A stretch of 56,587 nt of DNA from a virus: the IMG/VR virus record IMGVR_UViG_3300032092_000034, positions 1 through 56,587 of that record; one strand, written 5' to 3'. How positions within the stretch are numbered: the stretch's first letter is position 1; each line of letters begins with the position of its first letter. A program made the translations under genes and the position numbers. The notes under the pieces were generated by a model. It saw only the letters and a list, made by a program, of their open reading frames with translations, ran no database searches and had not been told where the DNA came from. This document shows, piece after piece, positions 1-56,587 of this stretch.

Positions 1-100
1 TGCTATCCGTCGCTGTGGCTGTCTCTGCTATGAATGCGTTGTAGACAGAATTACTAAGCGACGAAAACGGGGCTTGTGAGAATGCGGATATGCCGAACAC
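1..100 (-). CDS. 5' end of a late virion/tail protein, cut by the window edge
   Basis: A GTG codon opens a frame that starts MFGISAFSQAPFSSLSN and runs off the left edge after 33 codons without a stop. The N-terminal pattern (small residues, 'F..APFSSL', then 'A.TATDS') resembles tail-associated virion proteins of short-tailed aquatic phages that continue with Ser/Ala/Thr-rich repeats. That comparison is from memory, not a search. The gene follows the small protein encoded just upstream by 18 bases. The ribosome site is weak (GTGGGG about 15 bases upstream), and an alternative short ATG frame there stops after four codons. Product role is inferred only from its place among late tail genes. 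Confidence 0.6.
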   Translation of the reverse strand, partial: MFGISAFSQAPFSSLSNSVYNAFIAETATATDS

Positions 101-118
101 TCGTCATGCCCCACTCAT

Positions 119-295
119 TTAAACTGCTGCCAAATCAGATTCGGCAAACCAGCGTTGTTGTGTACGACCGTTGACATCTGTCCACTCAATCAAGTAAGAC
201 ACATTGCCATCTTCATCCATACGCATACTGATTACTGGGCCTTGGGGAACAACGCCAGCCAGTTTTACGACATCGCCTTTTTTGAATGTTGCCAT
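119..295 (-). CDS. Small DUF2158-like protein, 58 residues
   Basis: The frame begins MATFKKGDVVKLAGVVPQGP and ends with a Trp-rich strand (QQRWFAESDLAAV). This is the layout of the DUF2158/YodC-like small beta-barrel family: 'F+.GDVV.LKSGGP.M.V', a central 'V.W.D..G' and a terminal 'F....L'. The function of the family is not established. It follows the preceding gene's stop by two bases, so the two are probably translated together in the late tail block. The start is the only ATG in frame. A nucleic-acid or protein-binding role would be speculation. Confidence 0.75.
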   Translation of the reverse strand: MATFKKGDVVKLAGVVPQGPVISMRMDEDGNVSYLIEWTDVNGRTQQRWFAESDLAAV

Positions 296-297
296 GA

Positions 298-879
298 TTA
301 ACCTGCCAAGCTAAGTGTGTAAGTGACGTTCAGCGTATCGCCTGAAACAACAGAGCGGTCGCCGGGAGAGGTGAAGTCAGATGCAGAGTACAGAGTACCT
401 GTTGATCCGCTCTTTGTGTTGTCGCTGACCAAGAATGCGCCGCCAACAGTTGACGTTGCGTTGATACTGTAAACAGCAGGAGAAGCTGAGTTGGTGGCTA
501 CAGATGGGTTGGCTGTGGTGGGTGTGGCAAATGTGCAAGCAGGGCGGGTTGCTTGGCTGTAAGGAACAACTTCAATCCATCCGGCATGTGAGGACATGGT
601 GTCGCCAGCGGCAGGGCTGTTTGATGCGCCTGAACCGTACAAACCAATATACCAAGTGGCGGTGTAAGCACTGCCAAGGAAGTACTTGTTGTTCATATCT
701 TGCAAACCACCATTGACGACCAGATTGGGACATTCAGCTTCCCACTTCAGGTTTCCGTCTTTGTCAAAGCACTGCATGGTGTAAACGCCTTTGGCAGACG
801 CTGTTTCTACAGACTCCAAGGCTTTGGTGATTGCGCTACCAATAACGTCGGTGGCTTTGGCTTTTTCTATGGTTGACAT
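298..879 (-). CDS. Putative tail-associated virion protein, 193 residues
   Basis: An N-terminal helix-prone stretch (about residues 1-30) is followed by 'G.Y...CFDKDGNLKWE' and 'PNLVVNGGLQDMNNKYFLG'. It then has 'WYIGLYG' and a Ser/Thr/Ala-rich beta-type C-terminus ending in 'SGDTLNVTYTLSLAG'. The combination of 'D.DGN.KW....N.V.N.GL' with '.WY.GL' is common in phage virion proteins encoded near tail fibres, but no exact function is known to me. A good AGGAG site precedes the ATG. It sits between two other beta-rich late proteins, so a tail or fibre accessory role is likely. Confidence 0.7.
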   Translation of the reverse strand: MSTIEKAKATDVIGSAITKALESVETASAKGVYTMQCFDKDGNLKWEAECPNLVVNGGLQDMNNKYFLGSAYTATWYIGLYGSGASNSPAAGDTMSSHAGWIEVVPYSQATRPACTFATPTTANPSVATNSASPAVYSINATSTVGGAFLVSDNTKSGSTGTLYSASDFTSPGDRSVVSGDTLNVTYTLSLAG

Positions 880-889
880 TTGTTGCTCC

Positions 890-1312
890 TTAAATAAGTC
901 GAATGAGTGCAGATGTGCTGGTGTTAGCAGGCATCGTCACAATGAAACTATTGGTAGATGTTTTGTCATTACCAAAATCTAAAACGCAGATTGCGCCGTT
1001 TGCTCCGGCTTTGTAGATCAAAGCGCCACGAGCAGTGATTGACCCAGTCCATGCTGGAGATGTAAAGGATACATACACAACACTGCCGGAAGATGTTGGC
1101 TCAGATGAAACTGTTGCTGTTACAACATTACCGCCAGCAACGTAATTTCCACCAGACGCTTCGCCTGTGGTCGTGTACTCGGTCGTGGTTTGGTTCAACG
1201 TGGCATTGTTGGTGTACAGCGCCAAATAGAACGTGTCGGTAGTCAAGTTGATTGACGCATTAGCCAAGCCAGCGCGAAGCGTATTGCAGGAGAAGTTGCC
1301 GGTGAACGCCAT
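890..1312 (-). CDS. Putative beta-rich virion protein, 140 residues
   Basis: The protein is dominated by Thr, Ser, Gly and Ala with short hydrophobic strands ('FYLALYTNNATL', 'GGNYVAGGNVV', 'ARGALIYKAG'). The order 'L.LYT..A.L...T..YT..GE..G.NY..GG' is a recurrent phage tail-protein pattern. It may be a head-tail or fibre accessory protein; the exact role is unknown. The start ATG lies directly beside the stop of the upstream adaptor-like gene. No signal peptide or membrane segment is seen. Confidence 0.7.
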   Translation of the reverse strand: MAFTGNFSCNTLRAGLANASINLTTDTFYLALYTNNATLNQTTTEYTTTGEASGGNYVAGGNVVTATVSSEPTSSGSVVYVSFTSPAWTGSITARGALIYKAGANGAICVLDFGNDKTSTNSFIVTMPANTSTSALIRLI

Positions 1313-2002
1313 TTATCGCACCCCGTTATTCTGAGGTAGCGGGGCCACACGGTACTGACCACTGCGGTATGCGTCACTGCGCTCCAAACCATCACCAAGA
1401 CGTTGAGCAAGTGCAAGTGCTTCTTTGTATTTGCCGTCATACAAAGCCATGATGTCTGGCTCGCCCTTCATGTAGGTGTAAGCCTCAACCAGTGTTCCGT
1501 ATAACAGAACAGAATCAAAGTTGTCCCCTAACCATGTAGTGGACGCCGTAACAATTGACTCGGGGTAATAGTAGTAATGCAACTCGACGTTATACGCAGA
1601 ATCAGGTGTTGGGCCGAGAATGAAACTCAACTCGTTTGTCACAACAGGGGTTGCACCCGAAGTCGTGGTTGGGCCAAACAATGCGTAGTACTTGGGCAGT
1701 GCGGTGTCAGTTGGCTGCGGGTACGCCTGACGAATGAAGTTCACATCCTTGTTCAACAAATACTCGTAGTTGCCACTTGCGTCAATCACCGCCATAGAGA
1801 ACGATGACAAGAAGTCGCCGGGGCAAGATAAGTACTTGTTTCCAGACGCTGTTACCCCCGTCACGTTTTTACGCAACGAAGGGAACTGAACTGTGTTGTA
1901 GATGCGCTGTTCTGCCTGAGTTATGAACGTGTTCATATTCGCCGTCGGGACGGTGTTCTCAGTGTAGTCAGTGACCGCAACTACAAGCTGGGCGTAATTC
2001 AT
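1313..2002 (-). CDS. Adaptor-like head-tail virion protein, 229 residues
   Basis: The N-terminus MNYAQLVVAVTDYTENTVPT followed by 'F I.QAEQRIYN.VQFPSLRKN' is a conserved helical signature. It occurs in phage head-to-tail adaptor proteins of the type described for short-tailed SU10-like phages. The middle is beta-type ('YYALFGP', 'LSFILGPTPDS.YNVELHYYYYP') and a helical C-terminus follows. In a mature particle such a protein would sit between the portal ring and the tail. Its start overlaps the preceding stop by four bases (ATGA), indicating coupled translation. Family assignment is by recognised sequence pattern, not by search. Confidence 0.72.
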   Translation of the reverse strand: MNYAQLVVAVTDYTENTVPTANMNTFITQAEQRIYNTVQFPSLRKNVTGVTASGNKYLSCPGDFLSSFSMAVIDASGNYEYLLNKDVNFIRQAYPQPTDTALPKYYALFGPTTTSGATPVVTNELSFILGPTPDSAYNVELHYYYYPESIVTASTTWLGDNFDSVLLYGTLVEAYTYMKGEPDIMALYDGKYKEALALAQRLGDGLERSDAYRSGQYRVAPLPQNNGVR

Positions 2003-2265
2003 GCCATTGGGCCTCTAGACATCAAGCCTTTGGTAGCTGCGCCTGTGCCGCGCATTTTGATGCCGTCGGTTTTGATAGGCTGGTTACCGGCAGCTTTGCT
2101 GACATTGCCAACGCTCATATTGACTGTTTTGGCTTCGCTGTGGTTTGGCAGTTTGCCGGGGTTGGGTTCAATACCAACAGCTTTGCCGGTCATGGTGTGC
2201 GGTTGTGCATACACCATAGCGTTGCCAACTTCTTTGCCCATTCGTTTGTCGCTGAATTTAGCCAT
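1999..2265 (-). CDS. Small basic late protein, 88 residues, function unknown
   Basis: A Lys/Gly/Asn-rich protein (MAKFSDKRMGKEVGNAMVYA...) with no predicted membrane segment and little regular secondary structure. It ends 'GAATKGLMSRGPMA'. Related short basic proteins occur in the same place in many uncultured phages. Its stop overlaps the adaptor-like gene start (ATGA) and its own ATG shares one base with the TAA of the gene upstream (TAATG). It is therefore part of one translationally coupled run. I do not recognise a function. Confidence 0.65.
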   Translation of the reverse strand: MAKFSDKRMGKEVGNAMVYAQPHTMTGKAVGIEPNPGKLPNHSEAKTVNMSVGNVSKAAGNQPIKTDGIKMRGTGAATKGLMSRGPMA

Positions 2266-2444
2266 TATTTGCCTCGCTGATTTGCAACTTTAGCCATACC
2301 ACGACCCATGCTCAACATCATCTCATTGGTCTTGCCGCCTTTGGCTAATTTGGTCATAGGCTTGCCGGGGTGCAGCTTTTTCTCGTGCTTATGCACAGCT
2401 CCAGCAATCATTTTTTTGTCCTGCTTTAAGTCTTTTTTGTCCAT
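2265..2444 (-). CDS. Small lysine-rich protein, 59 residues
   Basis: The frame reads MDKKDLKQDKKMIAGAVHKH and then 'HPGKPMTKLAKGGKTNEMM', ending 'VANQRGK'. A quarter of the residues are Lys, and the 'AKGGK' element recurs in several neighbouring late proteins. A GGAGTCGATC stretch upstream of the ATG gives a plausible ribosome site, and the stop is fused to the next start. It may be a nucleic-acid-binding or packaged protein, but that is inference from charge alone. Confidence 0.65.
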   Translation of the reverse strand: MDKKDLKQDKKMIAGAVHKHEKKLHPGKPMTKLAKGGKTNEMMLSMGRGMAKVANQRGK

Positions 2445-2454
2445 GATCGACTCC

Positions 2455-2880
2455 TTATGTCGTTGTTACCGTAACTGTACCAAGTTCTACAACTAAAACC
2501 AAGTTATTTGGTGTTAGCTCAGCGTCAAAACCTGAAGCGCCCCCAACAGGATACCAACCCCACTGGAAAATTCGACTACCGCCTTCGTTCGTCCCTGACC
2601 CATCAATCCCAGTGCCAGTTGGGTCAAGCTGCAACCCGTTTGTTCCAGAAATCACATAACTCCGGTCAGGTCTAGGATTTCTCAAAGCCTGCGGGTCATC
2701 CACAGGATACATACCCAACTGCAACTGAGGGTGATCTGGATCCCAACACTCAGGACAAACCAACAAGTTATATTGTTTTGTCTTGATGATCTCGGTCTTC
2801 AGAACCTTCAGTTTAAACCGTTGTCCACACCGATCACACTCGGAAATTGCGTTCTTGCCAGAGGCAAAACGATTACTCAC
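2455..2880 (-). CDS. Zinc-ribbon virion-associated protein, 141 residues
   Basis: Two CxxC pairs, C15-x2-C18 (CDRCG) and C42-x2-C45 (CPECW), form a zinc ribbon at the N-terminus. A Gly/Asp-rich linker and a beta-type C-terminus ending in VTVTTT follow. Start is GTG, chosen because GGGAGG lies five bases upstream. The gene lies three bases after the stop of the 308-residue adaptor-like gene. Similar zinc-ribbon proteins occur in this position in other aquatic phages; their role is unknown, though the location suggests a particle component or assembly factor. Confidence 0.7.
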   Translation of the reverse strand: MSNRFASGKNAISECDRCGQRFKLKVLKTEIIKTKQYNLLVCPECWDPDHPQLQLGMYPVDDPQALRNPRPDRSYVISGTNGLQLDPTGTGIDGSGTNEGGSRIFQWGWYPVGGASGFDAELTPNNLVLVVELGTVTVTTT

Positions 2881-2882
2881 CG

Positions 2883-3809
2883 CTACCTCCCAATGTAGGT
2901 TTGACGGGGTACGAGTCTCAAAGCTGCCTTCTCATGATCTTCGTATGCTGCTAGTTCCCAAGCTTCGTCATACTGCGTCTTGAGGAACGGAATGCGCTCT
3001 GCGCCATTGGGAATCTTTCCAGCGATGTAATACGACAGGCCAGCCGCCATACAGGGCAAGAATCTAAAAGGAACGTCCATGATATTGACACCGCCGCCTG
3101 CGTCTTGGGTACGTCGCAGCCGCCAATACACAAATTGGTATTGCTGTGCATTGTCTGGGGTAGGCCAAACGGTGATCGCGGGGACTTGTTGCCAATAAAC
3201 AGCAGTTGCACTTGTGTGGCTTGCGGCGGTTGTGTTTTGCTGACCCCGGAAACAGTTATATAGGGTGTTCCCTGAGATATAGCTGTAGTTGATGATCTCG
3301 TTGTCAATCTTTACAAAGCCAGCGGCGGGTAAGCCAACAGCAGAATTCAGCGTAATCTCGGTGTCAGTGCTTGTGATTGCGCCACTAAGGGTTAACCCTG
3401 TCGGCGAAGTTTGACCGTTGTAGCGTTGAATCCAAACCTGAATAGGTCTGGCTTGTTGAATCTTGTTGGGGATCGTAGCGTAGGTAGAAACGCTAATCCT
3501 TGTGATACTCAAGTCAGCCTGAGTTGCGGCTACGTTTGCACCCGTACGGATCACATGCTCAAGCAAGTCAATGGTGTCGTCAGGCAGGGCGTATGTGTTC
3601 TGACCCTGCACAAAGTCAATCGTGCCGGTCTCGATAGTCCACAAGTTGATGCCACGGTTTGCCCAGTCAGCAAACATAATATTCAAACTACGTCTGGCTG
3701 TACGCAGGTCATATCCGGTGCGAAGCTCACCACCGGCGCGTTCAAACGCCTCCTCTACCAACTCGGTGAGGTCTAGGTTAAAGCCACTTGCGCCGGAAGT
3801 TTGTGCCAT
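2883..3809 (-). CDS. Head-tail adaptor-like virion protein with inserted beta domain, 308 residues
   Basis: Residues 12-60 (helical 'DLTELVEEAFERAG', then 'ARRSLNIMFADWANRGINLWTI') and the 'Y.LP..TIDLLE.VIR' segment match a widespread adaptor/connector family of short-tailed phages. Residues ~138-205 look like an inserted beta domain ('AGFVKIDNEIINYSYISGN', then 'CFRGQQNTTAASH'), a decoration-type module found in many virion proteins. The helical C-terminus ends in a Tyr/Arg-rich tail. Likely role: part of the ring joining portal and tail. It overlaps the coiled-coil gene before it. Confidence 0.72.
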   Translation of the reverse strand: MAQTSGASGFNLDLTELVEEAFERAGGELRTGYDLRTARRSLNIMFADWANRGINLWTIETGTIDFVQGQNTYALPDDTIDLLEHVIRTGANVAATQADLSITRISVSTYATIPNKIQQARPIQVWIQRYNGQTSPTGLTLSGAITSTDTEITLNSAVGLPAAGFVKIDNEIINYSYISGNTLYNCFRGQQNTTAASHTSATAVYWQQVPAITVWPTPDNAQQYQFVYWRLRRTQDAGGGVNIMDVPFRFLPCMAAGLSYYIAGKIPNGAERIPFLKTQYDEAWELAAYEDHEKAALRLVPRQTYIGR

Positions 3810-4012
3810 TAAATCATCTCCGCAGTTTCATGAGCCTTTAAAAGCGCTTTTAACCGTTCAATTTCTTTGTCTCGCTCTTCAAGTTTACGCATAAGGCTGT
3901 CGTTCATATCAGCCCACATCACGACTTGTTCCATGCGCTGCTTATGATCCCTGTGCATGAGTTCAAACATGCGCTCAGACATTTCAATTTGCTTTTGGAT
4001 GAAGGTAATCAT
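3809..4012 (-). CDS. Small coiled-coil protein, 67 residues
   Basis: Almost entirely helical with heptad-like spacing ('LMRKLEERDKEIERLKALLKAHE'). It is Met- and charge-rich, and has no membrane segment. Both ends overlap neighbours by a few bases, which argues for a real gene in the coupled late run. I do not recognise a family. A small oligomerising assembly factor or regulator is possible, but only the coiled coil itself is supported by the sequence. Confidence 0.6.
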   Translation of the reverse strand: MITFIQKQIEMSERMFELMHRDHKQRMEQVVMWADMNDSLMRKLEERDKEIERLKALLKAHETAEMI

Positions 4013-4245
4013 TATCTAAATCCTGCCGTTTTCTTTGCCACTTTGGGTGGTTGTTTTACGAATTGTTTGCCTTTAGCTTTGCCAGCACGTTTTGCGCGTG
4101 TTGTCGCAGCGTACTCAGAAGGGCTAAGGCTTTTAATTGCAGCCTCAGGAAGGTATCTTTCGCCTGTGTCAGAAGATTTTTTACCACTTTTGGTTCTCCA
4201 TTTTTGATCGCCCCAGTTTTTAAGGGAAGTCTGCGGCGCTTTCAA
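4012..4245 (-). CDS. Small basic conserved phage protein, 77 residues
   Basis: The conserved part reads 'TSLKNWGDQKWRTKSGKKSS' and later 'GERYLPEAAIKSLSPSEYA', ending in a Lys-rich tail. This 'W..QKWRTKSGK...GERYLPE.AI..L...EYA' pattern is frequent in marine and freshwater phages; the function is unknown. I choose a TTG start (LKAPQTSLK) because it overlaps the upstream TGA (TTGA) and has GGGGGG eight bases upstream. An ATG 66 bases further upstream would force a long overlap with the preceding gene and add a non-conserved N-terminus. Confidence 0.65.
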   Translation of the reverse strand: MKAPQTSLKNWGDQKWRTKSGKKSSDTGERYLPEAAIKSLSPSEYAATTRAKRAGKAKGKQFVKQPPKVAKKTAGFR

Positions 4246-4520
4246 TCTCTGTACCCCCCGCCAGCAGCCTTGTACTTCTTGGCTACCAACTGAGCTTTCC
4301 TTGCTGACCACTGACCAGCACCCGTGCCATGAGTAGCTGCTGCTTTGACCTGAGACACAATCCGCTTACGCAGACTTGGTTTCGTGTAATTTCCCGCAGC
4401 ATTGACCTTGCCACCATCCGCATACATATCCACGTCTTGCGGCTTGTCCTTGCGATGGATAACCTTCTTCCCCGGCATCTTCTTGGGGTTGATTGCGCCC
4501 ATGCCACGAGAAGACATCAT
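4242..4520 (-). CDS. Conserved small phage protein with 'ADGGKV' element, 92 residues
   Basis: From MMSSRGMGAINPKKM the protein continues 'PGKKVIHRKDKPQDVDMYADGG', then 'VNAAGNYTKPSLRKR', and ends 'GQWSARKAQLVAKKYKAAGG' plus YRD. This order ('YADGGKVNAAGNYTKP..R', 'GQWSARKAQ..A..YK..GGGY') is a well-conserved but uncharacterised phage family in my recollection. The ATG shares a base with the upstream TGA (TGATG). The basic C-terminal half could bind nucleic acid; that is inference. The 'ADGG' element also appears in the large internal virion proteins on the right side of the window. Confidence 0.72.
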   Translation of the reverse strand: MMSSRGMGAINPKKMPGKKVIHRKDKPQDVDMYADGGKVNAAGNYTKPSLRKRIVSQVKAAATHGTGAGQWSARKAQLVAKKYKAAGGGYRD

Positions 4521-4822
4521 CAGACCATCTTCCCGCGAGTTTTGCCTTTGGTGCAGCAACCATCAGCACGGCTAGAGGCGGATGAAACCATCCCGCCTTT
4601 TTTCATTTGGGTCGCCATACTGCCTTTTTTTGCACGCTCTTCTTCGGCAGCAGCCAAAGCCTTAGATTCAGCTAAAACTTTAGCAACGGAATCTTTTTGA
4701 GCATCCTTGGCAATCATTTGAGGGAGTAAACCAATACCGCCCTGACTAGCCAATTTGCCAATCATTCCTTTACCCGAGGCAATTCCCATCACGGGACTGA
4801 GATCTTCTAAACTTATTGCCAT
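4520..4822 (-). CDS. Small late protein with shared basic C-terminal tail, 100 residues
   Basis: The body is helical and Ala-rich (residues ~30-65, 'DAQKDSVAKVLAESKALAAA'). The last ~27 residues carry the tail seen in several neighbours: KKGGM, a Ser/Ala spacer, then RADGCCTKGKTRGKMV. At DNA level this tail closely matches the next gene upstream, so the tail has been copied or swapped between genes. No membrane segment. The function is unknown; its membership of the tail family is the main information. Confidence 0.7.
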   Translation of the reverse strand: MAISLEDLSPVMGIASGKGMIGKLASQGGIGLLPQMIAKDAQKDSVAKVLAESKALAAAEEERAKKGSMATQMKKGGMVSSASSRADGCCTKGKTRGKMV

Positions 4823-4824
4823 GA

Positions 4825-5298
4825 TTACACCATCTTTCCGCGAGTCTTACCCTTGGTACAGCAGCCGTCAGCACGGCTGGAAGCTGTCATGCCGCCTTTG
4901 GCAAATGCTTTACCCATTTCTGTTTTGGTGGTGGGCGCAGTCTTTCTCTTCTGGTAATCTTCCTCGTCTTTTGCTTCTTGCATAGACTGCTTCTGACCTG
5001 CGGTCATTGGCTCTTCTTTACCACGAGACTCACGTTTCATCTCGCTTGCGGCTTCACGGCGATCTTGAGCGCGTTTTTCGTCACCTGCTTTAGTTGCCGT
5101 ACGGTCAGCATTACCAATTGCCGCCATAGTCCCCGCCGCTGCTAATGGAGCACCAAAACCTAAAACTGCAATTTTTTCAGCTTCGGCATCGGGGTTATAT
5201 GATTTTTTGGGTGATGATTTATACCTACCCATTCCTGCGCCAGCGCCGCCACCTTCAAGTGGGTTCAAGTCGGCGTAATGTCTTGAGTGTTTTCCCAT
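4825..5298 (-). CDS. Late protein with shared basic C-terminal tail, 157 residues
   Basis: The N-terminus (MGKHSRHYADLNPLEGG) is Gly-rich. A hydrophobic stretch at ~45-62 ('AVLGFGAPLAAAGTMAAIG') could be a weak membrane or fusion-like segment. A long charged helical part follows (~75-130). The last residues are AKGGMTASSRADGCCTKG plus KTRGKMV, nearly identical to the neighbouring gene's end. Junctions to both neighbours are two bases. The role is unknown; a packaged or ejected protein is one possibility given the block's position. Confidence 0.68.
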   Translation of the reverse strand: MGKHSRHYADLNPLEGGGAGAGMGRYKSSPKKSYNPDAEAEKIAVLGFGAPLAAAGTMAAIGNADRTATKAGDEKRAQDRREAASEMKRESRGKEEPMTAGQKQSMQEAKDEEDYQKRKTAPTTKTEMGKAFAKGGMTASSRADGCCTKGKTRGKMV

Positions 5299-5300
5299 GA

Positions 5301-6209
5301 TTAACAGATCCTTCCGCGAGTTTTGCCTTTAGTGGCGATGCCGTCACCACGACGCGAAGCAGTCATGCCGCCTTTACGAAAGTTTTCAGCCATACCTTTG
5401 GGGCCAGCAAGCCAAGCATTGGGGTTCAGTGTCTTTGCTTCCCGTGCGGCTTGTCTTGCAGCCAAAGCTTCTGCTGGACTCATACCTTCTGCGGCACGTC
5501 GTTCAGCTTGTGCAGCGTTGTAAGCTTTTTGTGTCCTACCCGCAGTTGACATTTCTGCGCCAATTTTTCCAAGGCCACCACCTATAGGGGTAAGTGCGGA
5601 CATGGTGTTAGAGACATTACGTCCCAGCTCTGTACTGTCAATACGTTCGCCGCCTTCAGGAGCGCGTCTGCTTTGACCGGGGATTTGATCTACAGGAGAC
5701 AACTTGGACCTACGCATTTGCGCTGCCGCTGCGCGGGAAGCGTTACTCATTGCATCTGTAGACTTTGAAGTTTGATTAGATGGTGCTGCCATTAAATCTT
5801 TACGGGCCGCTACTTTGCTCTCAACCGCCCTCAAAGAAGGCATTGGCTTGTTACCTTCAGTACGCTTGGCGTCACCACCGGGAACTGCGCGACTTGAGGT
5901 AGTAGTTGTTTTGTCTTCCGCATCAACCTTGGCTTCAGCTTTGGGCGAAGATTTCAATTTAAGATTTTTGTCGCTATCGGTCCCGCCTCCATAACCGATA
6001 TTTGAAGCCTTGTTTTTGGTAGTACCGGTGTACGAAGACTCGTTTGTGGCTTTAAAAGGCTCGTCTTTAGCCTCGACTTTTTTAGTGTCTTTGGTATAAG
6101 AACTTGTCTTCTGATCGCCAGCGTTGTCTTTGTCTTTGCCCATTTGGGACAGTTTGTACCCAAGAAAACCGAGTGCGGCTAGACCCGCTAAATCTTTTGC
6201 TTTCGCCAT
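5301..6209 (-). CDS. Low-complexity late protein with hydrophobic N-terminus and shared C-terminal tail, 302 residues
   Basis: The start MAKAKDLAGLAALGFLGYKL gives one short hydrophobic helix (~7-19). A long Lys/Ser/Thr/Asp-rich region follows (~25-190) that looks disordered. An Ala-rich helical part (~205-270) comes next, and the family tail is RKGGMTASRRGDGIATKG plus KTRGRIC. It is the largest member of the tail family. The N-terminal helix plus disordered body would suit a protein threaded through or held inside the particle, but this is inference. Confidence 0.65.
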   Translation of the reverse strand: MAKAKDLAGLAALGFLGYKLSQMGKDKDNAGDQKTSSYTKDTKKVEAKDEPFKATNESSYTGTTKNKASNIGYGGGTDSDKNLKLKSSPKAEAKVDAEDKTTTTSSRAVPGGDAKRTEGNKPMPSLRAVESKVAARKDLMAAPSNQTSKSTDAMSNASRAAAAQMRRSKLSPVDQIPGQSRRAPEGGERIDSTELGRNVSNTMSALTPIGGGLGKIGAEMSTAGRTQKAYNAAQAERRAAEGMSPAEALAARQAAREAKTLNPNAWLAGPKGMAENFRKGGMTASRRGDGIATKGKTRGRIC

Positions 6210-6221
6210 GATTGGCTCCTT

Positions 6222-6593
6222 TTAGCAGCTTTTGCCGCCCTTGTTCATTTTGACCATCTTGCCTTTGGTTTTACCCTTGGCTTCGATGCCGCCGCCTTTA
6301 GCCATTTTCTTCATGCCGTCTTTGGCAGTGTCCATACCTTTTTTCATTGCAGGCTTGCCCATCTTAGAAGGCATCTCTGATTTTTTACCTGCTGCCATCT
6401 CTTTTTTCTTGGCAATCATTTCCATGAAAGGGTTTGCTTTAGCCATATCACCACCTCTTTTAAAAGTTTTGCCTTTGTCGGCGTTTGAAAATTCTTTACC
6501 CACAGACTGCGGGACTCCGGCTTTCTTGGCAAACGCTGGGTTGTGGGCCACCGCTTCCATGAAATTGTGCTGCTTCTTACTCGTGCTCGGCAT
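6222..6593 (-). CDS. Conserved 'MPSTSKKQHNFMEA' phage protein, 123 residues
   Basis: The start is set at MPSTSKKQHNFMEAVAHNPA because this N-terminus ('KKQHNFMEAVAHNPAFAKK.GVPQSVGKEF...DKGK.F') is the conserved part of a common phage family. The longer upstream extension is not conserved and lies inside the next gene. The rest is Met/Lys-rich, with a variant of the block's tail (AKGGGIEAKGKTKGKMVKM, then NKGGKSC). It overlaps the holin-like gene by 17 bases. The function is unknown; the high positive charge suggests a nucleic-acid- or capsid-interior-associated protein. Confidence 0.72.
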   Translation of the reverse strand: MPSTSKKQHNFMEAVAHNPAFAKKAGVPQSVGKEFSNADKGKTFKRGGDMAKANPFMEMIAKKKEMAAGKKSEMPSKMGKPAMKKGMDTAKDGMKKMAKGGGIEAKGKTKGKMVKMNKGGKSC

Positions 6594-6783
6594 CGTCGTC
6601 TTTCTTTTTACGGAACAACGTGGAGAAATCTTTGCCTGTAGCCATTTCGTAAATACGCATGGCACCCACTATTGCACCGATCAAGCCAAATACGGGCGTG
6701 AGTAAGTTTAAAAATGTACCGAGTGTAGTAAACACTGCTACGACATCTAATACATTTTTTGCGGTGTCTGTATGTTCAGTCAT
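6577..6783 (-). CDS. Small membrane protein, holin-like, 68 residues
   Basis: Residues ~11-43 are strongly hydrophobic ('VVAVFTTLGTFLNLLTPVFG', then 'LIGAIVGAMRIYEM') and can form two close transmembrane segments. They are followed by a highly charged tail (FRKKKDDDAEHE). Size, topology and the '.RIYE' turn fit class II-like phage holins, which permeabilise the inner membrane for lysis. It lies in the small-protein block rather than with the endolysin, which is on the other side of the window. Another small membrane protein role cannot be excluded. Confidence 0.6.
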   Translation of the reverse strand: MTEHTDTAKNVLDVVAVFTTLGTFLNLLTPVFGLIGAIVGAMRIYEMATGKDFSTLFRKKKDDDAEHE

Positions 6784-7094
6784 ACGAATCTACCCTTCGT
6801 TTTGCCTTTGGTAGCACAGCCATCTGCGCGTGAGGAGGCTGTCATGCCGCCTTTTTTAAACTTGGGTTTCCTCAACCCAATCACTTTACCCCGTGTTTCG
6901 CGTTTTACTTCATCATCCGCCTCATCTCTTGCAGATTTTATTGACTCTAACTTATCCTCCCGAGAAGTTTTAGGGTCAAGAACTGTGTTGTAATATTTTT
7001 TTTCGCCCGCGTGTTCGCCAATTTTAGTTTTTGCTAGGCTAAGTTCTTCAGACGTACGGTCTTTAAAATCCGGGAATGATAGTTTTTTAGCCAT
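6780..7094 (-). CDS. Late protein with shared basic C-terminal tail, 104 residues
   Basis: A charged helical body (MAKKLSFPDFKDRTSEELSL..., with a Glu/Lys/Asp-rich 'EDKLESIKSARDEADDEVKR') precedes the block's tail KKGGMTASSRADGCATKG plus KTKGRFV. The final 14 residues, DGCATKGKTKGRFV, are identical to those of the next gene upstream. The TGA overlaps the holin-like start (ATGA). No catalytic motif is visible, and the function is unknown. Confidence 0.68.
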   Translation of the reverse strand: MAKKLSFPDFKDRTSEELSLAKTKIGEHAGEKKYYNTVLDPKTSREDKLESIKSARDEADDEVKRETRGKVIGLRKPKFKKGGMTASSRADGCATKGKTKGRFV

Positions 7095-7418
7095 TTACAC
7101 AAACCTACCCTTCGTTTTGCCTTTGGTAGCGCAACCATCAGCTTTGGTGACGTAGCCGCCTTCAGCGCAGTTCCATGCACGGAGGCTCTTGTTAATCCTC
7201 GAATCTGGATCCCTTGCGGTTTCGGCGCTCGTCAATTTCGCTTTCATCCCTTTCATACGGGCGCAGAAAGAGTCTCGCCTGCTGCCGCCTTGGGGCTGCG
7301 GAGCTTTTAACCCCGGTTTCCCGGGATTCGCTGCGTTGTAAGAAGCCCGTCCTTTGGCGTTCAGCCCGCCTTTCGGATTCTTCCCTTCTTTGCGCGTCCA
7401 TGCTGGGGATTTAGCCAT
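7095..7418 (-). CDS. DUF6321-like protein with shared basic C-terminal tail, 107 residues
   Basis: The body matches the phage DUF6321-type pattern: 'PAWTRKEGKNPKGGLNAKGR', 'RDSFCARMKGMKAKLTSAET' and 'ARDPDSRINKSLRAWNC'. The function of the family is unknown. After this conserved domain the protein carries the block's tail (EGGYVTKADGCATKG, then KTKGRFV), which typical members of the family need not have. This makes it the clearest case of the tail being attached to an otherwise independent domain. It overlaps the next gene by eight bases. Confidence 0.75.
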   Translation of the reverse strand: MAKSPAWTRKEGKNPKGGLNAKGRASYNAANPGKPGLKAPQPQGGSRRDSFCARMKGMKAKLTSAETARDPDSRINKSLRAWNCAEGGYVTKADGCATKGKTKGRFV

Positions 7419-7701
7419 AAAATGTCGTCACTTTAGCTACATTGGGGGCCGTGCCGGGTAGCGTCACATGAATGTCTGTCTCGAACAAAATGCCTTCGCC
7501 GGGAATGAGCAATGAAACGGGTTGTGTACCTGTACCAATATTAAATTGCAACCTCACAGTACCGGAAGCACCGCCGTCACGAAAAATAATATCCCCCGCT
7601 GTTCCACCAGAAATGCAATGATATGCCTTGAGGCGGTTGCGCCCCGATACCACTGTACCTGTCGCTTCTACGTGCGCGGATTTAACGTCTGTCTGCATCA
7701 T
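7411..7701 (-). CDS. Small beta-type virion protein, 96 residues
   Basis: The sequence (MMQTDVKSAHVEATGTVVSG..., 'ASGTVRLQFNIGTG', 'LIPGEGILFETDIHVTLPG') is a beta-sandwich-like pattern common in small phage structural proteins. The ATG was chosen because AGGAG lies seven bases upstream. A TTG six bases earlier would sit too close to that site. A GC-rich stem-loop lies just upstream, between this gene and the next virion gene. Likely a minor capsid or tail component; the exact role is unknown. Confidence 0.65.
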   Translation of the reverse strand: MMQTDVKSAHVEATGTVVSGRNRLKAYHCISGGTAGDIIFRDGGASGTVRLQFNIGTGTQPVSLLIPGEGILFETDIHVTLPGTAPNVAKVTTFYG

Positions 7702-7720
7702 AATCAATCTCCTGTTATTA

Positions 7721-7736
7721 GGGGGCCGAAGCCCCC
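7721..7736 (-). terminator. GC-rich stem-loop, possible partial terminator
   Basis: GGGGGC-TTCG-GCCCCC forms a six-pair stem with a stable UUCG loop in the 45-base gap after the 173-residue virion gene. It lacks a U-tract (TAATAAC follows), so it may lower transcription into the small-protein block or protect the mRNA end rather than stop transcription fully. Confidence 0.6.
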
Positions 7737-7745
7737 TTGGGTTGA

Positions 7746-8267
7746 TTAAGCTGTACGAGAGAACACGTAAGCTGTGGCACTAGAGAACATGATAGTGAAA
7801 CGAGCAAGTCCTGTTACGCCAGAAGGTACTGTCAACAGACCTGCGCCAGCACCTGAACCGGCGGCGGCGGCGGCAGACAAGATGCCGTTAGTTGCCACAG
7901 CAATTGTTACTGTGTTTGCGCCAGCGGTGTTGTCAACAAACAAGTCCAGCGTAGTGCCGCGAGTTGCACCAATAGCAGTACCAAGGTCTGTGCCGGTAGG
8001 CAAGGTGATGGTTGTGGCTGCTGCGGAGGTTGAAGTGATGTAGCCTGTAGCAACTTCTGCTGCGGTGGCTGTAGCCGTTGCGTTGATAGCAGCGGTTGAT
8101 GGATGATTTATATCGGTAAAGACCAGATTTGTGGCTGTTAAATTGGTTACGCTAGTGGTAACACCAAGAGTAGAAGTCGTAGTGACTGCGCCAGTGGTTG
8201 AGTTGATAGAAACAGTCTCAAAACCGTTCTGCGATCTTACTGGGCCGCTAAATGTACTATTTGCCAT
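7746..8267 (-). CDS. Thr/Ala-rich virion protein, 173 residues
   Basis: After MANSTFSGPVRSQNGFETV the protein is a repetitive Thr/Ser/Ala/Gly beta-type chain ('TTGAVTTTSTLGVTTSVTNL', 'TTITLPTGTDLGTAIGATRG', 'LDLFVDNTAGANTVTIAV'). This is a common phage structural pattern for surface or spike-like proteins encoded near the capsid gene. GGAG precedes the ATG and a dedicated promoter lies ~80 bases upstream, so it can be expressed separately from the capsid gene. A capsid decoration or head-fibre role is a reasonable inference. Confidence 0.7.
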   Translation of the reverse strand: MANSTFSGPVRSQNGFETVSINSTTGAVTTTSTLGVTTSVTNLTATNLVFTDINHPSTAAINATATATAAEVATGYITSTSAAATTITLPTGTDLGTAIGATRGTTLDLFVDNTAGANTVTIAVATNGILSAAAAAGSGAGAGLLTVPSGVTGLARFTIMFSSATAYVFSRTA

Positions 8268-8350
8268 GTTTAATTCTCCATGCGTTGTAGCGTATCAATC
8301 TGCATGAGGTCAGCCGAGCCTGTTTGATACGCCGATGAGTCTCGGGGTGG

Positions 8351-8377
8351 TTGCAATATACACGATCTATGTAGAAT
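8351..8377 (+). promoter_or_regulatory. Candidate promoter of the HNH gene
   Basis: TTGCAA (8351-8356) and TAGAAT (8372-8377) are 15 bases apart. The -10 element ends only six bases before the HNH start codon and no Shine-Dalgarno sequence is seen, so the transcript would be leaderless or nearly so. The spacing is short for sigma-70; treat as tentative. Confidence 0.4.
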
Positions 8378-8382
8378 GTCAA
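8355..8382 (-). promoter_or_regulatory. Strong sigma-70-type promoter for the 173-residue virion gene
   Basis: On the minus strand a perfect TTGACA (8377-8382) is followed after 16 bases by TATATT (8355-8360). The start would be near 8348, giving an ~80-base leader. The leader holds a perfect 9-base inverted repeat (GCGTATCAA / TTGATACGC, 8290-8298 and 8324-8332). The promoter overlaps the divergent promoter of the HNH gene, so the two may compete. Confidence 0.65.
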
Positions 8383-8383
8383 C

Positions 8384-8755
8384 ATGCCGTACAAAGACCA
8401 AACCAAAAGAAAAGAAAAACAACAGGAATATTCCAAAAAATACTACGCTGACAATACGCAAAAGGTCAAAGACACCACTAGAAAAACAGACGCCACCTTC
8501 AAGAAAAAATGGAAGGAATTTAAGGCCACTCTGTCATGTCTTGAATGTGAGGTTAGCCATCCGGCGGTTTTAGATTTTCACCACATAGACCCGGAAATGA
8601 AGAACGCCAGCGTTCATACACTTGTAAAGGCTAAAAGTTACAGAAAAGCACTGGAAGAAGTGCAGCAGTGCGTAGTGTTGTGTTCAAACTGCCACAGGGT
8701 TCACCACTATAACGAACACCAAGCCAAAAAAATGGGGGCCAAAGCCCCCACTTAA
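8384..8755 (+). CDS. HNH endonuclease, free-standing, 123 residues
   Basis: Zinc-binding CxxC at C52/C55 (CLECE), the H66-H67 pair in 'DFHHIDP' and the second knuckle C100-x2-C103-H with H107/H108 ('CSNCHRVHH') give a complete HNH/beta-beta-alpha-metal nuclease. A Lys-rich N-terminal helix (~1-45) probably contacts DNA. Such enzymes nick or cut DNA and often spread as free-standing homing nucleases. It is the only plus-strand gene inside the left late module. It lies between the acidic protein gene and a virion gene, with its own promoter region, which fits a mobile insertion. Its last codons contain a minus-strand terminator. Confidence 0.88.
   Translation: MPYKDQTKRKEKQQEYSKKYYADNTQKVKDTTRKTDATFKKKWKEFKATLSCLECEVSHPAVLDFHHIDPEMKNASVHTLVKAKSYRKALEEVQQCVVLCSNCHRVHHYNEHQAKKMGAKAPT
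8726..8750 (-). terminator. Rho-independent terminator after the acidic repeat gene
   Basis: Read on the minus strand, TGGGGGC-TTTG-GCCCCCA (8733-8750) is followed by seven T (8726-8732). It ends transcripts of the acidic protein gene and lies wholly inside the 3' end of the oppositely read HNH gene. Confidence 0.85.
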
Positions 8756-9115
8756 TCACTCTTGTACAGTTTCTTGTACAACTTCTTCAACTTCCTCTTC
8801 AACGTACTCAACCCAGTCATCAGACTCTTCGTCGTACACATACCATGTGTCGAGTTCTTCGTCGTACCAATACCAAGCGTCGGTCTCTTCGTCGTAAACG
8901 TACTCTTCGTCTTCGTCAAACTCAACGCCTGCGTCGTCAAATTGGTTGAGAAGAAACTCGTCGGTAACGTCATAGTCGACAGCCCAGCCGTATTCTTTTT
9001 GAAACTCGATGAATTCTTGAATGATCTGCACTTTTTCAAAGTCGCTGGTCTCGATGGTCACAACTTCGTCGTCCAAAAAATCCCAATCGCCAATTTTAAT
9101 TTCTACTTTGTACAT
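8756..9115 (-). CDS. Highly acidic decapeptide-repeat protein, 119 residues
   Basis: The first ~65 residues form a small mixed domain (MYKVEIKIGDWDFLDDEVVT...). Residues 71-100 are three tandem ten-residue repeats of the form x-Y-x-Y-D-E-E-x-D-x, with Trp at the repeat starts (EYVYDEETDA, WYWYDEELDT, WYVYDEESDD). A Glu-rich tail follows. The protein is extremely acidic. AAAGGAG precedes the ATG, and it has its own candidate promoter and terminator just downstream of the capsid gene. A DNA-mimic, capsid-binding or charge-shield role is possible; none is proven. I do not recognise a family. Confidence 0.75.
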   Translation of the reverse strand: MYKVEIKIGDWDFLDDEVVTIETSDFEKVQIIQEFIEFQKEYGWAVDYDVTDEFLLNQFDDAGVEFDEDEEYVYDEETDAWYWYDEELDTWYVYDEESDDWVEYVEEEVEEVVQETVQE

Positions 9116-9157
9116 GAAAAACTCCTTTAATTTGGTGCAGCCCTATGCCGCAAAACA

Positions 9158-9186
9158 ATCCTACGGAGCTTCTATGACTATTGCAA
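9158..9186 (-). promoter_or_regulatory. Candidate promoter for the acidic repeat gene
   Basis: On the minus strand TTGCAA (9181-9186) is 17 bases from TAGGAT (9158-9163). It lies between the capsid-gene terminator and the acidic gene, where a separate start would be needed. Confidence 0.5.
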
Positions 9187-9194
9187 GGCTAATG

Positions 9195-9219
9195 AAAAAG
9201 GGCCCCTTTTGGGGGCCCT
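9195..9219 (-). terminator. Strong rho-independent terminator after the major capsid gene
   Basis: AGGGCCCC-CAAAA-GGGGCCCT (9199-9219) followed by a T-tract on the minus strand. It lies 26 bases after the capsid stop. High capsid expression would therefore be separated from downstream genes. Confidence 0.9.
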
Positions 9220-9244
9220 CATCTGGTTATTTAAAACCAAATTA

Positions 9245-10156
9245 TCATGCCGAACCGGGGGAACCGTACATTCCCAATGGATCAGACCAACCGAAGCTGT
9301 AACGCTCGCGGGCTTTGTAACGGACGTTGCCGGTATCAAAGTCACCGTCCATGCTGTTAGCAAGGGGTGAACGAACAAAGTGCTTCAGACCGTTAGGCAC
9401 ATCAGTAGTCAAATACCAGCCATTTGTGTCGGTCAGGTAATGGTTAATGGTGTAGCCTTCAGGGATAGAGCCGTTGTTCTTCAATGCGTTGATGTCGTTG
9501 TCGGTAGTGCCAACGCGGAGGTTGGTTTCCAACAGGCGGGTAGCCACGAACTGCAATGCAGGGGGAACAATCAGCTTCTTGGGCTTAGCGGCAATTAACA
9601 AACCACGCTCGTCTGTCCATGCAGCGATCTGAATAACAGCGTTTTCCAACGAAGTTTCATTCAAGTCAGCAGCAGTGGCGGGACGGTTGGAGTTAGTGCC
9701 ACCAGAAACCAAGGGGTGAGCAGTGCTAAACAAAGCAACGCCGTCGCCACCGGGATAAGCGGCAGAGAAACCGTTGTTCAGAGTAGCAGCAGCTTTAACC
9801 TGCTTGGTGTAAGCCATAGCACGAGCCAGACCTTTGGTGTAACGAGCAGACAAGCTGTCGTACAAGTTATCTTCAATCGCTTCTTCAGTGATCGAGAAAC
9901 CCAAAGCAATGGTTTCGTGGTTGTAGCGGGTAGTCCATGCCTCTTGTGCGTTGTCATAAGCGATGGCAGAACCTTCGTTTTTGACGGGTGCAGCTGAGAA
10001 GCCAGACAGTTTGGTCTCTTCCTCAAAAGAACGCTCTGAGGTTTCGGTTTCATAAATTTCTTTATGTTCTTCACCGTAACGAGCGTACTCCATACCAAAC
10101 AAAGCGTTCAGGCCGGGTAAGAGTTCTTTAAGCAGTTGTGCGCGTGAAATAGCCAT
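9245..10156 (-). CDS. Major capsid protein, 303 residues
   Basis: Length, position (after scaffold and a putative decoration gene, before a strong terminator) and sequence fit an HK97-fold major capsid protein. Recognisable parts are a helical N-terminus (MAISRAQLLKELLPGLNALF), 'EEHKEIYETETSERSFEEE', the 'ITEEAIEDNLYDS...KGLARAM.YTKQ' spine-helix region, 'LFSTAHPLVSG' and a C-terminal beta region ending in 'RYSFGWSDPLGMYGSPGSA'. Several hundred copies would form the head. A GGAG site is present. Assignment rests on recognised pattern and context. Confidence 0.85.
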   Translation of the reverse strand: MAISRAQLLKELLPGLNALFGMEYARYGEEHKEIYETETSERSFEEETKLSGFSAAPVKNEGSAIAYDNAQEAWTTRYNHETIALGFSITEEAIEDNLYDSLSARYTKGLARAMAYTKQVKAAATLNNGFSAAYPGGDGVALFSTAHPLVSGGTNSNRPATAADLNETSLENAVIQIAAWTDERGLLIAAKPKKLIVPPALQFVATRLLETNLRVGTTDNDINALKNNGSIPEGYTINHYLTDTNGWYLTTDVPNGLKHFVRSPLANSMDGDFDTGNVRYKARERYSFGWSDPLGMYGSPGSA

Positions 10157-10168
10157 TTAAGTAACTCC

Positions 10169-11002
10169 TTATGCGCCAGTGGCGGAATAGTAGCCATGCA
10201 GACCTTGGTTCAACTTAACCAAGACTTCAGGATACTGAGTGAAAATCACAGTCGATGTGTAAACACCAGAGTTCAATGTGAATGTGGCGGCTTGGTTCAG
10301 CACAACAGAAGTTGCGCCTGCTGCGGCTGCGGTATCAACAAAAGAACCTGTCTGTGCAATTTGACCGTTTGTGGTCAACACAGAAACGTCTGTACCAACT
10401 GGCAAGGCGAAAGGCAAAGCACTGACGGTCAAGGTAGTTGTACCTGTACTGTAAGTGGCTGTACCCAACGAAACTGCTGTGTCGGCAACGACACCAACCA
10501 TGCGCAAAGGCAAAGTAGTAGTGACGGGAGTATCCACAGGAGCCAAAACTGCGTTAGCAGAATTACCAGTGGCTGTGCTGCCAGTGTTGTTGATGGCTGA
10601 CAGGTTAGTGCCAATCATCGCCAAAGCGCCGGAAGCAATGGTAGTGCCAGAAGAACAAACAACAGCCTTGAACACAGCATCGGGATCGTCCAACACATAA
10701 GCTTGGCAATCACCGGCAGCGGTGCTTGCGGGCCAGTATTGGCTGAATTGCTTTTGCTTTGTTACGGGGCTAGTGAATGTGCAACCCAAGAAAATACCGG
10801 TAGTCTGGTTCAAACCAGTGCCAGTAGAAACTGAGGCGCGTGTGGCAAAGCCACGGGATAGAACAACAAAGTCACCATAGAAGATGTCGGTCGCATAACC
10901 GTACTGGATGGGGTACATGCGAGTAGAACCCGCAAATACTTGACCACCAATCAAGTTTTGTGCCAACAGCCCGTATGGAGCTGATACGACGGGATAAGCC
11001 AT
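10169..11002 (-). CDS. Putative capsid decoration/structural protein, 277 residues
   Basis: The conserved opening ('GLLAQNLIGGQVFAGSTRMY', then 'YGYATDIFYGDFVVLSRGF') and 'GIFLGCTFTSPVTKQKQFSQ..WPA' with 'AYVLDDPDAVFKA' belong to a family routinely found directly upstream of the capsid gene in short-tailed aquatic phages. The C-terminal half is a Thr/Ala/Val beta chain, possibly an added surface domain. It is likely a head component; the precise role is not established. A clear AGGAG site lies upstream and only 12 bases separate it from the capsid gene. Confidence 0.75.
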   Translation of the reverse strand: MAYPVVSAPYGLLAQNLIGGQVFAGSTRMYPIQYGYATDIFYGDFVVLSRGFATRASVSTGTGLNQTTGIFLGCTFTSPVTKQKQFSQYWPASTAAGDCQAYVLDDPDAVFKAVVCSSGTTIASGALAMIGTNLSAINNTGSTATGNSANAVLAPVDTPVTTTLPLRMVGVVADTAVSLGTATYSTGTTTLTVSALPFALPVGTDVSVLTTNGQIAQTGSFVDTAAAAGATSVVLNQAATFTLNSGVYTSTVIFTQYPEVLVKLNQGLHGYYSATGA

Positions 11003-11023
11003 TTAAGACTCCTTTTAAAAAAT

Positions 11024-11503
11024 TTATGTACCTGTTCCAAATGTTACTTTGGACGATCTTTCCGCGAATTTTGACATTCGTGGGTCATTGTCTTTCATGT
11101 AGGTGTTGTCCACCGAATCCATTTGCGCTTTGTTTATCTTGGCAAAGTGAGCATCACGTTGTTGCATAAACTCGGCTGGGATACGGCAAAGTACTAACCC
11201 ACCAACTTCAACATTTCCTTTAAAGCGTCCGTCAACGGAAGCGTGCATCATGAGTTCTGGATAATCTTCTGCTTTGCAGGGTTCATATCCCTCACGTAAC
11301 TTAGAAGAGATGTTTGATGGATCACTATTACCCAGTACGCTAGTACGGATCCAACGATGTGTCCAACCGGGCCTATCGTCGGGTGAAGGTAAAGCCTCTG
11401 GCGCTTGCCATGATGTTGGTCGTCGTATCTCTTGGCGAGTGTCCAACGCACGATCTAGGCGATTTTGCGGTTTTCCAGCTTTATTGACTTCAGTGTTTTC
11501 CAT
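11024..11503 (-). CDS. Conserved capsid-locus protein, 159 residues
   Basis: Residues ~28-85 carry the conserved run 'RRPTSWQAPEALPSPDDRPG', 'THRWIRTSVLGNSDPSNISS' and 'LREGYEPCKAEDYPEL'. This combination is seen in many uncultured phages between scaffold and capsid genes. A middle beta-type part ('VGGLVLCRIPAEFMQQRDAH') and a charged helical tail follow. No enzyme motif is visible. It probably takes part in head assembly, judged only from its neighbours. Confidence 0.7.
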   Translation of the reverse strand: MENTEVNKAGKPQNRLDRALDTRQEIRRPTSWQAPEALPSPDDRPGWTHRWIRTSVLGNSDPSNISSKLREGYEPCKAEDYPELMMHASVDGRFKGNVEVGGLVLCRIPAEFMQQRDAHFAKINKAQMDSVDNTYMKDNDPRMSKFAERSSKVTFGTGT

Positions 11504-11506
11504 TTT

Positions 11507-12502
11507 TTATCCTTTTCTAAGTAAAGCAACCTGTTTAGCATATTCTTCGATGGGCACCCCAAGGCGACGCGCAGTGGCGGCTTCTGATGCTTTTAAACGA
11601 ATACGGCTAGGTGGAGTACTACGCGAGGCCGGAGCCACAGGCGAAGTATTTCTTGTTGCACGGCGTGGAGTATCTTCATATTCCTCTTCCGGTTCTGACG
11701 CCCTTTTCTTAGGAGGCGGATCGTCTTCCTCGTAGCTCTGGTCACTCTCAAAGTGCTCAGGAAATCTTTTGCGCATCGTTTTGTCGATGGTTTTGAAGTA
11801 CTCTTCAGTACCTACATAGTCCGCACCATACTCTTTCTGCAACTTTCTGTCAATACCCATTGCAGACATAGTCATTTCGTCGTCAATACCCCACCAGTCG
11901 CTGTTGCGCTCAACCCACTTTTTAGTGCGAGGTGGCATACGTGGAGCTTCTTCTGCCTCACGCGCGGGGGGCTGGTATTCTTTCTCCTCATTCTTAATTG
12001 GCCTCATGCCTTCAGCACGGTCAATCTTGAGGGTAGCTCTAGCAATCGCTTCTTGCGCTGCAACAATTGAGTCTGGATCAGCAGCTTCGTACGCTTTTTT
12101 GTACTTCTCTTTGGCGGCGTCTAACTCAATTTGAGCAGCGGATTTGGACTGCTCAATGTAAGCTTCGCTGCCTGTAGAGAGCTGTTGTTGTAAGCGTTTG
12201 TTTTCTGCAAACACCTGTTTGGCAAATTCCTCCGCAGCTTCACGTTCCCGCAGAGCTTGCTCTTTTGCGCGGCGTTCATCGTGATATCCACGGGTGAACT
12301 TCTTAATTCGTTTTTGGACCTTCTCGTCGTAGGATGCTAACTCTTCATCAGTTACTTCCTCAACAGGCTCCTTCATGGGCTTGCGACCACGATCTTCCTC
12401 TGGGGTGTCGTCTTCAATCTCAACTTCAAATTTCTCTTCAGCAGCTTTTTCTGCTTTCTCGTCGGGAAACTCGTAAGTCTCTTCAAACTTTGGTAACGGC
12501 AT
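11507..12502 (-). CDS. Scaffolding protein, 331 residues
   Basis: The protein is highly charged and helical: an acidic N-terminus (MPLPKFEETYEFPDEKAEKA), then a long coiled coil (~55-175, Glu/Lys/Ala/Gln-rich), Pro/Arg-rich linkers, and a basic C-terminus ending in 'EEYAKQVALLRKG'. Acidic coiled-coil proteins of this size just upstream of the capsid gene are typical internal scaffolds. They organise the procapsid and bind capsid subunits with a basic C-terminal region. 'WVERNSDWWGIDDEMTMSAM' in the middle is a recurring element of this group. Confidence 0.8.
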   Translation of the reverse strand: MPLPKFEETYEFPDEKAEKAAEEKFEVEIEDDTPEEDRGRKPMKEPVEEVTDEELASYDEKVQKRIKKFTRGYHDERRAKEQALREREAAEEFAKQVFAENKRLQQQLSTGSEAYIEQSKSAAQIELDAAKEKYKKAYEAADPDSIVAAQEAIARATLKIDRAEGMRPIKNEEKEYQPPAREAEEAPRMPPRTKKWVERNSDWWGIDDEMTMSAMGIDRKLQKEYGADYVGTEEYFKTIDKTMRKRFPEHFESDQSYEEDDPPPKKRASEPEEEYEDTPRRATRNTSPVAPASRSTPPSRIRLKASEAATARRLGVPIEEYAKQVALLRKG

Positions 12503-12512
12503 GATTTACTCC

Positions 12513-12923
12513 TTATGCTGCTCGTGTGATACCACGGGGATCTTCCACAACCGCTTCAACCGAATCATCATTGATGATGCGGAATTCACGACCATGAATC
12601 TTCAGGCGAGTGCCTGAATTGGGGCGGACGATGACAAAGTCACCTTCCTTGCATGACGGTCCACTAGGGAATCGGTCAGTGTCTTTATAGGCGTCGGGGC
12701 CAATCTTCACTACAAATAGCACTGGGGTCAGTACTTCTTCATAGTGCATAGATTGATTTGATTTAACAATACCAATTTCACTATCTGCAAACTCTTCCAT
12801 TGCTTCAGGAACAACGCACAGAAGGTGGAAAGTTTTAGGATCGGGCAACTGTTTCGCTTTATCTTCTGCACTCGTGTTAAGAATGCCAGATAAATCTACC
12901 GCAGCGACGTCAAATTCAGTCAT
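12513..12923 (-). CDS. GroES-like co-chaperonin, 136 residues
   Basis: The C-terminal ~75 residues read 'VLFVVKIGPDAYKDTDRFPS', 'CKEGDFVIVRPNSGTRLKIH' and 'GREFRIINDDSVEAVV'. This is the GroES order of strands (V.VGPG..., .GD.V....SG....I.G.EY.I....I.AV). The segment 'GIVKSNQSMHYEEVLTP' lies where a mobile loop could be. Phage co-chaperonins replace or modify host GroES so that GroEL folds the capsid protein. The start (MTEFDVAAV) was chosen for its GGAG site. It lies between portal and scaffold, consistent with capsid folding. Confidence 0.72.
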   Translation of the reverse strand: MTEFDVAAVDLSGILNTSAEDKAKQLPDPKTFHLLCVVPEAMEEFADSEIGIVKSNQSMHYEEVLTPVLFVVKIGPDAYKDTDRFPSGPSCKEGDFVIVRPNSGTRLKIHGREFRIINDDSVEAVVEDPRGITRAA

Positions 12924-13110
12924 CAGAATACTCCAGTTTTTTCGCAAGGTCTTTGACAAGTTGTTCTGCGTGAGTTAGACCCCGAATAACTCCGCAAACG
13001 TGCCGATACTCGGCGAAATCCTTAGCACCACCACCGTTTAAAAAAACGGCCTGATCCTCGCGTAACTTGTCAATTTCTTTGAGTAAATATGCAAGTGCTT
13101 GTGAATTCAT
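12916..13110 (-). CDS. Small helical protein beside the portal gene, 64 residues
   Basis: Two helices are predicted: 'ALAYLLKEIDKLREDQAVFL' and 'VIRGLTHAEQLVKDLAKKLE', with 'GGAKDFAEYRHVCG' between. The '.G.A.D.AEYR...GVIRGL..AE' run is conserved in the same position (between portal and scaffold region) in related phages. The size would suit a portal- or terminase-binding helper, but no function is known. It starts one base before the portal stop region and overlaps the GroES-like start by eight bases. Confidence 0.7.
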   Translation of the reverse strand: MNSQALAYLLKEIDKLREDQAVFLNGGGAKDFAEYRHVCGVIRGLTHAEQLVKDLAKKLEYSDD

Positions 13111-15603
13111 TTACTGTCCTTTATTTGGTGGTTTGCCAGTGTTTTGCGCAGCTCTCTGCGCGGCTTGCTGTACGGCTAATTGAGCGCGATGTTTAGCAGC
13201 GTCAATCCCTAAACGCATTCCTTCAGTCTCTTGTTGTCTTGCTGCTTTATCTTTGTTTGCAGCTGCCTGTGCGCCGACCTGCATAGCAGCAATTTCTTTT
13301 TGAGCCGCGATACGCGCTTCTTCAATACGAATCTGATCTGCCTTTGCCGCAGCATCAATCTGTTGCTTCTGCTGTTTAAGCTGCAACTCGCCTTGTTTGA
13401 TCTGCAACTCCTGCATCTGCATCTGGACCAATGGGTCCTGCATCTGTTGTTGAGCCTGCTGCTGTTGAGCTTCTTGTTGGTTCTGCTGAAGAATCTGTTG
13501 AGCCGCTTGCGCTGCCATAACAGCAATTTGATCCGCCTGTTCAGGAGTGATCTTCTTGTTATTTTCTTCACCGGGCAACGACATGCCCATACGCATCTCG
13601 ATTTGTTTACGGTACTCAAGCGCCATATGCTCGTTGATGTGAGCCATAGCCGCCGCCATAATCACCTGCGCCTGTGGATTCATCTGCATCATCTGCTGAA
13701 TCTTGGGATCTTGAATCGCTGCCATATGCACTTGGATGTGAGCTTGATGGTTCTGCTCGATGAACGCCTTGACGGGCTTCATAGTCAACAAGTCTTGGTT
13801 CTCTTGCACTGGGTCTGTTGGCACTTCATCATCTTCAGTCTTGACTAACTTGTCTGCGTTCTTAACGCCAAGCACTTCAATCATCTGACGGTGCAATAGA
13901 GACATGTCATACAACTGCGGAGCTTGTTGAGCCAACTGCATAACAGCTTGGTACTGCACAATTTTTTGTGCCATTGTTGCCGCGTTTGGATCACTGACAG
14001 GGATAACTTCTGTGCTGTCGTAATCCGATTTCTTGGCTTTACGGCCTGCGTCTACAGGCTCATAGTCGTACTCCTCGGGCGTATAGTCAGCGATGATGAT
14101 TTTCAAAAGTTTGAACTCTTGTTTCATCGTGAAGTGAATACGAGCTTGAACTGCCCCCATCACTTTTAACTGTCGCTCTAACAACGCAAGCGTTGTACCG
14201 ACTGGAGCCTGCGCGCTCATATCCGACACATTCATATCACCACTTGATGCGAATGCGCGGCCTTCTTCTACTATGTTCTGGAAAAGGGCAAACAGGACCT
14301 GACTTGGCTCCTTGTATGGAAGTGGTAATATGTTGTCACGGATGCTTCCTGAAGGCACATCTACGTCTCTAAATTCTCCGGGTTGGATTGGGGTGTCGTC
14401 TCCCTTAATGCGTAAGCCGCGAGATTTAAGACCTCCGGGTAAGTTAGACAGCGTGCCAGCATCAACGAGCTGTCGGATGAGCATCGTAGCCGATTTCGCA
14501 TATCCCCCGATAAGGTGGATAAGACCGTAACCATAGAAGCCAAAACCGGGGATGTACTGGTAGTGGACAAAGTGCTGTCGTTTGTTGTGAAGTTCGTCGT
14601 CTTCATACCAATTTCTCCTAATAGCTAAAACTTTGTTTGTGCTTTTTTCTACGGTGACTACGTATGGCAGTGCTATCCCAGTGGGTTTACCTTTTTTGTC
14701 TTTATGTTCAAACCCAGCCAAGTCCAAGTCAACGTGCATCTCCAACAGCCGGAAACGGTCGTCGTTAATAGCTGACATGCCCTGCTCTTCAGCTTTCTGC
14801 TTCTCAATATCATCCAACTCATGTGTTGGCTCGCCTAAGTCCACGTCGATGTAAAACCCAGCTTCTTGTAACTTCTTAATCTCGTTCTCGGTCTTACGCA
14901 TGACGTGTGTTACGCGTTCTGCCGTCTCCAAATTACTTGCCCCATACGGCACAACAATGTCTTCTGCTGGAATAAACACCGCGACCTGACGGCCCTTGCT
15001 CGGGTCATAGTAGACTTTCTTAAACGCTGAACCTGCAAGAGGCAATGACCACAAGAGCTTTTCATGCTCAGGACGATACTCAGTCATCACTTCGGTCAAC
15101 TGATAGTTCATATCATCTTGTACACGTATGGCAGCTTCTTCTGTATCGCGTGTCTCTTCACCAATAATTTTTGTCTTGACTGGACCCATTGCTGGGAACG
15201 TTTCCATAATCCCTTCTGCTTGAAAGCGTACAACGCTCTCTGTCAACATAGGGTGGAATACACCACAAGCGCCCTGCCAAGGTTCTGTTCTATCTTCGTA
15301 ATTCAAACCCAGCAACTTCAGACCATCAACATAAGTTTTGATCCAATCCTTGCGGTCCATTATGTCTTTGCCAAAGTCTTCAACTAATTCTGACCCAAGC
15401 GAATCTAAGTCGCCCTCGTCCATGTATTCGGCGAGATTGGCATCAAAGTCTTCTGCTGTTTCTTTGCGGGGCTTTAAATCAATCTCAATGTCGCCAAGGC
15501 CAATATTGACTGACTCAGGATCTTCAATTTCGATCTCAATAGGAGCATCCATTTCTTGTTCCATACCAAGAGGGGCTGCGTACAAACCTTTTTCTATTGC
15601 CAT
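13111..15603 (-). CDS. Portal protein, 830 residues
   Basis: After an acidic N-terminus (~1-75), residues ~85-560 hold the portal body: 'RKDWIKTYVDGLKLLGLNYE', 'EPWQGACGVFHPMLTESVVR', 'LPLAGSAFKKVYYDPSKGR', 'FVHYQYIPGFGFYGYGLIHL' and 'GGYAKSATMLIRQLVDAGTL'. The last ~200 residues are a Gln/Ala-rich coiled coil ('QQILQQNQQEAQQQQAQQ...'), an extension that can form the barrel of the dodecameric ring. The portal is the DNA entry gate and terminase docking site. It follows terminase directly, as usual. Confidence 0.88.
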   Translation of the reverse strand: MAIEKGLYAAPLGMEQEMDAPIEIEIEDPESVNIGLGDIEIDLKPRKETAEDFDANLAEYMDEGDLDSLGSELVEDFGKDIMDRKDWIKTYVDGLKLLGLNYEDRTEPWQGACGVFHPMLTESVVRFQAEGIMETFPAMGPVKTKIIGEETRDTEEAAIRVQDDMNYQLTEVMTEYRPEHEKLLWSLPLAGSAFKKVYYDPSKGRQVAVFIPAEDIVVPYGASNLETAERVTHVMRKTENEIKKLQEAGFYIDVDLGEPTHELDDIEKQKAEEQGMSAINDDRFRLLEMHVDLDLAGFEHKDKKGKPTGIALPYVVTVEKSTNKVLAIRRNWYEDDELHNKRQHFVHYQYIPGFGFYGYGLIHLIGGYAKSATMLIRQLVDAGTLSNLPGGLKSRGLRIKGDDTPIQPGEFRDVDVPSGSIRDNILPLPYKEPSQVLFALFQNIVEEGRAFASSGDMNVSDMSAQAPVGTTLALLERQLKVMGAVQARIHFTMKQEFKLLKIIIADYTPEEYDYEPVDAGRKAKKSDYDSTEVIPVSDPNAATMAQKIVQYQAVMQLAQQAPQLYDMSLLHRQMIEVLGVKNADKLVKTEDDEVPTDPVQENQDLLTMKPVKAFIEQNHQAHIQVHMAAIQDPKIQQMMQMNPQAQVIMAAAMAHINEHMALEYRKQIEMRMGMSLPGEENNKKITPEQADQIAVMAAQAAQQILQQNQQEAQQQQAQQQMQDPLVQMQMQELQIKQGELQLKQQKQQIDAAAKADQIRIEEARIAAQKEIAAMQVGAQAAANKDKAARQQETEGMRLGIDAAKHRAQLAVQQAAQRAAQNTGKPPNKGQ

Positions 15604-15612
15604 GATGTGTCC

Positions 15613-17130
15613 TTACACAGTGTAGTACCGCTCTGCGCGGCGACTTTTAAAATATTGAATTTCATCAGGTTCATCGCTTGGTAACCTAATAAAACCCCCC
15701 TGACGAAAGCGTGCTAGAGCTTGTGTGGTTGAGTCAACCAAGTCATCGTTTGTACCGCTTGGAAAGTCGTTACATTCTTCAATCACTTCTCTTGCCCATC
15801 TGCGGTCCGGTGCCCATACCATCCCTGAAGAGAACAAATCAGAGACAGCATTTACACGAGAGATCTTATCCTGTCCTTTACCCGGAGTAAACTCTCCTAC
15901 AGGCACGCCCATACGCCTAAACTCTTGGTACAGCGCCGCGCCGTTAGACTTCTTCTCCACTACAAAAGCGTCCGGCTCCCAATCCTTGTACTCCTCCAGC
16001 ACCATCTTTTTAAGGTCCGGAAACTCCATACGTTTCTTTATGGCGTTGAGCAAAATTATGTTGTAGTTCTTAGACTCTTCGTTGAAGAAGACACCCCATG
16101 TGGTCAGGGCGTTGTAGTCAGACCTGTTGTTTGTCTCTTGGGCAGCGTCCAAGCTCATGATGATGAACTCGCAGTTGGGAGGCGGTTTGTCCTGATCCCA
16201 TATCTGCCACCACTCCCTCTTTATCAGTGCGCCTTCTTCTGATACGGGGTTCTGCATATACTGGGCTTCCCAGTAACGCACGTCCATACCAGCCTTTTTG
16301 GACAGTAATTCCTCAATAGTCCAGAACTCACCCCACAAGGGTTTCTCGTTCAAAATGGCAGGAAATTCAACAATCTCCCAGTCATCTACGCCCTCTTCTC
16401 GGGCCATCTGGCTAACTATCTGACCAGTCAAATCCAGCTTGGACCAACGAGTCATCACAATGATGATTGCACCGCCAGGCATAAGACGCTGGAGAGGACC
16501 AGATTGAAACCACTCCCAAGCAGGAAGAAAGACATCGGGTCGTCCAGTTTTAGCTTCTTGCTCAGAATGAGGATCATCAATAATAAATAGATCAGCGCCG
16601 CGACCTGCCAAAGCACCGCCAACACCAATAGCAAAGTATTCGCCATTTGAATTTGTCCCCCACCTTGATGCAGATTTGCTGTCTGATTGCAGCTCTACGT
16701 CCGCAAAAATGTCTTTATAGTTATCTGAACCCACAAGATTACGAACGCGGCGACCAAAATTAACAGCCAAATCTGCTGTGTGAGACGCCATAATGACCTT
16801 CTTATGGGGGAATTTGCCCAAAAACCATGCTGGCGCAAGATAGGAAATGAGTTCAGACTTGCCATGTCGAGGCGCAATATTAACGATGACACGCTTTTTC
16901 TTTCCGTTGGCGATGTCTTCAAAGATTTTAGCGAGCCTACGATGATGCGGACCAACTTTATAGCCCGGGTATACATGATCTGCGAACTCCAAAAGTGATT
17001 CTTTGCCCAAATTCTGCACGGATTGGGCATCCCATACCTTAATTAGCTCAAGAATCTTGCGTTTTTCATCATTTGACGCTGTCGGCAACAGGTTTTTTAG
17101 GGTTTCGATCTGTTCTCGTGTAACTTTCAC
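15613..17130 (-). CDS. terL: Terminase large subunit, 505 residues
   Basis: ATPase motifs: Walker A-like 'APRHGKS' (86-92, K91), Walker B 'LFIIDDPHSE' (D185, D186) and a 'MTRWSKLDLTGQI' coupling segment. Nuclease motifs: 'IIMSLDAAQ' (D328), 'FVVEKKSNG' (E392) and 'NDDLVDSTTQAL' (D462/D466). Together these are the complete packaging motor and headful-type nuclease. Start is GTG, overlapping the small-subunit stop (GTGA), with AGAGG seven bases upstream. It cuts concatemeric DNA and pumps it into the procapsid through the portal encoded next. Confidence 0.95.
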   Translation of the reverse strand: MKVTREQIETLKNLLPTASNDEKRKILELIKVWDAQSVQNLGKESLLEFADHVYPGYKVGPHHRRLAKIFEDIANGKKKRVIVNIAPRHGKSELISYLAPAWFLGKFPHKKVIMASHTADLAVNFGRRVRNLVGSDNYKDIFADVELQSDSKSASRWGTNSNGEYFAIGVGGALAGRGADLFIIDDPHSEQEAKTGRPDVFLPAWEWFQSGPLQRLMPGGAIIIVMTRWSKLDLTGQIVSQMAREEGVDDWEIVEFPAILNEKPLWGEFWTIEELLSKKAGMDVRYWEAQYMQNPVSEEGALIKREWWQIWDQDKPPPNCEFIIMSLDAAQETNNRSDYNALTTWGVFFNEESKNYNIILLNAIKKRMEFPDLKKMVLEEYKDWEPDAFVVEKKSNGAALYQEFRRMGVPVGEFTPGKGQDKISRVNAVSDLFSSGMVWAPDRRWAREVIEECNDFPSGTNDDLVDSTTQALARFRQGGFIRLPSDEPDEIQYFKSRRAERYYTV

Positions 17131-17675
17131 CGTACAACCTCTACCATCTGTACGTCAACAGTGCGTTTTTCCAATTTGGCAAGGGTTTCAAGCAGTTCTT
17201 TCTCAACTTCTTCGATAGATTGCTGTTTGTGCGTGACTTCAGAGCGTTTCTTGAAGGCGTCTACCCCGTCTACTTCCCCTAAAGCACGAAGGGCAGTGAG
17301 TCGAATCTTGGCATCTGGATGATCCGTCTCTGCAACCAGCTTGTTGACCACAAATTTCTTCAAGTCAGCCAGCTCTTTCACGACCATAGTGTCATGCTGC
17401 GCCACCATTCCTGCAAGATAAGCTATCGTTGCGTTTGGATAGGTAGATAAAGTGGGTACTTGCTTTTGATCGCCCATCATGCTCTGGGCAATCTCGACCG
17501 CCTGCTGGCGTTCTTCATCATTTGGCTCAATTGGCGTGTCTGTCAGGTCTGCTATGAGCTTAACAGTCCTTGCACGCATTTCCAGTTCTTCACGCGGAGA
17601 CAGCTCGGGCATAGCGTCAACGGCAGACGCCGGGAGCGGAACATGAGAGTCTATTTCTGGAATTAAATCTTGCAT
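17127..17675 (-). CDS. terS: Putative terminase small subunit, 182 residues
   Basis: The protein is acidic and mainly helical, with Pro-rich N-terminus (MQDLIPEIDSHVPLP), a middle 'LIADLTDTPIEPNDEERQQAV' region and a charged C-terminal coiled coil ('EEVEKELLETLAKLEKRT'). It precedes and overlaps terL, the usual place for the DNA-recognition subunit. A 'DAKIRLTALRALGEVDGVDAF' segment is also typical of such subunits. It is the first gene of the minus-strand late run. The ribosome site is poor (GGAG lies 15 bases upstream), so initiation may be weak or regulated. Confidence 0.75.
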   Translation of the reverse strand: MQDLIPEIDSHVPLPASAVDAMPELSPREELEMRARTVKLIADLTDTPIEPNDEERQQAVEIAQSMMGDQKQVPTLSTYPNATIAYLAGMVAQHDTMVVKELADLKKFVVNKLVAETDHPDAKIRLTALRALGEVDGVDAFKKRSEVTHKQQSIEEVEKELLETLAKLEKRTVDVQMVEVVR

Positions 17676-17731
17676 TGGGAGGGAAGTGGCACTCCAAAGT
17701 TGATGGAATATACCACGTATTTTGACGAGGA

Positions 17732-17746
17732 GGTAGGATTCCTACC
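17732..17746. promoter_or_regulatory. Operator-like palindrome
   Basis: GGTAGGA-T-TCCTACC is a perfect 7-base inverted repeat around one central base, 57 bases upstream of the small terminase start. Such compact symmetry suits a dimeric repressor or activator. The HTH and ribbon-helix-helix-like proteins of the early module are candidates, without direct evidence. Confidence 0.5.
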
Positions 17747-17786
17747 CGGGGGTATTAGGGAAAACACCTATATACAAAGTGCTGCG

Positions 17787-17812
17787 CAAAAAAAGACCCC
17801 GGGGAGGGGGTC
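17787..17812 (-). terminator. Rho-independent terminator in the late leader
   Basis: On the minus strand AGACCCC-CTCCCC-GGGGTCT (17793-17812) is followed by seven T. It lies upstream of the first late gene rather than after a gene. It can act as an attenuator of late transcription, or stop stray minus-strand transcription coming from the early region. Confidence 0.8.
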
Positions 17813-17839
17813 TAAAGGAGTAGGCAACTAACTTCGGTA

Positions 17840-17845
17840 ATTATA
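17840..17845 (-). promoter_or_regulatory. Candidate -10 box for late transcription
   Basis: The minus strand reads GTGTATATAATTACC with a perfect TATAAT. No good -35 is found at 16-18 bases, so use would need an activator. A start near 17833 would put the terminator ~20 bases into the transcript. Confidence 0.3.
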
Positions 17846-17930
17846 TACACGTTGTGGGGGATGTGTATAGATTTTGTGAAAATTTGAACATGTTGTAGGT
17901 TATTTGTGCAAGTCTTGGTGTATAGGACGC

Positions 17931-17965
17931 GGGAGGGACCCATTTGGGAATCCGGGGGGTGGGGG
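17931..17965 (+). other. G-run cluster, possible G-quadruplex
   Basis: Five runs of three or more G occur within 35 bases (17931-17933, 17935-17937, 17946-17948, 17954-17959, 17961-17965) with loops of 1-8 bases. It lies just upstream of the early promoter. Whether it folds is untested. Confidence 0.35.
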
Positions 17966-17997
17966 TCACCTGCCCAGCCCCGTATATGTAAAGTTTG

Positions 17998-18006
17998 TGT
18001 TATACT
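17998..18006 (+). promoter_or_regulatory. Early promoter with extended -10
   Basis: TGT-TATACT is an extended -10 element. No -35 consensus is seen. The predicted start near 18013 is 40 bases before the first early gene. The extended -10 style is shared with the two leaders at 21.3 and 22.6 kb. Confidence 0.55.
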
Positions 18007-18052
18007 AATTCCAATGCGATGCAATAGTGCAAAGCAGAAATGGAGAATGCAA

Positions 18053-18265
18053 ATGGATGGAATGCTCACAATCAAAATGGCGGTAACTCTGCCAACAACT
18101 AAGTACCGCATGAAGCGTGTCACACTAGCCAAGTCATGGTGCAAGCGTAGTGAATGTGATAGTGTGTTTGCCAAGTTTTTAAGTATAAATGACCATATCA
18201 ACCCCACGCTATTGCGTGTGGAATGGATAGCGCAGGAAAGCGTGTTTGCTGGAGATGAGTCTTAA
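18053..18265 (+). CDS. First early gene, 70 residues, function unknown
   Basis: The start follows the conserved early ribosome cassette (TGGAGAATGCAA-ATG). The product (MDGMLTIKMAVTLPTTKYRM, then 'KSWCKRSECDSVFAKFLSIN', ending 'WIAQESVFAGDES') is small and basic in its middle, with an acidic end. No motif is recognised. As the first gene behind the early promoter, and one followed at once by a strong terminator, it may be an early host-takeover protein; this is inference from position. Confidence 0.65.
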   Translation: MDGMLTIKMAVTLPTTKYRMKRVTLAKSWCKRSECDSVFAKFLSINDHINPTLLRVEWIAQESVFAGDES

Positions 18266-18272
18266 TCAACCC

Positions 18273-18296
18273 GCAGGGCGAGAGCCCTGCATTTTT
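18273..18296 (+). terminator. Terminator/attenuator joined to the next ribosome site
   Basis: GCAGGGC-GAGA-GCCCTGC (18273-18290) followed by ATTTTT. The T-tract runs straight into the TGGAG ribosome site of the next gene, so transcripts that read through have a strong hairpin two to six bases before the Shine-Dalgarno sequence. Confidence 0.85.
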
Positions 18297-18306
18297 GGAG
18301 AATGCA

Positions 18307-18552
18307 ATGAAACCCTGGGATGAAATGTCAGTAATGGAAAGAATGCGTGCTGAATACAGCGATTTGCACAAAGATACTTTTGGCTTTCGCCCATCTATTG
18401 AGCACAGAATGGAAATTGCAAAAATGTCAGATAAAGAATTCGTAATGCAATTTGATACCCTGCTCGATATGATGCAATGCGATTCAGAGTTTGAACAGCA
18501 AGTACATATCGAACGCAGGAAATTGGAAAATCGGGATTGGGAAAAAGAGTAA
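18307..18552 (+). CDS. Small early protein, 81 residues
   Basis: MKPWDEMSVMERMRAEYSDL continues 'HKDTFGFRPSIEHRMEIAKM' and ends in a Glu/Arg-rich helix (ERRKLENRDWEKE). The protein is helical and acidic. 'Y.D....FGFRPS' resembles a frequent small phage protein family of unknown function. It uses the TGGAGAATGCA-ATG cassette. Its stop codon TAA lies inside stem I of the hammerhead ribozyme that follows, so ribosomes finishing this gene would cover the ribozyme. Confidence 0.7.
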   Translation: MKPWDEMSVMERMRAEYSDLHKDTFGFRPSIEHRMEIAKMSDKEFVMQFDTLLDMMQCDSEFEQQVHIERRKLENRDWEKE

Positions 18553-18598
18553 CTGATGAGGCTTGAATAGCCGAAACCGCAGGGATGCGGTCTTACTC
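18547..18598 (+). ncRNA. Type I hammerhead self-cleaving ribozyme
   Basis: All conserved elements are present in order. Stem I 5' strand is GAGTAA (18547-18552), then core CTGATGA (18553-18559). Stem II is GGC/GCC with a 7-base loop (18560-18572), then GAAA (18573-18576). Stem III is CCGCA/TGCGG with a GGGA (GNRA) loop (18577-18590), then T18591-C18592. Stem I 3' strand TTACTC (18593-18598) is perfectly complementary to the 5' strand. Cleavage is expected after C18592. Stem I is the open helix, which makes it type I. It sits between two early genes, and the cut would leave a 5'-OH mRNA 26 bases before the next start codon. Confidence 0.9.
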
Positions 18599-18618
18599 AA
18601 CTAACTGGAGAATGCAAA

Positions 18619-18861
18619 ATGTGGACACAATTAAATCTTTTTGACAAACAAACCGAAGTGGAATATGCAATGAGTTTGACATCGGATGAATTACAATCAA
18701 TCAAACAAAGTAGTGAGTATTCATACGAATTGATTAAAAACTTGCGCCATATTGTGCAAAGATGTGAATCAATAAAAAAAGGCGCAGACTTACGCGCAAG
18801 GGCAGAAATAGATGCGTGTTTATTAGGGGTACATAATTTTACGCGTGGATATTCTCGCTAA
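18619..18861 (+). CDS. Small early protein, 80 residues
   Basis: The protein is helical (MWTQLNLFDKQTEVEYAMSL, 'YELIKNLRHIVQRCESIKKG', 'ADLRARAEIDACLLGVHNFT'). No family is recognised. The ribosome cassette is TGGAGAATGCAAA-ATG. It is the gene directly downstream of the hammerhead cleavage site and is closed by a strong terminator, so it forms a short transcription/processing unit with the two preceding small genes. Confidence 0.68.
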   Translation: MWTQLNLFDKQTEVEYAMSLTSDELQSIKQSSEYSYELIKNLRHIVQRCESIKKGADLRARAEIDACLLGVHNFTRGYSR

Positions 18862-18865
18862 ACAC

Positions 18866-18890
18866 AGGGGACTTCGGTCCCCTTTTTATT
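18866..18890 (+). terminator. Strong rho-independent terminator
   Basis: AGGGGAC-TTCG-GTCCCCT then TTTTATTTTT. It ends the first early unit and is followed within 15 bases by repeat copy R1. Confidence 0.92.
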
Positions 18891-18904
18891 TTTGCCTGTG
18901 CCTT

Positions 18905-18984
18905 TGATGCCAGTTATTCGTCGTCGCGCGTGAGCTGGGCGCGTATGCCAAGCGCGTATATAAGCGTTCAGGATACGCTGAAAC
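18905..18984 (+). repeat. 80-bp direct repeat, copy R1
   Basis: Shares TGATGCCAGTTAT, GTCGTCGCGCG, CCAAGCGC, TATATAA and a TTCA-N8-TGAA end with copies R2 and R3. The inner CGCGC/GCGCG blocks can pair. It lies between a terminator and the promoter of the first paralogous gene. Function is unknown. Confidence 0.75.
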
Positions 18985-19043
18985 TTTACTTAAGAGCTAG
19001 CATGGTATATAATTCACTCACCGCAGACAATTCGGTTTGCGGT
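18985..19043 (+). promoter_or_regulatory. Promoter and leader hairpin of the first paralogue
   Basis: TTTACT (18985-18990) is 17 bases from TATAAT (19008-19013). The leader starts with ACCGCA...TGCGGT (19020-19043), a 6-pair hairpin followed by TGTTTTT. The second paralogue has a matching -10 and hairpin, so both genes are probably controlled alike. Confidence 0.65.
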
Positions 19044-19069
19044 GTTTTTAAACTTTTTGGAGATTTGCA

Positions 19070-19720
19070 ATGAACGCAAAGACAAAATCCGCAATAGCCG
19101 TTGAAGCTATTACGCCCCGCGACTTAAAAGACGCGGCCTACAAATTCGCTAAAACCGGCGAAACATCCGCGAGCATTGCTCGCTTTGTGATGGACAATGA
19201 TGCTTCATTCCCTGATGAAGTCAGCAAAGAATTGAAAGCCGATTTAAATGCGGGTTTCATGTTGCGCGCGACTGAATTGTGGGGTGATGAATTCTACAAA
19301 ATCGGTGACGGCGGTACATACATTCCATTGGGCAATTCCATTGTCTTAAAGAATGAAACCCCACAAGGGTCAATCCGCGTCGGTCTGTCCTATTGCTTTG
19401 CAATGAGTCAGCAAGAATTCGGGCAATTAAAAAACAAAGACCCGCAATTACATAGCATTGTCAAACCAATGCGCGACAAATTCAGCAAGTATTCCCACAA
19501 TAATATCGCGGCGCTGAAATTGGCGGCACGCGCTTTGTTGAATGATGGGAAGTCACGCGAACGCGGCGCGACAAAAAACTTCAGCGAAGCATTAGCTGAA
19601 ATGTTTAGCGCATACGATAAACGCGCAAAGAACGCTGAAGCGCGCAATGATGAAACGGCGTCACCGCTTAGATTCAGAGTCGCCGTAGATGCTTTTTGGT
19701 CTGCATACAATAAAAAATAA
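19070..19720 (+). CDS. Early paralogue A, 216 residues, function unknown
   Basis: Opens MNAKTKSAIAVEAITPRDLK. The conserved middle is 'SYCFAMSQQEFGQLKNKDPQ' with 'PMRDKFSKYSHNNIAALKLA', shared with the next gene (QQ.FGQLKN.DP..H, RDKF.KY..N...LK.A.R.L). The rest is helical, without catalytic motif. It has its own promoter, leader hairpin and terminator. The pair lies beside a TTCCAA array that may be an origin, so an origin-binding, regulatory or host-interaction role is possible; none is shown by sequence. Confidence 0.75.
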   Translation: MNAKTKSAIAVEAITPRDLKDAAYKFAKTGETSASIARFVMDNDASFPDEVSKELKADLNAGFMLRATELWGDEFYKIGDGGTYIPLGNSIVLKNETPQGSIRVGLSYCFAMSQQEFGQLKNKDPQLHSIVKPMRDKFSKYSHNNIAALKLAARALLNDGKSRERGATKNFSEALAEMFSAYDKRAKNAEARNDETASPLRFRVAVDAFWSAYNKK

Positions 19721-19737
19721 TTAGCTAATAGTTTTAG

Positions 19738-19762
19738 ACCCCGCTTCGGCGGGGTTTTTTTT
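19738..19762 (+). terminator. Strong rho-independent terminator
   Basis: CCCCGC-TTCG-GCGGGG followed by eight T. It ends the paralogue A transcript; repeat R2 begins 26 bases later. Confidence 0.93.
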
Positions 19763-19787
19763 CGCCCAAAATATCTGCCCTCCCCCC

Positions 19788-19868
19788 TGATGCCAGTTAT
19801 ATGTCGTCGCGCGTGTGCAAGCTGGTGCATGGCAAGCGCCTATATAAAGATTCAGGGTAGCGTGAAAC
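19788..19868 (+). repeat. 81-bp direct repeat, copy R2
   Basis: Has the same blocks as R1 (TGATGCCAGTTATATGTCG, TCGCGCG, CAAGCGC, TATATAA, TTCA-N8-TGAA plus AC). It differs mainly in the middle, where TGCA...TGCA can pair. It again lies between a terminator and a promoter. Confidence 0.75.
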
Positions 19869-19883
19869 ACTAAATAGTTGTTA

Positions 19884-19920
19884 TATAATTCTCTTACCGC
19901 ACAGCAATCAGGTTGTGCGG
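19884..19920 (+). promoter_or_regulatory. Promoter -10 and leader hairpin of the second paralogue
   Basis: TATAAT at 19884-19889 in the context TTATATAATTC, as in the first paralogue. The -35 is poor. The leader hairpin CCGCACA-N10-TGTGCGG (19897-19920) has seven pairs. Relative to paralogue A the extra pairs keep complementarity, which supports a real RNA structure. Confidence 0.6.
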
Positions 19921-19954
19921 GATGTTCTTTAACACTTCTAATGGAGAAATGCAT

Positions 19955-20533
19955 ATGAATGCAAAGCAAAACTTCGTGGTTAAGTCCTTCAAGGATGCCG
20001 CCATTATTTCGGCGACCCTCGGCGAGCGCATGGCAACAGTTGCCCAGTTCATCGTCACCCAGTGTCCTAATTTCTTGGATGATGTACCCAAGGAAGTCAA
20101 GGCGGAACTGCATGAAGGTTGGGCGGTTCGTTGGCAGGAACTCAATCCTGCTACGGAATACTCAACCGAATGGGTTCCCAAGAAAGGTGGCGGGTTTGTG
20201 GCAACCCTTGCCTTTGCCATGTCTTACAGTCAACAGGCTTTCGGGCAGTTGAAAAATGAGGACCCAGTAAAGCATGGCGTCATCAAGGATGTTCGGGACA
20301 AGTTCAATAAATATTGTTCTAACCGAATGAAGGACTTGAAGAAGGCGGTTCGTGACCTCAACCCTGAGACAAGAACTAGGACACAATCCGACAACTTCGC
20401 AACTTATATCGAGAAAACGATGGATAACATCAAGACACGATGCAAGAATGCGGTTGCAAGGGATGACGCAACAGCCAACGAACTTAAAACGAGAATGGCA
20501 ATACAAGCATTCATGGATACTCTGAACAAGTAA
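19955..20533 (+). CDS. Early paralogue B, 192 residues, function unknown
   Basis: The start MNAKQNFVVKSFKDAAIIS follows TGGAGAAATGCAT. The conserved block 'FAMSYSQQAFGQLKNEDPVK' and 'VRDKFNKYCSNRMKDLKKAV' aligns with paralogue A, while the N-terminal third is diverged. It ends in a helical 'RMAIQAFMDTLNK', also parallel to A (RVAVDAFWSAYNKK). The two genes arose by duplication together with their promoter, leader and upstream repeat. No enzymatic motif is visible. Confidence 0.75.
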   Translation: MNAKQNFVVKSFKDAAIISATLGERMATVAQFIVTQCPNFLDDVPKEVKAELHEGWAVRWQELNPATEYSTEWVPKKGGGFVATLAFAMSYSQQAFGQLKNEDPVKHGVIKDVRDKFNKYCSNRMKDLKKAVRDLNPETRTRTQSDNFATYIEKTMDNIKTRCKNAVARDDATANELKTRMAIQAFMDTLNK

Positions 20534-20543
20534 CCACCCTACG

Positions 20544-20578
20544 AACCCAGTCTGAGAAATCGGACTGGGTTTTTTTTC
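20544..20578 (+). terminator. Strong rho-independent terminator
   Basis: AACCCAGTC-N10-GACTGGGTT (nine pairs) followed by seven to eight T. Ends the paralogue B transcript; repeat R3 starts 13 bases later. Confidence 0.93.
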
Positions 20579-20590
20579 GTCCGTCCCTCC

Positions 20591-20660
20591 TGATGCCAGT
20601 TATATGTTGTCGCGCGGGCTAACCCAAGCGCCTATTTAGCGTTTCACGGTAGGCTGAAAT
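20591..20660 (+). repeat. 70-bp direct repeat, copy R3
   Basis: Matches R1/R2 at TGATGCCAGTTATATGT, TCGCGCG, CCAAGCGCCTAT and the end motif. It has a shorter middle (GGGCTAACCC, a small hairpin). Its 3' end CGTTTCACGGTAGGCTGAAA plus TT is repeated exactly at 21330-21351. No paralogue gene follows; the TTCCAA array does. Confidence 0.75.
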
Positions 20661-21143
20661 TCCAATATTCCAAAAGGCGATTCCAAAATTCCAACCCGAT
20701 TCCAATTTTTTGGAACAAAATAAAAAACAAAAAATCGTCAGTCGCGGCTTTGTTCCAAGATTCCAATTTATCAAAATGAGTTGGAACCGACTTTTCCTTT
20801 TAAAATCATATAGTTACGCGATTTTATTCCAATATTCCAATATTCCAAAAAGTTTTTGCGCTTCCAGAGAGTTTGACATCGAGCGAACCTTTCAGCTGGT
20901 GCAAAATCACGCATCACCCAACTCCCCAAATCACTCCCAACTTCCCGCAAAACTCATTGGAATTCTGGAATACTGGAATAAATATATTTATTCTTCTTCT
21001 ACTACTATATATATGTTATATATAGGTTTAGTATTTCTCTCATCCCTAACCAAGTTAGTACTTTTCCTTACAAATAAAAATTCCAGCCCGATTCCAATTT
21101 CACCCAATTTATTCCAATTTCAGCCCAACAATTCCAATTCCAA
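20660..21143. repeat. TTCCAA iteron-like array, candidate replication origin
   Basis: I count 14 TTCCAA on the plus strand and three in reverse orientation. Many are spaced 9-12 bases apart (ATTCCAATATTCCAATATTC). An AT-rich stretch (ATATATATG..., ~21003-21027) lies within. No convincing gene is present: the open frame across it (TTG start, low-complexity) has no ribosome site. Iterons plus an AT-rich unwinding region are the usual parts of an initiator-dependent origin; this is inference. Confidence 0.55.
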
Positions 21144-21260
21144 ACCAATCGCACCAAATTAAGAATACTTTTCCATTCTTACCAATTTATCACTTCACCA
21201 CACCCTGAACACCTGCACCAAAAGCCCACCCCCACTAGATAAAAAAGTTATAGTAAACAC

Positions 21261-21351
21261 TTGTGGTATAACTATTATGTGGTATAATACAAACAGGTCG
21301 GGGAATATCCTTAGACCGTGCCTGTTTACCGTTTCACGGTAGGCTGAAATT
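21261..21351 (+). promoter_or_regulatory. Promoter and structured leader L1
   Basis: TTGTGG (21261-21266), 16 bases, then TGG-TATAAT (21283-21288, extended -10). The leader opens ACAAACAGGTCGGGG and ends ACCG-TTTCA-CGGT-AGGCTGAAAT. It aligns without gaps over 60 bases with leader L2 at 22.6 kb. A 7-pair match AAACAGG/CCTGTTT and the TACCG/CGGTA hairpin are visible. Possibly a cis-acting RNA regulator or protein-binding leader. Confidence 0.7.
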
Positions 21352-21375
21352 AACCTCAATCAAATGGAGAATGCA

Positions 21376-21657
21376 ATGAAAGTTAACTTTGTTTTTAATC
21401 GTTCTATGCGCAAGACATTGCGCCTTGCAACCCGCCGCCCTGCGTACAACATTGCGCACACAGACCTGACCGAGACACTGCGCCGAGACGCGTGTTTGAC
21501 TGACGATGTTCTGTTACAGAATTTAGAGTTCCTTGACCGTGGCTACGACCACGACGAGTTCATGGACATTGATAACGAATACGAGGGCTTGACCATAACC
21601 GAGCCTATGGACGAGGTAGAGCAGTTCAAGTTCTGCACTGGCTACGACGTCATCTAA
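21376..21657 (+). CDS. Small early protein, 93 residues
   Basis: The start is the ATG after TGGAGAATGCA. An in-frame ATG 12 bases earlier is part of the ribosome cassette itself. The product (MKVNFVFNRSMRKTLRLATR, ending in a very acidic 'EYEGLTITEPMDEVEQFKFC') has a basic first half and an acidic second half. No family recognised. First gene behind leader L1. Confidence 0.68.
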   Translation: MKVNFVFNRSMRKTLRLATRRPAYNIAHTDLTETLRRDACLTDDVLLQNLEFLDRGYDHDEFMDIDNEYEGLTITEPMDEVEQFKFCTGYDVI

Positions 21658-21680
21658 TTAACAATTCACGGAGAGCTGAC

Positions 21681-21845
21681 ATGAAAGAAACAGGCAAGTG
21701 GGTAGTGATTTGCTATATCCACTACGAACCAACAGGTGTGTACGGATTCTTTACCGATGAGGTAGAGGCACACAAGTTTGCGGATGACAATCCCGCTTTA
21801 TGGGATGTCTACGATGTATCAATGGTGTTAACCAAAGGAGACTGA
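21681..21845 (+). CDS. Small phage protein, 54 residues
   Basis: MKETGKWVVICYIHYEPTGV then 'YGFFTDEVEAHKFADDNPAL': a short beta-beta-alpha protein. 'GFF..E.EA..FA' is common in small uncharacterised phage proteins. Its ribosome site is the GGAG within TTCACGGAGAGCTGACATG, the same motif that ends leader L2, so the motif here doubles as a translation start region. It is closed by TGA two bases before the next ATG. Confidence 0.7.
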   Translation: MKETGKWVVICYIHYEPTGVYGFFTDEVEAHKFADDNPALWDVYDVSMVLTKGD

Positions 21846-21846
21846 C

Positions 21847-22038
21847 ATGGAATACCAAGAACTGATAAACAAGTTAGAGAATTTGCAAGCCCTCATGGGT
21901 GAGATTGCAATTGCGGATTTTGCTACCGCACACGACCTAGCCCTACCTGAAACATGGTTGCGTGTGGAGAACTACATCACTTACTTAAAACAATACAAGG
22001 AGGCAACATGGGATACCGTTCAAACATTGCGTACATGA
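21847..22038 (+). CDS. Small helical early protein, 63 residues
   Basis: MEYQELINKLENLQALMGEI... is helical throughout, slightly acidic, with no motif. AAGGAG lies six to seven bases before the ATG. It overlaps the next gene by 31 bases, which is long for this phage but supported by a strong AAGGAGG site for the downstream gene. Function unknown. Confidence 0.65.
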   Translation: MEYQELINKLENLQALMGEIAIADFATAHDLALPETWLRVENYITYLKQYKEATWDTVQTLRT

Positions 22039-22559
22039 TACTGTTCCCCAACGAGACGGAATACCTTTCGTTCTTGACCGAGGCGGCGACTCTATCCAAC
22101 CAACCCATAAACAATGAAGAAATCACGGAGGTCAACGGTAGGCAGGTGTGGGGAGATATGAGTTCAGCCTTGGCTGAAACGAAACATGGCGCAAACGCAT
22201 ATCGGCAGGACTACCTGTCATCAGACGGTGTTCAGAAGTATTTCCCTGCCATTGTGTTTCACGCTAAAGATGTGAAGTGGTATACGAGCTACCCCGATGT
22301 GCATTCGCATGAGTCGTTGATAGCTTTGGCGAAACTGTGGATTGTGGGCGGTGAGTTCTCTTACGACATTGGTGCGTATAAAGATGTTCTTATGACAAAG
22401 TGCGCCGTGTATTCCGTCAGAGTCGGCGAAGACAGAGGCGATGAAGACACGATTGATTTGGGCAGGCACGTTGCCATGTATTCCCGACCCATGTGGGTGG
22501 AGAAGCAAATCGACTTTCACGGAAGCATCAAGAAATTCCTTGACAAGGAGGATGTATAA
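22008..22559 (+). CDS. Early protein, 183 residues, function unknown
   Basis: The start MGYRSNIAYMILFPNETEYL is set by AAGGAGG five bases upstream; an upstream ATG has no such site. The pattern 'YRS.IAY.I.F.N...F..F' and 'Y..V..W...Y.DV..H...I.LA' is reminiscent of a phage family of unknown function. Mixed alpha/beta, soluble, no catalytic motif. Last gene of the L1 unit; leader L2 begins ~20 bases after its stop. Confidence 0.7.
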   Translation: MGYRSNIAYMILFPNETEYLSFLTEAATLSNQPINNEEITEVNGRQVWGDMSSALAETKHGANAYRQDYLSSDGVQKYFPAIVFHAKDVKWYTSYPDVHSHESLIALAKLWIVGGEFSYDIGAYKDVLMTKCAVYSVRVGEDRGDEDTIDLGRHVAMYSRPMWVEKQIDFHGSIKKFLDKEDV

Positions 22560-22578
22560 AAAAGATACCACAACAGCT

Positions 22579-22669
22579 TTGTTTATATGTCAAGTTATGC
22601 TATAATACAAACAAGTCGGGAAGTATCTACAAACGGTGGTTACTTACCGATTCACGGAGAGCTGAAATT
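22579..22669 (+). promoter_or_regulatory. Promoter and structured leader L2
   Basis: TTGTTT (22579-22584), 16 bases, then TGC-TATAAT (22601-22606, extended -10). The leader ACAAACAAGTCGGGAAGTAT... ends CCG-ATTCA-CGG-AGAGCTGAAATT. It has the same length and blocks as L1 (GTCGGG, TATC, ACCG, TTCACGG, GCTGAAATT), with changes between them. It is followed by the TGGAGAATGCA-ATG cassette. Confidence 0.7.
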
Positions 22670-22689
22670 TCAACCAACTGGAGAATGCA

Positions 22690-22938
22690 ATGGGAAAGAT
22701 GAAACATATTTCTATTCTGATAGACGAGGCAATGGCGGCGGGCGCACTACCCAATCCGCTCATCAAAGCGCCAACTGTCTATGTTGTTATGTGCGACGAG
22801 AAGCCTGTCGGCGTGTATGTTGACAAGCAGACTGCCGACTACGAGATGCACCTGTGCATCCAAGGCGACTACATCGAGATGGGGGTCGTATCAAAGTATG
22901 AGCTTCTCGAACTGCCTCTGACCACTCATCGTCTGTAA
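22690..22938 (+). CDS. Small early protein, 82 residues
   Basis: MGKMKHISILIDEAMAAGAL..., with a central 'APTVYVVMCDEKPVGVYVDK' beta region and 'ADYEMHLCIQGDYIEMGVVS'. It looks like a small alpha/beta fold without active-site residues. First gene after leader L2, using the conserved ribosome cassette. No family recognised. Confidence 0.68.
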   Translation: MGKMKHISILIDEAMAAGALPNPLIKAPTVYVVMCDEKPVGVYVDKQTADYEMHLCIQGDYIEMGVVSKYELLELPLTTHRL

Positions 22939-22956
22939 CATTTCAGGAAGAAGTGA

Positions 22957-23184
22957 ATGACTAATCGAATGAAACCATTGTGTGTTCGCTGTGGCGACAC
23001 ATACTCAGCCAAGCGTGCGAACGCTGGCTATCAACTATGTTTGTCTTGCGGAGAGGACGCCGCACAAACACAGCGCAAGTCGTGGTGCATTATGACCCCA
23101 CACAAGCAGGGGGCGATGTTCTTCACGGTTGACTCAGCCAAGGAACTCGCCAAAGGTATCAACAGCAAGTACACACCAGTATAG
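22957..23184 (+). CDS. Small zinc-ribbon protein, 75 residues
   Basis: C9-x2-C12 (CVRCG) and C28-x2-C31 (CLSCGED) with 'Y....AN.GY.LCLSCGE.A' match a small phage/plasmid zinc-ribbon family. The C-terminal half is 'SWCIMTPHKQGAMFFTVDSA'. Probably a nucleic-acid or protein-interaction factor. It lies just upstream of the DUF3150-like/ATPase/VWA genes. Confidence 0.72.
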   Translation: MTNRMKPLCVRCGDTYSAKRANAGYQLCLSCGEDAAQTQRKSWCIMTPHKQGAMFFTVDSAKELAKGINSKYTPV

Positions 23185-23192
23185 GAAACAAC

Positions 23193-24107
23193 ATGAACTT
23201 TGAACTTGAAAAGCCCAAGCACCTCATCAGCTTGGCGTCATCCGCTGTTATTGTTACAGTCGAGGTGAATGTATGGACTGCGACCAAGCAGGACAAAGCC
23301 ATCTCCAACGAGGTGACCACCGCCAAGCGAGCAAGCGCAGACGCAGGCAAATTCACACAGAACCTCCTCGCCAACTCGCCCGAACACAAGGCGCTTTTGA
23401 ACTATCGGCAGACCGTGTATAACTGGCTTCAGCGATGCACCTACGATTGGGCTGGGTCAGCGCGGTTGTTGCCCACCTTTCAGATTGAGAAGTTTATGAA
23501 GGAGTTGGGTGAACACAAGACAGCGTTTCAGGCACTCCTGAACGACTTCATAACGAAGTATCCCTCCATCGTGTCGGATGCGGCGTTCAAGCAGGGCGAC
23601 ATGTTCGACCGTATGCTCTACCCTGACCCCAAAGATATTCTTAGACGATTCCAAATCAAGGAGTTCATCTCTGATGTACCGAAGAACGACTTTCGTACAG
23701 GCGGTATCGCCTCTGCGATTGCAGACGACTTGCAACAACACTTCACCATGCAGACCAAGAACATCGTCAACGATGTAATGGCAGACGCAAGCGGGAGGTT
23801 GCTGGCTATCGCCGAGCGTATCAGTTCAGCGTGTTCTGAACCCGAATACAAGGACGACGGCAAGAGCAAGCGCAAGAAGATTTACGACACAACTGTGAGT
23901 CAAGCCAAAGAGATTTGCGAGACTTTGAAACACTTCAACTTAACAAACAACAGTGCATTGGAGGACGCACGGCAGCAACTTGAGGCGGCGCTTGACGGCG
24001 TTACCACAGAGGACTTGCGTGAGAGCGCATACGAGAGACGCAAGGTCAAGGACAGCGTGGACGACATGCTGAGTAAATTTAAACCACTGAGGACTTTCAA
24101 TGACTGA
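23193..24107 (+). CDS. DUF3150-like protein, 304 residues
   Basis: Helical protein with 'RQTVYNWLQRCTYDWAGSAR' and 'KYPSIVSDAAFKQGDMFDRM' followed by 'LYPDPKDILRRFQIKEFISD', fitting DUF3150. Long amphipathic helices fill the C-terminal half. DUF3150 proteins are typically found next to a CobS/MoxR-like ATPase and a VWA protein, exactly as here. The group resembles metal-chelatase or protein-remodelling machines, but the phage function is unknown. Assignment is by pattern and context. Confidence 0.62.
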   Translation: MNFELEKPKHLISLASSAVIVTVEVNVWTATKQDKAISNEVTTAKRASADAGKFTQNLLANSPEHKALLNYRQTVYNWLQRCTYDWAGSARLLPTFQIEKFMKELGEHKTAFQALLNDFITKYPSIVSDAAFKQGDMFDRMLYPDPKDILRRFQIKEFISDVPKNDFRTGGIASAIADDLQQHFTMQTKNIVNDVMADASGRLLAIAERISSACSEPEYKDDGKSKRKKIYDTTVSQAKEICETLKHFNLTNNSALEDARQQLEAALDGVTTEDLRESAYERRKVKDSVDDMLSKFKPLRTFND

Positions 24108-24333
24108 CCTAGAAATCTTCTTAGCCATTCTGAACGGCGTACTGCTGTTCGTTTGGCACAGAGAACACGACAAACGCACGGAGTTAAACCGTGTAGTAAG
24201 TATGTTTCACATGTTGATTGAGCGCATCGGCATGGGTCACGCCACAGTAGTGAAGCTCAACGACGAGCAGTTCACTATCAAACCCACAGAGGCTGGCATC
24301 AAAGCGGCTTTTGAACAAATCACCTTACCCTGA
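24100..24333 (+). CDS. Small membrane-anchored protein, 77 residues
   Basis: Residues 4-18 (LEIFLAILNGVLLFVW) form one membrane helix; the remaining 55 residues are soluble ('HDKRTELNRVVSMFHMLIER', 'NDEQFTIKPTEAGIKAAFEQ'). It overlaps the DUF3150-like gene by eight bases and precedes the ATPase, so it is probably co-translated with them. It could tether the complex to the membrane; that is inference. Confidence 0.65.
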   Translation: MTDLEIFLAILNGVLLFVWHREHDKRTELNRVVSMFHMLIERIGMGHATVVKLNDEQFTIKPTEAGIKAAFEQITLP

Positions 24334-24353
24334 ACAACTAACTGGAGAATGCA

Positions 24354-25460
24354 ATGAGCAAAATCAATTTCACCCCAATGGTTTCCATCGACGAAGCCAA
24401 GTCCATTATCGGTGCTATCGGTAATGAAGTTACATGTATCTTGGTGTCTGAGCCAGGTGTTGGCAAGTCATCCATCCTTTCAGGGTTGGCTGAAATGAAC
24501 GGCGACCAATGGCGCAAGGTTGGGGACAACTTTCCCGCAGACAAGTATGACTACATCTACATCGACTGCCCTGTGAAGGACATGATGGACATTGCGGCAT
24601 CAATCCCCAATCATCAGAGCAAGTCTCTTGAGTACTATGTGTCATCGTTGTTCAAGCTCGACAATGGCAAGCCCAAGGTCATCATGGCAGACGAGGCGTT
24701 CAAAGCGCCCAAGCTCATGCAGATTATCTACACTCGGATGTACTTGGAGAGAACAGTCGGCGATACACCGTTGCCTGCTGGGTCTATCGTGTTCGGTACA
24801 AGTAACAACGCATCGGACGGCGTGGGCGACAACTTGCTCAGTCATGTGGGCAATCGTGTGTGTATCTTGAACATGAGCAAGCCGAACCATGAGGAATGGT
24901 TGCGTTGGGCAGGCAAGAATGGTATCTCTCGCTTGACTCGGGCATGGGCGGCTATGAACCCACGAGCATTCAAGTCTTATCTTGACTCAGACCAACAAGA
25001 CAATCCATACATCTTCAAGCCAGCGTCTACGAACAAGCAGTTCGTATCTCCTCGGTCATTGGCGAAATCATCTGTTGTTATTGAGCGCAAGCACAAGTAC
25101 ACGGAGAACGGCATGATGGTTGCGTTGTCAGGCATCGTTGGTGAAGCGGCGGCTAAGAGCATGGCGGCGTTCATTGCGGTAGAGGACAAGCTCTTGAAGT
25201 ATGAGGATGTTCTCAAAGACCCGACCAAGGTGGCAGTCCCCGACGAGGTGGCAGTACTTGTTCAGATGTTGTTTGAAGCCATTGACAACATAGAGACTCA
25301 GGATGCCCTGAACAGCTATATGGAGTTTGTCAACCGTATCAAGCACAGCGAGATTCAGACAATCTTCTTCACGATGATGATGCGTACCAAGCCTCGCGTT
25401 GCGCGTTACAACCAACAGCTGAGTACTTGGGCGGCGGCTAACCACATCTACATGGGCTGA
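24354..25460 (+). CDS. MoxR/CobS-like AAA+ ATPase, 368 residues
   Basis: Walker A 'SEPGVGKSS' (32-40, K38), Walker B 'VIMADEAFKAP' (D113, E114) and sensor-1-like 'IVFGTSNNASDG' are all present. The arrangement fits the MoxR/CobS branch of AAA+ proteins, which work with VWA-domain partners. ATP-driven remodelling of a protein partner is the expected activity. Conserved ribosome cassette before the start. The VWA partner is encoded ~250 bases downstream. Confidence 0.82.
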   Translation: MSKINFTPMVSIDEAKSIIGAIGNEVTCILVSEPGVGKSSILSGLAEMNGDQWRKVGDNFPADKYDYIYIDCPVKDMMDIAASIPNHQSKSLEYYVSSLFKLDNGKPKVIMADEAFKAPKLMQIIYTRMYLERTVGDTPLPAGSIVFGTSNNASDGVGDNLLSHVGNRVCILNMSKPNHEEWLRWAGKNGISRLTRAWAAMNPRAFKSYLDSDQQDNPYIFKPASTNKQFVSPRSLAKSSVVIERKHKYTENGMMVALSGIVGEAAAKSMAAFIAVEDKLLKYEDVLKDPTKVAVPDEVAVLVQMLFEAIDNIETQDALNSYMEFVNRIKHSEIQTIFFTMMMRTKPRVARYNQQLSTWAAANHIYMG

Positions 25461-25464
25461 TGTG

Positions 25465-25635
25465 ATGAAAATTAAAGTTTATTTTGAAGCGCCAGCAGGC
25501 GCACACGAGATAGCCGAGTTCTACGATGAAGTGTTGTACATGGCGTGTGTACCCGCACTTGAAGAAAAGGCTAAGGCGCAAGGATATGTATTGACTGAGT
25601 CAGTAACTTATGACGAGGTAACAGAGGATGAGTAA
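25465..25635 (+). CDS. Small protein, 56 residues
   Basis: MKIKVYFEAPAGAHEIAEFY then 'LEEKAKAQGYVLTESVTYDE': a short alpha/beta protein with an acidic end. It lies between ATPase and VWA genes and overlaps the following micro-gene by eight bases. No strong ribosome site is visible (GGGCTGATGTG precedes), so translation may depend on the ATPase gene. Confidence 0.6.
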   Translation: MKIKVYFEAPAGAHEIAEFYDEVLYMACVPALEEKAKAQGYVLTESVTYDEVTEDE

Positions 25636-25714
25636 AGAAAGTATTGGGTTGACCGTCGTCTATGTCTTGGCGGTGGTTGTTTTGTTGTTAGATTTATTTA
25701 TTTGGAGAATGTAA
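25628..25714 (+). CDS. Micro-gene for a 28-residue membrane peptide
   Basis: MSKESIGLTVVYVLAVVVLL then LDLFIWRM: a single transmembrane helix with a Trp/Arg end. GAGG is five to nine bases upstream, and its TAA shares one base with the VWA start (TAATG). The coupling on both sides argues for a real gene, although it is short. Function unknown. Confidence 0.5.
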   Translation: MSKESIGLTVVYVLAVVVLLLDLFIWRM

Positions 25715-26913
25715 TGGAAATGACAGAAGAGGTACGCGTCAAGCGTGGGCACATTGCCATGATGAAGCATCCCGAGACAGCGTTGTACTCAGGTGTGATG
25801 ATGATGGGCGAATCGTCAGTCGAGGATTCAAAGATTACGGCATACACCGATGGCTACAACAAGCGTTACGGCAGAGCCTTTCTTGCGGAAATGTGCGAAG
25901 AGGACGCAGAGGTCAACGCACTTATCTTGCACGAGAACTTGCACATCGTGTTGCGTCATCATATCTACGGCAAAGATATGTTCATGGAGAACAAGGAGCT
26001 AGCCAACTACGCCGCAGACTATGTCGTCAATGGCATCATCATGGCAATCAAAGACAAGAAGCTGGTCAAGCTACCCGATGGTGGTTTGTACGACCCACGC
26101 TTTGACAACATGAACATGCGTCAGGTCTATAACATTCTCAAGGATGAGCAGGAGGAAGGTGGCGGAGGTGGTCAACCCGACCCGAACGGCGACCCATCCA
26201 ACGGTTCAGGAGGGGGTGAATACCAATTCGACGAGCATGACTTTGACTGCAACATGACTGACGAAGAAGCCAAAGAGATGGACAACATGATTGACCGAGC
26301 CATACGAGAGGGCGCAATCCTAGCGGGGCGACTGGGCGTTGACTTGCCACGAGCCATCACAGAGATGCTTGAGCCACAAGTCGATTGGCGCAGAGAGTTT
26401 GCAGACTATGTGTCGGCGGCATGTAAGGGCAAGGATGAGTACACATGGCGCAAGTTCAATCGCCGTATGTTGCCCAATGACTTGTTTCTACCAACTGTGG
26501 AGGACGAGACTATCGGGGAGATTGTTGTACCCATTGATACATCAGGTTCGATTGGGCAGAAGGAACTTAATGAGTTCGCCTCAGAACTGGTCTCAATCGC
26601 CGAGCTTGTTCAGCCCGAAGCGATTCGCATTATCTGGTGGGACACCAAGGTACACGGTGAACAACTCTTCACAGATAACTACGCCCAAATTGGTTCGATG
26701 CTCAAGCCCAAGGGTGGGGGTGGAACTAGGGTTTCATGTGTCTCTGAATACATAAACAAGAAGAAGATAAAGGCAGAGTGCGTTGTGGTGTTCACCGATG
26801 GCTACTTGGAGAATGATGTGGTGTGGAACATCGACAGCCCAACTCTGTGGTTGGTGACTGAGAACAAGCACTGGACACCGCCAACTGGCAAGATGGTTTT
26901 CGTTAACAAATAG
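25714..26913 (+). CDS. VWA-domain protein with putative metallopeptidase domain (DUF2201-like), 399 residues
   Basis: N-terminal domain with zinc-type H73-E74-x-x-H77 (HENLH) in a helix. A Gly/Pro-rich linker follows (~148-170). The C-terminal VWA-like domain has the MIDAS motif D275-T-S-G-S279 ('PIDTSGSIG') and 'VVVFTDGYL'. This is the DUF2201 N+C layout, related to CobT-type partners of MoxR/CobS ATPases. With the ATPase upstream it should form a metal-dependent remodelling pair. Start is the ATG joined to the preceding TAA. Confidence 0.8.
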   Translation: MEMTEEVRVKRGHIAMMKHPETALYSGVMMMGESSVEDSKITAYTDGYNKRYGRAFLAEMCEEDAEVNALILHENLHIVLRHHIYGKDMFMENKELANYAADYVVNGIIMAIKDKKLVKLPDGGLYDPRFDNMNMRQVYNILKDEQEEGGGGGQPDPNGDPSNGSGGGEYQFDEHDFDCNMTDEEAKEMDNMIDRAIREGAILAGRLGVDLPRAITEMLEPQVDWRREFADYVSAACKGKDEYTWRKFNRRMLPNDLFLPTVEDETIGEIVVPIDTSGSIGQKELNEFASELVSIAELVQPEAIRIIWWDTKVHGEQLFTDNYAQIGSMLKPKGGGGTRVSCVSEYINKKKIKAECVVVFTDGYLENDVVWNIDSPTLWLVTENKHWTPPTGKMVFVNK

Positions 26914-26923
26914 GAGATATGCA

Positions 26924-27817
26924 ATGACTTTCTATGATGTAAGCAAGATGGAATACAAGGACTACGAAAAGCGAGTGAAGACTTACAAGCCTTATCGTGG
27001 GACTAACGTGTATCCAGTAGGCGACAGACGCTACTCCGCTAGGCACTTTGTTATGAGGGACGATGGCGTGGTGGAGGTCTACTATATTGGTATGACCTAC
27101 AAGAAACAAAAAGAGGAACAAGGTAATCCGATTACTCCACTTCTATACATTCATCCTGACAACACAGTAGAGTTCAACCGCTCTAGTGATGTGGGGTTCT
27201 TATCCAAACTGACTGGGTATTCGGTAAGACATGATATGAAGTACGGCGGCACGATAATCTGCAATTTTGGACTCCGAGGTAGCATTCATCCTGTATTCAA
27301 GGGGGCAAGATATTCATTAGATACCTTTACCTGCCTGACTCCCTACGAATGGCATCACCCCAAGGTGAATCGTAAAAGAGCAAAAGAGTCTATGAAGAAG
27401 TACGATGAGTTCTTGAAGCTTCACAAGGTGTTCCTTGACCCTATGAATAAAGAAGGTATTGAAGGAATATTTGATGACTTCCATAAGGAGATTGGCGAAC
27501 ACTGGGAACATCAACATAGATGGGACATAAACAAATTTAATGAGATGGTGGAGAGCAAACGCCATGTAGATGCGGTGGTGTATCTGAATGTAATTGACAG
27601 GGGGTTTTGGTGGATTAAGTATGCCGTAGACCGAGACATTGATAACTTCAAAGACCAAGTGTGTAAGTTTGCGCAGAACAGTCTCAAGACAGTTATATAC
27701 AAGCATGGAGGTGAGCAAGTATTTGATTACAGAGAAATACCCGCAGGGGGACACATCACGTCTTCTAAATGGAAGATTCGTGTGACCTCAAACGGTCAAG
27801 GTGTAGAACGTCTTTAA
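26924..27817 (+). CDS. Early protein, 297 residues, function unknown
   Basis: MTFYDVSKMEYKDYEKRVKT..., Tyr/Lys/His-rich, with 'DDGVVEVYYIGMTYKKQKEE', 'HDMKYGGTIICNFGLRGSIH' and a helical C-terminal half. Not recognised. Absence of low complexity and a good AGGAGATATGCA-ATG site support a real gene. It forms a run with the next two genes. Confidence 0.7.
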   Translation: MTFYDVSKMEYKDYEKRVKTYKPYRGTNVYPVGDRRYSARHFVMRDDGVVEVYYIGMTYKKQKEEQGNPITPLLYIHPDNTVEFNRSSDVGFLSKLTGYSVRHDMKYGGTIICNFGLRGSIHPVFKGARYSLDTFTCLTPYEWHHPKVNRKRAKESMKKYDEFLKLHKVFLDPMNKEGIEGIFDDFHKEIGEHWEHQHRWDINKFNEMVESKRHVDAVVYLNVIDRGFWWIKYAVDRDIDNFKDQVCKFAQNSLKTVIYKHGGEQVFDYREIPAGGHITSSKWKIRVTSNGQGVERL

Positions 27818-27838
27818 TTTAATCAACAGGAGAATGCA

Positions 27839-28780
27839 ATGAGTAACATGTCAGAAATAGTTTCACCCTACGGTGACACGATAGGAACAACAACAGCGTT
27901 GACTCAGTCAACACCAATAGCGAAGTTTGCGTATGAGTTCTGCACAGAATTCAATGTGCAAGTTACCAAGAGAAAGGGGTCAATGGGCGAGGGGGTCACA
28001 TTCAATATCCTATCAACAGACGGTATACCTCTTGGTAGTTTATATACTCAGACATGCCGTGGTTCTAGTGGGGGTGACGAGACGGTGTATTTTTACAATT
28101 CACCAAACATTGTTTCAAAAGCTAAAGGCACAGCGAGGTCTGATAGTCAGACAAGGGACGCTAACAAAATTAAAAGTCTTTTGGCAGTGATTAAGAAGAA
28201 CAACGAAATTCCTAATGTCAAATCTATGTATAGAACATTCGTTGGTGGCATTAGATATTCGTTTCAGCAAGTATCTAGAAATAGAGAACCTGAAATCTCT
28301 ATCGGAGACGACATGGCGATAGCTTTAATTGAGAAAGTGTTACTTGACAAACCAATAACGCACGAACAAAATCAATCTATTGAATCAGCGTACAAAACAT
28401 ATCAGTCCAAAATGAAGTCATACGAAAAAGCAGAATCTGATGGCATTAGATTTAATCAGGGCGCTAAACTTATTGGCATAAGTGGTGACCGAGATAATAG
28501 ATATTATCTTGTTGGCGAAGCTTCATTCGATGTTAGCTTACATGGTAACGAGGGAGTAACCATTCACGGTGACCTGAAACGCTATGACAGTCTGAAAAAT
28601 GTTCCCCAGTTTTCTGCTGATGTGGCGATGATTAATGCGTATATGCAGGGCAGGGGTGACTATGACGATAGTAATGAGTTTGGTCTGTCACGCCGTGATA
28701 CTTATTACGCAGACATTGATGTGGCTACTGGGTATGCGAGCAACGAGCTGTGGATTCTCATTCCTAAGACCGCCCCATGA
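27839..28780 (+). CDS. Early protein, 313 residues, function unknown
   Basis: MSNMSEIVSPYGDTIGTTTA..., with 'DETVYFYNSPNIVSKAKGTA' and 'MYRTFVGGIRYSFQQVSRNR'. A charged helical middle is followed by 'FDVSLHGNEGVTIHGDLKRY', and the end is beta-type with 'YADIDVATGYASNELWILIP'. It is soluble and not recognised. Start uses AGGAGAATGCA-ATG. The stop overlaps the next start by four bases (ATGA). Confidence 0.7.
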   Translation: MSNMSEIVSPYGDTIGTTTALTQSTPIAKFAYEFCTEFNVQVTKRKGSMGEGVTFNILSTDGIPLGSLYTQTCRGSSGGDETVYFYNSPNIVSKAKGTARSDSQTRDANKIKSLLAVIKKNNEIPNVKSMYRTFVGGIRYSFQQVSRNREPEISIGDDMAIALIEKVLLDKPITHEQNQSIESAYKTYQSKMKSYEKAESDGIRFNQGAKLIGISGDRDNRYYLVGEASFDVSLHGNEGVTIHGDLKRYDSLKNVPQFSADVAMINAYMQGRGDYDDSNEFGLSRRDTYYADIDVATGYASNELWILIPKTAP

Positions 28781-29118
28781 GAGAAAGCTATCACCCCATC
28801 ACGCATAGTTATCTAGACCATACCTATCGTGTACCAATGTGGGCGGCAGACGACGACTACGAAGTGAGTGTTGGGCGAAACAATTACAGGATGTTCACCA
28901 ATGAAACACTACCAGACCGTATCGCAACTGCCATATCCATGATTAACGCGTACCCAACGAGGGACTATGCGGATTGGGAAATCAACCCCATCAATGTATA
29001 CATCAACCATCAAGACCCAGCGCTTGACGAGATTGGTTGGCGTATCAATCGGAGCATGTACATGCTTGTGTTACCTACTGACTACTTGGAGAATTTAGCA
29101 AATGGCAGATACACCTGA
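28777..29118 (+). CDS. Early protein, 113 residues, function unknown
   Basis: MRESYHPITHSYLDHTYRVP... is rich in Tyr, Asp and Asn, with 'NETLPDRIATAISMINAYPT' and 'DEIGWRINRSMYMLVLPTDY'. No motif recognised. Coupled to the previous gene (ATGA), and its end contains the ribosome site (TTGGAGAATT) of the nuclease gene that overlaps it by 17 bases. Confidence 0.68.
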   Translation: MRESYHPITHSYLDHTYRVPMWAADDDYEVSVGRNNYRMFTNETLPDRIATAISMINAYPTRDYADWEINPINVYINHQDPALDEIGWRINRSMYMLVLPTDYLENLANGRYT

Positions 29119-29404
29119 AGCGAAAGTAAAAAAGAAAGTGAAGGCTGTCCTTGAATCATTGGGTGCGTACTACACCATGCCTGTCGCTGGCGTATTCGGG
29201 CGTTCAGGGGTACCTGACATCCTATGTTGTCTTCACGGACGGTTTGTTGCAATCGAGTGCAAAGCGAATGGCGGTAAGACCACAAGGTTGCAGGATTCAA
29301 ACCTTACTGCCATAGCACAGGCAGGGGGCGTTGCACTTGTTGTTGATGAGACAAATATCAGTTCACTGGGAGCTGACTTGTTAAAACTGGTATCAGGGGG
29401 TTGA
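29102..29404 (+). CDS. VRR-NUC domain nuclease, 100 residues
   Basis: 'RSGVPDILCCLHGRFVAIEC' with D39, E52 and K54 ('ECKA') and the downstream 'TRLQDSNL' (Q64) and 'AGGVALVV' make a stand-alone VRR-NUC (PD-(D/E)XK superfamily) nuclease. Phage members cut branched or structured DNA during replication and recombination. Complete length for the family. It lies at the head of the replication-related part of the early module. Confidence 0.88.
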   Translation: MADTPEAKVKKKVKAVLESLGAYYTMPVAGVFGRSGVPDILCCLHGRFVAIECKANGGKTTRLQDSNLTAIAQAGGVALVVDETNISSLGADLLKLVSGG

Positions 29405-29405
29405 T

Positions 29406-29624
29406 ATGAAAACAATTATCCATGTGAATCAGCACGTTGTTAAAGCCAACGCAAAGAATGGTACTAACGAACCTGTGCTGACAGTCAAGACATACAAGGA
29501 CAACTTGTATACACATTGTGTACACATCAAAGGCGAAAGCCGTGTGGTGTACAGCCCTGACAAGCCGTTGTCGTGCGGTGCAAAGGTATGGATTGAAACT
29601 CAAGCAGAAGTGGAGGTGATGTGA
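29406..29624 (+). CDS. Conserved small phage protein, 72 residues
   Basis: MKTIIHVNQHVVKANAKNGT then 'EPVLTVKTYKDNLYTHCVHI', 'SRVVYSPDKPLSCGAKVWIE'. This 'HVNQH...N.K.G...PVLT.KTYK...Y...V.I.G.S.VVY.PDKPLSCGA.VWIET' pattern is very widely conserved in phages and of unknown function. One base separates it from the nuclease stop; its TGA is fused to the next ATG. Confidence 0.8.
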   Translation: MKTIIHVNQHVVKANAKNGTNEPVLTVKTYKDNLYTHCVHIKGESRVVYSPDKPLSCGAKVWIETQAEVEVM

Positions 29625-29755
29625 TGTTAGAAATGATTGCAGGGATTCTTGTAATGACAGCAATGTTGGCACTGGGCGCTATTCTTTTTGTCTTTGTGTG
29701 CGCCATGATTGGTTGGATGGTATTCATAACACAGAACGGAGGCGATGATGACTGA
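29624..29755 (+). CDS. Small membrane protein, 43 residues
   Basis: MLEMIAGILVMTAMLALGAI continues LFVFVCAMIGWMVFITQNGG and DDD: one or two membrane helices and an acidic end. GGAGG lies seven to twelve bases upstream and both ends overlap neighbours (TGATG; ATGACTGA). Early membrane peptides often act on the host envelope; the specific role is unknown. Confidence 0.6.
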   Translation: MLEMIAGILVMTAMLALGAILFVFVCAMIGWMVFITQNGGDDD

Positions 29756-30068
29756 AGAAGATGAAGCGTTCAACGAGATTGAACGACAAGCAAAGCAACG
29801 CAAGGAGTCGGTGATGGCGGCTGTGCATACCCTTACGGAGTATCAGCGTGGGTATGAAAATGGGTTCATTGATGGAATGCAAAAGCAGACTCAATCTGAT
29901 GTAACAAGAATCATGAATGGCGGCATTCGTAACGATGCCATTGAAGAAGTGTTGCAAATCATCAAAGAACTGCGCCCCGCCATCATGCCGTTAGAAGGTA
30001 TGGGCAGAGGTAAGACCACACAAGAATGGTTTGACATCTTGGTACAGGACATTGAGGAGAAGCTATGA
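29748..30068 (+). CDS. Small acidic early protein, 106 residues
   Basis: MTEEDEAFNEIERQAKQRKE... is helical, with 'TEYQRGYENGFIDGMQKQTQ' and 'EVLQIIKELRPAIMPLEGMG'. Two ATGs stand in tandem; the second was chosen for better spacing from GGAGG. No family recognised. Overlaps the genes on both sides. Confidence 0.65.
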   Translation: MTEEDEAFNEIERQAKQRKESVMAAVHTLTEYQRGYENGFIDGMQKQTQSDVTRIMNGGIRNDAIEEVLQIIKELRPAIMPLEGMGRGKTTQEWFDILVQDIEEKL

Positions 30069-30280
30069 CATTCAGAGAAACCACAATCAAATACATCAAG
30101 GATATTCTTAGACCAAAGACTATCTACGAAGTTATTTACGCAGAACTGCAAGAGGCACACCTACGCAAGTTGGAAGCCGAGACTGCGGCTGAGTACGCAG
30201 ATGCCACTATCGGATACAACAGTCGCCGAATCGAAAGGTTGAAGCAACGCTTGTTTGAACACGCAGAGGAGGACGCATGA
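30065..30280 (+). CDS. Small helical early protein, 71 residues
   Basis: MTFRETTIKYIKDILRPKTI then 'ELQEAHLRKLEAETAAEYAD' and 'RRIERLKQRLFEHAEEDA': mostly amphipathic helix or coiled coil. The start is coupled to the previous stop (ATGA) and the stop to the next start. 'E..EA...LLEAE...EYA......Y...RI.RL' is a frequent small phage pattern, function unknown. Confidence 0.65.
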   Translation: MTFRETTIKYIKDILRPKTIYEVIYAELQEAHLRKLEAETAAEYADATIGYNSRRIERLKQRLFEHAEEDA

Positions 30281-30477
30281 TTGACAAACTCATTCTCAGT
30301 GCTGTGCTAGGCACAGTGGGGTTCAATGGCCTATTCCCTGACCCGCCACAACCAATTACGCCTTGGCAGTTACAACAAAAAGCAAAGAAGAAATCCATAA
30401 GCGCCATGTGCGACAGGAAACCAAAGAGCAAGACGGCAAAAGATTTGTGTAGAAGATGGAGGAAACTAAATGCTTGA
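30277..30477 (+). CDS. Small protein with hydrophobic N-terminus, 66 residues
   Basis: MIDKLILSAVLGTVGFNGLF has a signal-like or membrane-anchor stretch. It is followed by a Pro-rich turn and a basic tail (AKDLCRRWRKLNA) with two Cys. It could be exported or membrane-bound. Coupled to its neighbours. No family recognised. Confidence 0.58.
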   Translation: MIDKLILSAVLGTVGFNGLFPDPPQPITPWQLQQKAKKKSISAMCDRKPKSKTAKDLCRRWRKLNA

Positions 30478-30631
30478 GCAAATCAAAACATTTTTTGGGA
30501 AGTTGCGTGGCTTGCATGGGCAACGCAAAGTGATAGTAGAGCAGGGGTTACTTTGGAAATGCACCAAGTGTGGCTTAATTTTCTTAAACAAGAAAGAAGG
30601 AGAGAAGCATGGTAGTGAAAGAAATTGTTGA
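30470..30631 (+). CDS. Small zinc-finger-like protein, 53 residues
   Basis: MLEQIKTFFGKLRGLHGQRK then 'LLWKCTKCGLIFLNKKEGEK' and HGSERNC. The C-x2-C...H/C arrangement resembles a single zinc knuckle. GGAGG is upstream of the ATG, and the end overlaps the next gene by 23 bases. Possibly a nucleic-acid-binding accessory protein. Confidence 0.58.
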   Translation: MLEQIKTFFGKLRGLHGQRKVIVEQGLLWKCTKCGLIFLNKKEGEKHGSERNC

Positions 30632-30785
30632 AAACGAGAACGGCACAATGACCGTCATTTGTGACTTTGAACCGGCAGAGGTACGTGCTTGTGTTGAGGT
30701 TGGGTTTTTGAAGCTACTCAAAGACTACTTAGACGAACACGCACCATTCCATCAGGGGAATATAGATGCCAAGACCGAAGAGTGA
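30609..30785 (+). CDS. Small acidic protein, 58 residues
   Basis: MVVKEIVENENGTMTVICDF then 'EPAEVRACVEVGFLKLLKDY': short beta strands and one helix, net acidic. AAGGAGAG precedes the ATG. The frame overlaps both neighbours. No function recognised. Confidence 0.58.
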   Translation: MVVKEIVENENGTMTVICDFEPAEVRACVEVGFLKLLKDYLDEHAPFHQGNIDAKTEE

Positions 30786-30930
30786 GTTAACCAAGAGCGG
30801 TAAGACCATCGGCATCCGCGTAACGCAGAGTGAGTATGAGGAGTACATGCAACTAGGAGGAGGTAAATGGATTAGAAAACTTTTACAAGACAGTAGAGAT
30901 AGCAAAAACAAACGAGCAAACAATTCTTAA
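30766..30930 (+). CDS. Small ribbon-helix-helix-like DNA-binding protein, 54 residues
   Basis: MPRPKSELTKSGKTIGIRVT then 'QSEYEEYMQLGGGKWIRKLL' has the beta-strand/helix/helix order and 'IGIRVT..EY..F...GG.KW.R..L' signature of small phage regulators. Such dimers bind operator DNA. A candidate regulator for the palindrome near 17.7 kb, though nothing links them directly. It overlaps the previous gene by 20 bases. Confidence 0.62.
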   Translation: MPRPKSELTKSGKTIGIRVTQSEYEEYMQLGGGKWIRKLLQDSRDSKNKRANNS

Positions 30931-30948
30931 ACAACTGGAGAGAAGCAA

Positions 30949-31404
30949 ATGGCTACAGCCAAAAAATCAAAGATATCAACTGCATCAAGAGTCCGTAATT
31001 ACATTTCACTTCACCCTGAAGCAAAAGCAGAGGACATTGCGATTAAATTCAACACGACAAAACAACATGTATATGTGATTCGTCACAACATGCGTAAGGT
31101 AGGCAAGGAACTCTTGAAGAAGAAAAAACTGCCACAAACTGCGTTAACCCCTAGTATCGTACAGAAACATTTTGGCATTGACATCGACAAAGCGCATGAC
31201 CCAGTGAATCAGCCATCGCACTACAAAGTAGGAGGCATTGAGACAATAGACTTTATTGAAGCCAAGGGGTTGAACTACAACTTAGGTAATGCAATAAAGT
31301 ACATCACCCGAGCAGACCATAAGGGAAGCAAGGCGCAAGACTTGGCGAAAGCCATTTGGTATCTACGAAGAGAAATAACAAACAATGTCCCTAATAACAA
31401 TTGA
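30949..31404 (+). CDS. HTH-DUF3310 protein, 151 residues
   Basis: Residues ~10-55 form a small helix-turn-helix ('AKAEDIAIKFNTTKQHVYVI'). Residues ~85-145 are the DUF3310 domain ('DPVNQPSHYKVGGIETIDFI', 'NLGNAIKYITRADHKGSKAQ', 'DLAKAIWYLRREI'). DUF3310 proteins are frequent in phage replication modules and have been called nucleotide-kinase-like, without firm proof. Ribosome site TGGAGAGAAGCAA. Overlaps the polymerase start by 20 bases. Confidence 0.82.
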   Translation: MATAKKSKISTASRVRNYISLHPEAKAEDIAIKFNTTKQHVYVIRHNMRKVGKELLKKKKLPQTALTPSIVQKHFGIDIDKAHDPVNQPSHYKVGGIETIDFIEAKGLNYNLGNAIKYITRADHKGSKAQDLAKAIWYLRREITNNVPNNN

Positions 31405-33256
31405 TTTTGAGACTTATTACACCGATACAGACCTAGGGTTTAAAAAGCAGACGACTGAAGAGTACGTGCGAGACCCTAGGTTTGAGGTGATTGGCGTGGC
31501 GGTTCAAGTGGGCGACGGAGACCCAGTTTGGTTTTCAGGGACACATGAACAGCTACGCAAATCTCTAAAACAATTTGACTGGAAAGGTAGTGCTGTCTTG
31601 GCGCACAACACGCTATTCGACGGCGCTATCCTAAGTTGGATTTTCAATATCAAGCCGATGGCATTGTTGGATACATTGTCAATGGCGAGAGCGATACATG
31701 GCGTGGATGCTGGGGGTTCACTTGCCGCACTTGCAAAGCGCTATGAGATTGGGGAGAAGGGCGATGAGGTTGTCAAAGCAATCAACAAGACACGCCTAGA
31801 CTTTACAGAAGAAGAGCTTGCTTTGTATGGTGAGTATTGCAGAAACGATGTGCGCCTGACATACAAGTTGTTCTTGATGATGATGCCGAGCTTTGACCCT
31901 GACGAGTTGAAGTTAATAGACATGACGTTGCGCATGTTCACCGACCCGATGTTGTATGTGAATCAGGATACCCTGAAAGAGCGATTTGATGATTTGGCTA
32001 AAGAGAAATCAGAGTTGCTTGCTTCACTGATGACTGACCTTGAGTGCGCCACAGAAGAAGAGGTGCGAGAAAAGCTATCAAGTAACCCCAAGTTTGCAAA
32101 GGTACTGGAGAAGTTTGGTGTGCCTGTGCCGATGAAGATGAGTGAGAAGCAGAAGAAGGAAGTGCCAGCACTTGCCAAGAAGGATGAAGGATTCATTGCG
32201 CTGACTGAGAGCGAAGATACTTTTATCCAACACTTGTGCGCTGTGCGCTTGGGGACTAAGTCAACACTTGAAGCCAATAGACTTGAACGGTTCATGGGCA
32301 TAGGACTGCGGAACAAAGGCAGGCTACCTATCCCGCTGAAGTATTACGGCGCACACACTGGGCGCTGGTCAGGCACAGACAAGGTGAACTTCCAAAACCT
32401 ACCGAGCAGGGATGCCAAGAAGAAAGCTCTGAAGAAAGCCATCGTGCCGCCTGAAGGCTACATGGTGATTAACTCTGACTCATCGCAGATTGAGGCTAGG
32501 GTGCTTGCGTGGTTGGCAGGGCAGGAGGATGTTGTCAAGCAGTTTGCTGATGGCGAAGATGTGTACTCTATATTTTCTTCATCCGTCTACAACAGGACAA
32601 TTACCAAAGCCGACGCAACCGAACGGTTCGTGGGTAAGACATGTATTTTGGGATTGGGTTATGGGACAGGCGCGTTTAAGCTACAGCACACATTGTCTAC
32701 TTCCCAACCAGTAAGCGTGAAGCTGACTGAAGAAGAATGCAAAACCATCGTGGGTATTTATCGAGACAAGAATTACAAGATACCTGAGTTGTGGGCTGAT
32801 GCTGACAGGATGCTCGACACCATGATGAACGGCAACATAAAGAAACCAATACAACTTGGCGAGTATGGTTGTTTGTTCTATGACAACGATGGAGTCATTC
32901 TGCCAAACGGTCTACGCATACGCTATCCCAACTTGAGGCGTGTAGACAAAGATGGCAAGTCGCAGATTGTTTACGATTCACGCAGGGGTGAAGTCTCCAT
33001 TTGGGGCGGCGCTGTTGTAGAGAACGTGGTGCAAGCTCTAGCAAGAATCGTCGTGGGCAAGCAGATGCTCGCCATATCTGAAAGATACCGTGTAGCTTTA
33101 ACAGTACACGATGCGGCAGTCGTCGTCGTGCATGAGGACGTTGTACCCGAAGCGGTAGCGTACATCAATGAAGTTATGTCTACCCCACCCGACTGGGCGA
33201 CAAACTTGCCAGTGGCATGTGAAACAAAAGTCGGTGCAACTTATGGAGACTGCTGA
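31385..33256 (+). CDS. Family A DNA polymerase with 3'-5' exonuclease, 623 residues
   Basis: Exonuclease motif I 'IDFETY' (D7, E9) and later 'HNTLFDG' and 'YCRNDVRLTY'. Polymerase motif A 'NSDSSQIEARVLAW' (D365, R372), motif B/O-helix 'RFVGKTCILGLGYG' (R414, K418, L422, Y426) and motif C 'TVHDAA' (H575, D576) are intact. It replicates the phage genome. The dNTP-selectivity position equivalent to E. coli F762 is Leu. No 5'-3' exonuclease domain. Followed by nuclease and helicase genes. Confidence 0.95.
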   Translation: MSLITIDFETYYTDTDLGFKKQTTEEYVRDPRFEVIGVAVQVGDGDPVWFSGTHEQLRKSLKQFDWKGSAVLAHNTLFDGAILSWIFNIKPMALLDTLSMARAIHGVDAGGSLAALAKRYEIGEKGDEVVKAINKTRLDFTEEELALYGEYCRNDVRLTYKLFLMMMPSFDPDELKLIDMTLRMFTDPMLYVNQDTLKERFDDLAKEKSELLASLMTDLECATEEEVREKLSSNPKFAKVLEKFGVPVPMKMSEKQKKEVPALAKKDEGFIALTESEDTFIQHLCAVRLGTKSTLEANRLERFMGIGLRNKGRLPIPLKYYGAHTGRWSGTDKVNFQNLPSRDAKKKALKKAIVPPEGYMVINSDSSQIEARVLAWLAGQEDVVKQFADGEDVYSIFSSSVYNRTITKADATERFVGKTCILGLGYGTGAFKLQHTLSTSQPVSVKLTEEECKTIVGIYRDKNYKIPELWADADRMLDTMMNGNIKKPIQLGEYGCLFYDNDGVILPNGLRIRYPNLRRVDKDGKSQIVYDSRRGEVSIWGGAVVENVVQALARIVVGKQMLAISERYRVALTVHDAAVVVVHEDVVPEAVAYINEVMSTPPDWATNLPVACETKVGATYGDC

Positions 33257-33295
33257 TGATATTATCTAGCTCCCCAAACAAAGTGAAAATCAGTC

Positions 33296-33955
33296 ATGGA
33301 AGCACACGAAGTCAAATGGTCTTACTCCAGCCTTAAAGATTATCAAAACTGCCCACGGCAGTATCAGGAAATAAAAGTACTGAAGAACTACACCAAGTTT
33401 CCTACCGCAGAAATGCGCTACGGAACAGAGGTACATAAAGCGATAGAAGATTATGTCGGAGAGGGTAAACCTCTTGCGCCTGATTACGAACGCTTTTCTA
33501 AACAACTCCAGCCCTTGGTAGAAATGGATGGCGTCAAGCATCCCGAGCTACGCATGGCGCTTGGCTTTGACCGCAAGCCGTCTAAATGGAACGACTATTG
33601 GGTGCGTGGTATCGCCGACTTGGTTGTGTTAAATGGTGACACTGCGTTCATTGTTGACTACAAGACAGGCAGTAGCAAGTACCCTGACCCAAAACAGTTA
33701 CAACTGATGGCGTTAATGGTCTTTTCACACTACCCTGAAATCGTACATATCAAGGCAGGTCTTCTGTTTGTTATGCACGAACACTTCTTCTCCTTTGAGT
33801 ATCACAGAGAGGATGAGGAAAAACTTTGGGGTGACTTCTACCCCCACCTTGAGCGCCTGCGCCTTTCGTATGAAAACGGTGTATGGCAAGAAAACCCTAC
33901 GCCATTGTGTGGTTGGTGTCCCGTAAAACGATGCCAGTTCCATAAGGAAAGATAA
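33296..33955 (+). CDS. RecB/Cas4-like PD-(D/E)XK nuclease, 219 residues
   Basis: 'SYSSLKDYQNCPRQYQ' (C19), 'YGTEVHKAIEDY' (H47), 'VRGIADLVV' (D108) and 'FIVDYKTGS' (D121, K123) form the PD-(D/E)XK_1 core. The C-terminal 'CGWCPVKRCQFH' with C19 could hold an iron-sulphur cluster as in Cas4/AddB-type nucleases. Expected role: processing of DNA ends during replication or recombination, or host DNA degradation. The start follows a 39-base gap with a weak GTGAAAAT region. Confidence 0.85.
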   Translation: MEAHEVKWSYSSLKDYQNCPRQYQEIKVLKNYTKFPTAEMRYGTEVHKAIEDYVGEGKPLAPDYERFSKQLQPLVEMDGVKHPELRMALGFDRKPSKWNDYWVRGIADLVVLNGDTAFIVDYKTGSSKYPDPKQLQLMALMVFSHYPEIVHIKAGLLFVMHEHFFSFEYHREDEEKLWGDFYPHLERLRLSYENGVWQENPTPLCGWCPVKRCQFHKER

Positions 33956-34168
33956 ATGAGAAATGAAGAGTTGATAGATTACGCCTATCCGTTAATGATG
34001 GCTGAGAGAGCGCTGAAAAAAGCACATGACTTTTTGCTGGAAGAAGACTATATTCTTGCAATGGATCAATTAGAGAAAGCGATTGTCGAGGTACGTATCG
34101 CTAGAAACTCTGTTCTTCATATAAAGGAAACTAGCAATGCCATACGTGAACAAACCGAGACCATATAA
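33956..34168 (+). CDS. Small helical protein, 70 residues
   Basis: MRNEELIDYAYPLMMAERAL then 'KKAHDFLLEEDYILAMDQLE' is all-helical and resembles a short helical-hairpin repeat. The ATG follows the nuclease stop with no gap. It overlaps the next gene by 32 bases. Function unknown. Confidence 0.62.
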   Translation: MRNEELIDYAYPLMMAERALKKAHDFLLEEDYILAMDQLEKAIVEVRIARNSVLHIKETSNAIREQTETI

Positions 34169-34454
34169 AAAAGAATACCAACAGCAGAAAGCTCGTGGTG
34201 AATTAGCTAACCGCATGGAGCGCCAACGTGCCCGACGCGCGATGGATAAGACAGGCAAAGACGCAGACAAAGACGGCACTGCTGATGCTCGTGAGGGTAA
34301 GGACATTGCGCACCGCAAGGCTCTATCTAGAGGTGGGTCAAACGGTGATGGTGTGCGTGTAGAGAGTGCGGCTGTCAACCGTTCATTCAAACGCAATTCT
34401 GCTGGCGCTTTGGTATCGGAAACCAGCAAGCGTGAAAAAAAGTTGAAAAAATAA
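34137..34454 (+). CDS. Small basic HNH-like phage protein, 105 residues
   Basis: Basic N-terminus (MPYVNKPRPYKKEYQQQKAR) is followed by 'EGKDIAHRKALSRGGSNGDG' and 'RVESAAVNRSFKR'. The 'G.D..H..PLS.GG.N....LRV.S...NRS' order is like a reduced HNH nuclease core (one His, Asn, Arg) lacking zinc Cys pairs. Such proteins are common in phages; activity is uncertain. AAGGAAA precedes the ATG. Confidence 0.68.
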   Translation: MPYVNKPRPYKKEYQQQKARGELANRMERQRARRAMDKTGKDADKDGTADAREGKDIAHRKALSRGGSNGDGVRVESAAVNRSFKRNSAGALVSETSKREKKLKK

Positions 34455-34455
34455 C

Positions 34456-34483
34456 TTGACAAATAAAAAATAGACTCCATAAT
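34456..34483 (+). promoter_or_regulatory. Sigma-70-type promoter for the helicase-SSB unit
   Basis: Perfect TTGACA (34456-34461), 16 bases, then CATAAT (34478-34483). A transcript start near 34490 would give an ~185-base leader before the helicase gene. Confidence 0.65.
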
Positions 34484-34489
34484 TCAATT

Positions 34490-34673
34490 ATCAAGAGTTT
34501 TCTGATCTTGGTCGGGCGTAAGGCATGAGTGGCTCGTAGACTTAATTGCATAGTCAAAACCATTGTCAGTTGATCGGCAGCCGCTTATTTCGGTAAGTCT
34601 CCTCTGTGGCAGGGTCAACCGTGCGGGGCGTTCCCCGCACGTAAAGCAGTCTTAATTCAGTCAAGGGGAATGA
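34490..34673 (+). ncRNA. Long structured leader of the helicase mRNA
   Basis: No gene is visible. AGACTTA (34538-34544) pairs perfectly with TAAGTCT (34594-34600). A 9-pair hairpin CGTGCGGGG-CGTT-CCCCGCACG (34620-34641) has no U-tract after it. The 5' part contains GGTCGGG, also present near the start of leaders L1 and L2. It could be a regulatory leader or a small RNA. I could not match it to a known ribozyme or riboswitch. Confidence 0.45.
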
Positions 34674-36251
34674 GTGGAAATCGTGAACAACATAGCTGTG
34701 CGTTTTGAATGTCCTACCGACATTGCACAGACGATAAAAAGCTACATTGAACGTAGCGAAGTGCTGGAAGAAAAGAACGGCATCGCTGACGTAGTAGTGC
34801 ATTGGGGGCTTGATGAGATGCAACGTCTCTCATACCTTACCCCATCCGCTATAAAAGTTCCATCACCTATCGAGCGAGACTACGCCTGGCCCGGTATGTT
34901 TCAGCCATTCGATCATCAAAGAGATACTTCACGGTTCCTGACCCTTAACAAACGCGCTTTCTGTTTCAACGAAGCGGGTACAGGTAAAACATCTGCGGCT
35001 ATATGGGCGTCTGACTATTTAATGAATCAGGGTATCGTGAAACGTGTGTTAGTGGTTTGCCCTCTGTCCATCATGCAGTCTGCATGGCAAGCTGACCTAT
35101 TCAAAACAGCAATGCACAGAACATGCGGCATTGCCCACGGCTCTACATCAAAGCGCAAAAAGATCATCAACGGACTATATGACTTTGTCATCATCAACTA
35201 CGATGGTGTTGGTGTTATGGAGAGAGAAATTGCAGGTAAGTTTGATTTAATCATCATTGACGAAGCCAACGCATACAAGACAACGTCTACAAAACGCTGG
35301 CGCACACTGGCTAGGATACTGACCAAGGATACGTATCTTTGGATGATGACAGGAACACCTGCATCGCAGTCACCAGAGGACGCGTTTGGACTTGCCAAGC
35401 TCATAAATCCCAACGGAGTGCCACGCTATGCCTCCGCTTGGAAAGACACCGTGATGCGCCAAATAACCAAGTTTAAGTGGGTTCCAAAACCTGACGCACA
35501 AGACACGGTATATAAGGCGCTTCAGCCTGCAATCAGGTATGAAAAGTCGCAGTGTCTTGACCTTCCAGAAGTTATTTACCAGACGCGTATTGTGCCGCTC
35601 ACGCCCCAAGCGATGAAGTATTACCGAGAACTTCTTAAAGAGATGCAGATACAAGCGGCTGGAGAGACAATCAGCACAGTCAATGCCGCCGCTTCACTTA
35701 GCCGTTTGCTTCAATTGTCAGGCGGGGCTGTGTACACGGATGATGGCAACGTAGTTGAGTTTGACGTCCAACCTCGATTGTCAGTCCTGCATGAAGTGCT
35801 TGATGAGTCGCCGCATAAAGTGATTGTGTTTGTACCGTACAAACATACGTTGACTCTCGTAAAAGCTTACTTGGATAAGAATAACGTCAGCAACGCAATT
35901 ATTTCTGGAGACGTTACTGCAAACAATCGGTCAGCCATATTCAACTCATTTCAAACGACGGCACACCCCCGAGTTTTGTTGATTCAGCCACAAGCCGCAT
36001 CCCACGGGGTTACCCTAACTGCCGCTGACACAGTAGTATTTTGGTCTCCAGTAATGTCCGTAGAAACATATTTACAGTGTATTGCACGTATTGATCGGGT
36101 AGGACAGAAAAACAAAATGACAGTAATCCACCTCCAAGGGTCTGAGGTGGAGCGGCGCATGTATGCAATGCTTCAAAACAAAGTAGACATGCACGAACAA
36201 TTAGTAGACCTGTATCGGGAAGAGATAGAAGAAGGAGAAATCAATGAATGA
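34674..36251 (+). CDS. SNF2-type superfamily 2 helicase, 525 residues
   Basis: Motif I 'EAGTGKTSA' (G102-T106), motif Ia 'VLVVCPLSIM', motif II 'IIIDEAN' (D196-N199), motif III 'MMTGTPASQ' and C-terminal 'ASHGVTLTAADTVVFWS' with motif VI 'QCIARIDRVGQKN'. All helicase motifs are present. The RVGQ form of motif VI is typical of SNF2/SMARCAL1-like DNA translocases. Likely works on replication intermediates. Start is GTG with AGGGGA upstream. Confidence 0.9.
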   Translation: MEIVNNIAVRFECPTDIAQTIKSYIERSEVLEEKNGIADVVVHWGLDEMQRLSYLTPSAIKVPSPIERDYAWPGMFQPFDHQRDTSRFLTLNKRAFCFNEAGTGKTSAAIWASDYLMNQGIVKRVLVVCPLSIMQSAWQADLFKTAMHRTCGIAHGSTSKRKKIINGLYDFVIINYDGVGVMEREIAGKFDLIIIDEANAYKTTSTKRWRTLARILTKDTYLWMMTGTPASQSPEDAFGLAKLINPNGVPRYASAWKDTVMRQITKFKWVPKPDAQDTVYKALQPAIRYEKSQCLDLPEVIYQTRIVPLTPQAMKYYRELLKEMQIQAAGETISTVNAAASLSRLLQLSGGAVYTDDGNVVEFDVQPRLSVLHEVLDESPHKVIVFVPYKHTLTLVKAYLDKNNVSNAIISGDVTANNRSAIFNSFQTTAHPRVLLIQPQAASHGVTLTAADTVVFWSPVMSVETYLQCIARIDRVGQKNKMTVIHLQGSEVERRMYAMLQNKVDMHEQLVDLYREEIEEGEINE

Positions 36252-36657
36252 CACAGATGCGTTAGTAGAAACCTATTTGACAATTCGGCGCAAACGTGAG
36301 AACCTGAAAGCTGAGTACGAATCACAAGATGAAGAACTCAAAGAAGATATGTCGCGCTTAGAACAAGCGTTGCTCGCAATTTGTAATGAGGCTAATGTTA
36401 ATGGACTTAAAACAGTACATGGCACTGTCACAAGGACAGTCAAGGAAAGATTTTTTTGCACTGATTGGGATCACTTCAGAGAGTTTGTCGAGGCAGAAGG
36501 CTCGATTGATTTACTTGAACGCCGCATCCATCAACGCAATTTCAAAGAATTCATGAACGGACGTGACTCTAAAGGGTTACCCCCCGGCGTGAATGCCCTG
36601 CGCGAGTTTGATATAACAGTGCGCAAGGCTAGTTCAACCAGTGATAGTTTAGTTTAA
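36244..36657 (+). CDS. Conserved phage protein beside the SSB gene, 137 residues
   Basis: An N-terminal coiled coil (~5-50, 'KRENLKAEYESQDEELKEDM') is followed by 'VNGLKTVHGTVTRTVKERFF' and 'LPPGVNALREFDITVRKAS'. This coiled-coil plus small beta layout is common next to phage SSB genes ('G.KT..GT......'), with an unproven role, perhaps a recombination or SSB partner. Overlaps the helicase end by eight bases. Confidence 0.72.
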   Translation: MNDTDALVETYLTIRRKRENLKAEYESQDEELKEDMSRLEQALLAICNEANVNGLKTVHGTVTRTVKERFFCTDWDHFREFVEAEGSIDLLERRIHQRNFKEFMNGRDSKGLPPGVNALREFDITVRKASSTSDSLV

Positions 36658-36671
36658 GGAAAAAATAAATC

Positions 36672-37511
36672 ATGAGTAATGATCTCGCATCCATCATGCA
36701 GTCGTCCGACCTCGTTGAGCTTGGACTTGATGAAGACACCCTTGCTGTTGCAGGGGGAGCAACAAAAGGCAATAAGCGCATTTCAATTGAAGGGCGTGTG
36801 TTCCGCAAAATTGTTGGCGGTAAAGAGCAAAGTGTTAACACTGATATTTCTATGAATGTCGTGTTTGTGAAGATGGCGCATGACGCATCACGTACGTACT
36901 ATAGTCAGACATACAAGAAGGGTGTAAAGATTGCGCCTACTTGCTGGTCTAGCGACTCTAAGACGCCTGACGTAGATGTGAAAGAGCCACCCGCATCAAC
37001 CTGCGCTGATTGCCCTAACTCTGTAAAGGGTTCAGGTCAAGGCGGTATGGGCGCGGCGTGTCGTCTGTCTTGGCGCACTGCCGTTGTATTGCCTAATGAC
37101 CCCGCTGGTGATATCTATCAGTTGGTGTTGCCAGCCACTTCAGCGTTTGGCAAAGAAGAAAATGGTCGTTGGCCTTTCCGTCCCTATATCCAGATGCTTG
37201 CGAACAACAATGTGTCTGCTGGGCGCGTTGTGACCAAGATGGAGTTTGATACCAACTCTTCTACACCTAAATTGCTGTTCTCTCCACAGTCAGCAGTGCC
37301 ACCTGATGTTCGTGAAATCATTGCACGTCAGAGCAAGTCACCTGCCGCTGAGAACGCAGTCAAGTTGACCGTGTTCAAGACGGATGAAATCGCTGAAGCT
37401 GAAGCCCCTGCGCAGGCTGTACCTGAGCCAACAAAGCGCGAGACTACAAAAGTCGCCCCTGCCAAGGCAGAGGAAGTCAATGACGTCTTGAAGAAGTGGT
37501 CTAAGAAGTAA
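36672..37511 (+). CDS. Putative single-stranded DNA-binding protein, 279 residues
   Basis: The middle contains 'PTCWSSDSKTPDVDVKEPPA' and 'STCADCPNSVKGSGQGGMGA', with several Cys that could bind zinc, then 'PFRPYIQMLANNNVSAGRVV' beta strands. The tail is acidic, Ala/Pro/Glu-rich, ending KKWSKK. This arrangement is typical for a phage family placed with the replication proteins and often described as ssDNA-binding. The assignment is from pattern and context, without a diagnostic motif. Confidence 0.6.
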   Translation: MSNDLASIMQSSDLVELGLDEDTLAVAGGATKGNKRISIEGRVFRKIVGGKEQSVNTDISMNVVFVKMAHDASRTYYSQTYKKGVKIAPTCWSSDSKTPDVDVKEPPASTCADCPNSVKGSGQGGMGAACRLSWRTAVVLPNDPAGDIYQLVLPATSAFGKEENGRWPFRPYIQMLANNNVSAGRVVTKMEFDTNSSTPKLLFSPQSAVPPDVREIIARQSKSPAAENAVKLTVFKTDEIAEAEAPAQAVPEPTKRETTKVAPAKAEEVNDVLKKWSKK

Positions 37512-37849
37512 TGAGCAGAGGATATAGCCCCGAGTTATTGGACTTGATTGATAACACAAAGGTGTATCGGCTAGGAACTGATCTTGCGAAAGCCTGCATC
37601 AATGCCAACCTCCCAGCCGTATACGTAGCGCAAGTGTTTGAAGTTACCAGAGCAACCATCCACACATGGTTTAGAGGCGGGGCTATACGTCCAAGGAAAC
37701 GTCCAAGGATTGAAACATTTATCTCTCTTGTAGAGGAGGATTTGAAAAAAGGTATTCTGCCGTGCAGAAACCTACGTGATGCTAAAAAGTATTTGAGAGA
37801 TATGGTTGGTCGTCCTATCAAGTCTACTTTAGAACACGAAGCGAGCTGA
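37511..37849 (+). CDS. HTH regulator-like protein, 112 residues
   Basis: 'LGTDLAKACINANLPAVYVA' with 'QVFEVTRATIHTWFRGGAIR' is a clear helix-turn-helix with the recognition helix around 'TRATIHTWFRG'. The rest is helical ('PRIETFISLVEEDLKKG', 'NLRDAKKYLRDMVG'). Likely a phage DNA-binding regulator. The ATG shares a base with the SSB-like stop (TAATG), and a strong terminator follows. Confidence 0.75.
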   Translation: MSRGYSPELLDLIDNTKVYRLGTDLAKACINANLPAVYVAQVFEVTRATIHTWFRGGAIRPRKRPRIETFISLVEEDLKKGILPCRNLRDAKKYLRDMVGRPIKSTLEHEAS

Positions 37850-37868
37850 ATAAGCTATTCCATTTGTT

Positions 37869-37893
37869 GGCGGGGTAACTCCCCGCCGTTTTT
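37869..37893 (+). terminator. Strong rho-independent terminator
   Basis: GGCGGGG-TAACT-CCCCGCC then GTTTTT. It ends the helicase-SSB-HTH unit only 13 bases before the primase-helicase start codon. Confidence 0.92.
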
Positions 37894-37905
37894 GTCTCTG
37901 CGACC

Positions 37906-40755
37906 ATGAATAAACAATTTTTTGAGAAAGTATTGCCAACGCAGGGCAACATTTGTGTAGTAGGTATAAAAGATAAGAGCGTAAAGCCACGGTTTGTTGA
38001 TGACATTGATAGCGCCATTGAGCAGATGGTAGCTTTTGACAAAGACAACTACAACACATTCTTTGCACTGGGGACATTTGAGGGGTACGAACGTAAGGCG
38101 GCAGGTTGTATTTTCATGCGCGCTTTCTTCGTTGATTTAGATTGCGGCGAGGGGAAGCCGTATGCGGAGTGGGAAGATGGGTTAATTGCGTTACACAAGT
38201 TTGTAGACAACACTGACTTACCTACACCGATTATTGTCAACTCTGGGCGCGGTATACACGCTTACTGGCCTTTTGATGATGAAGTACTTGCCGAAGATTG
38301 GAAGCCATACGCTGAAAAGTTCAAGACATTTTGTCTTGACAACGAACTGCACATTGATGAGACAGTCACAGCGGACTTGGCGCGGGTTCTTAGAGTACCG
38401 GGGTCTCGCAATCTGAAGGGTGAGGCGTTACCTGTTGCAGTAATTCAGGACGCTGAACCTACATCGTTTGAGTATTGGACTGAACGCCTTGGCGCAGTTG
38501 AGTTGCCATTTGACCTAAAGAAGGTTGAAAAGGGTCTCGACCCTGATACCAAAGCCATTTACGAAAAGCGTAACGACAATTTTGAATATGACTTCATGCG
38601 CATTGCGCAAATGAGTTTAGAAGGGAACGGTTGTGGACAAATTAAATACATTCTCGAAAACGCCGCTAGTTGTCCAGAGCCGATCTGGTACGCTGGAATA
38701 TCTGTCGCCTCTCGGTGTCGTGATGGCAGTACTGCCATACATATCATGTCCGAAGACCACCCAAAATATTCTTGGGAAGAGACTGAACGAAAATCCGCTC
38801 AATCCCTTGAAGTTGATTGGTCATTCAGTTGTGATGCCTTTGAGAAAACCAACGCAGGAGGATGCAAAGGATGCGCCTACGCCGGAAAGTTCGGAAAACG
38901 TGGGCCTATCGAGCTTGGCAAAATCCTTAGAACCGCACAACAGCCCATTGACAGAGAGCCTGATGAACAACAAACAGATACGCAGGAACCAATTCGGGTC
39001 GAAGCGCATACCGAAAAAATTCCTTTCTTCCCCGACGCCCTTTATCCCTTCTCTAGAGGAGTCAACGGAGGAATCTATTTCCAGCCATCTCCCAGAGCAA
39101 CAAAAAAAGGAATGGTTCAAGACCCCCCAGAAATGATTTCTGCCGTGGACTTTTTCCCAACACAAAGGGTATTTAGTCCGCACGATGGGGAATGTCTGGT
39201 GATGCGGGCGGTACTACCAATAGACCCAACCCGTGAATTTTTACTACCACTTAAAGATGTAGGAGCAGTGGATAGGCTGAAGTCTTCGCTTTTATTTCAA
39301 GGCATCAACTTTGACCAACGACATGCTCCGATGGTGTCGAGCTACATCACGAAGTGGATGGATTTTTTAATGCAAACACAAAGGGCAAGTATCATGAGAA
39401 TGCAACAAGGTTGGACAGAAAACAATGAATCGTTTGTACTGGGAACGACAGAGTACATGGCAGATGGTGAAGAACGCTACTGCCCACCTTCCCCGATGGC
39501 GAAGAATGTTGTAAAAAATATTGAACAGAAAGGCACATTTGACGAGTGGAAGAAAGCCATTCAGATGTTCAATGACCCCGGATATGAGTACCATGCCTTC
39601 GCTGTATTGTGCGGCTTGGCTTCCCCGTTGATGCAGTTCACCAATGTCAACGGCGCTATCTATTCTTTGTTTGGTGAAGCTGGTAACGGCAAGACTGGCG
39701 CGTTGAACGGCGCATTGAGCATTTGGGGTAACTGCGAGAACTTGGCTGTATTTGACGCAACGCAGAACGCCCTTATGCAGAGGATGATTACCTGCAAAAA
39801 CATTTTGTTTGGTATGGATGAGCAGTCAAACACAGACGGTAAGGTTGTTTCACATGTGGCGTACAACGTCTCATCTGGTGCGCCAAAGTTACGGCTTCAG
39901 GCTTCGGTGAATCAAGAACGTGAGATGTCGTTTGTTACAAACCTGTTGGCAATCATTACTACAAACACTCCGCTCAAGGACATCATTGCGCTATACAAAG
40001 CAAACACCAACCCAGAAGATGTACGGATTATTGAACCAGAAGTTCCACGTCCATCAGAACTGGGCTACGAGTTGAACATGGCGCGCGGTCTGTTGATGTT
40101 TGAACCATTGAAGTTTAACTACGGCTTTGCCGGCCCTGTCTACGTCAAGGACTTGTATAAACAAACTCTACCTGAAATCAAAAAGCGCATCCGTAACGAG
40201 TACCTTGATTACAGCCGCGCCTATACAGACAACGCTGAGTACCGATTCATCGCCAACGTACTGGCAGTGACAAGGGTAGCGGGAGAGGATGGCAACAGAC
40301 TTGGCCTGTTTAATTTTGATCTAGACCGCATCATCGGCGTGGTAGGGCAGGGCATCATGGACACGATTAACGGTAAGTCTAAGGACAAGACCAGCGCATA
40401 CGAAGACATTCTTGGTGACTTCATCAATAAGTACATTCAATCTGCGTTAGTCATCAAAGACGGTCGTACATCAACCGAGCCGAAACAGGCGCTATACATC
40501 CGTGCCGAAGTCGATGAGGGAAAGATCTACATCTCTACATCTGCCATGAAGACGTATCTTAAAGATATCAAGTTAGGAGTAAGGGAGTTTGAATCCAATC
40601 TGACGAGGCGCGGTACGCTCAAGAGCAAGATACGCAAGCAGATGGCTTCAGGGTGGAAGGATGCGTTTGGCACAACAAACATCCAAGCTTACGAGTTTGA
40701 AATGGATATGACCCACCTCTTCCCAGTAAATGAAGAAGCTGTCGTCAGCGAGTAA
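37906..40755 (+). CDS. Primase-helicase (AEP-like primase plus DUF927-type ATPase), 949 residues
   Basis: The N-terminal ~230 residues contain 'AFFVDLDCGEGK' and 'NSGRGIHAYW' plus 'DLARVLRVPGSRNLKG', a primase-polymerase (AEP) pattern. A Cys cluster ('DAFEKTNAGGCKGCAY') may be zinc-binding. The C-terminal ATPase has Walker A 'GEAGNGKT' (590-597, K596) and 'GMDEQSN', in DUF927 style. Together it should prime and unwind DNA at the fork. The ATG lacks a Shine-Dalgarno sequence and directly follows a terminator, so initiation is unusual. Confidence 0.82.
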   Translation: MNKQFFEKVLPTQGNICVVGIKDKSVKPRFVDDIDSAIEQMVAFDKDNYNTFFALGTFEGYERKAAGCIFMRAFFVDLDCGEGKPYAEWEDGLIALHKFVDNTDLPTPIIVNSGRGIHAYWPFDDEVLAEDWKPYAEKFKTFCLDNELHIDETVTADLARVLRVPGSRNLKGEALPVAVIQDAEPTSFEYWTERLGAVELPFDLKKVEKGLDPDTKAIYEKRNDNFEYDFMRIAQMSLEGNGCGQIKYILENAASCPEPIWYAGISVASRCRDGSTAIHIMSEDHPKYSWEETERKSAQSLEVDWSFSCDAFEKTNAGGCKGCAYAGKFGKRGPIELGKILRTAQQPIDREPDEQQTDTQEPIRVEAHTEKIPFFPDALYPFSRGVNGGIYFQPSPRATKKGMVQDPPEMISAVDFFPTQRVFSPHDGECLVMRAVLPIDPTREFLLPLKDVGAVDRLKSSLLFQGINFDQRHAPMVSSYITKWMDFLMQTQRASIMRMQQGWTENNESFVLGTTEYMADGEERYCPPSPMAKNVVKNIEQKGTFDEWKKAIQMFNDPGYEYHAFAVLCGLASPLMQFTNVNGAIYSLFGEAGNGKTGALNGALSIWGNCENLAVFDATQNALMQRMITCKNILFGMDEQSNTDGKVVSHVAYNVSSGAPKLRLQASVNQEREMSFVTNLLAIITTNTPLKDIIALYKANTNPEDVRIIEPEVPRPSELGYELNMARGLLMFEPLKFNYGFAGPVYVKDLYKQTLPEIKKRIRNEYLDYSRAYTDNAEYRFIANVLAVTRVAGEDGNRLGLFNFDLDRIIGVVGQGIMDTINGKSKDKTSAYEDILGDFINKYIQSALVIKDGRTSTEPKQALYIRAEVDEGKIYISTSAMKTYLKDIKLGVREFESNLTRRGTLKSKIRKQMASGWKDAFGTTNIQAYEFEMDMTHLFPVNEEAVVSE

Positions 40756-40951
40756 GCCCTACGACGAGCCAGTATGGTTGTTCCCCTATCCAGCGATGCT
40801 GGTGGGGGATAGCTTCTTTATACCGACTATGAAGCCTGCGTACTTGACGTATGCGGCTGATAACGCCGCAAAGAAAAGTGAAGTGAAAGTAAAAATACAC
40901 ACCGTCACTGAAGACGGTGTTCTTGGTATACGTGTTTGGCGCGTGTCTTAG
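40730..40951 (+). CDS. Small conserved phage protein, 73 residues
   Basis: After a short basic start (MKKLSSASKPYDEPVWLFPY) comes 'PAMLVGDSFFIPTMKPAYLT' and 'VKVKIHTVTEDGVLGIRVWR'. The 'PVW..PYP...GDSFF.PT.KP......D..AK......V......DG..G.RVWR' order is a conserved family of unknown function. It overlaps the primase end by 26 bases. Its TAG overlaps the stop of the opposite-strand polyvalent protein, and it carries a minus-strand terminator. Confidence 0.78.
   Translation: MKKLSSASKPYDEPVWLFPYPAMLVGDSFFIPTMKPAYLTYAADNAAKKSEVKVKIHTVTEDGVLGIRVWRVS
40891..40920 (-). terminator. Terminator of the right late module
   Basis: On the minus strand ACACCGTC-TTCAGT-GACGGTGT (40899-40920) is followed by GTATTTTT. 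It lies 28 bases beyond the polyvalent protein stop, inside the oppositely read small gene. Confidence 0.75.
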
Positions 40952-43900
40952 GGTTTGACGTCAAGCGTATCAAAGGCTTCAACGAGTCTGTGTTTAACCA
41001 AGCTTGACATGTCGTTAAGCTGTTTGAGCTGTTCTTTGCGCTCCATGATGGTTAAATCTTTATTTGCGCGAACTTGATTTGCCATAGTACGAATATTGCG
41101 TAGTGTCCCATTTACTTGCATGTTGTAGAACTGTACAGCAGAATAGGCATTGGGGTTGTCCTCCATAAATTTTTCCAATTGCTCTGGGCGGTCTCTAAGC
41201 GAATTGATGCGCTGCTCCATCTTCTTGACTTGCTTCTCAATGCTACTAAATTCACGGGCATCAATGTTTGATTTAGACCCAATAAAGCTACTGAGGAACA
41301 CCATGTCGTTCTTTGGATCAAACTCTTTTGCCCCAGCCACAGTCAAGCCTACGTTTGTCGCACTTGAAGCCATCTTTGCAATACCGTCAAAGTAGTTGCT
41401 GGCAAAAAAGTACATTGTGTTTGGACTCCAATCCACCGCGCCATTAGTTGCATCAAACAATTCTCTAGCGGCTTTCTTGTACATCTCAGGAATGTTATCC
41501 CCACCAGTGTACGCATCGCCAAACCGCGACTGACGATTGTTATATATCTGACGCCCCAGACCATCCAAGTTCATCACATACTCAAAGAACGGACGGAATG
41601 CAGATGGCGTTACTGAGTCCATTGCAAACGCTGGGAAGTTGTCTATTGGACTGATGCGCGATACCGGCAGCGGCATGAATGAGTCAGCTCCTGTAACCAC
41701 GATGTTTCCAAACGCGTCAAGTAGAGACGTCCTGCCAGATGCAACAGACGCTATCTGCGCGCCAGCAGATGCAAATGCGCCAAGACCAAAGCCCCAAGGG
41801 ATCTGAATAATTATGTCTGTGCCGGGTATATGGAATCGCGCATAGCGAGTCCAACGTGCCATATCGTCCGTGACGACTTTGTTGCGACCTAAGTCATCAT
41901 CCTCTGCCATCATCAACGCCATATAGTACATAGCTACGCCTGTACCAATTAGTCCTGTGGACATATACCGCGCATTAGTTTGGCGTTGTTTAAGTTCTTT
42001 TACGGCGTTGTCAATCTGCTCTTCAGTACGACCCTGCGCAGCAGCTTCTTCTCTAAAGTTTGCTTCGTTAAAACCAAACGCTGGAGCCAACGCTTCAATC
42101 GCTCTAACTGCGCCTGTGGCAGCTGGACGGAAGAACATAAACAATGCGCCAGCACCCTTGCCCCAACGACCGACCTGCTCAAAGTTGGCTAGGTTCTTGG
42201 CATACTCAACTGCTTGAGACTTAGCGTCAGCCAGCGCATCAGCATCGTTTTTAAATTTACCGCTTGATTTATTCTCGGCAAAGAATTGATCCTTCAACAT
42301 ACGATACGTAGCAGCACGGCTAGACAATTCAAACATGTCGTTATAGATGTCAATGAACTTGTCTACCTGATCTTTCTTTTGCAGGATGCCACTGCGTCCA
42401 ACTTCTTTTATCAGTCCATCAAGCGCACCCTTGGCAGCAAGACCTTGCAGGTATGACACCTTGCCACCTAACTGTATATAGTCAAGCAGGTCAGCGTAGT
42501 ATTGGTCTTTGGCGGCAAGCTCTTTTAGTTTGTCAAATTTACCGTTCGCATACAGGTTAGAAAACTTAATTGACTTGTACATGCCACCACCAGCCACATC
42601 CGCAGCAACAGCAGTCAGCAACTGCCCAGCTTTGGTTGGGCCAAATTCAGCACCAAGCGTAAAGGCATTAGTCAACGCATCGCGCACAAAGTTCATTGGC
42701 GCAAACGCTGGGTTATACCGTGTGTGCATTTGCCCGATACCACTTGTAATTGCGTTAGCAATCTCGATTAATGGTTGCGTTGTTCTGTATGAACGTCGAA
42801 TAGCTTCGCGTTGTTTTGGATCATTCAGTTCAATGATGTCTACTGTTCCATCGGCGTTGTAATGGAATATTTTGTTGTCTCCGCCAATGTCTTTCTTTTC
42901 AACATTGTTTAGGAAACGATCTTCAAACTTAATAGGGTCTTTGCTGACTTTACCAATAAGTAATTTGTCTCTTACAGCATTCTTAATTGACAGAGTCAAG
43001 TCTTTACGTCCAGCACGCATAGCAGCAGACGCACCATCCGCAAGGGATTGGAGTAATGGATTCTCAGACTCTGACTCTCGACCACTAAAAGGATTTTGGC
43101 CTTCCTGCAAGTCACCGCCAATACGTCGTGAATCAATGTTGAACTCTTCGTCAATCTGCCTAAAGCCGGGACGTCCTTTGAACGGCACATAGTTTTGGAA
43201 GTTATAGAAGTCAATTACGTTTGACGCAGGTTGAGAGTGGTAGTTAGCCATCTTGTTCAGTGTCTGTGTCAGTTGATTGACTTTACGCAGGGATTCCACC
43301 ACCGCATCAACTTCTTTTTCTGTCTCGGGTGTTACGCGCTCTTTAAGGATTGCTGCAATTTGTCGCGGTGTACGGTTTGCAATGACGTTGTACATTGCAT
43401 TGTTTTGGTTAAACATTTCAGGCGCAGTTGGTTTACCGTTTATCTGTTTTGCATGAAATGTCTTATCGTCAACAACTTGATCCAGCATGGCGCGTAGGTC
43501 AAGCGCGCGCTCTTTGCGCTTTTGATCCAACTCGTTGATTTGGTCCTGCGTCATGTCTTCTGTGACTGCGTAAGACGGTTGCGCCAACTCACGCATTATT
43601 GCTTCTCTAAAACCTTCAGCAGAATATTCTTTGCCTTCAAACTTAATACGCTTGCTATCATTTTCAAGCGGCACTGTCTTTATGTATTTGACCCGACGAC
43701 GTTCAGGCTCGTGACGCGCTTCCAAAATAATGTGCAGGCGTGCAAGTGCTTCTTTGATTGTCAGACCAGATTTTTTCGCATACGCTTCTACCGCAGCATG
43801 AGTTTCTTCAGTTGCATTACGTAGATACTCGTCATACAAATTGACAGCCATACCAGCAGAACGCGTAATTTGCCCATACACATTGTTCAGATCAGGCCCA

Positions 43901-46900
43901 ATACGTTTGAGTAAACCAAACAATTTTGCACGGTCTTCTGCTACTTTAATTGGGTAGCGTTCGTTTTGGAACATAGTAGCTGCCCAATGCCCACCTCTTT
44001 TAGTGAACAAATTACTCAAGAACGACTTGGCGGTATGTTCTTTTAGCTGGACTTCAGACTCAGCTTGTGCCGCAAGTTGTTCATCTGATAGATTTGACTC
44101 GTCGTATGTCTCCGCCTTTTTTGTTTCAGTAGGCAGGGGAGCCATTTGGACGCCGCCCTTTGGAGCAGACATGACGTATTCAAATGCGCCAAAGGTTTCA
44201 ATTAGCGCATTGCGCTCTCCAACAGTATCTGGAATGCCAAGTACTTGGGCAACAGCTTTTACAAAATTAGACCATGCATCTTTGACTTGACCCCATAATG
44301 AAGCACTAGCTGGGATCTGTATGCGTTGTAATTCTTTTTGAAATGCACGGTCAGTCACAGCATAGGCTACAAACTCATACACGTTCTTGTATGCAGCAGG
44401 GTACTTTTGCGCCAAGAGAGGCTGTGTTTTACCCATCAAGTAATCAAGATGCACTGCGCCGTCTTCTTGTTTTTGAGATAACTTACCCGTGCTTTCTTCA
44501 AAACTGTTTAACACGCGTATGGTCCCGGCGTGCGCAAACTCATGTAGTAAGACAGTCTCTGTCTGTCCTTCTTTGGTCACCCGGACAGTATCCGTTTGAG
44601 GGTCGTACTCCGCAGGGCGATTGTTTTGTAATCCTTTTACGATTTCAACTTTTGTATCTAGTTTAAGTTTGTAAAGCGCCTGTGCAATAGCTCTATGTAC
44701 GGGGTCTTGCGCAGAAGTACGTAAGTAGTTTAGGAAAGCTGTGGCGTTATTCTTATCAAGCTGTTCTTCAACAAACTTTGGTAGTGGTTTAGTCTTAGGC
44801 ACGCCTTCAGGTTGGATGTCCTGCGTTTCAGCTAAGTAACCAGACAATCTTTCAGCCGCAAGGTCATGTTCAGGCTGATTATTAGTCGCTAAACCTTCAA
44901 AGTAAACCTGTTTTTCTTCAGGCGACAACGCGCCAAACTCAGGCAGGTGTAGCCGCGCATCGGGTTCAATACCGTTGTGGTATTCCCGTGTGTCTTCGTA
45001 CATCTCCTGTTGTTCAGGAGTTATTTCTTGTTCTCGCGTTTCTGGAACACCACTAGGCTTTCCTTTGGTTACTATTGAATTAAATAATTCATTCTTGTCG
45101 TTTATTTCTTTTATCAATTCTTCGTCGGTAAGCGCCGCTGCTCTAGAAGGAGGCAAAAGATATGATTGTTCATCGCCGTCAGAGTATTTAGCCGCAATAA
45201 CAGTCCAACCACCTTCGCCCCGCACAACTTTGTATTCAGTATTTTTGTTGTAAGCAGGTTCATCAAAGTATTCGGGAATAGTAACAGTAGCTGTGTACAT
45301 TTCTCCCGGCTGATCTTTTGCCGCATCAATTTTTGCCTGCGCTTCAATATGACCAAGATTTGTAGTTTCTTCTACGCTTTTTTTATTTAACTCTTCTACA
45401 GGCGCTTCAGATTCTATTTTTTCTCCTGTAATAGGGTGTACAAAAGAAAAATCTTCTTCGTCTGCGTCAATTGGAAGGGATTCATCTACTGGAGCTTGTT
45501 GCGTTCCTTCTCCTGCAACAGGTTGCACAACATCCTGTCTAGGAGGAACCACTCCAGATCCGTCAGGTTCTCCAAGTCCTTCGGTGGGTACGACTGTATC
45601 GGGCTGTTGAGCCACTGGAACGCTTGTTCCACCTGCTGTGGTGTCAGTTGGTACAACATCTGGCGCTCCTTTCTGAGCTGCTTGTAGAGTCTCAATTTGG
45701 GTTTTGACGCGTCTTTGCTTATTTCTTTTACCACTTAACGCGCCTTGTTCTGCTTGAGTAATAGTGCCATCTTGCTTCTTTGCTTCAAGTACCTTAATCT
45801 CTTCAGTTCGTTTATTAAAGTCTTGTACAAGCAAATCAACTTCCGTAGCTGGCGCACCAGCAGGCATGGCAACGGGCGTACCTTCAGGAGAGATTTCAAA
45901 ACCGGATACAGTGCGCTGCGCTGTAGTAGGCGCAAGTTCAGGCTCTGGACCTAGGTCAGTACCCGTAGGCACTTCAACATCTGCCAACCCTTTGGTTTGG
46001 ATCTTTTGCGCTTCGGCCTCAGGCCCTTTGCCAAGTGCTACGTCTGCAACGCCAGTAATAGCGCCACCACCAAGACCGCCCTTGAGTCCAGCATTGATAA
46101 ACCGTTCAAAATTCTTCGGGGTGAAAAACTCTTGGTTTTGGTCAACAAAATTTTCAGCAGCAGCACTCGATACTTCTTGCAACGCTTCAGTACCGCCTTC
46201 AGTCACAAAGCCTTTGGCTACGCCCGTGCCTGCACGTTTATACCAAGCCGCACCCAATTCTTCAGGGCCGATTCCAGACAACTTTGCTTTGCGTAATAGA
46301 CTTATAGGTAACGCAGCGTCCAACACGGCGTTAAAGCCACCAAACGCAATTGCCGTACCAATATCTTGTTTGCCTGTGGCTTCATAAATGTTCTGATAAA
46401 CATCGGGTATGTTCTGCGCCGCAGAGCCAACCAACGCGCCACCTGCTTCATACTTTAGTGCAGTCTGCCGTGCAGCTTGAATACCCGCTTGCGTCGCAGC
46501 TTGCTTTAATTCTTCACCTACCAGCCCTTTGGCGGCTTGATTCAGCACAGCTTTCTCAGCAGCAGACTGCGCCGCCGCTACTGCACCACGCCCTAAAACA
46601 GATGCTGCGCCGCCAGTGAACAAACTTGGTATGAGAGAGGGCAGGGCTTCTCCAACTGCTTCCTTGGCGTATGTAAGCGCATCCCCTACACCTGTGATGT
46701 CGGTATACGATGCTATTTCAGCTGGATATTTTTTTGCTATTTCTTCTTGGGTCTTTGCAGCCTCTTGCATCTGCTGCGCGGCGTACTCATCTGCGCCAAC
46801 TGCTTTACCAACCATAGCAGGCAGGATATCCCCAAGCAGCATACCGGTTTGCGCTGCGCCACGTTTGATGGACGGAATGAAGCCAGTTTCCGGTTTCTTT

Positions 46901-47040
46901 ACTGGGGCAGGGGGAGCCTCTGGTTCTTGCATCAAATTAAGATAGTCTGACGCCAGCATTTTTACCGCATCTACTGGCAGGCCATCAGGCCCTTCAAAGT
47001 TATAAACCTTCCCGCCGGAACGTACTTTGTAAGTTGCCAT
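40948..47040 (-). CDS. Giant polyvalent virion protein, 2030 residues
   Basis: Small N-terminal domain (MATYKVRSGGKVYNFEGPDG). Ala/Gly-rich helical regions (~60-340) with membrane-like stretches follow. The region ~350-560 is disordered and Pro/Thr/Glu-rich. A zincin-like motif H833-E-F-A-H837 ('LLHEFAHAG') comes next, then long helical parts, and a C-terminal region (~1400-2030) with 'TRYNPAFAPMNFVRDALTNA' and 'ALFMFFRPAATGAVRAIEAL'. The last recalls the large polyvalent protein-associated domain LPD38. Such proteins are packaged and ejected into the host with the DNA and combine several effector domains. It is the last gene of the right late run. Confidence 0.78.
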   Translation of the reverse strand: MATYKVRSGGKVYNFEGPDGLPVDAVKMLASDYLNLMQEPEAPPAPVKKPETGFIPSIKRGAAQTGMLLGDILPAMVGKAVGADEYAAQQMQEAAKTQEEIAKKYPAEIASYTDITGVGDALTYAKEAVGEALPSLIPSLFTGGAASVLGRGAVAAAQSAAEKAVLNQAAKGLVGEELKQAATQAGIQAARQTALKYEAGGALVGSAAQNIPDVYQNIYEATGKQDIGTAIAFGGFNAVLDAALPISLLRKAKLSGIGPEELGAAWYKRAGTGVAKGFVTEGGTEALQEVSSAAAENFVDQNQEFFTPKNFERFINAGLKGGLGGGAITGVADVALGKGPEAEAQKIQTKGLADVEVPTGTDLGPEPELAPTTAQRTVSGFEISPEGTPVAMPAGAPATEVDLLVQDFNKRTEEIKVLEAKKQDGTITQAEQGALSGKRNKQRRVKTQIETLQAAQKGAPDVVPTDTTAGGTSVPVAQQPDTVVPTEGLGEPDGSGVVPPRQDVVQPVAGEGTQQAPVDESLPIDADEEDFSFVHPITGEKIESEAPVEELNKKSVEETTNLGHIEAQAKIDAAKDQPGEMYTATVTIPEYFDEPAYNKNTEYKVVRGEGGWTVIAAKYSDGDEQSYLLPPSRAAALTDEELIKEINDKNELFNSIVTKGKPSGVPETREQEITPEQQEMYEDTREYHNGIEPDARLHLPEFGALSPEEKQVYFEGLATNNQPEHDLAAERLSGYLAETQDIQPEGVPKTKPLPKFVEEQLDKNNATAFLNYLRTSAQDPVHRAIAQALYKLKLDTKVEIVKGLQNNRPAEYDPQTDTVRVTKEGQTETVLLHEFAHAGTIRVLNSFEESTGKLSQKQEDGAVHLDYLMGKTQPLLAQKYPAAYKNVYEFVAYAVTDRAFQKELQRIQIPASASLWGQVKDAWSNFVKAVAQVLGIPDTVGERNALIETFGAFEYVMSAPKGGVQMAPLPTETKKAETYDESNLSDEQLAAQAESEVQLKEHTAKSFLSNLFTKRGGHWAATMFQNERYPIKVAEDRAKLFGLLKRIGPDLNNVYGQITRSAGMAVNLYDEYLRNATEETHAAVEAYAKKSGLTIKEALARLHIILEARHEPERRRVKYIKTVPLENDSKRIKFEGKEYSAEGFREAIMRELAQPSYAVTEDMTQDQINELDQKRKERALDLRAMLDQVVDDKTFHAKQINGKPTAPEMFNQNNAMYNVIANRTPRQIAAILKERVTPETEKEVDAVVESLRKVNQLTQTLNKMANYHSQPASNVIDFYNFQNYVPFKGRPGFRQIDEEFNIDSRRIGGDLQEGQNPFSGRESESENPLLQSLADGASAAMRAGRKDLTLSIKNAVRDKLLIGKVSKDPIKFEDRFLNNVEKKDIGGDNKIFHYNADGTVDIIELNDPKQREAIRRSYRTTQPLIEIANAITSGIGQMHTRYNPAFAPMNFVRDALTNAFTLGAEFGPTKAGQLLTAVAADVAGGGMYKSIKFSNLYANGKFDKLKELAAKDQYYADLLDYIQLGGKVSYLQGLAAKGALDGLIKEVGRSGILQKKDQVDKFIDIYNDMFELSSRAATYRMLKDQFFAENKSSGKFKNDADALADAKSQAVEYAKNLANFEQVGRWGKGAGALFMFFRPAATGAVRAIEALAPAFGFNEANFREEAAAQGRTEEQIDNAVKELKQRQTNARYMSTGLIGTGVAMYYMALMMAEDDDLGRNKVVTDDMARWTRYARFHIPGTDIIIQIPWGFGLGAFASAGAQIASVASGRTSLLDAFGNIVVTGADSFMPLPVSRISPIDNFPAFAMDSVTPSAFRPFFEYVMNLDGLGRQIYNNRQSRFGDAYTGGDNIPEMYKKAARELFDATNGAVDWSPNTMYFFASNYFDGIAKMASSATNVGLTVAGAKEFDPKNDMVFLSSFIGSKSNIDAREFSSIEKQVKKMEQRINSLRDRPEQLEKFMEDNPNAYSAVQFYNMQVNGTLRNIRTMANQVRANKDLTIMERKEQLKQLNDMSSLVKHRLVEAFDTLDVKP

Positions 47041-47043
47041 GTT

Positions 47044-49572
47044 TTAACCCAAATCAATTATGTCATCATCATCGTCTTTTGAAGAGGATACCCCAGTCAT
47101 ACCAAATCCAGTTGTCATTGGTAAATATTTTTTCAGGGCTTGGTTTATCATACGATCATAGTCTTCTGGCTTTACTGGCATTCCGCTCGCTTTTATTTTT
47201 CCGTCAACTTCGCCACGCGCCAGTTTAATAGCTTCCGCTCTGCTTTTTGCTGCATATTGCATACCACGCAAACCAGCAGTGCCAGACCTAGCAGCAATTT
47301 GCTGCCCTAACAACCCTTCTTTTACTTTATTTGCACGAATAGTCTCATCAAGTTGACGTTGCTGCTGTTTGATAGTCTCTTGGGTTTGCTGTAACTGACG
47401 CATATTTGTGGCGTGTTGCATTGCAGTTGCGGAGTCATTCTTACGTGTGGCGATGTTGAATTTACGCATCTCCATTTGCAGCTTCATATCGTTATCATCT
47501 GCGGCAGCAGCAAGTTTTTGGCTTTCAGCAACAGACGCAGCAAGTACTGGACTAGCGGCAGCAAGACTTCCAAGTAGGCCCGCAGTACCCTGACCTTTGC
47601 TTTTCTTACCCTTTTCAGAAGCTTGAGCAGCTACATTAAAACCATATTCAGTAATTGCTTTATTAAAAGCTTGTTCTTTAATTTGTTTAGACTTACCTGA
47701 TTGTTTTTCTATCAAGTCTTGAAGTCCCTTCAAGTCCTCTTTGCTTTCGGCTTGCAGTTTGTCACGAAACTCGTCAAAAGTTTTCATGAATTCGTCTTTA
47801 GGCACGCCCTGTTCTTCAGCCATCTTTGTGATGGCTTTATCCATACTTGGGCTGAGTTTTTTTTGCTTTACAACAGGCTTTTCCTCTTGCGTATCTTTTG
47901 CAATAAAAGCAGGAGTAGACCGTGCGCCAGCACCTTTTGGTTGAGGGCGGTTAGCCATAGTAGGAGCAGGCGCTCTACCTGATTCCCGCATAACTCGGTT
48001 GTATTCAGAATTAGGATCGTTTTTTCTAGCAGTATCCCCAGTCCAATCTTGAATTAATTCAAAAGGTGATTTTGATTTACCAGCTTGTTGTAACGCCGCT
48101 TCAACGCCTAAATCTTCACTAGTTTGTGGCACTAACCCACGGTCAGCAAACGCAACGATGCCGCCATTTGCAGCATACATAATTTCTTCTTGACGCTCTT
48201 GTGGGATTTGGTCAAACGCGTTGCCAAGACCGTGACTTAAAGAAGCTGACTGTGCTTGTATTGCATTTAGTTGTGCGATACGTTCATCAATTGCATTTGC
48301 AGTATCAATATCACGACGAGCAAGCGCGGCTGATTTCATGTCCGTCAAAGCTTGTATGCTGTATGTATCGTCAATCAAATTTTCTTTGTTGTTTTGACTT
48401 GTTACATCGCCGCCATCTGCATAACGAACTACAGACTCACCATCCATAATCTGACCGCCATCGGCGTAGCTCTTCATTAATCCGCCATCTGCCGCCATCA
48501 TTCTGGACAGGCCATACGCACCCATACCCAAGCCAGCAAGCTGACCCATTGTGCTACCGGGGGCTTCATACATAGTGCTTGTAGATTTTTGACCCAAAGG
48601 CATACCACGCACCAAGTCAGACATGAAGCCCAACTGCTTGTATGGGTAGTTCTGTTGGTTCTGGAAGTCCTGATACGCCATGTCCAGCGGACGCTGGGCT
48701 TGTTGTTGCATCTGACCGCCGTAAGCGCTTTGCAACTTGTTGATGTCCATGCCTTGCTGAAACTGCTGACCACCTAACTGACCAAGTTGACCTGCGCTTT
48801 GTAGAGCGGTTTGAAGTCCCTGCATACCAAGACCAGCACCGTATTGGCGAGACTGCTCACCCAATTGTTGTGCTTGCATCCGACGGGCTTGGTCGGCATT
48901 GAATTGTTGTTGAGCCTGTTGGAACGCGGCATTAGAGCCTTGGGCTTGAATATCACCCATCTGCTGACTAAGATTGCGCTCACGCTCTGCTCGCATGATG
49001 GCCTCCCGACCACCGCCAAAAGCACCGGCTTGAGTGGCTTGAGCTTGTTGTTGTGCGCCTTGAATTCCAGATTGCCGGGCAGCTTCACGCTTGCCAATAT
49101 CAATGACGTTCTGTTGATACGGGTTCATGTAGAAGTTGGCTGCGTCCTGACCAAACGTACCGCCAGAGAATTTTCCGCCTTGATAATTAGTACCCAACGC
49201 GCCAATACCTGCGGCGGTGGCTAAGTCTGAACCTGTACCCAATTGCTGAGAAGGCTGCATATTTGCAGCGCCTTGAAACGCCTGTTGCTGCATGGGGGTA
49301 AACCCAGCAATTCGATTGCCGCCATACTGTTGATATGGGTTTTGGTTAATGTCGGTAAGCGCCGCGCCTTTAGCAAGGGTACTCTGTGCGTATGGACGCG
49401 CCCATTCTGGCAGTTCTACCGTCTGTGTAGTTTTATCAGCGGGTGCTGGCGCACTTCCACCACCGCCACCGCCGTCACCAAGGACTAAACCACCAGCCTT
49501 GCGGTAGGTCGCAGAATCACCGAGCGGTTCGCCCAATGCGTATAACTCACGACGAGAGTAGCTGCGTTTCAT
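47044..49572 (-). CDS. Gln/Gly/Ala-rich internal virion protein, 842 residues
   Basis: N-terminus MKRSYSRRELYALGEPLGDS. The conserved part is 'PEWARPYAQSTLAKGAALTD', 'YGGNRIAGFTPMQQQAFQGA'. A Gln-rich helical region (~160-330) is followed by three copies of a short 'ADGG' element (~360-395). Disordered and helical C-terminal regions with a Gln-rich coiled coil come next, and the end is KDDDDDIIDLG. Family pattern and location fit an internal or ejected protein of short-tailed phages. No enzyme motif is visible. Overlaps the GNAT-like gene by four bases. Confidence 0.7.
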   Translation of the reverse strand: MKRSYSRRELYALGEPLGDSATYRKAGGLVLGDGGGGGGSAPAPADKTTQTVELPEWARPYAQSTLAKGAALTDINQNPYQQYGGNRIAGFTPMQQQAFQGAANMQPSQQLGTGSDLATAAGIGALGTNYQGGKFSGGTFGQDAANFYMNPYQQNVIDIGKREAARQSGIQGAQQQAQATQAGAFGGGREAIMRAERERNLSQQMGDIQAQGSNAAFQQAQQQFNADQARRMQAQQLGEQSRQYGAGLGMQGLQTALQSAGQLGQLGGQQFQQGMDINKLQSAYGGQMQQQAQRPLDMAYQDFQNQQNYPYKQLGFMSDLVRGMPLGQKSTSTMYEAPGSTMGQLAGLGMGAYGLSRMMAADGGLMKSYADGGQIMDGESVVRYADGGDVTSQNNKENLIDDTYSIQALTDMKSAALARRDIDTANAIDERIAQLNAIQAQSASLSHGLGNAFDQIPQERQEEIMYAANGGIVAFADRGLVPQTSEDLGVEAALQQAGKSKSPFELIQDWTGDTARKNDPNSEYNRVMRESGRAPAPTMANRPQPKGAGARSTPAFIAKDTQEEKPVVKQKKLSPSMDKAITKMAEEQGVPKDEFMKTFDEFRDKLQAESKEDLKGLQDLIEKQSGKSKQIKEQAFNKAITEYGFNVAAQASEKGKKSKGQGTAGLLGSLAAASPVLAASVAESQKLAAAADDNDMKLQMEMRKFNIATRKNDSATAMQHATNMRQLQQTQETIKQQQRQLDETIRANKVKEGLLGQQIAARSGTAGLRGMQYAAKSRAEAIKLARGEVDGKIKASGMPVKPEDYDRMINQALKKYLPMTTGFGMTGVSSSKDDDDDIIDLG

Positions 49573-49976
49573 AATTCAATCCTCATTACTTGGTGGGTGT
49601 TTTCCATACCCATTTTCTTGTACATCTCAACAAGAGAACCTCTTGCCCAACATTGGGCTTTCTTTGCACCGTTGAGCCGCATAAATTCTTTGGCCTCATC
49701 AAACACGTAGTCTCTGACAACCCCTTTGCCACCCATCAAGTTCACATGCCCAACACGTTCCATCGGGTAGTCAATGAACTCAATTGTGCAAGCACCGGTT
49801 ATGCCTTCACCGGGTTCTTCCCATACCAACAAATGCGTCTTGCCTGTGCGAATGCTGTACTCAATGAACTGCTCATTGTGTGACCCCGGCTCCAAGTCCA
49901 TCGCTTTTTTGAGGAGGGGCAGAGCAACAGGCCATACAACTGGAAGGTGGTTAGGGTGAACGTGGTGCAGAGGCAT
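49569..49976 (-). CDS. GNAT-like virion-module protein, 135 residues
   Basis: 'FIEYSIRTGKTHLLVWEEPG', 'EGITGACTIEFIDYPMERVG' and 'AKKAQCWARGSLVEMYKKMG' followed by 'MENTHQVMRIEL' show the strand/helix order of a small GNAT-like fold. The acetyl-CoA loop (Q/R-x-x-G-x-G/A) is not clear, so catalysis is doubtful. T7-type internal protein A (gp13) occupies an equivalent position in other short-tailed phages, but similarity is only positional. Coupled to the next gene by ATGA. Confidence 0.6.
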   Translation of the reverse strand: MPLHHVHPNHLPVVWPVALPLLKKAMDLEPGSHNEQFIEYSIRTGKTHLLVWEEPGEGITGACTIEFIDYPMERVGHVNLMGGKGVVRDYVFDEAKEFMRLNGAKKAQCWARGSLVEMYKKMGMENTHQVMRIEL

Positions 49977-49978
49977 AG

Positions 49979-51637
49979 TTACGCAGGGAGGTATTTCTCA
50001 GAGCGGCTGTTCTTTGCCACTTTACCTTTGCCTACAGTCTTACCGCGAGCCTTTTGGATTCTGTCCATCATTGCGTACAGCTTACGTGCGCCAGCTTCGG
50101 TTGAGCCATTGCCCAACTCAGAAACAATACGTGCAGGTACAACAAATTCACCGTCAGCCAGTCGTGCAGGTTGCTTCTTGCCAATCACCGCAGGGATGGA
50201 GTCGGACACGCCGTCACCGGGGCCACGCAGTAATCTGCCGCCATCAGAGTAACCACCAAGGTTGTAGCCTGCGTCAGAGATACTGCCACCTGCGGCACGA
50301 CCAAAAGGTTGAGGCATACTAATCCCACCGCCACCGCCACCGCCAAGCCCACCAATATTTCCAATAGAGGGCTTATTTTTCTTTTTTTCTGCCGCTGCTT
50401 GCGCTTCTGCAAACTGTGGGTTTGGCATATATCTTTGTGCATTTGCATCAAAAATGAACTCATTATCCGCGTCAGCTACAAAAAGTTGTGGTGGATTTGG
50501 TAACGCAGTCGGTGGCGCGATTGGCATTTGTGCAGGGGCGCTTGTAGTTTGTTTCAAGTAGTCCGCATACTGGGCATTTGCGTCAATTTGGGGCGCTTGA
50601 GGTTGAGCCGCACGTTGGGCCTGCATTTGTTTAAACGCAAGCAATGCTGGTGTTTCAGTAGGGCGATCCGGGTCTGTTGCGACTCCACCATCTGCATACC
50701 CATACGTTGATTTAGCTTGCTCAGGAGTCAGTTTTGAGTACGAAGGCGCAAAGTACTGCTGCTCCCGACCATATGGATCTGACTGTGGAAACGGAGTGGT
50801 AGTTGGGTTCATAGAAAAACCATAGCGCTGCCCCATGTCTGTATCGGCTTTTTCTTCCTCTGGGGCTTTAGGCTTCATCATTTCAGCCGCAGTTGGCGAA
50901 AGAGCAGACCCGACCTTAGTGGCAAGTCCTATAGGATCTTTACCAATAAGATTACTAATCCCACCTTCTTGGCCCAAAGTCCCAAACCCTTTACCCATAG
51001 CGCCAAATCTATCACCTATTGACATATTGGCAAATTGCATTTTTGCTGCTTCGGGGGTTAAAGCTGCGTTTTGAACTGCTTGGAATTGTGCGCCTGAGTT
51101 TGCGCCAGCGCCAGCTAAAGCTTGATGATCCGCAAGCATCTGTGCTGTTGGCCCTTCTATTGGAGCCGCAAGTGCAGCCTGTTTAGCCATTTCTTGTTGT
51201 GCAAGGACTGACTGTTGAGCCATTGCCCCAGTGCCTGCAAGGTCGGCGGCGGCTGGTGCGGCGGCAGCTTGAACCCCTTGCATAGCTATAGATTCGCCCA
51301 ACCCCGCACCACCATAAGCACCAAGACCCGCCATCAAGCCCTTCTCAAGGCTACCAGTCATGGCAAAGCTTAAACCGCCTGTTATTAAACCAGCAGTCAT
51401 TGGATTAATTGCCCCGCCAGAAACCGCCATCAAGCCAGCACCAGCCACCATAGGCAGGATAGACTCAAGGAAGCCAGCTTCGGGTAAACCCGTGTGTGGG
51501 TTGGTGGTCAGTTGACCGCCGTGGGCTTTGGCAATCGCGTTTAAGCTGTTCACTTCCCGAGGGGACATGTGAACCATTGTGGAATCATTACCACGACCAT
51601 GCGAAGACAAGTGTTGGGCTGCGATTTGTAGGCTCAT
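49979..51637 (-). CDS. Internal virion protein with conserved C-terminal 'ADGEFVVPA' domain, 552 residues
   Basis: N-terminal helical and Gly/Ala-rich regions ('FLESILPMVAGAGLMAVSGG', 'SLEKGLMAGLGAYGGAGLGE') could cross or insert into membranes. A disordered Pro/Gln-rich middle and a Gly-run (~430) follow. The C-terminal ~75 residues are 'RGPGDGVSDSIPAVIGKKQP', 'RLADGEFVVPARIVSELGNG', 'STEAGARKLYAMMDRIQKAR'. That C-terminal domain is widespread in phage virion proteins and may mediate assembly or ejection. Function unknown. Confidence 0.7.
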   Translation of the reverse strand: MSLQIAAQHLSSHGRGNDSTMVHMSPREVNSLNAIAKAHGGQLTTNPHTGLPEAGFLESILPMVAGAGLMAVSGGAINPMTAGLITGGLSFAMTGSLEKGLMAGLGAYGGAGLGESIAMQGVQAAAAPAAADLAGTGAMAQQSVLAQQEMAKQAALAAPIEGPTAQMLADHQALAGAGANSGAQFQAVQNAALTPEAAKMQFANMSIGDRFGAMGKGFGTLGQEGGISNLIGKDPIGLATKVGSALSPTAAEMMKPKAPEEEKADTDMGQRYGFSMNPTTTPFPQSDPYGREQQYFAPSYSKLTPEQAKSTYGYADGGVATDPDRPTETPALLAFKQMQAQRAAQPQAPQIDANAQYADYLKQTTSAPAQMPIAPPTALPNPPQLFVADADNEFIFDANAQRYMPNPQFAEAQAAAEKKKNKPSIGNIGGLGGGGGGGISMPQPFGRAAGGSISDAGYNLGGYSDGGRLLRGPGDGVSDSIPAVIGKKQPARLADGEFVVPARIVSELGNGSTEAGARKLYAMMDRIQKARGKTVGKGKVAKNSRSEKYLPA

Positions 51638-51685
51638 TTTTGCCTCATTTAAACGGGTTTATTGATAGTATCATGGGAATGCTTT

Positions 51686-52009
51686 TTAGCCAACTTTCCA
51701 GTTGGTTCCGTCAGAATAGACTGGAACTGTTACCGCCCCACCAGCCGCCACGGTTGAACCAAAAGTTGGAGTCAGAGCATCAGACACAAACGTCCTTGCG
51801 CCTTGTCTTGAATCTACTGCGCTGGGTAGGTCAGCCACGGCGTACACCGTTGATGCCAATACCGTCTGTTTCAGCACGTTATCCATTTGGTTGAAATACA
51901 ACCGAAAAATATTGTTTAGCTGGTCTTGGTACTGCCGGTCATACTGCTCTGGGGCTAACGGGGTATTTGGTGCAGACGGCGCAATAAAGGCGGTTAAGTT
52001 TATTGCCAT
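51686..52009 (-). CDS. Small virion-associated protein, 107 residues
   Basis: A helical N-terminal half ('PLAPEQYDRQYQDQLNNIFR', 'LYFNQMDNVLKQTV') is followed by a beta-type half ('GARTFVSDALTPTFGSTVAA', 'GGAVTVPVYSDGTNWKVG'). This composition is common in a small phage protein found between tail nozzle and internal protein genes; the 'VP.YSDG.NW..G' end is typical. Its start overlaps the nozzle-like gene's stop by one base. Confidence 0.7.
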   Translation of the reverse strand: MAINLTAFIAPSAPNTPLAPEQYDRQYQDQLNNIFRLYFNQMDNVLKQTVLASTVYAVADLPSAVDSRQGARTFVSDALTPTFGSTVAAGGAVTVPVYSDGTNWKVG

Positions 52010-54642
52010 TACGAACCCCTGCGTCCGTCGGGCTTGATGTCAATACGAGGCGCACCCAACTGCCACTGTAGGCCAAGCTGAGTGCCGTCAACCCTAAACG
52101 ACATCTGACGACCACGTACCCTGACATAAATATACTGGGTGAACTGTTCGACCGGAACAGTTGCTGTGCGGGTAACAGTGCCGGAACTTACGCCACCTTC
52201 AGACTCGGGCGTGTTGTACCCAGAGCCGGAATTTTGCAACGGCTTAATGGTCATGGTGACTTGTGGGCTGGCGGCAGTAGAGCCACGGAACGTGATGTCT
52301 GGGATTATTCTCCAGATGAACCCAAAGTTATGCCCGTCACCAATGTCAAACTCAGAGGAGACGATGTATGAATCAATAGCCACGGCATTTTCTGTGGTGC
52401 GGTCATCTACGCCATACTCATGGTACACAAGGTTGTTTGAATACGTAGCGCCGATGGGGTATTCGTTGATGCCAGAGTCCAACCAAGCAGTCCTGCCCAA
52501 AGTGCCGTAGTACCAAATGTCTTCTGCGTAGTTGTACACAACATACTTGTCAATCACGGTTGAGGTAGAAGAGCAGTAAAACCACCAAACTTCATTGAAG
52601 CCTTCGCTTGTACCAGCAAAGAACTGTGACTGCTGTTGGAGGTTAATGTCTTGGAAAATGTACTGACGCAGGTCACAGCGCAAAGTTTGAATGCGACCAT
52701 CGTATTTGTAGAACTTGTCTATGCCCATCCAGTAAATAACGCCAGAGGCAATGACCGCCGTGTTAAATCCAGCAATTGAGATGTTGTCACCAAGAAGTTG
52801 TGAACCCCAAACATAGGGTGGGCCAAGGTATTGCAGAGAATACAAAGACGCATCTGTGAACACAACGATCTCTTGCCGCGCCTGCACTGCTGTGCGGATT
52901 TCAGAACCGTGGGACAGTCGGATAAAGCCAGCCTGATTGGTTGCCGCAGGTGTCCACGCAACAACCGACTCTTGGTCTGACCAACGAATCAGCATGGGGT
53001 CAAGCGTACCGCCACCAAAAGGTGTAGCGCCAAACGCAATAGTGAACCGACTTGCGTCCGACACCATGACAAAATCCACGGCTGCTGGCACATCCGATGC
53101 ACCGCCCAAAGAAGTCACTGGGATGGCGCGAGGAGAAACGTAATGCGTACCAGACTGCGTTCCAGATGTGGTTATGTACACCCCAGCCACTGCGTTTGCA
53201 TAGGTGGTTGAAAGTCTAAACGTCGAGCCGGAAGCGCCGCTTACATAGTACACAGTACCTGAAGTCAACCCAGTCGGCAGTGCGCCGGAGGTAAGAAGAA
53301 CAACAGCCATTGTGTCAATTAAGCTGCCATAACTAAGTGTAAACACACCGGGGGTTGCTATGGTTATAGTTACTGGGTTTGGTGAAGACCCAACTGAAGC
53401 GTTCCAGTAGTACATCGGGCCACCACGATAGGCAAAGATCAAGTCCTGCCCAAAGTTAGCCTGTGACCAAATCCTGATAGGGGACACACTCGCAGTGCCA
53501 ATACCCCAAGGCCCTTCACCCCAAGGGCCAGCGCCCCAGCCAGTTAAAGGTTGTGCAACATCTTTACCGACATTGATATCGTAGTACGCATTGACCGGAT
53601 TGCCGCCATTCCCAGTGTCATACACGCCAGCCGCAACAGGGGACTGAATTGTGTAAGAGTTGGTGTTAACAACTGTAATTTGAAAGCTTTGGTTAAGAAC
53701 TTCAGCCGTGATGCCGCTATTGACGTACAGGGAGAACGTGCCTGATCCTGCGGTTGATGTGCTGATTGCTGCGCCGTTTGGCACGTTGGTGAAATTGACG
53801 GTTGTGCCTGACACTACGTTGATGTAGTACTGAGTGTTTTCAGCCAAGCCGCCGGGTAAGGATGAAGAGCCAAGATTGACGGTATATGTCAAGCCAGTCG
53901 GTGTCCCTGCGGTTGTTGTGATAGCTGCGCCGCCAGAAGTAGCCGACAAAGTAAATGTAGTTGACCCGTTGGTCGCAATTATGTAATAAATGGTTGGGTT
54001 GGTATACCCAGTTATTGATCCAGTCCCACCAAAAGTTCCGCTGATAGTCAAAGTCTGACCAATTGCCAAAGTTGAAGATGATGCAGTACAAGTAAATTGA
54101 CCCGCTGTACCGGCAATAGCAACGCCGCTTAAAGTGATGTTGTCACTTTTTGTCAGGAGTACAGGAGTGTTTTGTGCGAGCGCAGTAGTCAGGACAAAGT
54201 TTGTGGCTGTGGAGCGTGTAAACGCCTGTGTGCTTAGAGCTACTGCGCCCAAGAAATTAACAAAGTCGCCATCCGCCGCGCCGTGCGATGCGTCTGTAAC
54301 CGTGATGGTGGTTGAGCCTGCGGTTGCTGCAAAAGGGCCATTTAAACTCATCTGCACCGAACGCAGTGGTGTGATGTCGTCGTAAGCGCCGCCGCTGGAT
54401 ATATAGAACTTCAGGTTTGTGCCAACGCCGATGTAGTTAATGCCAGTTAAGCTGTCCCATGTCCATAATGAGCGGCATGTACCCTCAAAGGTACTAGTAG
54501 AAATCTGTTGCCAGCCGCCAATCTTTTCTGGTGTGCCTTGACGAAAGCGCACTTTGTCGCAGTCGTAGTAACCCCCTTCGGTGGTGTACCTTGTGTTTTC
54601 CCTGTTTATACCGGGCTTGAAGAGGATCTTTTGTAATGGCAT
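52009..54642 (-). CDS. Large tail protein, nozzle-like, 877 residues
   Basis: Opens MPLQKILFKPGINRENTRYT, then 'YDCDKVRFRQGTPEKIGGWQ'. The long middle (~100-470) is beta-rich and Gly/Thr/Ser-repetitive with Ig-like strands. The C-terminal 300 residues read 'FAYRGGPMYYWN', 'DPMLIRWSDQESVVAWTPAA' and 'YWMGIDKFYKYDGRIQTLRC'. The 'KPG.N.E.T.Y...GG..D...VRFR.G.PEK.GGW' start is a known signature of large short-tail proteins that act as the nozzle. The repetitive middle may be an inserted variable part. Confidence 0.75.
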   Translation of the reverse strand: MPLQKILFKPGINRENTRYTTEGGYYDCDKVRFRQGTPEKIGGWQQISTSTFEGTCRSLWTWDSLTGINYIGVGTNLKFYISSGGAYDDITPLRSVQMSLNGPFAATAGSTTITVTDASHGAADGDFVNFLGAVALSTQAFTRSTATNFVLTTALAQNTPVLLTKSDNITLSGVAIAGTAGQFTCTASSSTLAIGQTLTISGTFGGTGSITGYTNPTIYYIIATNGSTTFTLSATSGGAAITTTAGTPTGLTYTVNLGSSSLPGGLAENTQYYINVVSGTTVNFTNVPNGAAISTSTAGSGTFSLYVNSGITAEVLNQSFQITVVNTNSYTIQSPVAAGVYDTGNGGNPVNAYYDINVGKDVAQPLTGWGAGPWGEGPWGIGTASVSPIRIWSQANFGQDLIFAYRGGPMYYWNASVGSSPNPVTITIATPGVFTLSYGSLIDTMAVVLLTSGALPTGLTSGTVYYVSGASGSTFRLSTTYANAVAGVYITTSGTQSGTHYVSPRAIPVTSLGGASDVPAAVDFVMVSDASRFTIAFGATPFGGGTLDPMLIRWSDQESVVAWTPAATNQAGFIRLSHGSEIRTAVQARQEIVVFTDASLYSLQYLGPPYVWGSQLLGDNISIAGFNTAVIASGVIYWMGIDKFYKYDGRIQTLRCDLRQYIFQDINLQQQSQFFAGTSEGFNEVWWFYCSSTSTVIDKYVVYNYAEDIWYYGTLGRTAWLDSGINEYPIGATYSNNLVYHEYGVDDRTTENAVAIDSYIVSSEFDIGDGHNFGFIWRIIPDITFRGSTAASPQVTMTIKPLQNSGSGYNTPESEGGVSSGTVTRTATVPVEQFTQYIYVRVRGRQMSFRVDGTQLGLQWQLGAPRIDIKPDGRRGS

Positions 54643-54644
54643 GG

Positions 54645-54986
54645 TTAACCTACATTGCGCTCAAAATGAGGGCAATCAACAAGGGACTTGAAGTTGCCGC
54701 CCCAGCGGTTCTTTGGATGCAAGGTCTCCCAATACGCACCCAGAGGCGCGAGGATTGTTTTATCCCAAATAATCTTTCCATCCTTGAAAAAATTCAAATC
54801 TATGGCGCACCGCTTTAGATGGATGGAGTTCATTGTCTTGGATCGACCCGTCTTGAAGTAAATGGCTTGCTGCTCGGGTGTACGGGCAAGTTCCCCGCCG
54901 GTCACCACAAACCCTTGGTCTGTAGCATATTGGATTAGCTTGCACATGTCCAGCAAGAATGCGGCTTGTTCAGTGTTTAAACTCAT
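54645..54986 (-). CDS. M15-type peptidoglycan peptidase (endolysin), 113 residues
   Basis: 'MNSIHLKRCAIDLNFFKDG' (H56, D63) and 'CPHFE' (H107) are the zinc ligands of the M15/VanY-like fold; 'GGELARTPEQQAIYF' and 'NRWGGNF' are also typical of the phage M15C group. It should cleave peptide cross-bridges of the cell wall. Complete length for the group. It overlaps the holin gene by four bases and has no signal peptide, so it depends on the holin for access. Confidence 0.88.
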   Translation of the reverse strand: MSLNTEQAAFLLDMCKLIQYATDQGFVVTGGELARTPEQQAIYFKTGRSKTMNSIHLKRCAIDLNFFKDGKIIWDKTILAPLGAYWETLHPKNRWGGNFKSLVDCPHFERNVG

Positions 54987-55495
54987 TTTTTGACTTTCAT
55001 ATCAGCCAGCTTTTCTATGGTTCTGCCACCAAAGTAAGCCCCCATAATAAGCATCCCCCAGTTTCCCAGCAGGGTGACATAGGACTCGTTGGCGTTGTAC
55101 CCGTAGGCTGACATCATGGCAAACAGAAAGTACCCCAAGAAAATGGCAATAAGACTCATGGGGCGGATGTTCTTGGATAGCCAAGAATCGCTGTTCATAT
55201 CCGATTTCCAGCGGTCTGTGACGTTGTTGTCCTCATTCTTGGCGGCATCGGCAAACATTTGCAATTCAGCCAATTCCATCTTGGCCTTCTCAATACCCAG
55301 TTCAAGCAGGCGTTCTTCGTGTTCATACTGAAGCTGGCGCAGGTTGCTTACATCTTCTGCGGTTGGATTGTCAGGGATCTTCACGCCAAGCGTTTTCTCA
55401 ACCACCTCTTTGCCTTTGGCTTGGATGGCAGAAGACAGTAACCCCAAGCCGTTTTCGGCTAGGCTACCTAGGAGGGACGCTACTATTGGAATCAT
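54983..55495 (-). CDS. Holin of the 3-TM/gene-transfer-agent type, 170 residues
   Basis: MIPIVASLLGSLAENGLGLL with 'GKEVVEKTLGVKIPDNPTAE' is the conserved N-terminus of this phage holin family. A helical acidic middle is followed by two membrane segments (~113-131 'SLIAIFLGYFLFAMMSAYG' and ~139-156 'YVTLLGNWGMLIMGAYFG'). The start at MIPIV was chosen over a longer upstream extension because it matches the family N-terminus. Upstream residues would come from the spanin-like gene's other frame. Directly upstream of the endolysin. Confidence 0.78.
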   Translation of the reverse strand: MIPIVASLLGSLAENGLGLLSSAIQAKGKEVVEKTLGVKIPDNPTAEDVSNLRQLQYEHEERLLELGIEKAKMELAELQMFADAAKNEDNNVTDRWKSDMNSDSWLSKNIRPMSLIAIFLGYFLFAMMSAYGYNANESYVTLLGNWGMLIMGAYFGGRTIEKLADMKVKK

Positions 55496-55646
55496 CTCTT
55501 TTTTCCTTTTCAACTTGTCTACGCAGTTTTTCCATCTTCTCAATCTGCGCTTGAGCTTCTTTTTTGGTTTGCAATACGTCCATGTACAGCACCCCAATCA
55601 GTGGCAGCAACAATACTACAAGAACACAAGCTGCTATCCACCCCAC
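55464..55646 (-). CDS. Small membrane/coiled-coil protein, i-spanin-like, 60 residues
   Basis: GTG start chosen for GGGAG six bases upstream. The product has an N-terminal membrane helix ('GWIAACVLVVLLLPLIGVLY') and a charged coiled coil ('KKEAQAQIEKMEKLRRQVEK'). An upstream ATG would overlap the previous gene by more than 100 bases. The topology (short inner tail, one helix, periplasmic coiled coil) is that of inner-membrane spanins, which disrupt the outer membrane. No outer spanin lipoprotein was identified, so the role is tentative. Confidence 0.6.
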   Translation of the reverse strand: MGWIAACVLVVLLLPLIGVLYMDVLQTKKEAQAQIEKMEKLRRQVEKEKRDDSNSSVPPR

Positions 55647-55648
55647 AA

Positions 55649-56317
55649 CTATCTCCCAATCTTGTACAAGAGGCCGAGGAGCAACCACATATATAGGAGG
55701 AATAGGATAGTCGCCAGCAGATACGCCTGCCTTTCTCTTAGGAGCCGCTCCTCTTCCTTGCGTTGCCATGACTCATCATCCCGTTTCTTCCTTGCTTTGT
55801 CCTGCTCTATCTTGATGACATCCCGCATATCAAACACTTTGCTATACAAAGCCCCCATCTCTTTGGGAGCGCCGTACACCATTGCTTCTCTTATCTCCGT
55901 CTCTAACAACGCCATCTGGTCTTGAGCCATGACCCGCTTTAGGGCGGCTTCCATCAGGTTGGCATCAGGGTCGTAGACTGTCTTGCTTTTCTCTTCCTCT
56001 TCCCTTATGTGGTCGGCAAGCTGTTCTTGCAGTTTGAAAAATTGAGAAAGCTGAGTAACGATGTCTGCCATGACTTGGGTTTCGTCAACGGCAACGTAGG
56101 CTTCCTTCTTTTTCGCCACAGGCTTGGGGCTTGCGGTGGGCGCTGCTCCGAAAAGCTTTTGCCAGAAACTTCTGACTGCTTTGGCATCTGTAACAACTTC
56201 ATCAACAGTCTTCTTGATCTCCATGAAAGATGTTTTGGCATCTTTGTACAACTTGCATCCCTGCTTGATTGCGGCGACGCAGGCATTGGCGGCAAAGAGG
56301 ATGGAGATCGGGTCAAT
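55649..56317 (-). CDS. C-terminally anchored lysis-region protein, 222 residues, probable ATT start
   Basis: Read from ATT (directly after TAATT at the previous stop) the protein begins (M)DPISILFAANACVAAIKQG, like homologues that begin MDPIS. An alternative TTG start lies 66 bases downstream (LYKDAKTSFMEI). A helical N-terminus, a Lys-rich stretch, a coiled coil ('LSQFFKLQEQLADHIREEEE'), a second helix and a C-terminal membrane segment ('YLLATILFLLYMWLLLGLLY') follow. Position beside holin and spanin-like genes suggests lysis or membrane-linked tail function; otherwise unknown. Confidence 0.62.
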   Translation of the reverse strand: MDPISILFAANACVAAIKQGCKLYKDAKTSFMEIKKTVDEVVTDAKAVRSFWQKLFGAAPTASPKPVAKKKEAYVAVDETQVMADIVTQLSQFFKLQEQLADHIREEEEKSKTVYDPDANLMEAALKRVMAQDQMALLETEIREAMVYGAPKEMGALYSKVFDMRDVIKIEQDKARKKRDDESWQRKEEERLLRERQAYLLATILFLLYMWLLLGLLYKIGR

Positions 56318-56587
56318 TATTTAGCCTCAAGCGCAGTGATTCGTGCTGTCAGGGCTGTGATGGTGCTAGATTGGGCATCTACCAATGCCTTGAGTTCTTG
56401 GATGGCGGCTGTTAATGTGGCAACCAAGAATGATGTGTCGATGCCTTGGTAAACAGGGCGAGTAGCCTCATTGCCGTCTTCGTCTGTGTATGTTTCAACA
56501 GCATCTTTCTCGCCATTAACGCAGTCAGGAACAACCTCTTGCAGTTCGTGAGCAATAAATCCTTGACTGCTTGAGCCGTCTACATTC
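56317..56587 (-). CDS. 3' end of a tail fibre/spike protein with S74 chaperone domain, cut by the window edge
   Basis: The visible 90 codons read 'SQGFIAHELQEVVPDCVNGE', 'PVYQGIDTSFLVATLTAAIQ', and end in a coiled coil 'ELKALVDAQSSTITALTARI' with TALEAK. The 'GFIA.E.QEVVP..V.....' and '.IDTS.LVA.L..AIQEL' pattern is the intramolecular chaperone (peptidase S74) domain. It trimerises tail spikes or fibres and then cleaves itself off. The catalytic Ser/Lys region lies outside the window. This should be a receptor-binding protein. The stop TAA overlaps the presumed ATT start of the next gene. Confidence 0.82.
   Translation of the reverse strand, partial: NVDGSSSQGFIAHELQEVVPDCVNGEKDAVETYTDEDGNEATRPVYQGIDTSFLVATLTAAIQELKALVDAQSSTITALTARITALEAK

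What the first reader, a model, noticed from the sequence alone, without database searches (positions are those of the whole stretch)
18547..18598. Type I hammerhead ribozyme between two early phage genes
A complete hammerhead is present: stem I GAGTAA/TTACTC, core CTGATGA, stem II GGC/GCC, GAAA, stem III CCGCA/TGCGG with a GNRA loop, and a UC cleavage site. Every core position fits and every stem pairs perfectly. The upstream gene's stop codon is inside stem I, and cleavage would leave the next gene with a 26-base 5'-OH leader. This suggests self-processing of a polycistronic early mRNA. Ribosomes translating the upstream gene to its end would unfold the ribozyme, linking translation to cleavage.
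Basis: partly seen in the sequence, partly recalled or inferred. Interest (0 to 1): 0.92.

Follow-up and report, generated by a model that had tools for sequence, protein, structure and literature searches.

The report
Self-cutting RNA between phage genes
Between two small genes of an uncultured phage lies a complete hammerhead ribozyme, an RNA that should cut itself, and close relatives sit just before the start codons of small genes in many other phages, up to 14 in a row, which suggests these phages use it to cut long messages into separate ones.

Summary
Window 18547-18598 (+) is a perfect canonical type I hammerhead (6-bp stem I, 4-bp stem II, 6-bp stem III, intact core, C17), with the predicted cut at 18592/18593. 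Chance is excluded: none in 165 Mb of simulated DNA. Rfam misses it: RF00163 and RF00008 do not match, and RAGATH-1 reaches only 28 of 56 bits. A covariance model built only from unrelated phage contigs scores it 78.3 bits, E 6e-17.

It belongs to an uncatalogued type I class with fixed 6/4-bp geometry, a UNANU loop II and an unsearched A before stem I (202/204). Of 192 copies, 184 lie just upstream of an ORF; the median cut-to-ATG distance is 26 nt, exactly as here. Copies form arrays (9 and 14 in about 4-6 kb), and cores outside the search patterns are intact in 58/59. In the window's own relatives the ribozyme is found only where gene A is present.

Most likely it cuts the gene A-gene B mRNA, giving A a structured 3' end and B a 5'-OH leader. 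Cleavage itself is inferred. Perreault et al. 2011 already proposed hammerhead processing of phage transcripts, so this is a new member of a known kind. Pelagiphage HTVC022P, with public RNA-seq, makes it testable.

The parts
18053..18265 (+). gene 0: 70-aa ORF, first gene of the small rightward unit
   Evidence: sequence; homologues at the same place in relatives; no PHROG match
18273..18290 (+). terminator-like hairpin followed by ATTTTTGGAG; occupies the gene 0 / gene A junction (in relatives without gene A, the gene 0 / gene B junction)
18307..18552 (+). gene A: 81 aa from ATG 18307 (in-frame TTG at 18295); its TAA is inside stem I
   Evidence: no PHROG match
18546..18546 (+). A directly 5' of stem I, conserved in 202 of 204 copies; candidate tertiary-contact base
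18547..18598 (+). type I hammerhead ribozyme, whole
18547..18552 (+). stem I, 5' strand GAGTAA
   Evidence: covariation
18553..18559 (+). catalytic core CTGATGA (C3-A9)
   Evidence: core conservation
18560..18572 (+). stem II 4 bp GGCT/AGCC with loop TGAAT (class consensus UNANU)
18573..18575 (+). core G12 A13 A14
18576..18591 (+). stem III 6 bp ACCGCA/TGCGGT with GNRA-type loop GGGA
18592..18592 (+). C17; predicted cut between 18592 and 18593
   Evidence: position in the alignment to the hammerhead consensus; cleavage not tested
18593..18618 (+). predicted 26-nt 5'-OH leader of gene B: stem I 3' strand (18593-18598), then AA, then Shine-Dalgarno GGAG (18607-18610)
   Evidence: class median 26 nt
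18619..18861 (+). gene B: 80 aa
   Evidence: no PHROG match
18866..18883 (+). intrinsic-terminator-like hairpin followed by a T run; probable end of the unit

Best explanation
It is a cis-cleaving type I hammerhead ribozyme that punctuates the transcript of a small phage operon (gene 0, hairpin, gene A, ribozyme, gene B, terminator). Shown: structure, selection on core and stems, position and genomic association. Inferred: once RNA polymerase has made stem III and the 3' strand of stem I, the RNA folds, with loop II probably docking against the A-rich end of stem I, and cuts after C18592. The upstream mRNA then ends in stems II and III and a 2',3'-cyclic phosphate. Gene B is left with a 26-nt 5'-OH leader carrying its own Shine-Dalgarno sequence. 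The two genes thereby become separate messages that can decay and be translated at their own rates, without host RNase III or RNase E. The ribozyme plus leader also behaves as an exchangeable module at gene junctions.
For: Independent covariance model (window and its relatives excluded): 78.3 bits, E 6e-17. Covariation among 81 copies: 14 of 16 pairs change on both sides, score 0.787 against 0.160 shuffled and at most 0.092 slid; in loci fetched only by protein homology, 100% paired with 5 compensated pairs. A pattern that says nothing of stem I gave a stem of 4 bp or more in 61/122 matches against about 3.5% with shuffled partners. Core: 58 of 59 folds outside both search patterns are intact, one has a single mismatch. 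Position: 184/192 precede an ATG ORF within 70 nt (33% at random positions, 11% on the opposite strand); 181/192 have an upstream stop nearby; median cut-to-ATG 26 nt. Arrays of 9 and 14 punctuate consecutive small genes; in the 14-copy array the two truncated copies are the two without an ORF directly behind them. Published precedent: Perreault et al. 2011 (PMC3088659) found clustered hammerheads flanking phage genes, cleaving in vitro and, for the A. tumefaciens triple, in E. coli.
Against: No cleavage, RNA end or expression data for this locus. In longer transcripts the complete hammerhead is only about 7-38% of the predicted equilibrium ensemble, with a competing fold slightly better by 18660, although it is transcribed first and would fold first. 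The window has a single copy, and seven relatives have gene B with neither gene A nor the ribozyme, so it is not essential. Distant relatives HTVC023P, HTVC027P and DSL-LC04 have none.
Confidence: 0.77

Rival explanations
1. Translation-gated switch: ribosomes finishing gene A run into stem I and hold the ribozyme open, so cleavage happens only when gene A is not being translated, and gene B expression reports on it.
For: TAA lies inside stem I here; in 117 of 181 copies the upstream stop is within the ribozyme.
Against: The stop position is not conserved across the class or between orthologues. The core contains TGATGA and so supplies stop codons by itself, which explains the overlap in compact genomes.
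Confidence: 0.1
2. DNA-level module: the conserved ribozyme-plus-leader is kept mainly as a recombination seam by which small early genes are swapped, and cleavage is incidental.
For: The window's ribozyme (before gene B) and L013's first ribozyme (before gene A) are 52/52 identical but at different junctions, with the same leader. The ribozyme at this locus is found only with gene A: 9 of 11 contigs with gene A, 0 of 7 without. Hairpins with a similar leader occupy the slot in other relatives.
Against: Compensatory base changes and an intact catalytic core need selection on RNA; a DNA seam would conserve sequence, not pairing.
Confidence: 0.1
3. Structural 3'-end or stability hairpin, or weak terminator, with the hammerhead fold used for its stems only.
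For: In relatives the same slot holds a plain GC hairpin.
Against: A stability hairpin needs no three-way junction and no invariant CUGANGA...GAA core; no T run follows.
Confidence: 0.06
4. Flanking ribozymes release a gene-length RNA that is ligated into a circle (retrozyme-like).
For: L013-L016 have a ribozyme on both sides of gene A.
Against: The window has one copy only. No RtcB in 12 tested records; no T4-type RNA ligase match either, but that search had no positive control. Perreault et al. looked for circular products and saw none.
Confidence: 0.03

Closest known systems
Clustered phage and prophage hammerheads of Perreault et al. 2011 (PLoS Comput Biol, PMC3088659)
   Same: Canonical hammerhead cores next to phage genes, several copies flanking single genes or short blocks, proposed to process long phage transcripts; some shown to cleave in vitro and one set in E. 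coli.
   Different: Those shown were clusters of types I, II and III in prophages. Here one uniform type I class (6/4 bp, UNANU loop, A before stem I) sits at a fixed short distance before start codons, up to 14 copies, and the window copy is new. Whether that paper's supplementary alignments already hold members of this class could not be checked.
Rfam RF00163 Hammerhead_1 and RF00008 Hammerhead_3
   Same: Same catalytic core and three-way junction.
   Different: Neither model matches the window even at E 10 in the genome search.
Rfam RF03152 RAGATH-1 hammerhead
   Same: Best Rfam match, 28.2 bits; shares core and stem I/III topology.
   Different: Below the gathering score (56.3). RAGATH-1 has a 1-bp stem II in its consensus line and an extra upstream hairpin; the window has a 4-bp stem II with a UNANU loop.
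Type I hammerhead of Schistosoma mansoni and type III hammerheads of satellite RNAs
   Same: Loop II-stem I contacts that give fast cleavage (PMC6155905).
   Different: There stem I has an internal or terminal loop; here conserved single-stranded A residues flank an open 6-bp stem I and a contact is only inferred.
RNase III processing of T7 early mRNA
   Same: What it would work like: cutting an early polycistronic mRNA between genes (from general knowledge).
   Different: Protein-dependent, and leaves 5'-phosphate and 3'-OH ends; here the RNA would cut itself and leave a 5'-OH and a cyclic phosphate.

Membership tests
Hammerhead ribozyme, type I | core CUGANGA...GAA...A15.1-U16.1, H17 | tested here: met
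   CTGATGA 18553-18559, GAA 18573-18575, A18576-T18591, C18592
Hammerhead ribozyme, type I | three stems meeting at the core, stem I open, II and III capped by loops | tested here: met
   minimum-energy fold; covariation in all three stems
Hammerhead ribozyme, type I | matches a covariance model made from other members | tested here: met
   R2, built without the window group: 78.3 bits, E 6e-17
Hammerhead ribozyme, type I | match to Rfam RF00163 at the gathering score | tested here: not met
   no match. A database threshold, not a defining feature of the ribozyme; the same scan at gathering score also misses the L013, L016, L260, L262 and nine-copy L266 ribozymes
[quoted passage not shown]
   4-bp stem II, UNANU loop, 6-bp stem I and A at -1 co-occur (32 of 34 copies with a 4+5+4 stem II in a scan that did not specify them); no 3D test
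Hammerhead ribozyme, type I | self-cleavage leaving 5'-OH and 2',3'-cyclic phosphate | not testable with these tools
   needs RNA work
RAGATH-1 hammerhead (RF03152) | gathering score 56.3 bits | tested here: not met
   28.2 bits
Phage transcript-processing hammerheads (Perreault 2011) | same strand, between phage genes | tested here: met
   terminase and other phage genes in the window; ribozyme between genes A and B
Phage transcript-processing hammerheads (Perreault 2011) | several copies flanking genes | tested here: met
   not in the window (one copy) but in its relatives L013-L016 (two copies) and in unrelated phages (up to 14)

The most novel reading that the evidence does not exclude
A widespread, uncatalogued class of type I hammerheads is a general gene-punctuation system of phages: one ribozyme about 26 nt before each start codon turns an early operon into single-gene 5'-OH messages without host nucleases, and ribozyme-plus-leader units move as cassettes with the small genes they serve.
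Probability: 0.5. Interest if true: 0.75.

Novelty: new member of a known kind. Interest (0 to 1): 0.57.

Why it matters
What prokaryotic and phage hammerheads do has been an open question since they were found (PMC6155905). This class gives a sharp hypothesis, one cut just before the start codon of each small gene, and examples in cultured phages (Pelagibacter phages HTVC019P, HTVC022P, HTVC131P and Jormungand; Flavobacterium phages elemoB and elemoC). One of them, HTVC022P, already has public infection RNA-seq (PRJNA1253180, PMC12753301), so the central prediction can be checked without new experiments. It would also show that a current Rfam search at curated thresholds overlooks a common phage ribozyme.

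Tried and rejected
Rfam full scan at E 1 and local scan at E 10: only a RAGATH-1 match below its cut-off, plus an RsmY match that is mainly a shared terminator hairpin. BLASTN of the 651-nt neighbourhood in cultured phages: nothing; the 81-nt query found the pelagiphage and Flavobacterium phage members. Further ribozyme copies in the window: none. Phage RNA polymerase as a constant partner: found in 1 of 16 records over the cut-off, rejected. RNA ligases as partners: no RtcB in 12 records; the T4 RNA ligase 1 search had no positive control. Bacterial genomes: 16 pattern matches, only three score with the family model. Literature: nine searches gave only Perreault 2011 and reviews as direct precedent; no paper on a ribozyme in pelagiphages was found in this library, which lacks most subscription journals. 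Chance rejected.

Full report
WHAT IS THERE. The 52 nt at 18547-18598 read GAGTAA CTGATGA GGCT[TGAAT]AGCC GAA ACCGCA[GGGA]TGCGGT C^TTACTC. Every position required of a hammerhead core is present and all 16 base pairs are Watson-Crick. Stem I is the open stem, so the type is I. The predicted cut is between 18592 and 18593, 26 nt before the ATG of the next gene, which has a Shine-Dalgarno GGAG at 18607-18610. The isolated segment folds into exactly this structure (-18.6 kcal/mol, z -3.3). A strict finder sees one copy in the window and none in 165 million bases simulated from the window's dinucleotide frequencies, nor in about 5 Mb of reversed phage DNA.

RFAM. No Rfam hammerhead model reaches its threshold. 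Hammerhead_1 and Hammerhead_3 do not match at all. RAGATH-1 hammerhead gives 28.2 bits against a cut-off of 56.3. The same library at gathering thresholds also misses the ribozymes in L013, L016, L260, L262 and the nine in L266, so the silence is a gap in the library.

A CLASS OF ITS OWN. An A directly before stem I, which no search pattern named, is present in 202 of 204. In the first scan, which did not specify loop II, stem I or flanks, 32 of the 34 copies with a 4+5+4 stem II hairpin also had the UNA loop, a stem I of 6 bp or more and the A. This coupling is what a loop II-stem I contact would give, but the contact is inferred. The first pattern also said nothing about stem I: 61 of 122 matches have 4 or more pairs there, against about 3.5% with shuffled partners. 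In the alignment of 81 copies, 14 of 16 pairs show changes on both sides (covariation 0.787; shuffled 0.160; slid at most 0.092). That set was chosen by a finder that requires pairing, so the smaller set fetched only by protein homology matters more: 9 sequences, 100% paired, 5 pairs with compensatory changes, no slid register comparable.

INDEPENDENT TEST. Model R2 was built from 61 unrelated contig copies, without the window or its relatives. It scores the window at 78.3 bits, E 6e-17, and also finds copies in cultured Pelagibacter and Flavobacterium phages.

SELECTION ON CATALYSIS. Allowing up to two core mismatches and asking only for stems, 59 distinct copies lie outside both search patterns: 58 have an intact core and one has a single mismatch; reversed sequence gives none. 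That is what is expected if the RNA must cut.

WHERE IT SITS. Of 192 copies with enough flank, 184 have an ATG ORF within 70 nt downstream (33% at random positions on the same strand, 11% on the opposite strand), and 181 have an upstream stop close by. The median distance from cut to ATG is 26 nt, the value found in the window. The upstream stop lies before stem I (64), in its 5' strand (63) or further in (54). Arrays make the point most clearly. L266 (part of a 51-kb phage record) has 9 ribozymes in 4.3 kb, each before one or more small ORFs. L235 has 14 matches in 6.3 kb; 12 are followed by an ATG ORF 7-14 nt behind the motif, mostly one gene per interval, and the two truncated copies are the two that are not.

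THE WINDOW'S OWN RELATIVES. One search compares 18 distinct contigs whose terminases are at least 79% identical to the window's. Order gene 0-hairpin-gene A-ribozyme-gene B: window, L003, L004, L005. Gene 0-ribozyme-gene A-ribozyme-gene B: L013, L014. Ribozyme-gene A-ribozyme without gene 0: L015, L016. Gene A with one ribozyme further downstream: L018. Gene A without ribozyme: L017, L019. No gene A and no ribozyme: L001, L002, L006-L010. So the ribozyme occurs in 9 of 11 contigs with gene A and 0 of 7 without; a Fisher calculation by hand gives p about 0.001, but the contigs are related, so that number is only a guide. The window's ribozyme is identical over 52 nt to the first ribozyme of L013, although one precedes gene B and the other gene A. 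Ribozyme plus leader therefore moves between junctions. In relatives without it, the slot holds a plain hairpin followed by a similar leader.

MECHANISM. Shown: structure, covariation, core conservation, placement. Inferred: co-transcriptional cutting; an upstream mRNA capped at its 3' end by stems II and III; a downstream mRNA with a 5'-OH and its own ribosome-binding site; independent decay of the two messages. General knowledge of bacterial decay suggests a 5'-OH end is a poor entry point for pyrophosphohydrolase- and RNase E-type 5'-end-dependent decay, but RNase J can act on such ends, so the effect on stability is not predictable without knowing the host. Equilibrium folding of longer transcripts puts the full hammerhead at 7-38% of the ensemble, with a competing fold in 181 nt; sequential folding would favour the ribozyme, since the competing partner is made later. 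The translation-coupling idea is open.

HOST AND PHAGE. The window carries a terminase, a DNA polymerase and a primase/helicase-like protein. Its terminase is nearest (47-52%) to Phage DSL-LC04 and to Pelagibacter phages HTVC023P and HTVC027P, which lack the ribozyme. The host is unknown.

KNOWN OR NEW. Perreault et al. 2011 (PMC3088659) reported clustered hammerheads flanking genes in prophages, showed cleavage in vitro and for one set in E. coli, and proposed processing into gene-length mRNAs. A review describes their role in prokaryotes as open (PMC6155905). The kind is therefore known; this is a new member. What I did not find in the literature available here is the uniform class, its fixed distance to start codons, arrays of 9-14, the link to an exchangeable small gene, or members in pelagiphages.

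TESTABILITY. HTVC022P carries a member with predicted cut 2353/2354 in MH598798.1, and its infection transcriptome is public under PRJNA1253180 (PMC12753301).

Noticed in passing
L235:2289-8613: Fourteen hammerhead matches in 6.3 kb of one phage contig; 12 directly precede an ATG ORF, mostly one gene per interval. The two truncated copies (2623, 3715) have no ORF directly behind them.
   Followed up: partly
L266:1946-6225: Nine hammerheads of the same class in a 4.3-kb run of small genes of a 51-kb phage record.
   Followed up: partly
L260:2948-3008, L261:38219-38279, L263:2658-2720, L269:1196-1258: Hammerheads of this class in cultured Pelagibacter phages, in a stretch with few or no annotated genes upstream of the MarR-like gene; the cut is after A rather than C.
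   Followed up: partly
L262:11938-12045 (MT497067.1 16937-17044): The annotated antisense 'hypothetical protein' elemo141A_phanotate42 in Flavobacterium phage elemoC lies on top of a hammerhead and is probably a false gene call.
   Followed up: no
window 18273-18290; L017 about 4955-4990: In relatives the junction slot used by the ribozyme is filled by a plain GC hairpin or a palindrome, with a similar CTGGAG leader behind it: different RNA elements seem interchangeable there.
   Followed up: partly
window 19070-19717 and 19955-20530: Two adjacent paralogous proteins (about 35% identical) of unknown family, conserved in most relatives.
   Followed up: no
window 19614-19758: Below-threshold RsmY match, due mainly to an identical terminator hairpin (CCCCGCTTCGGCGGGG); probably a terminator, not RsmY.
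   Followed up: no
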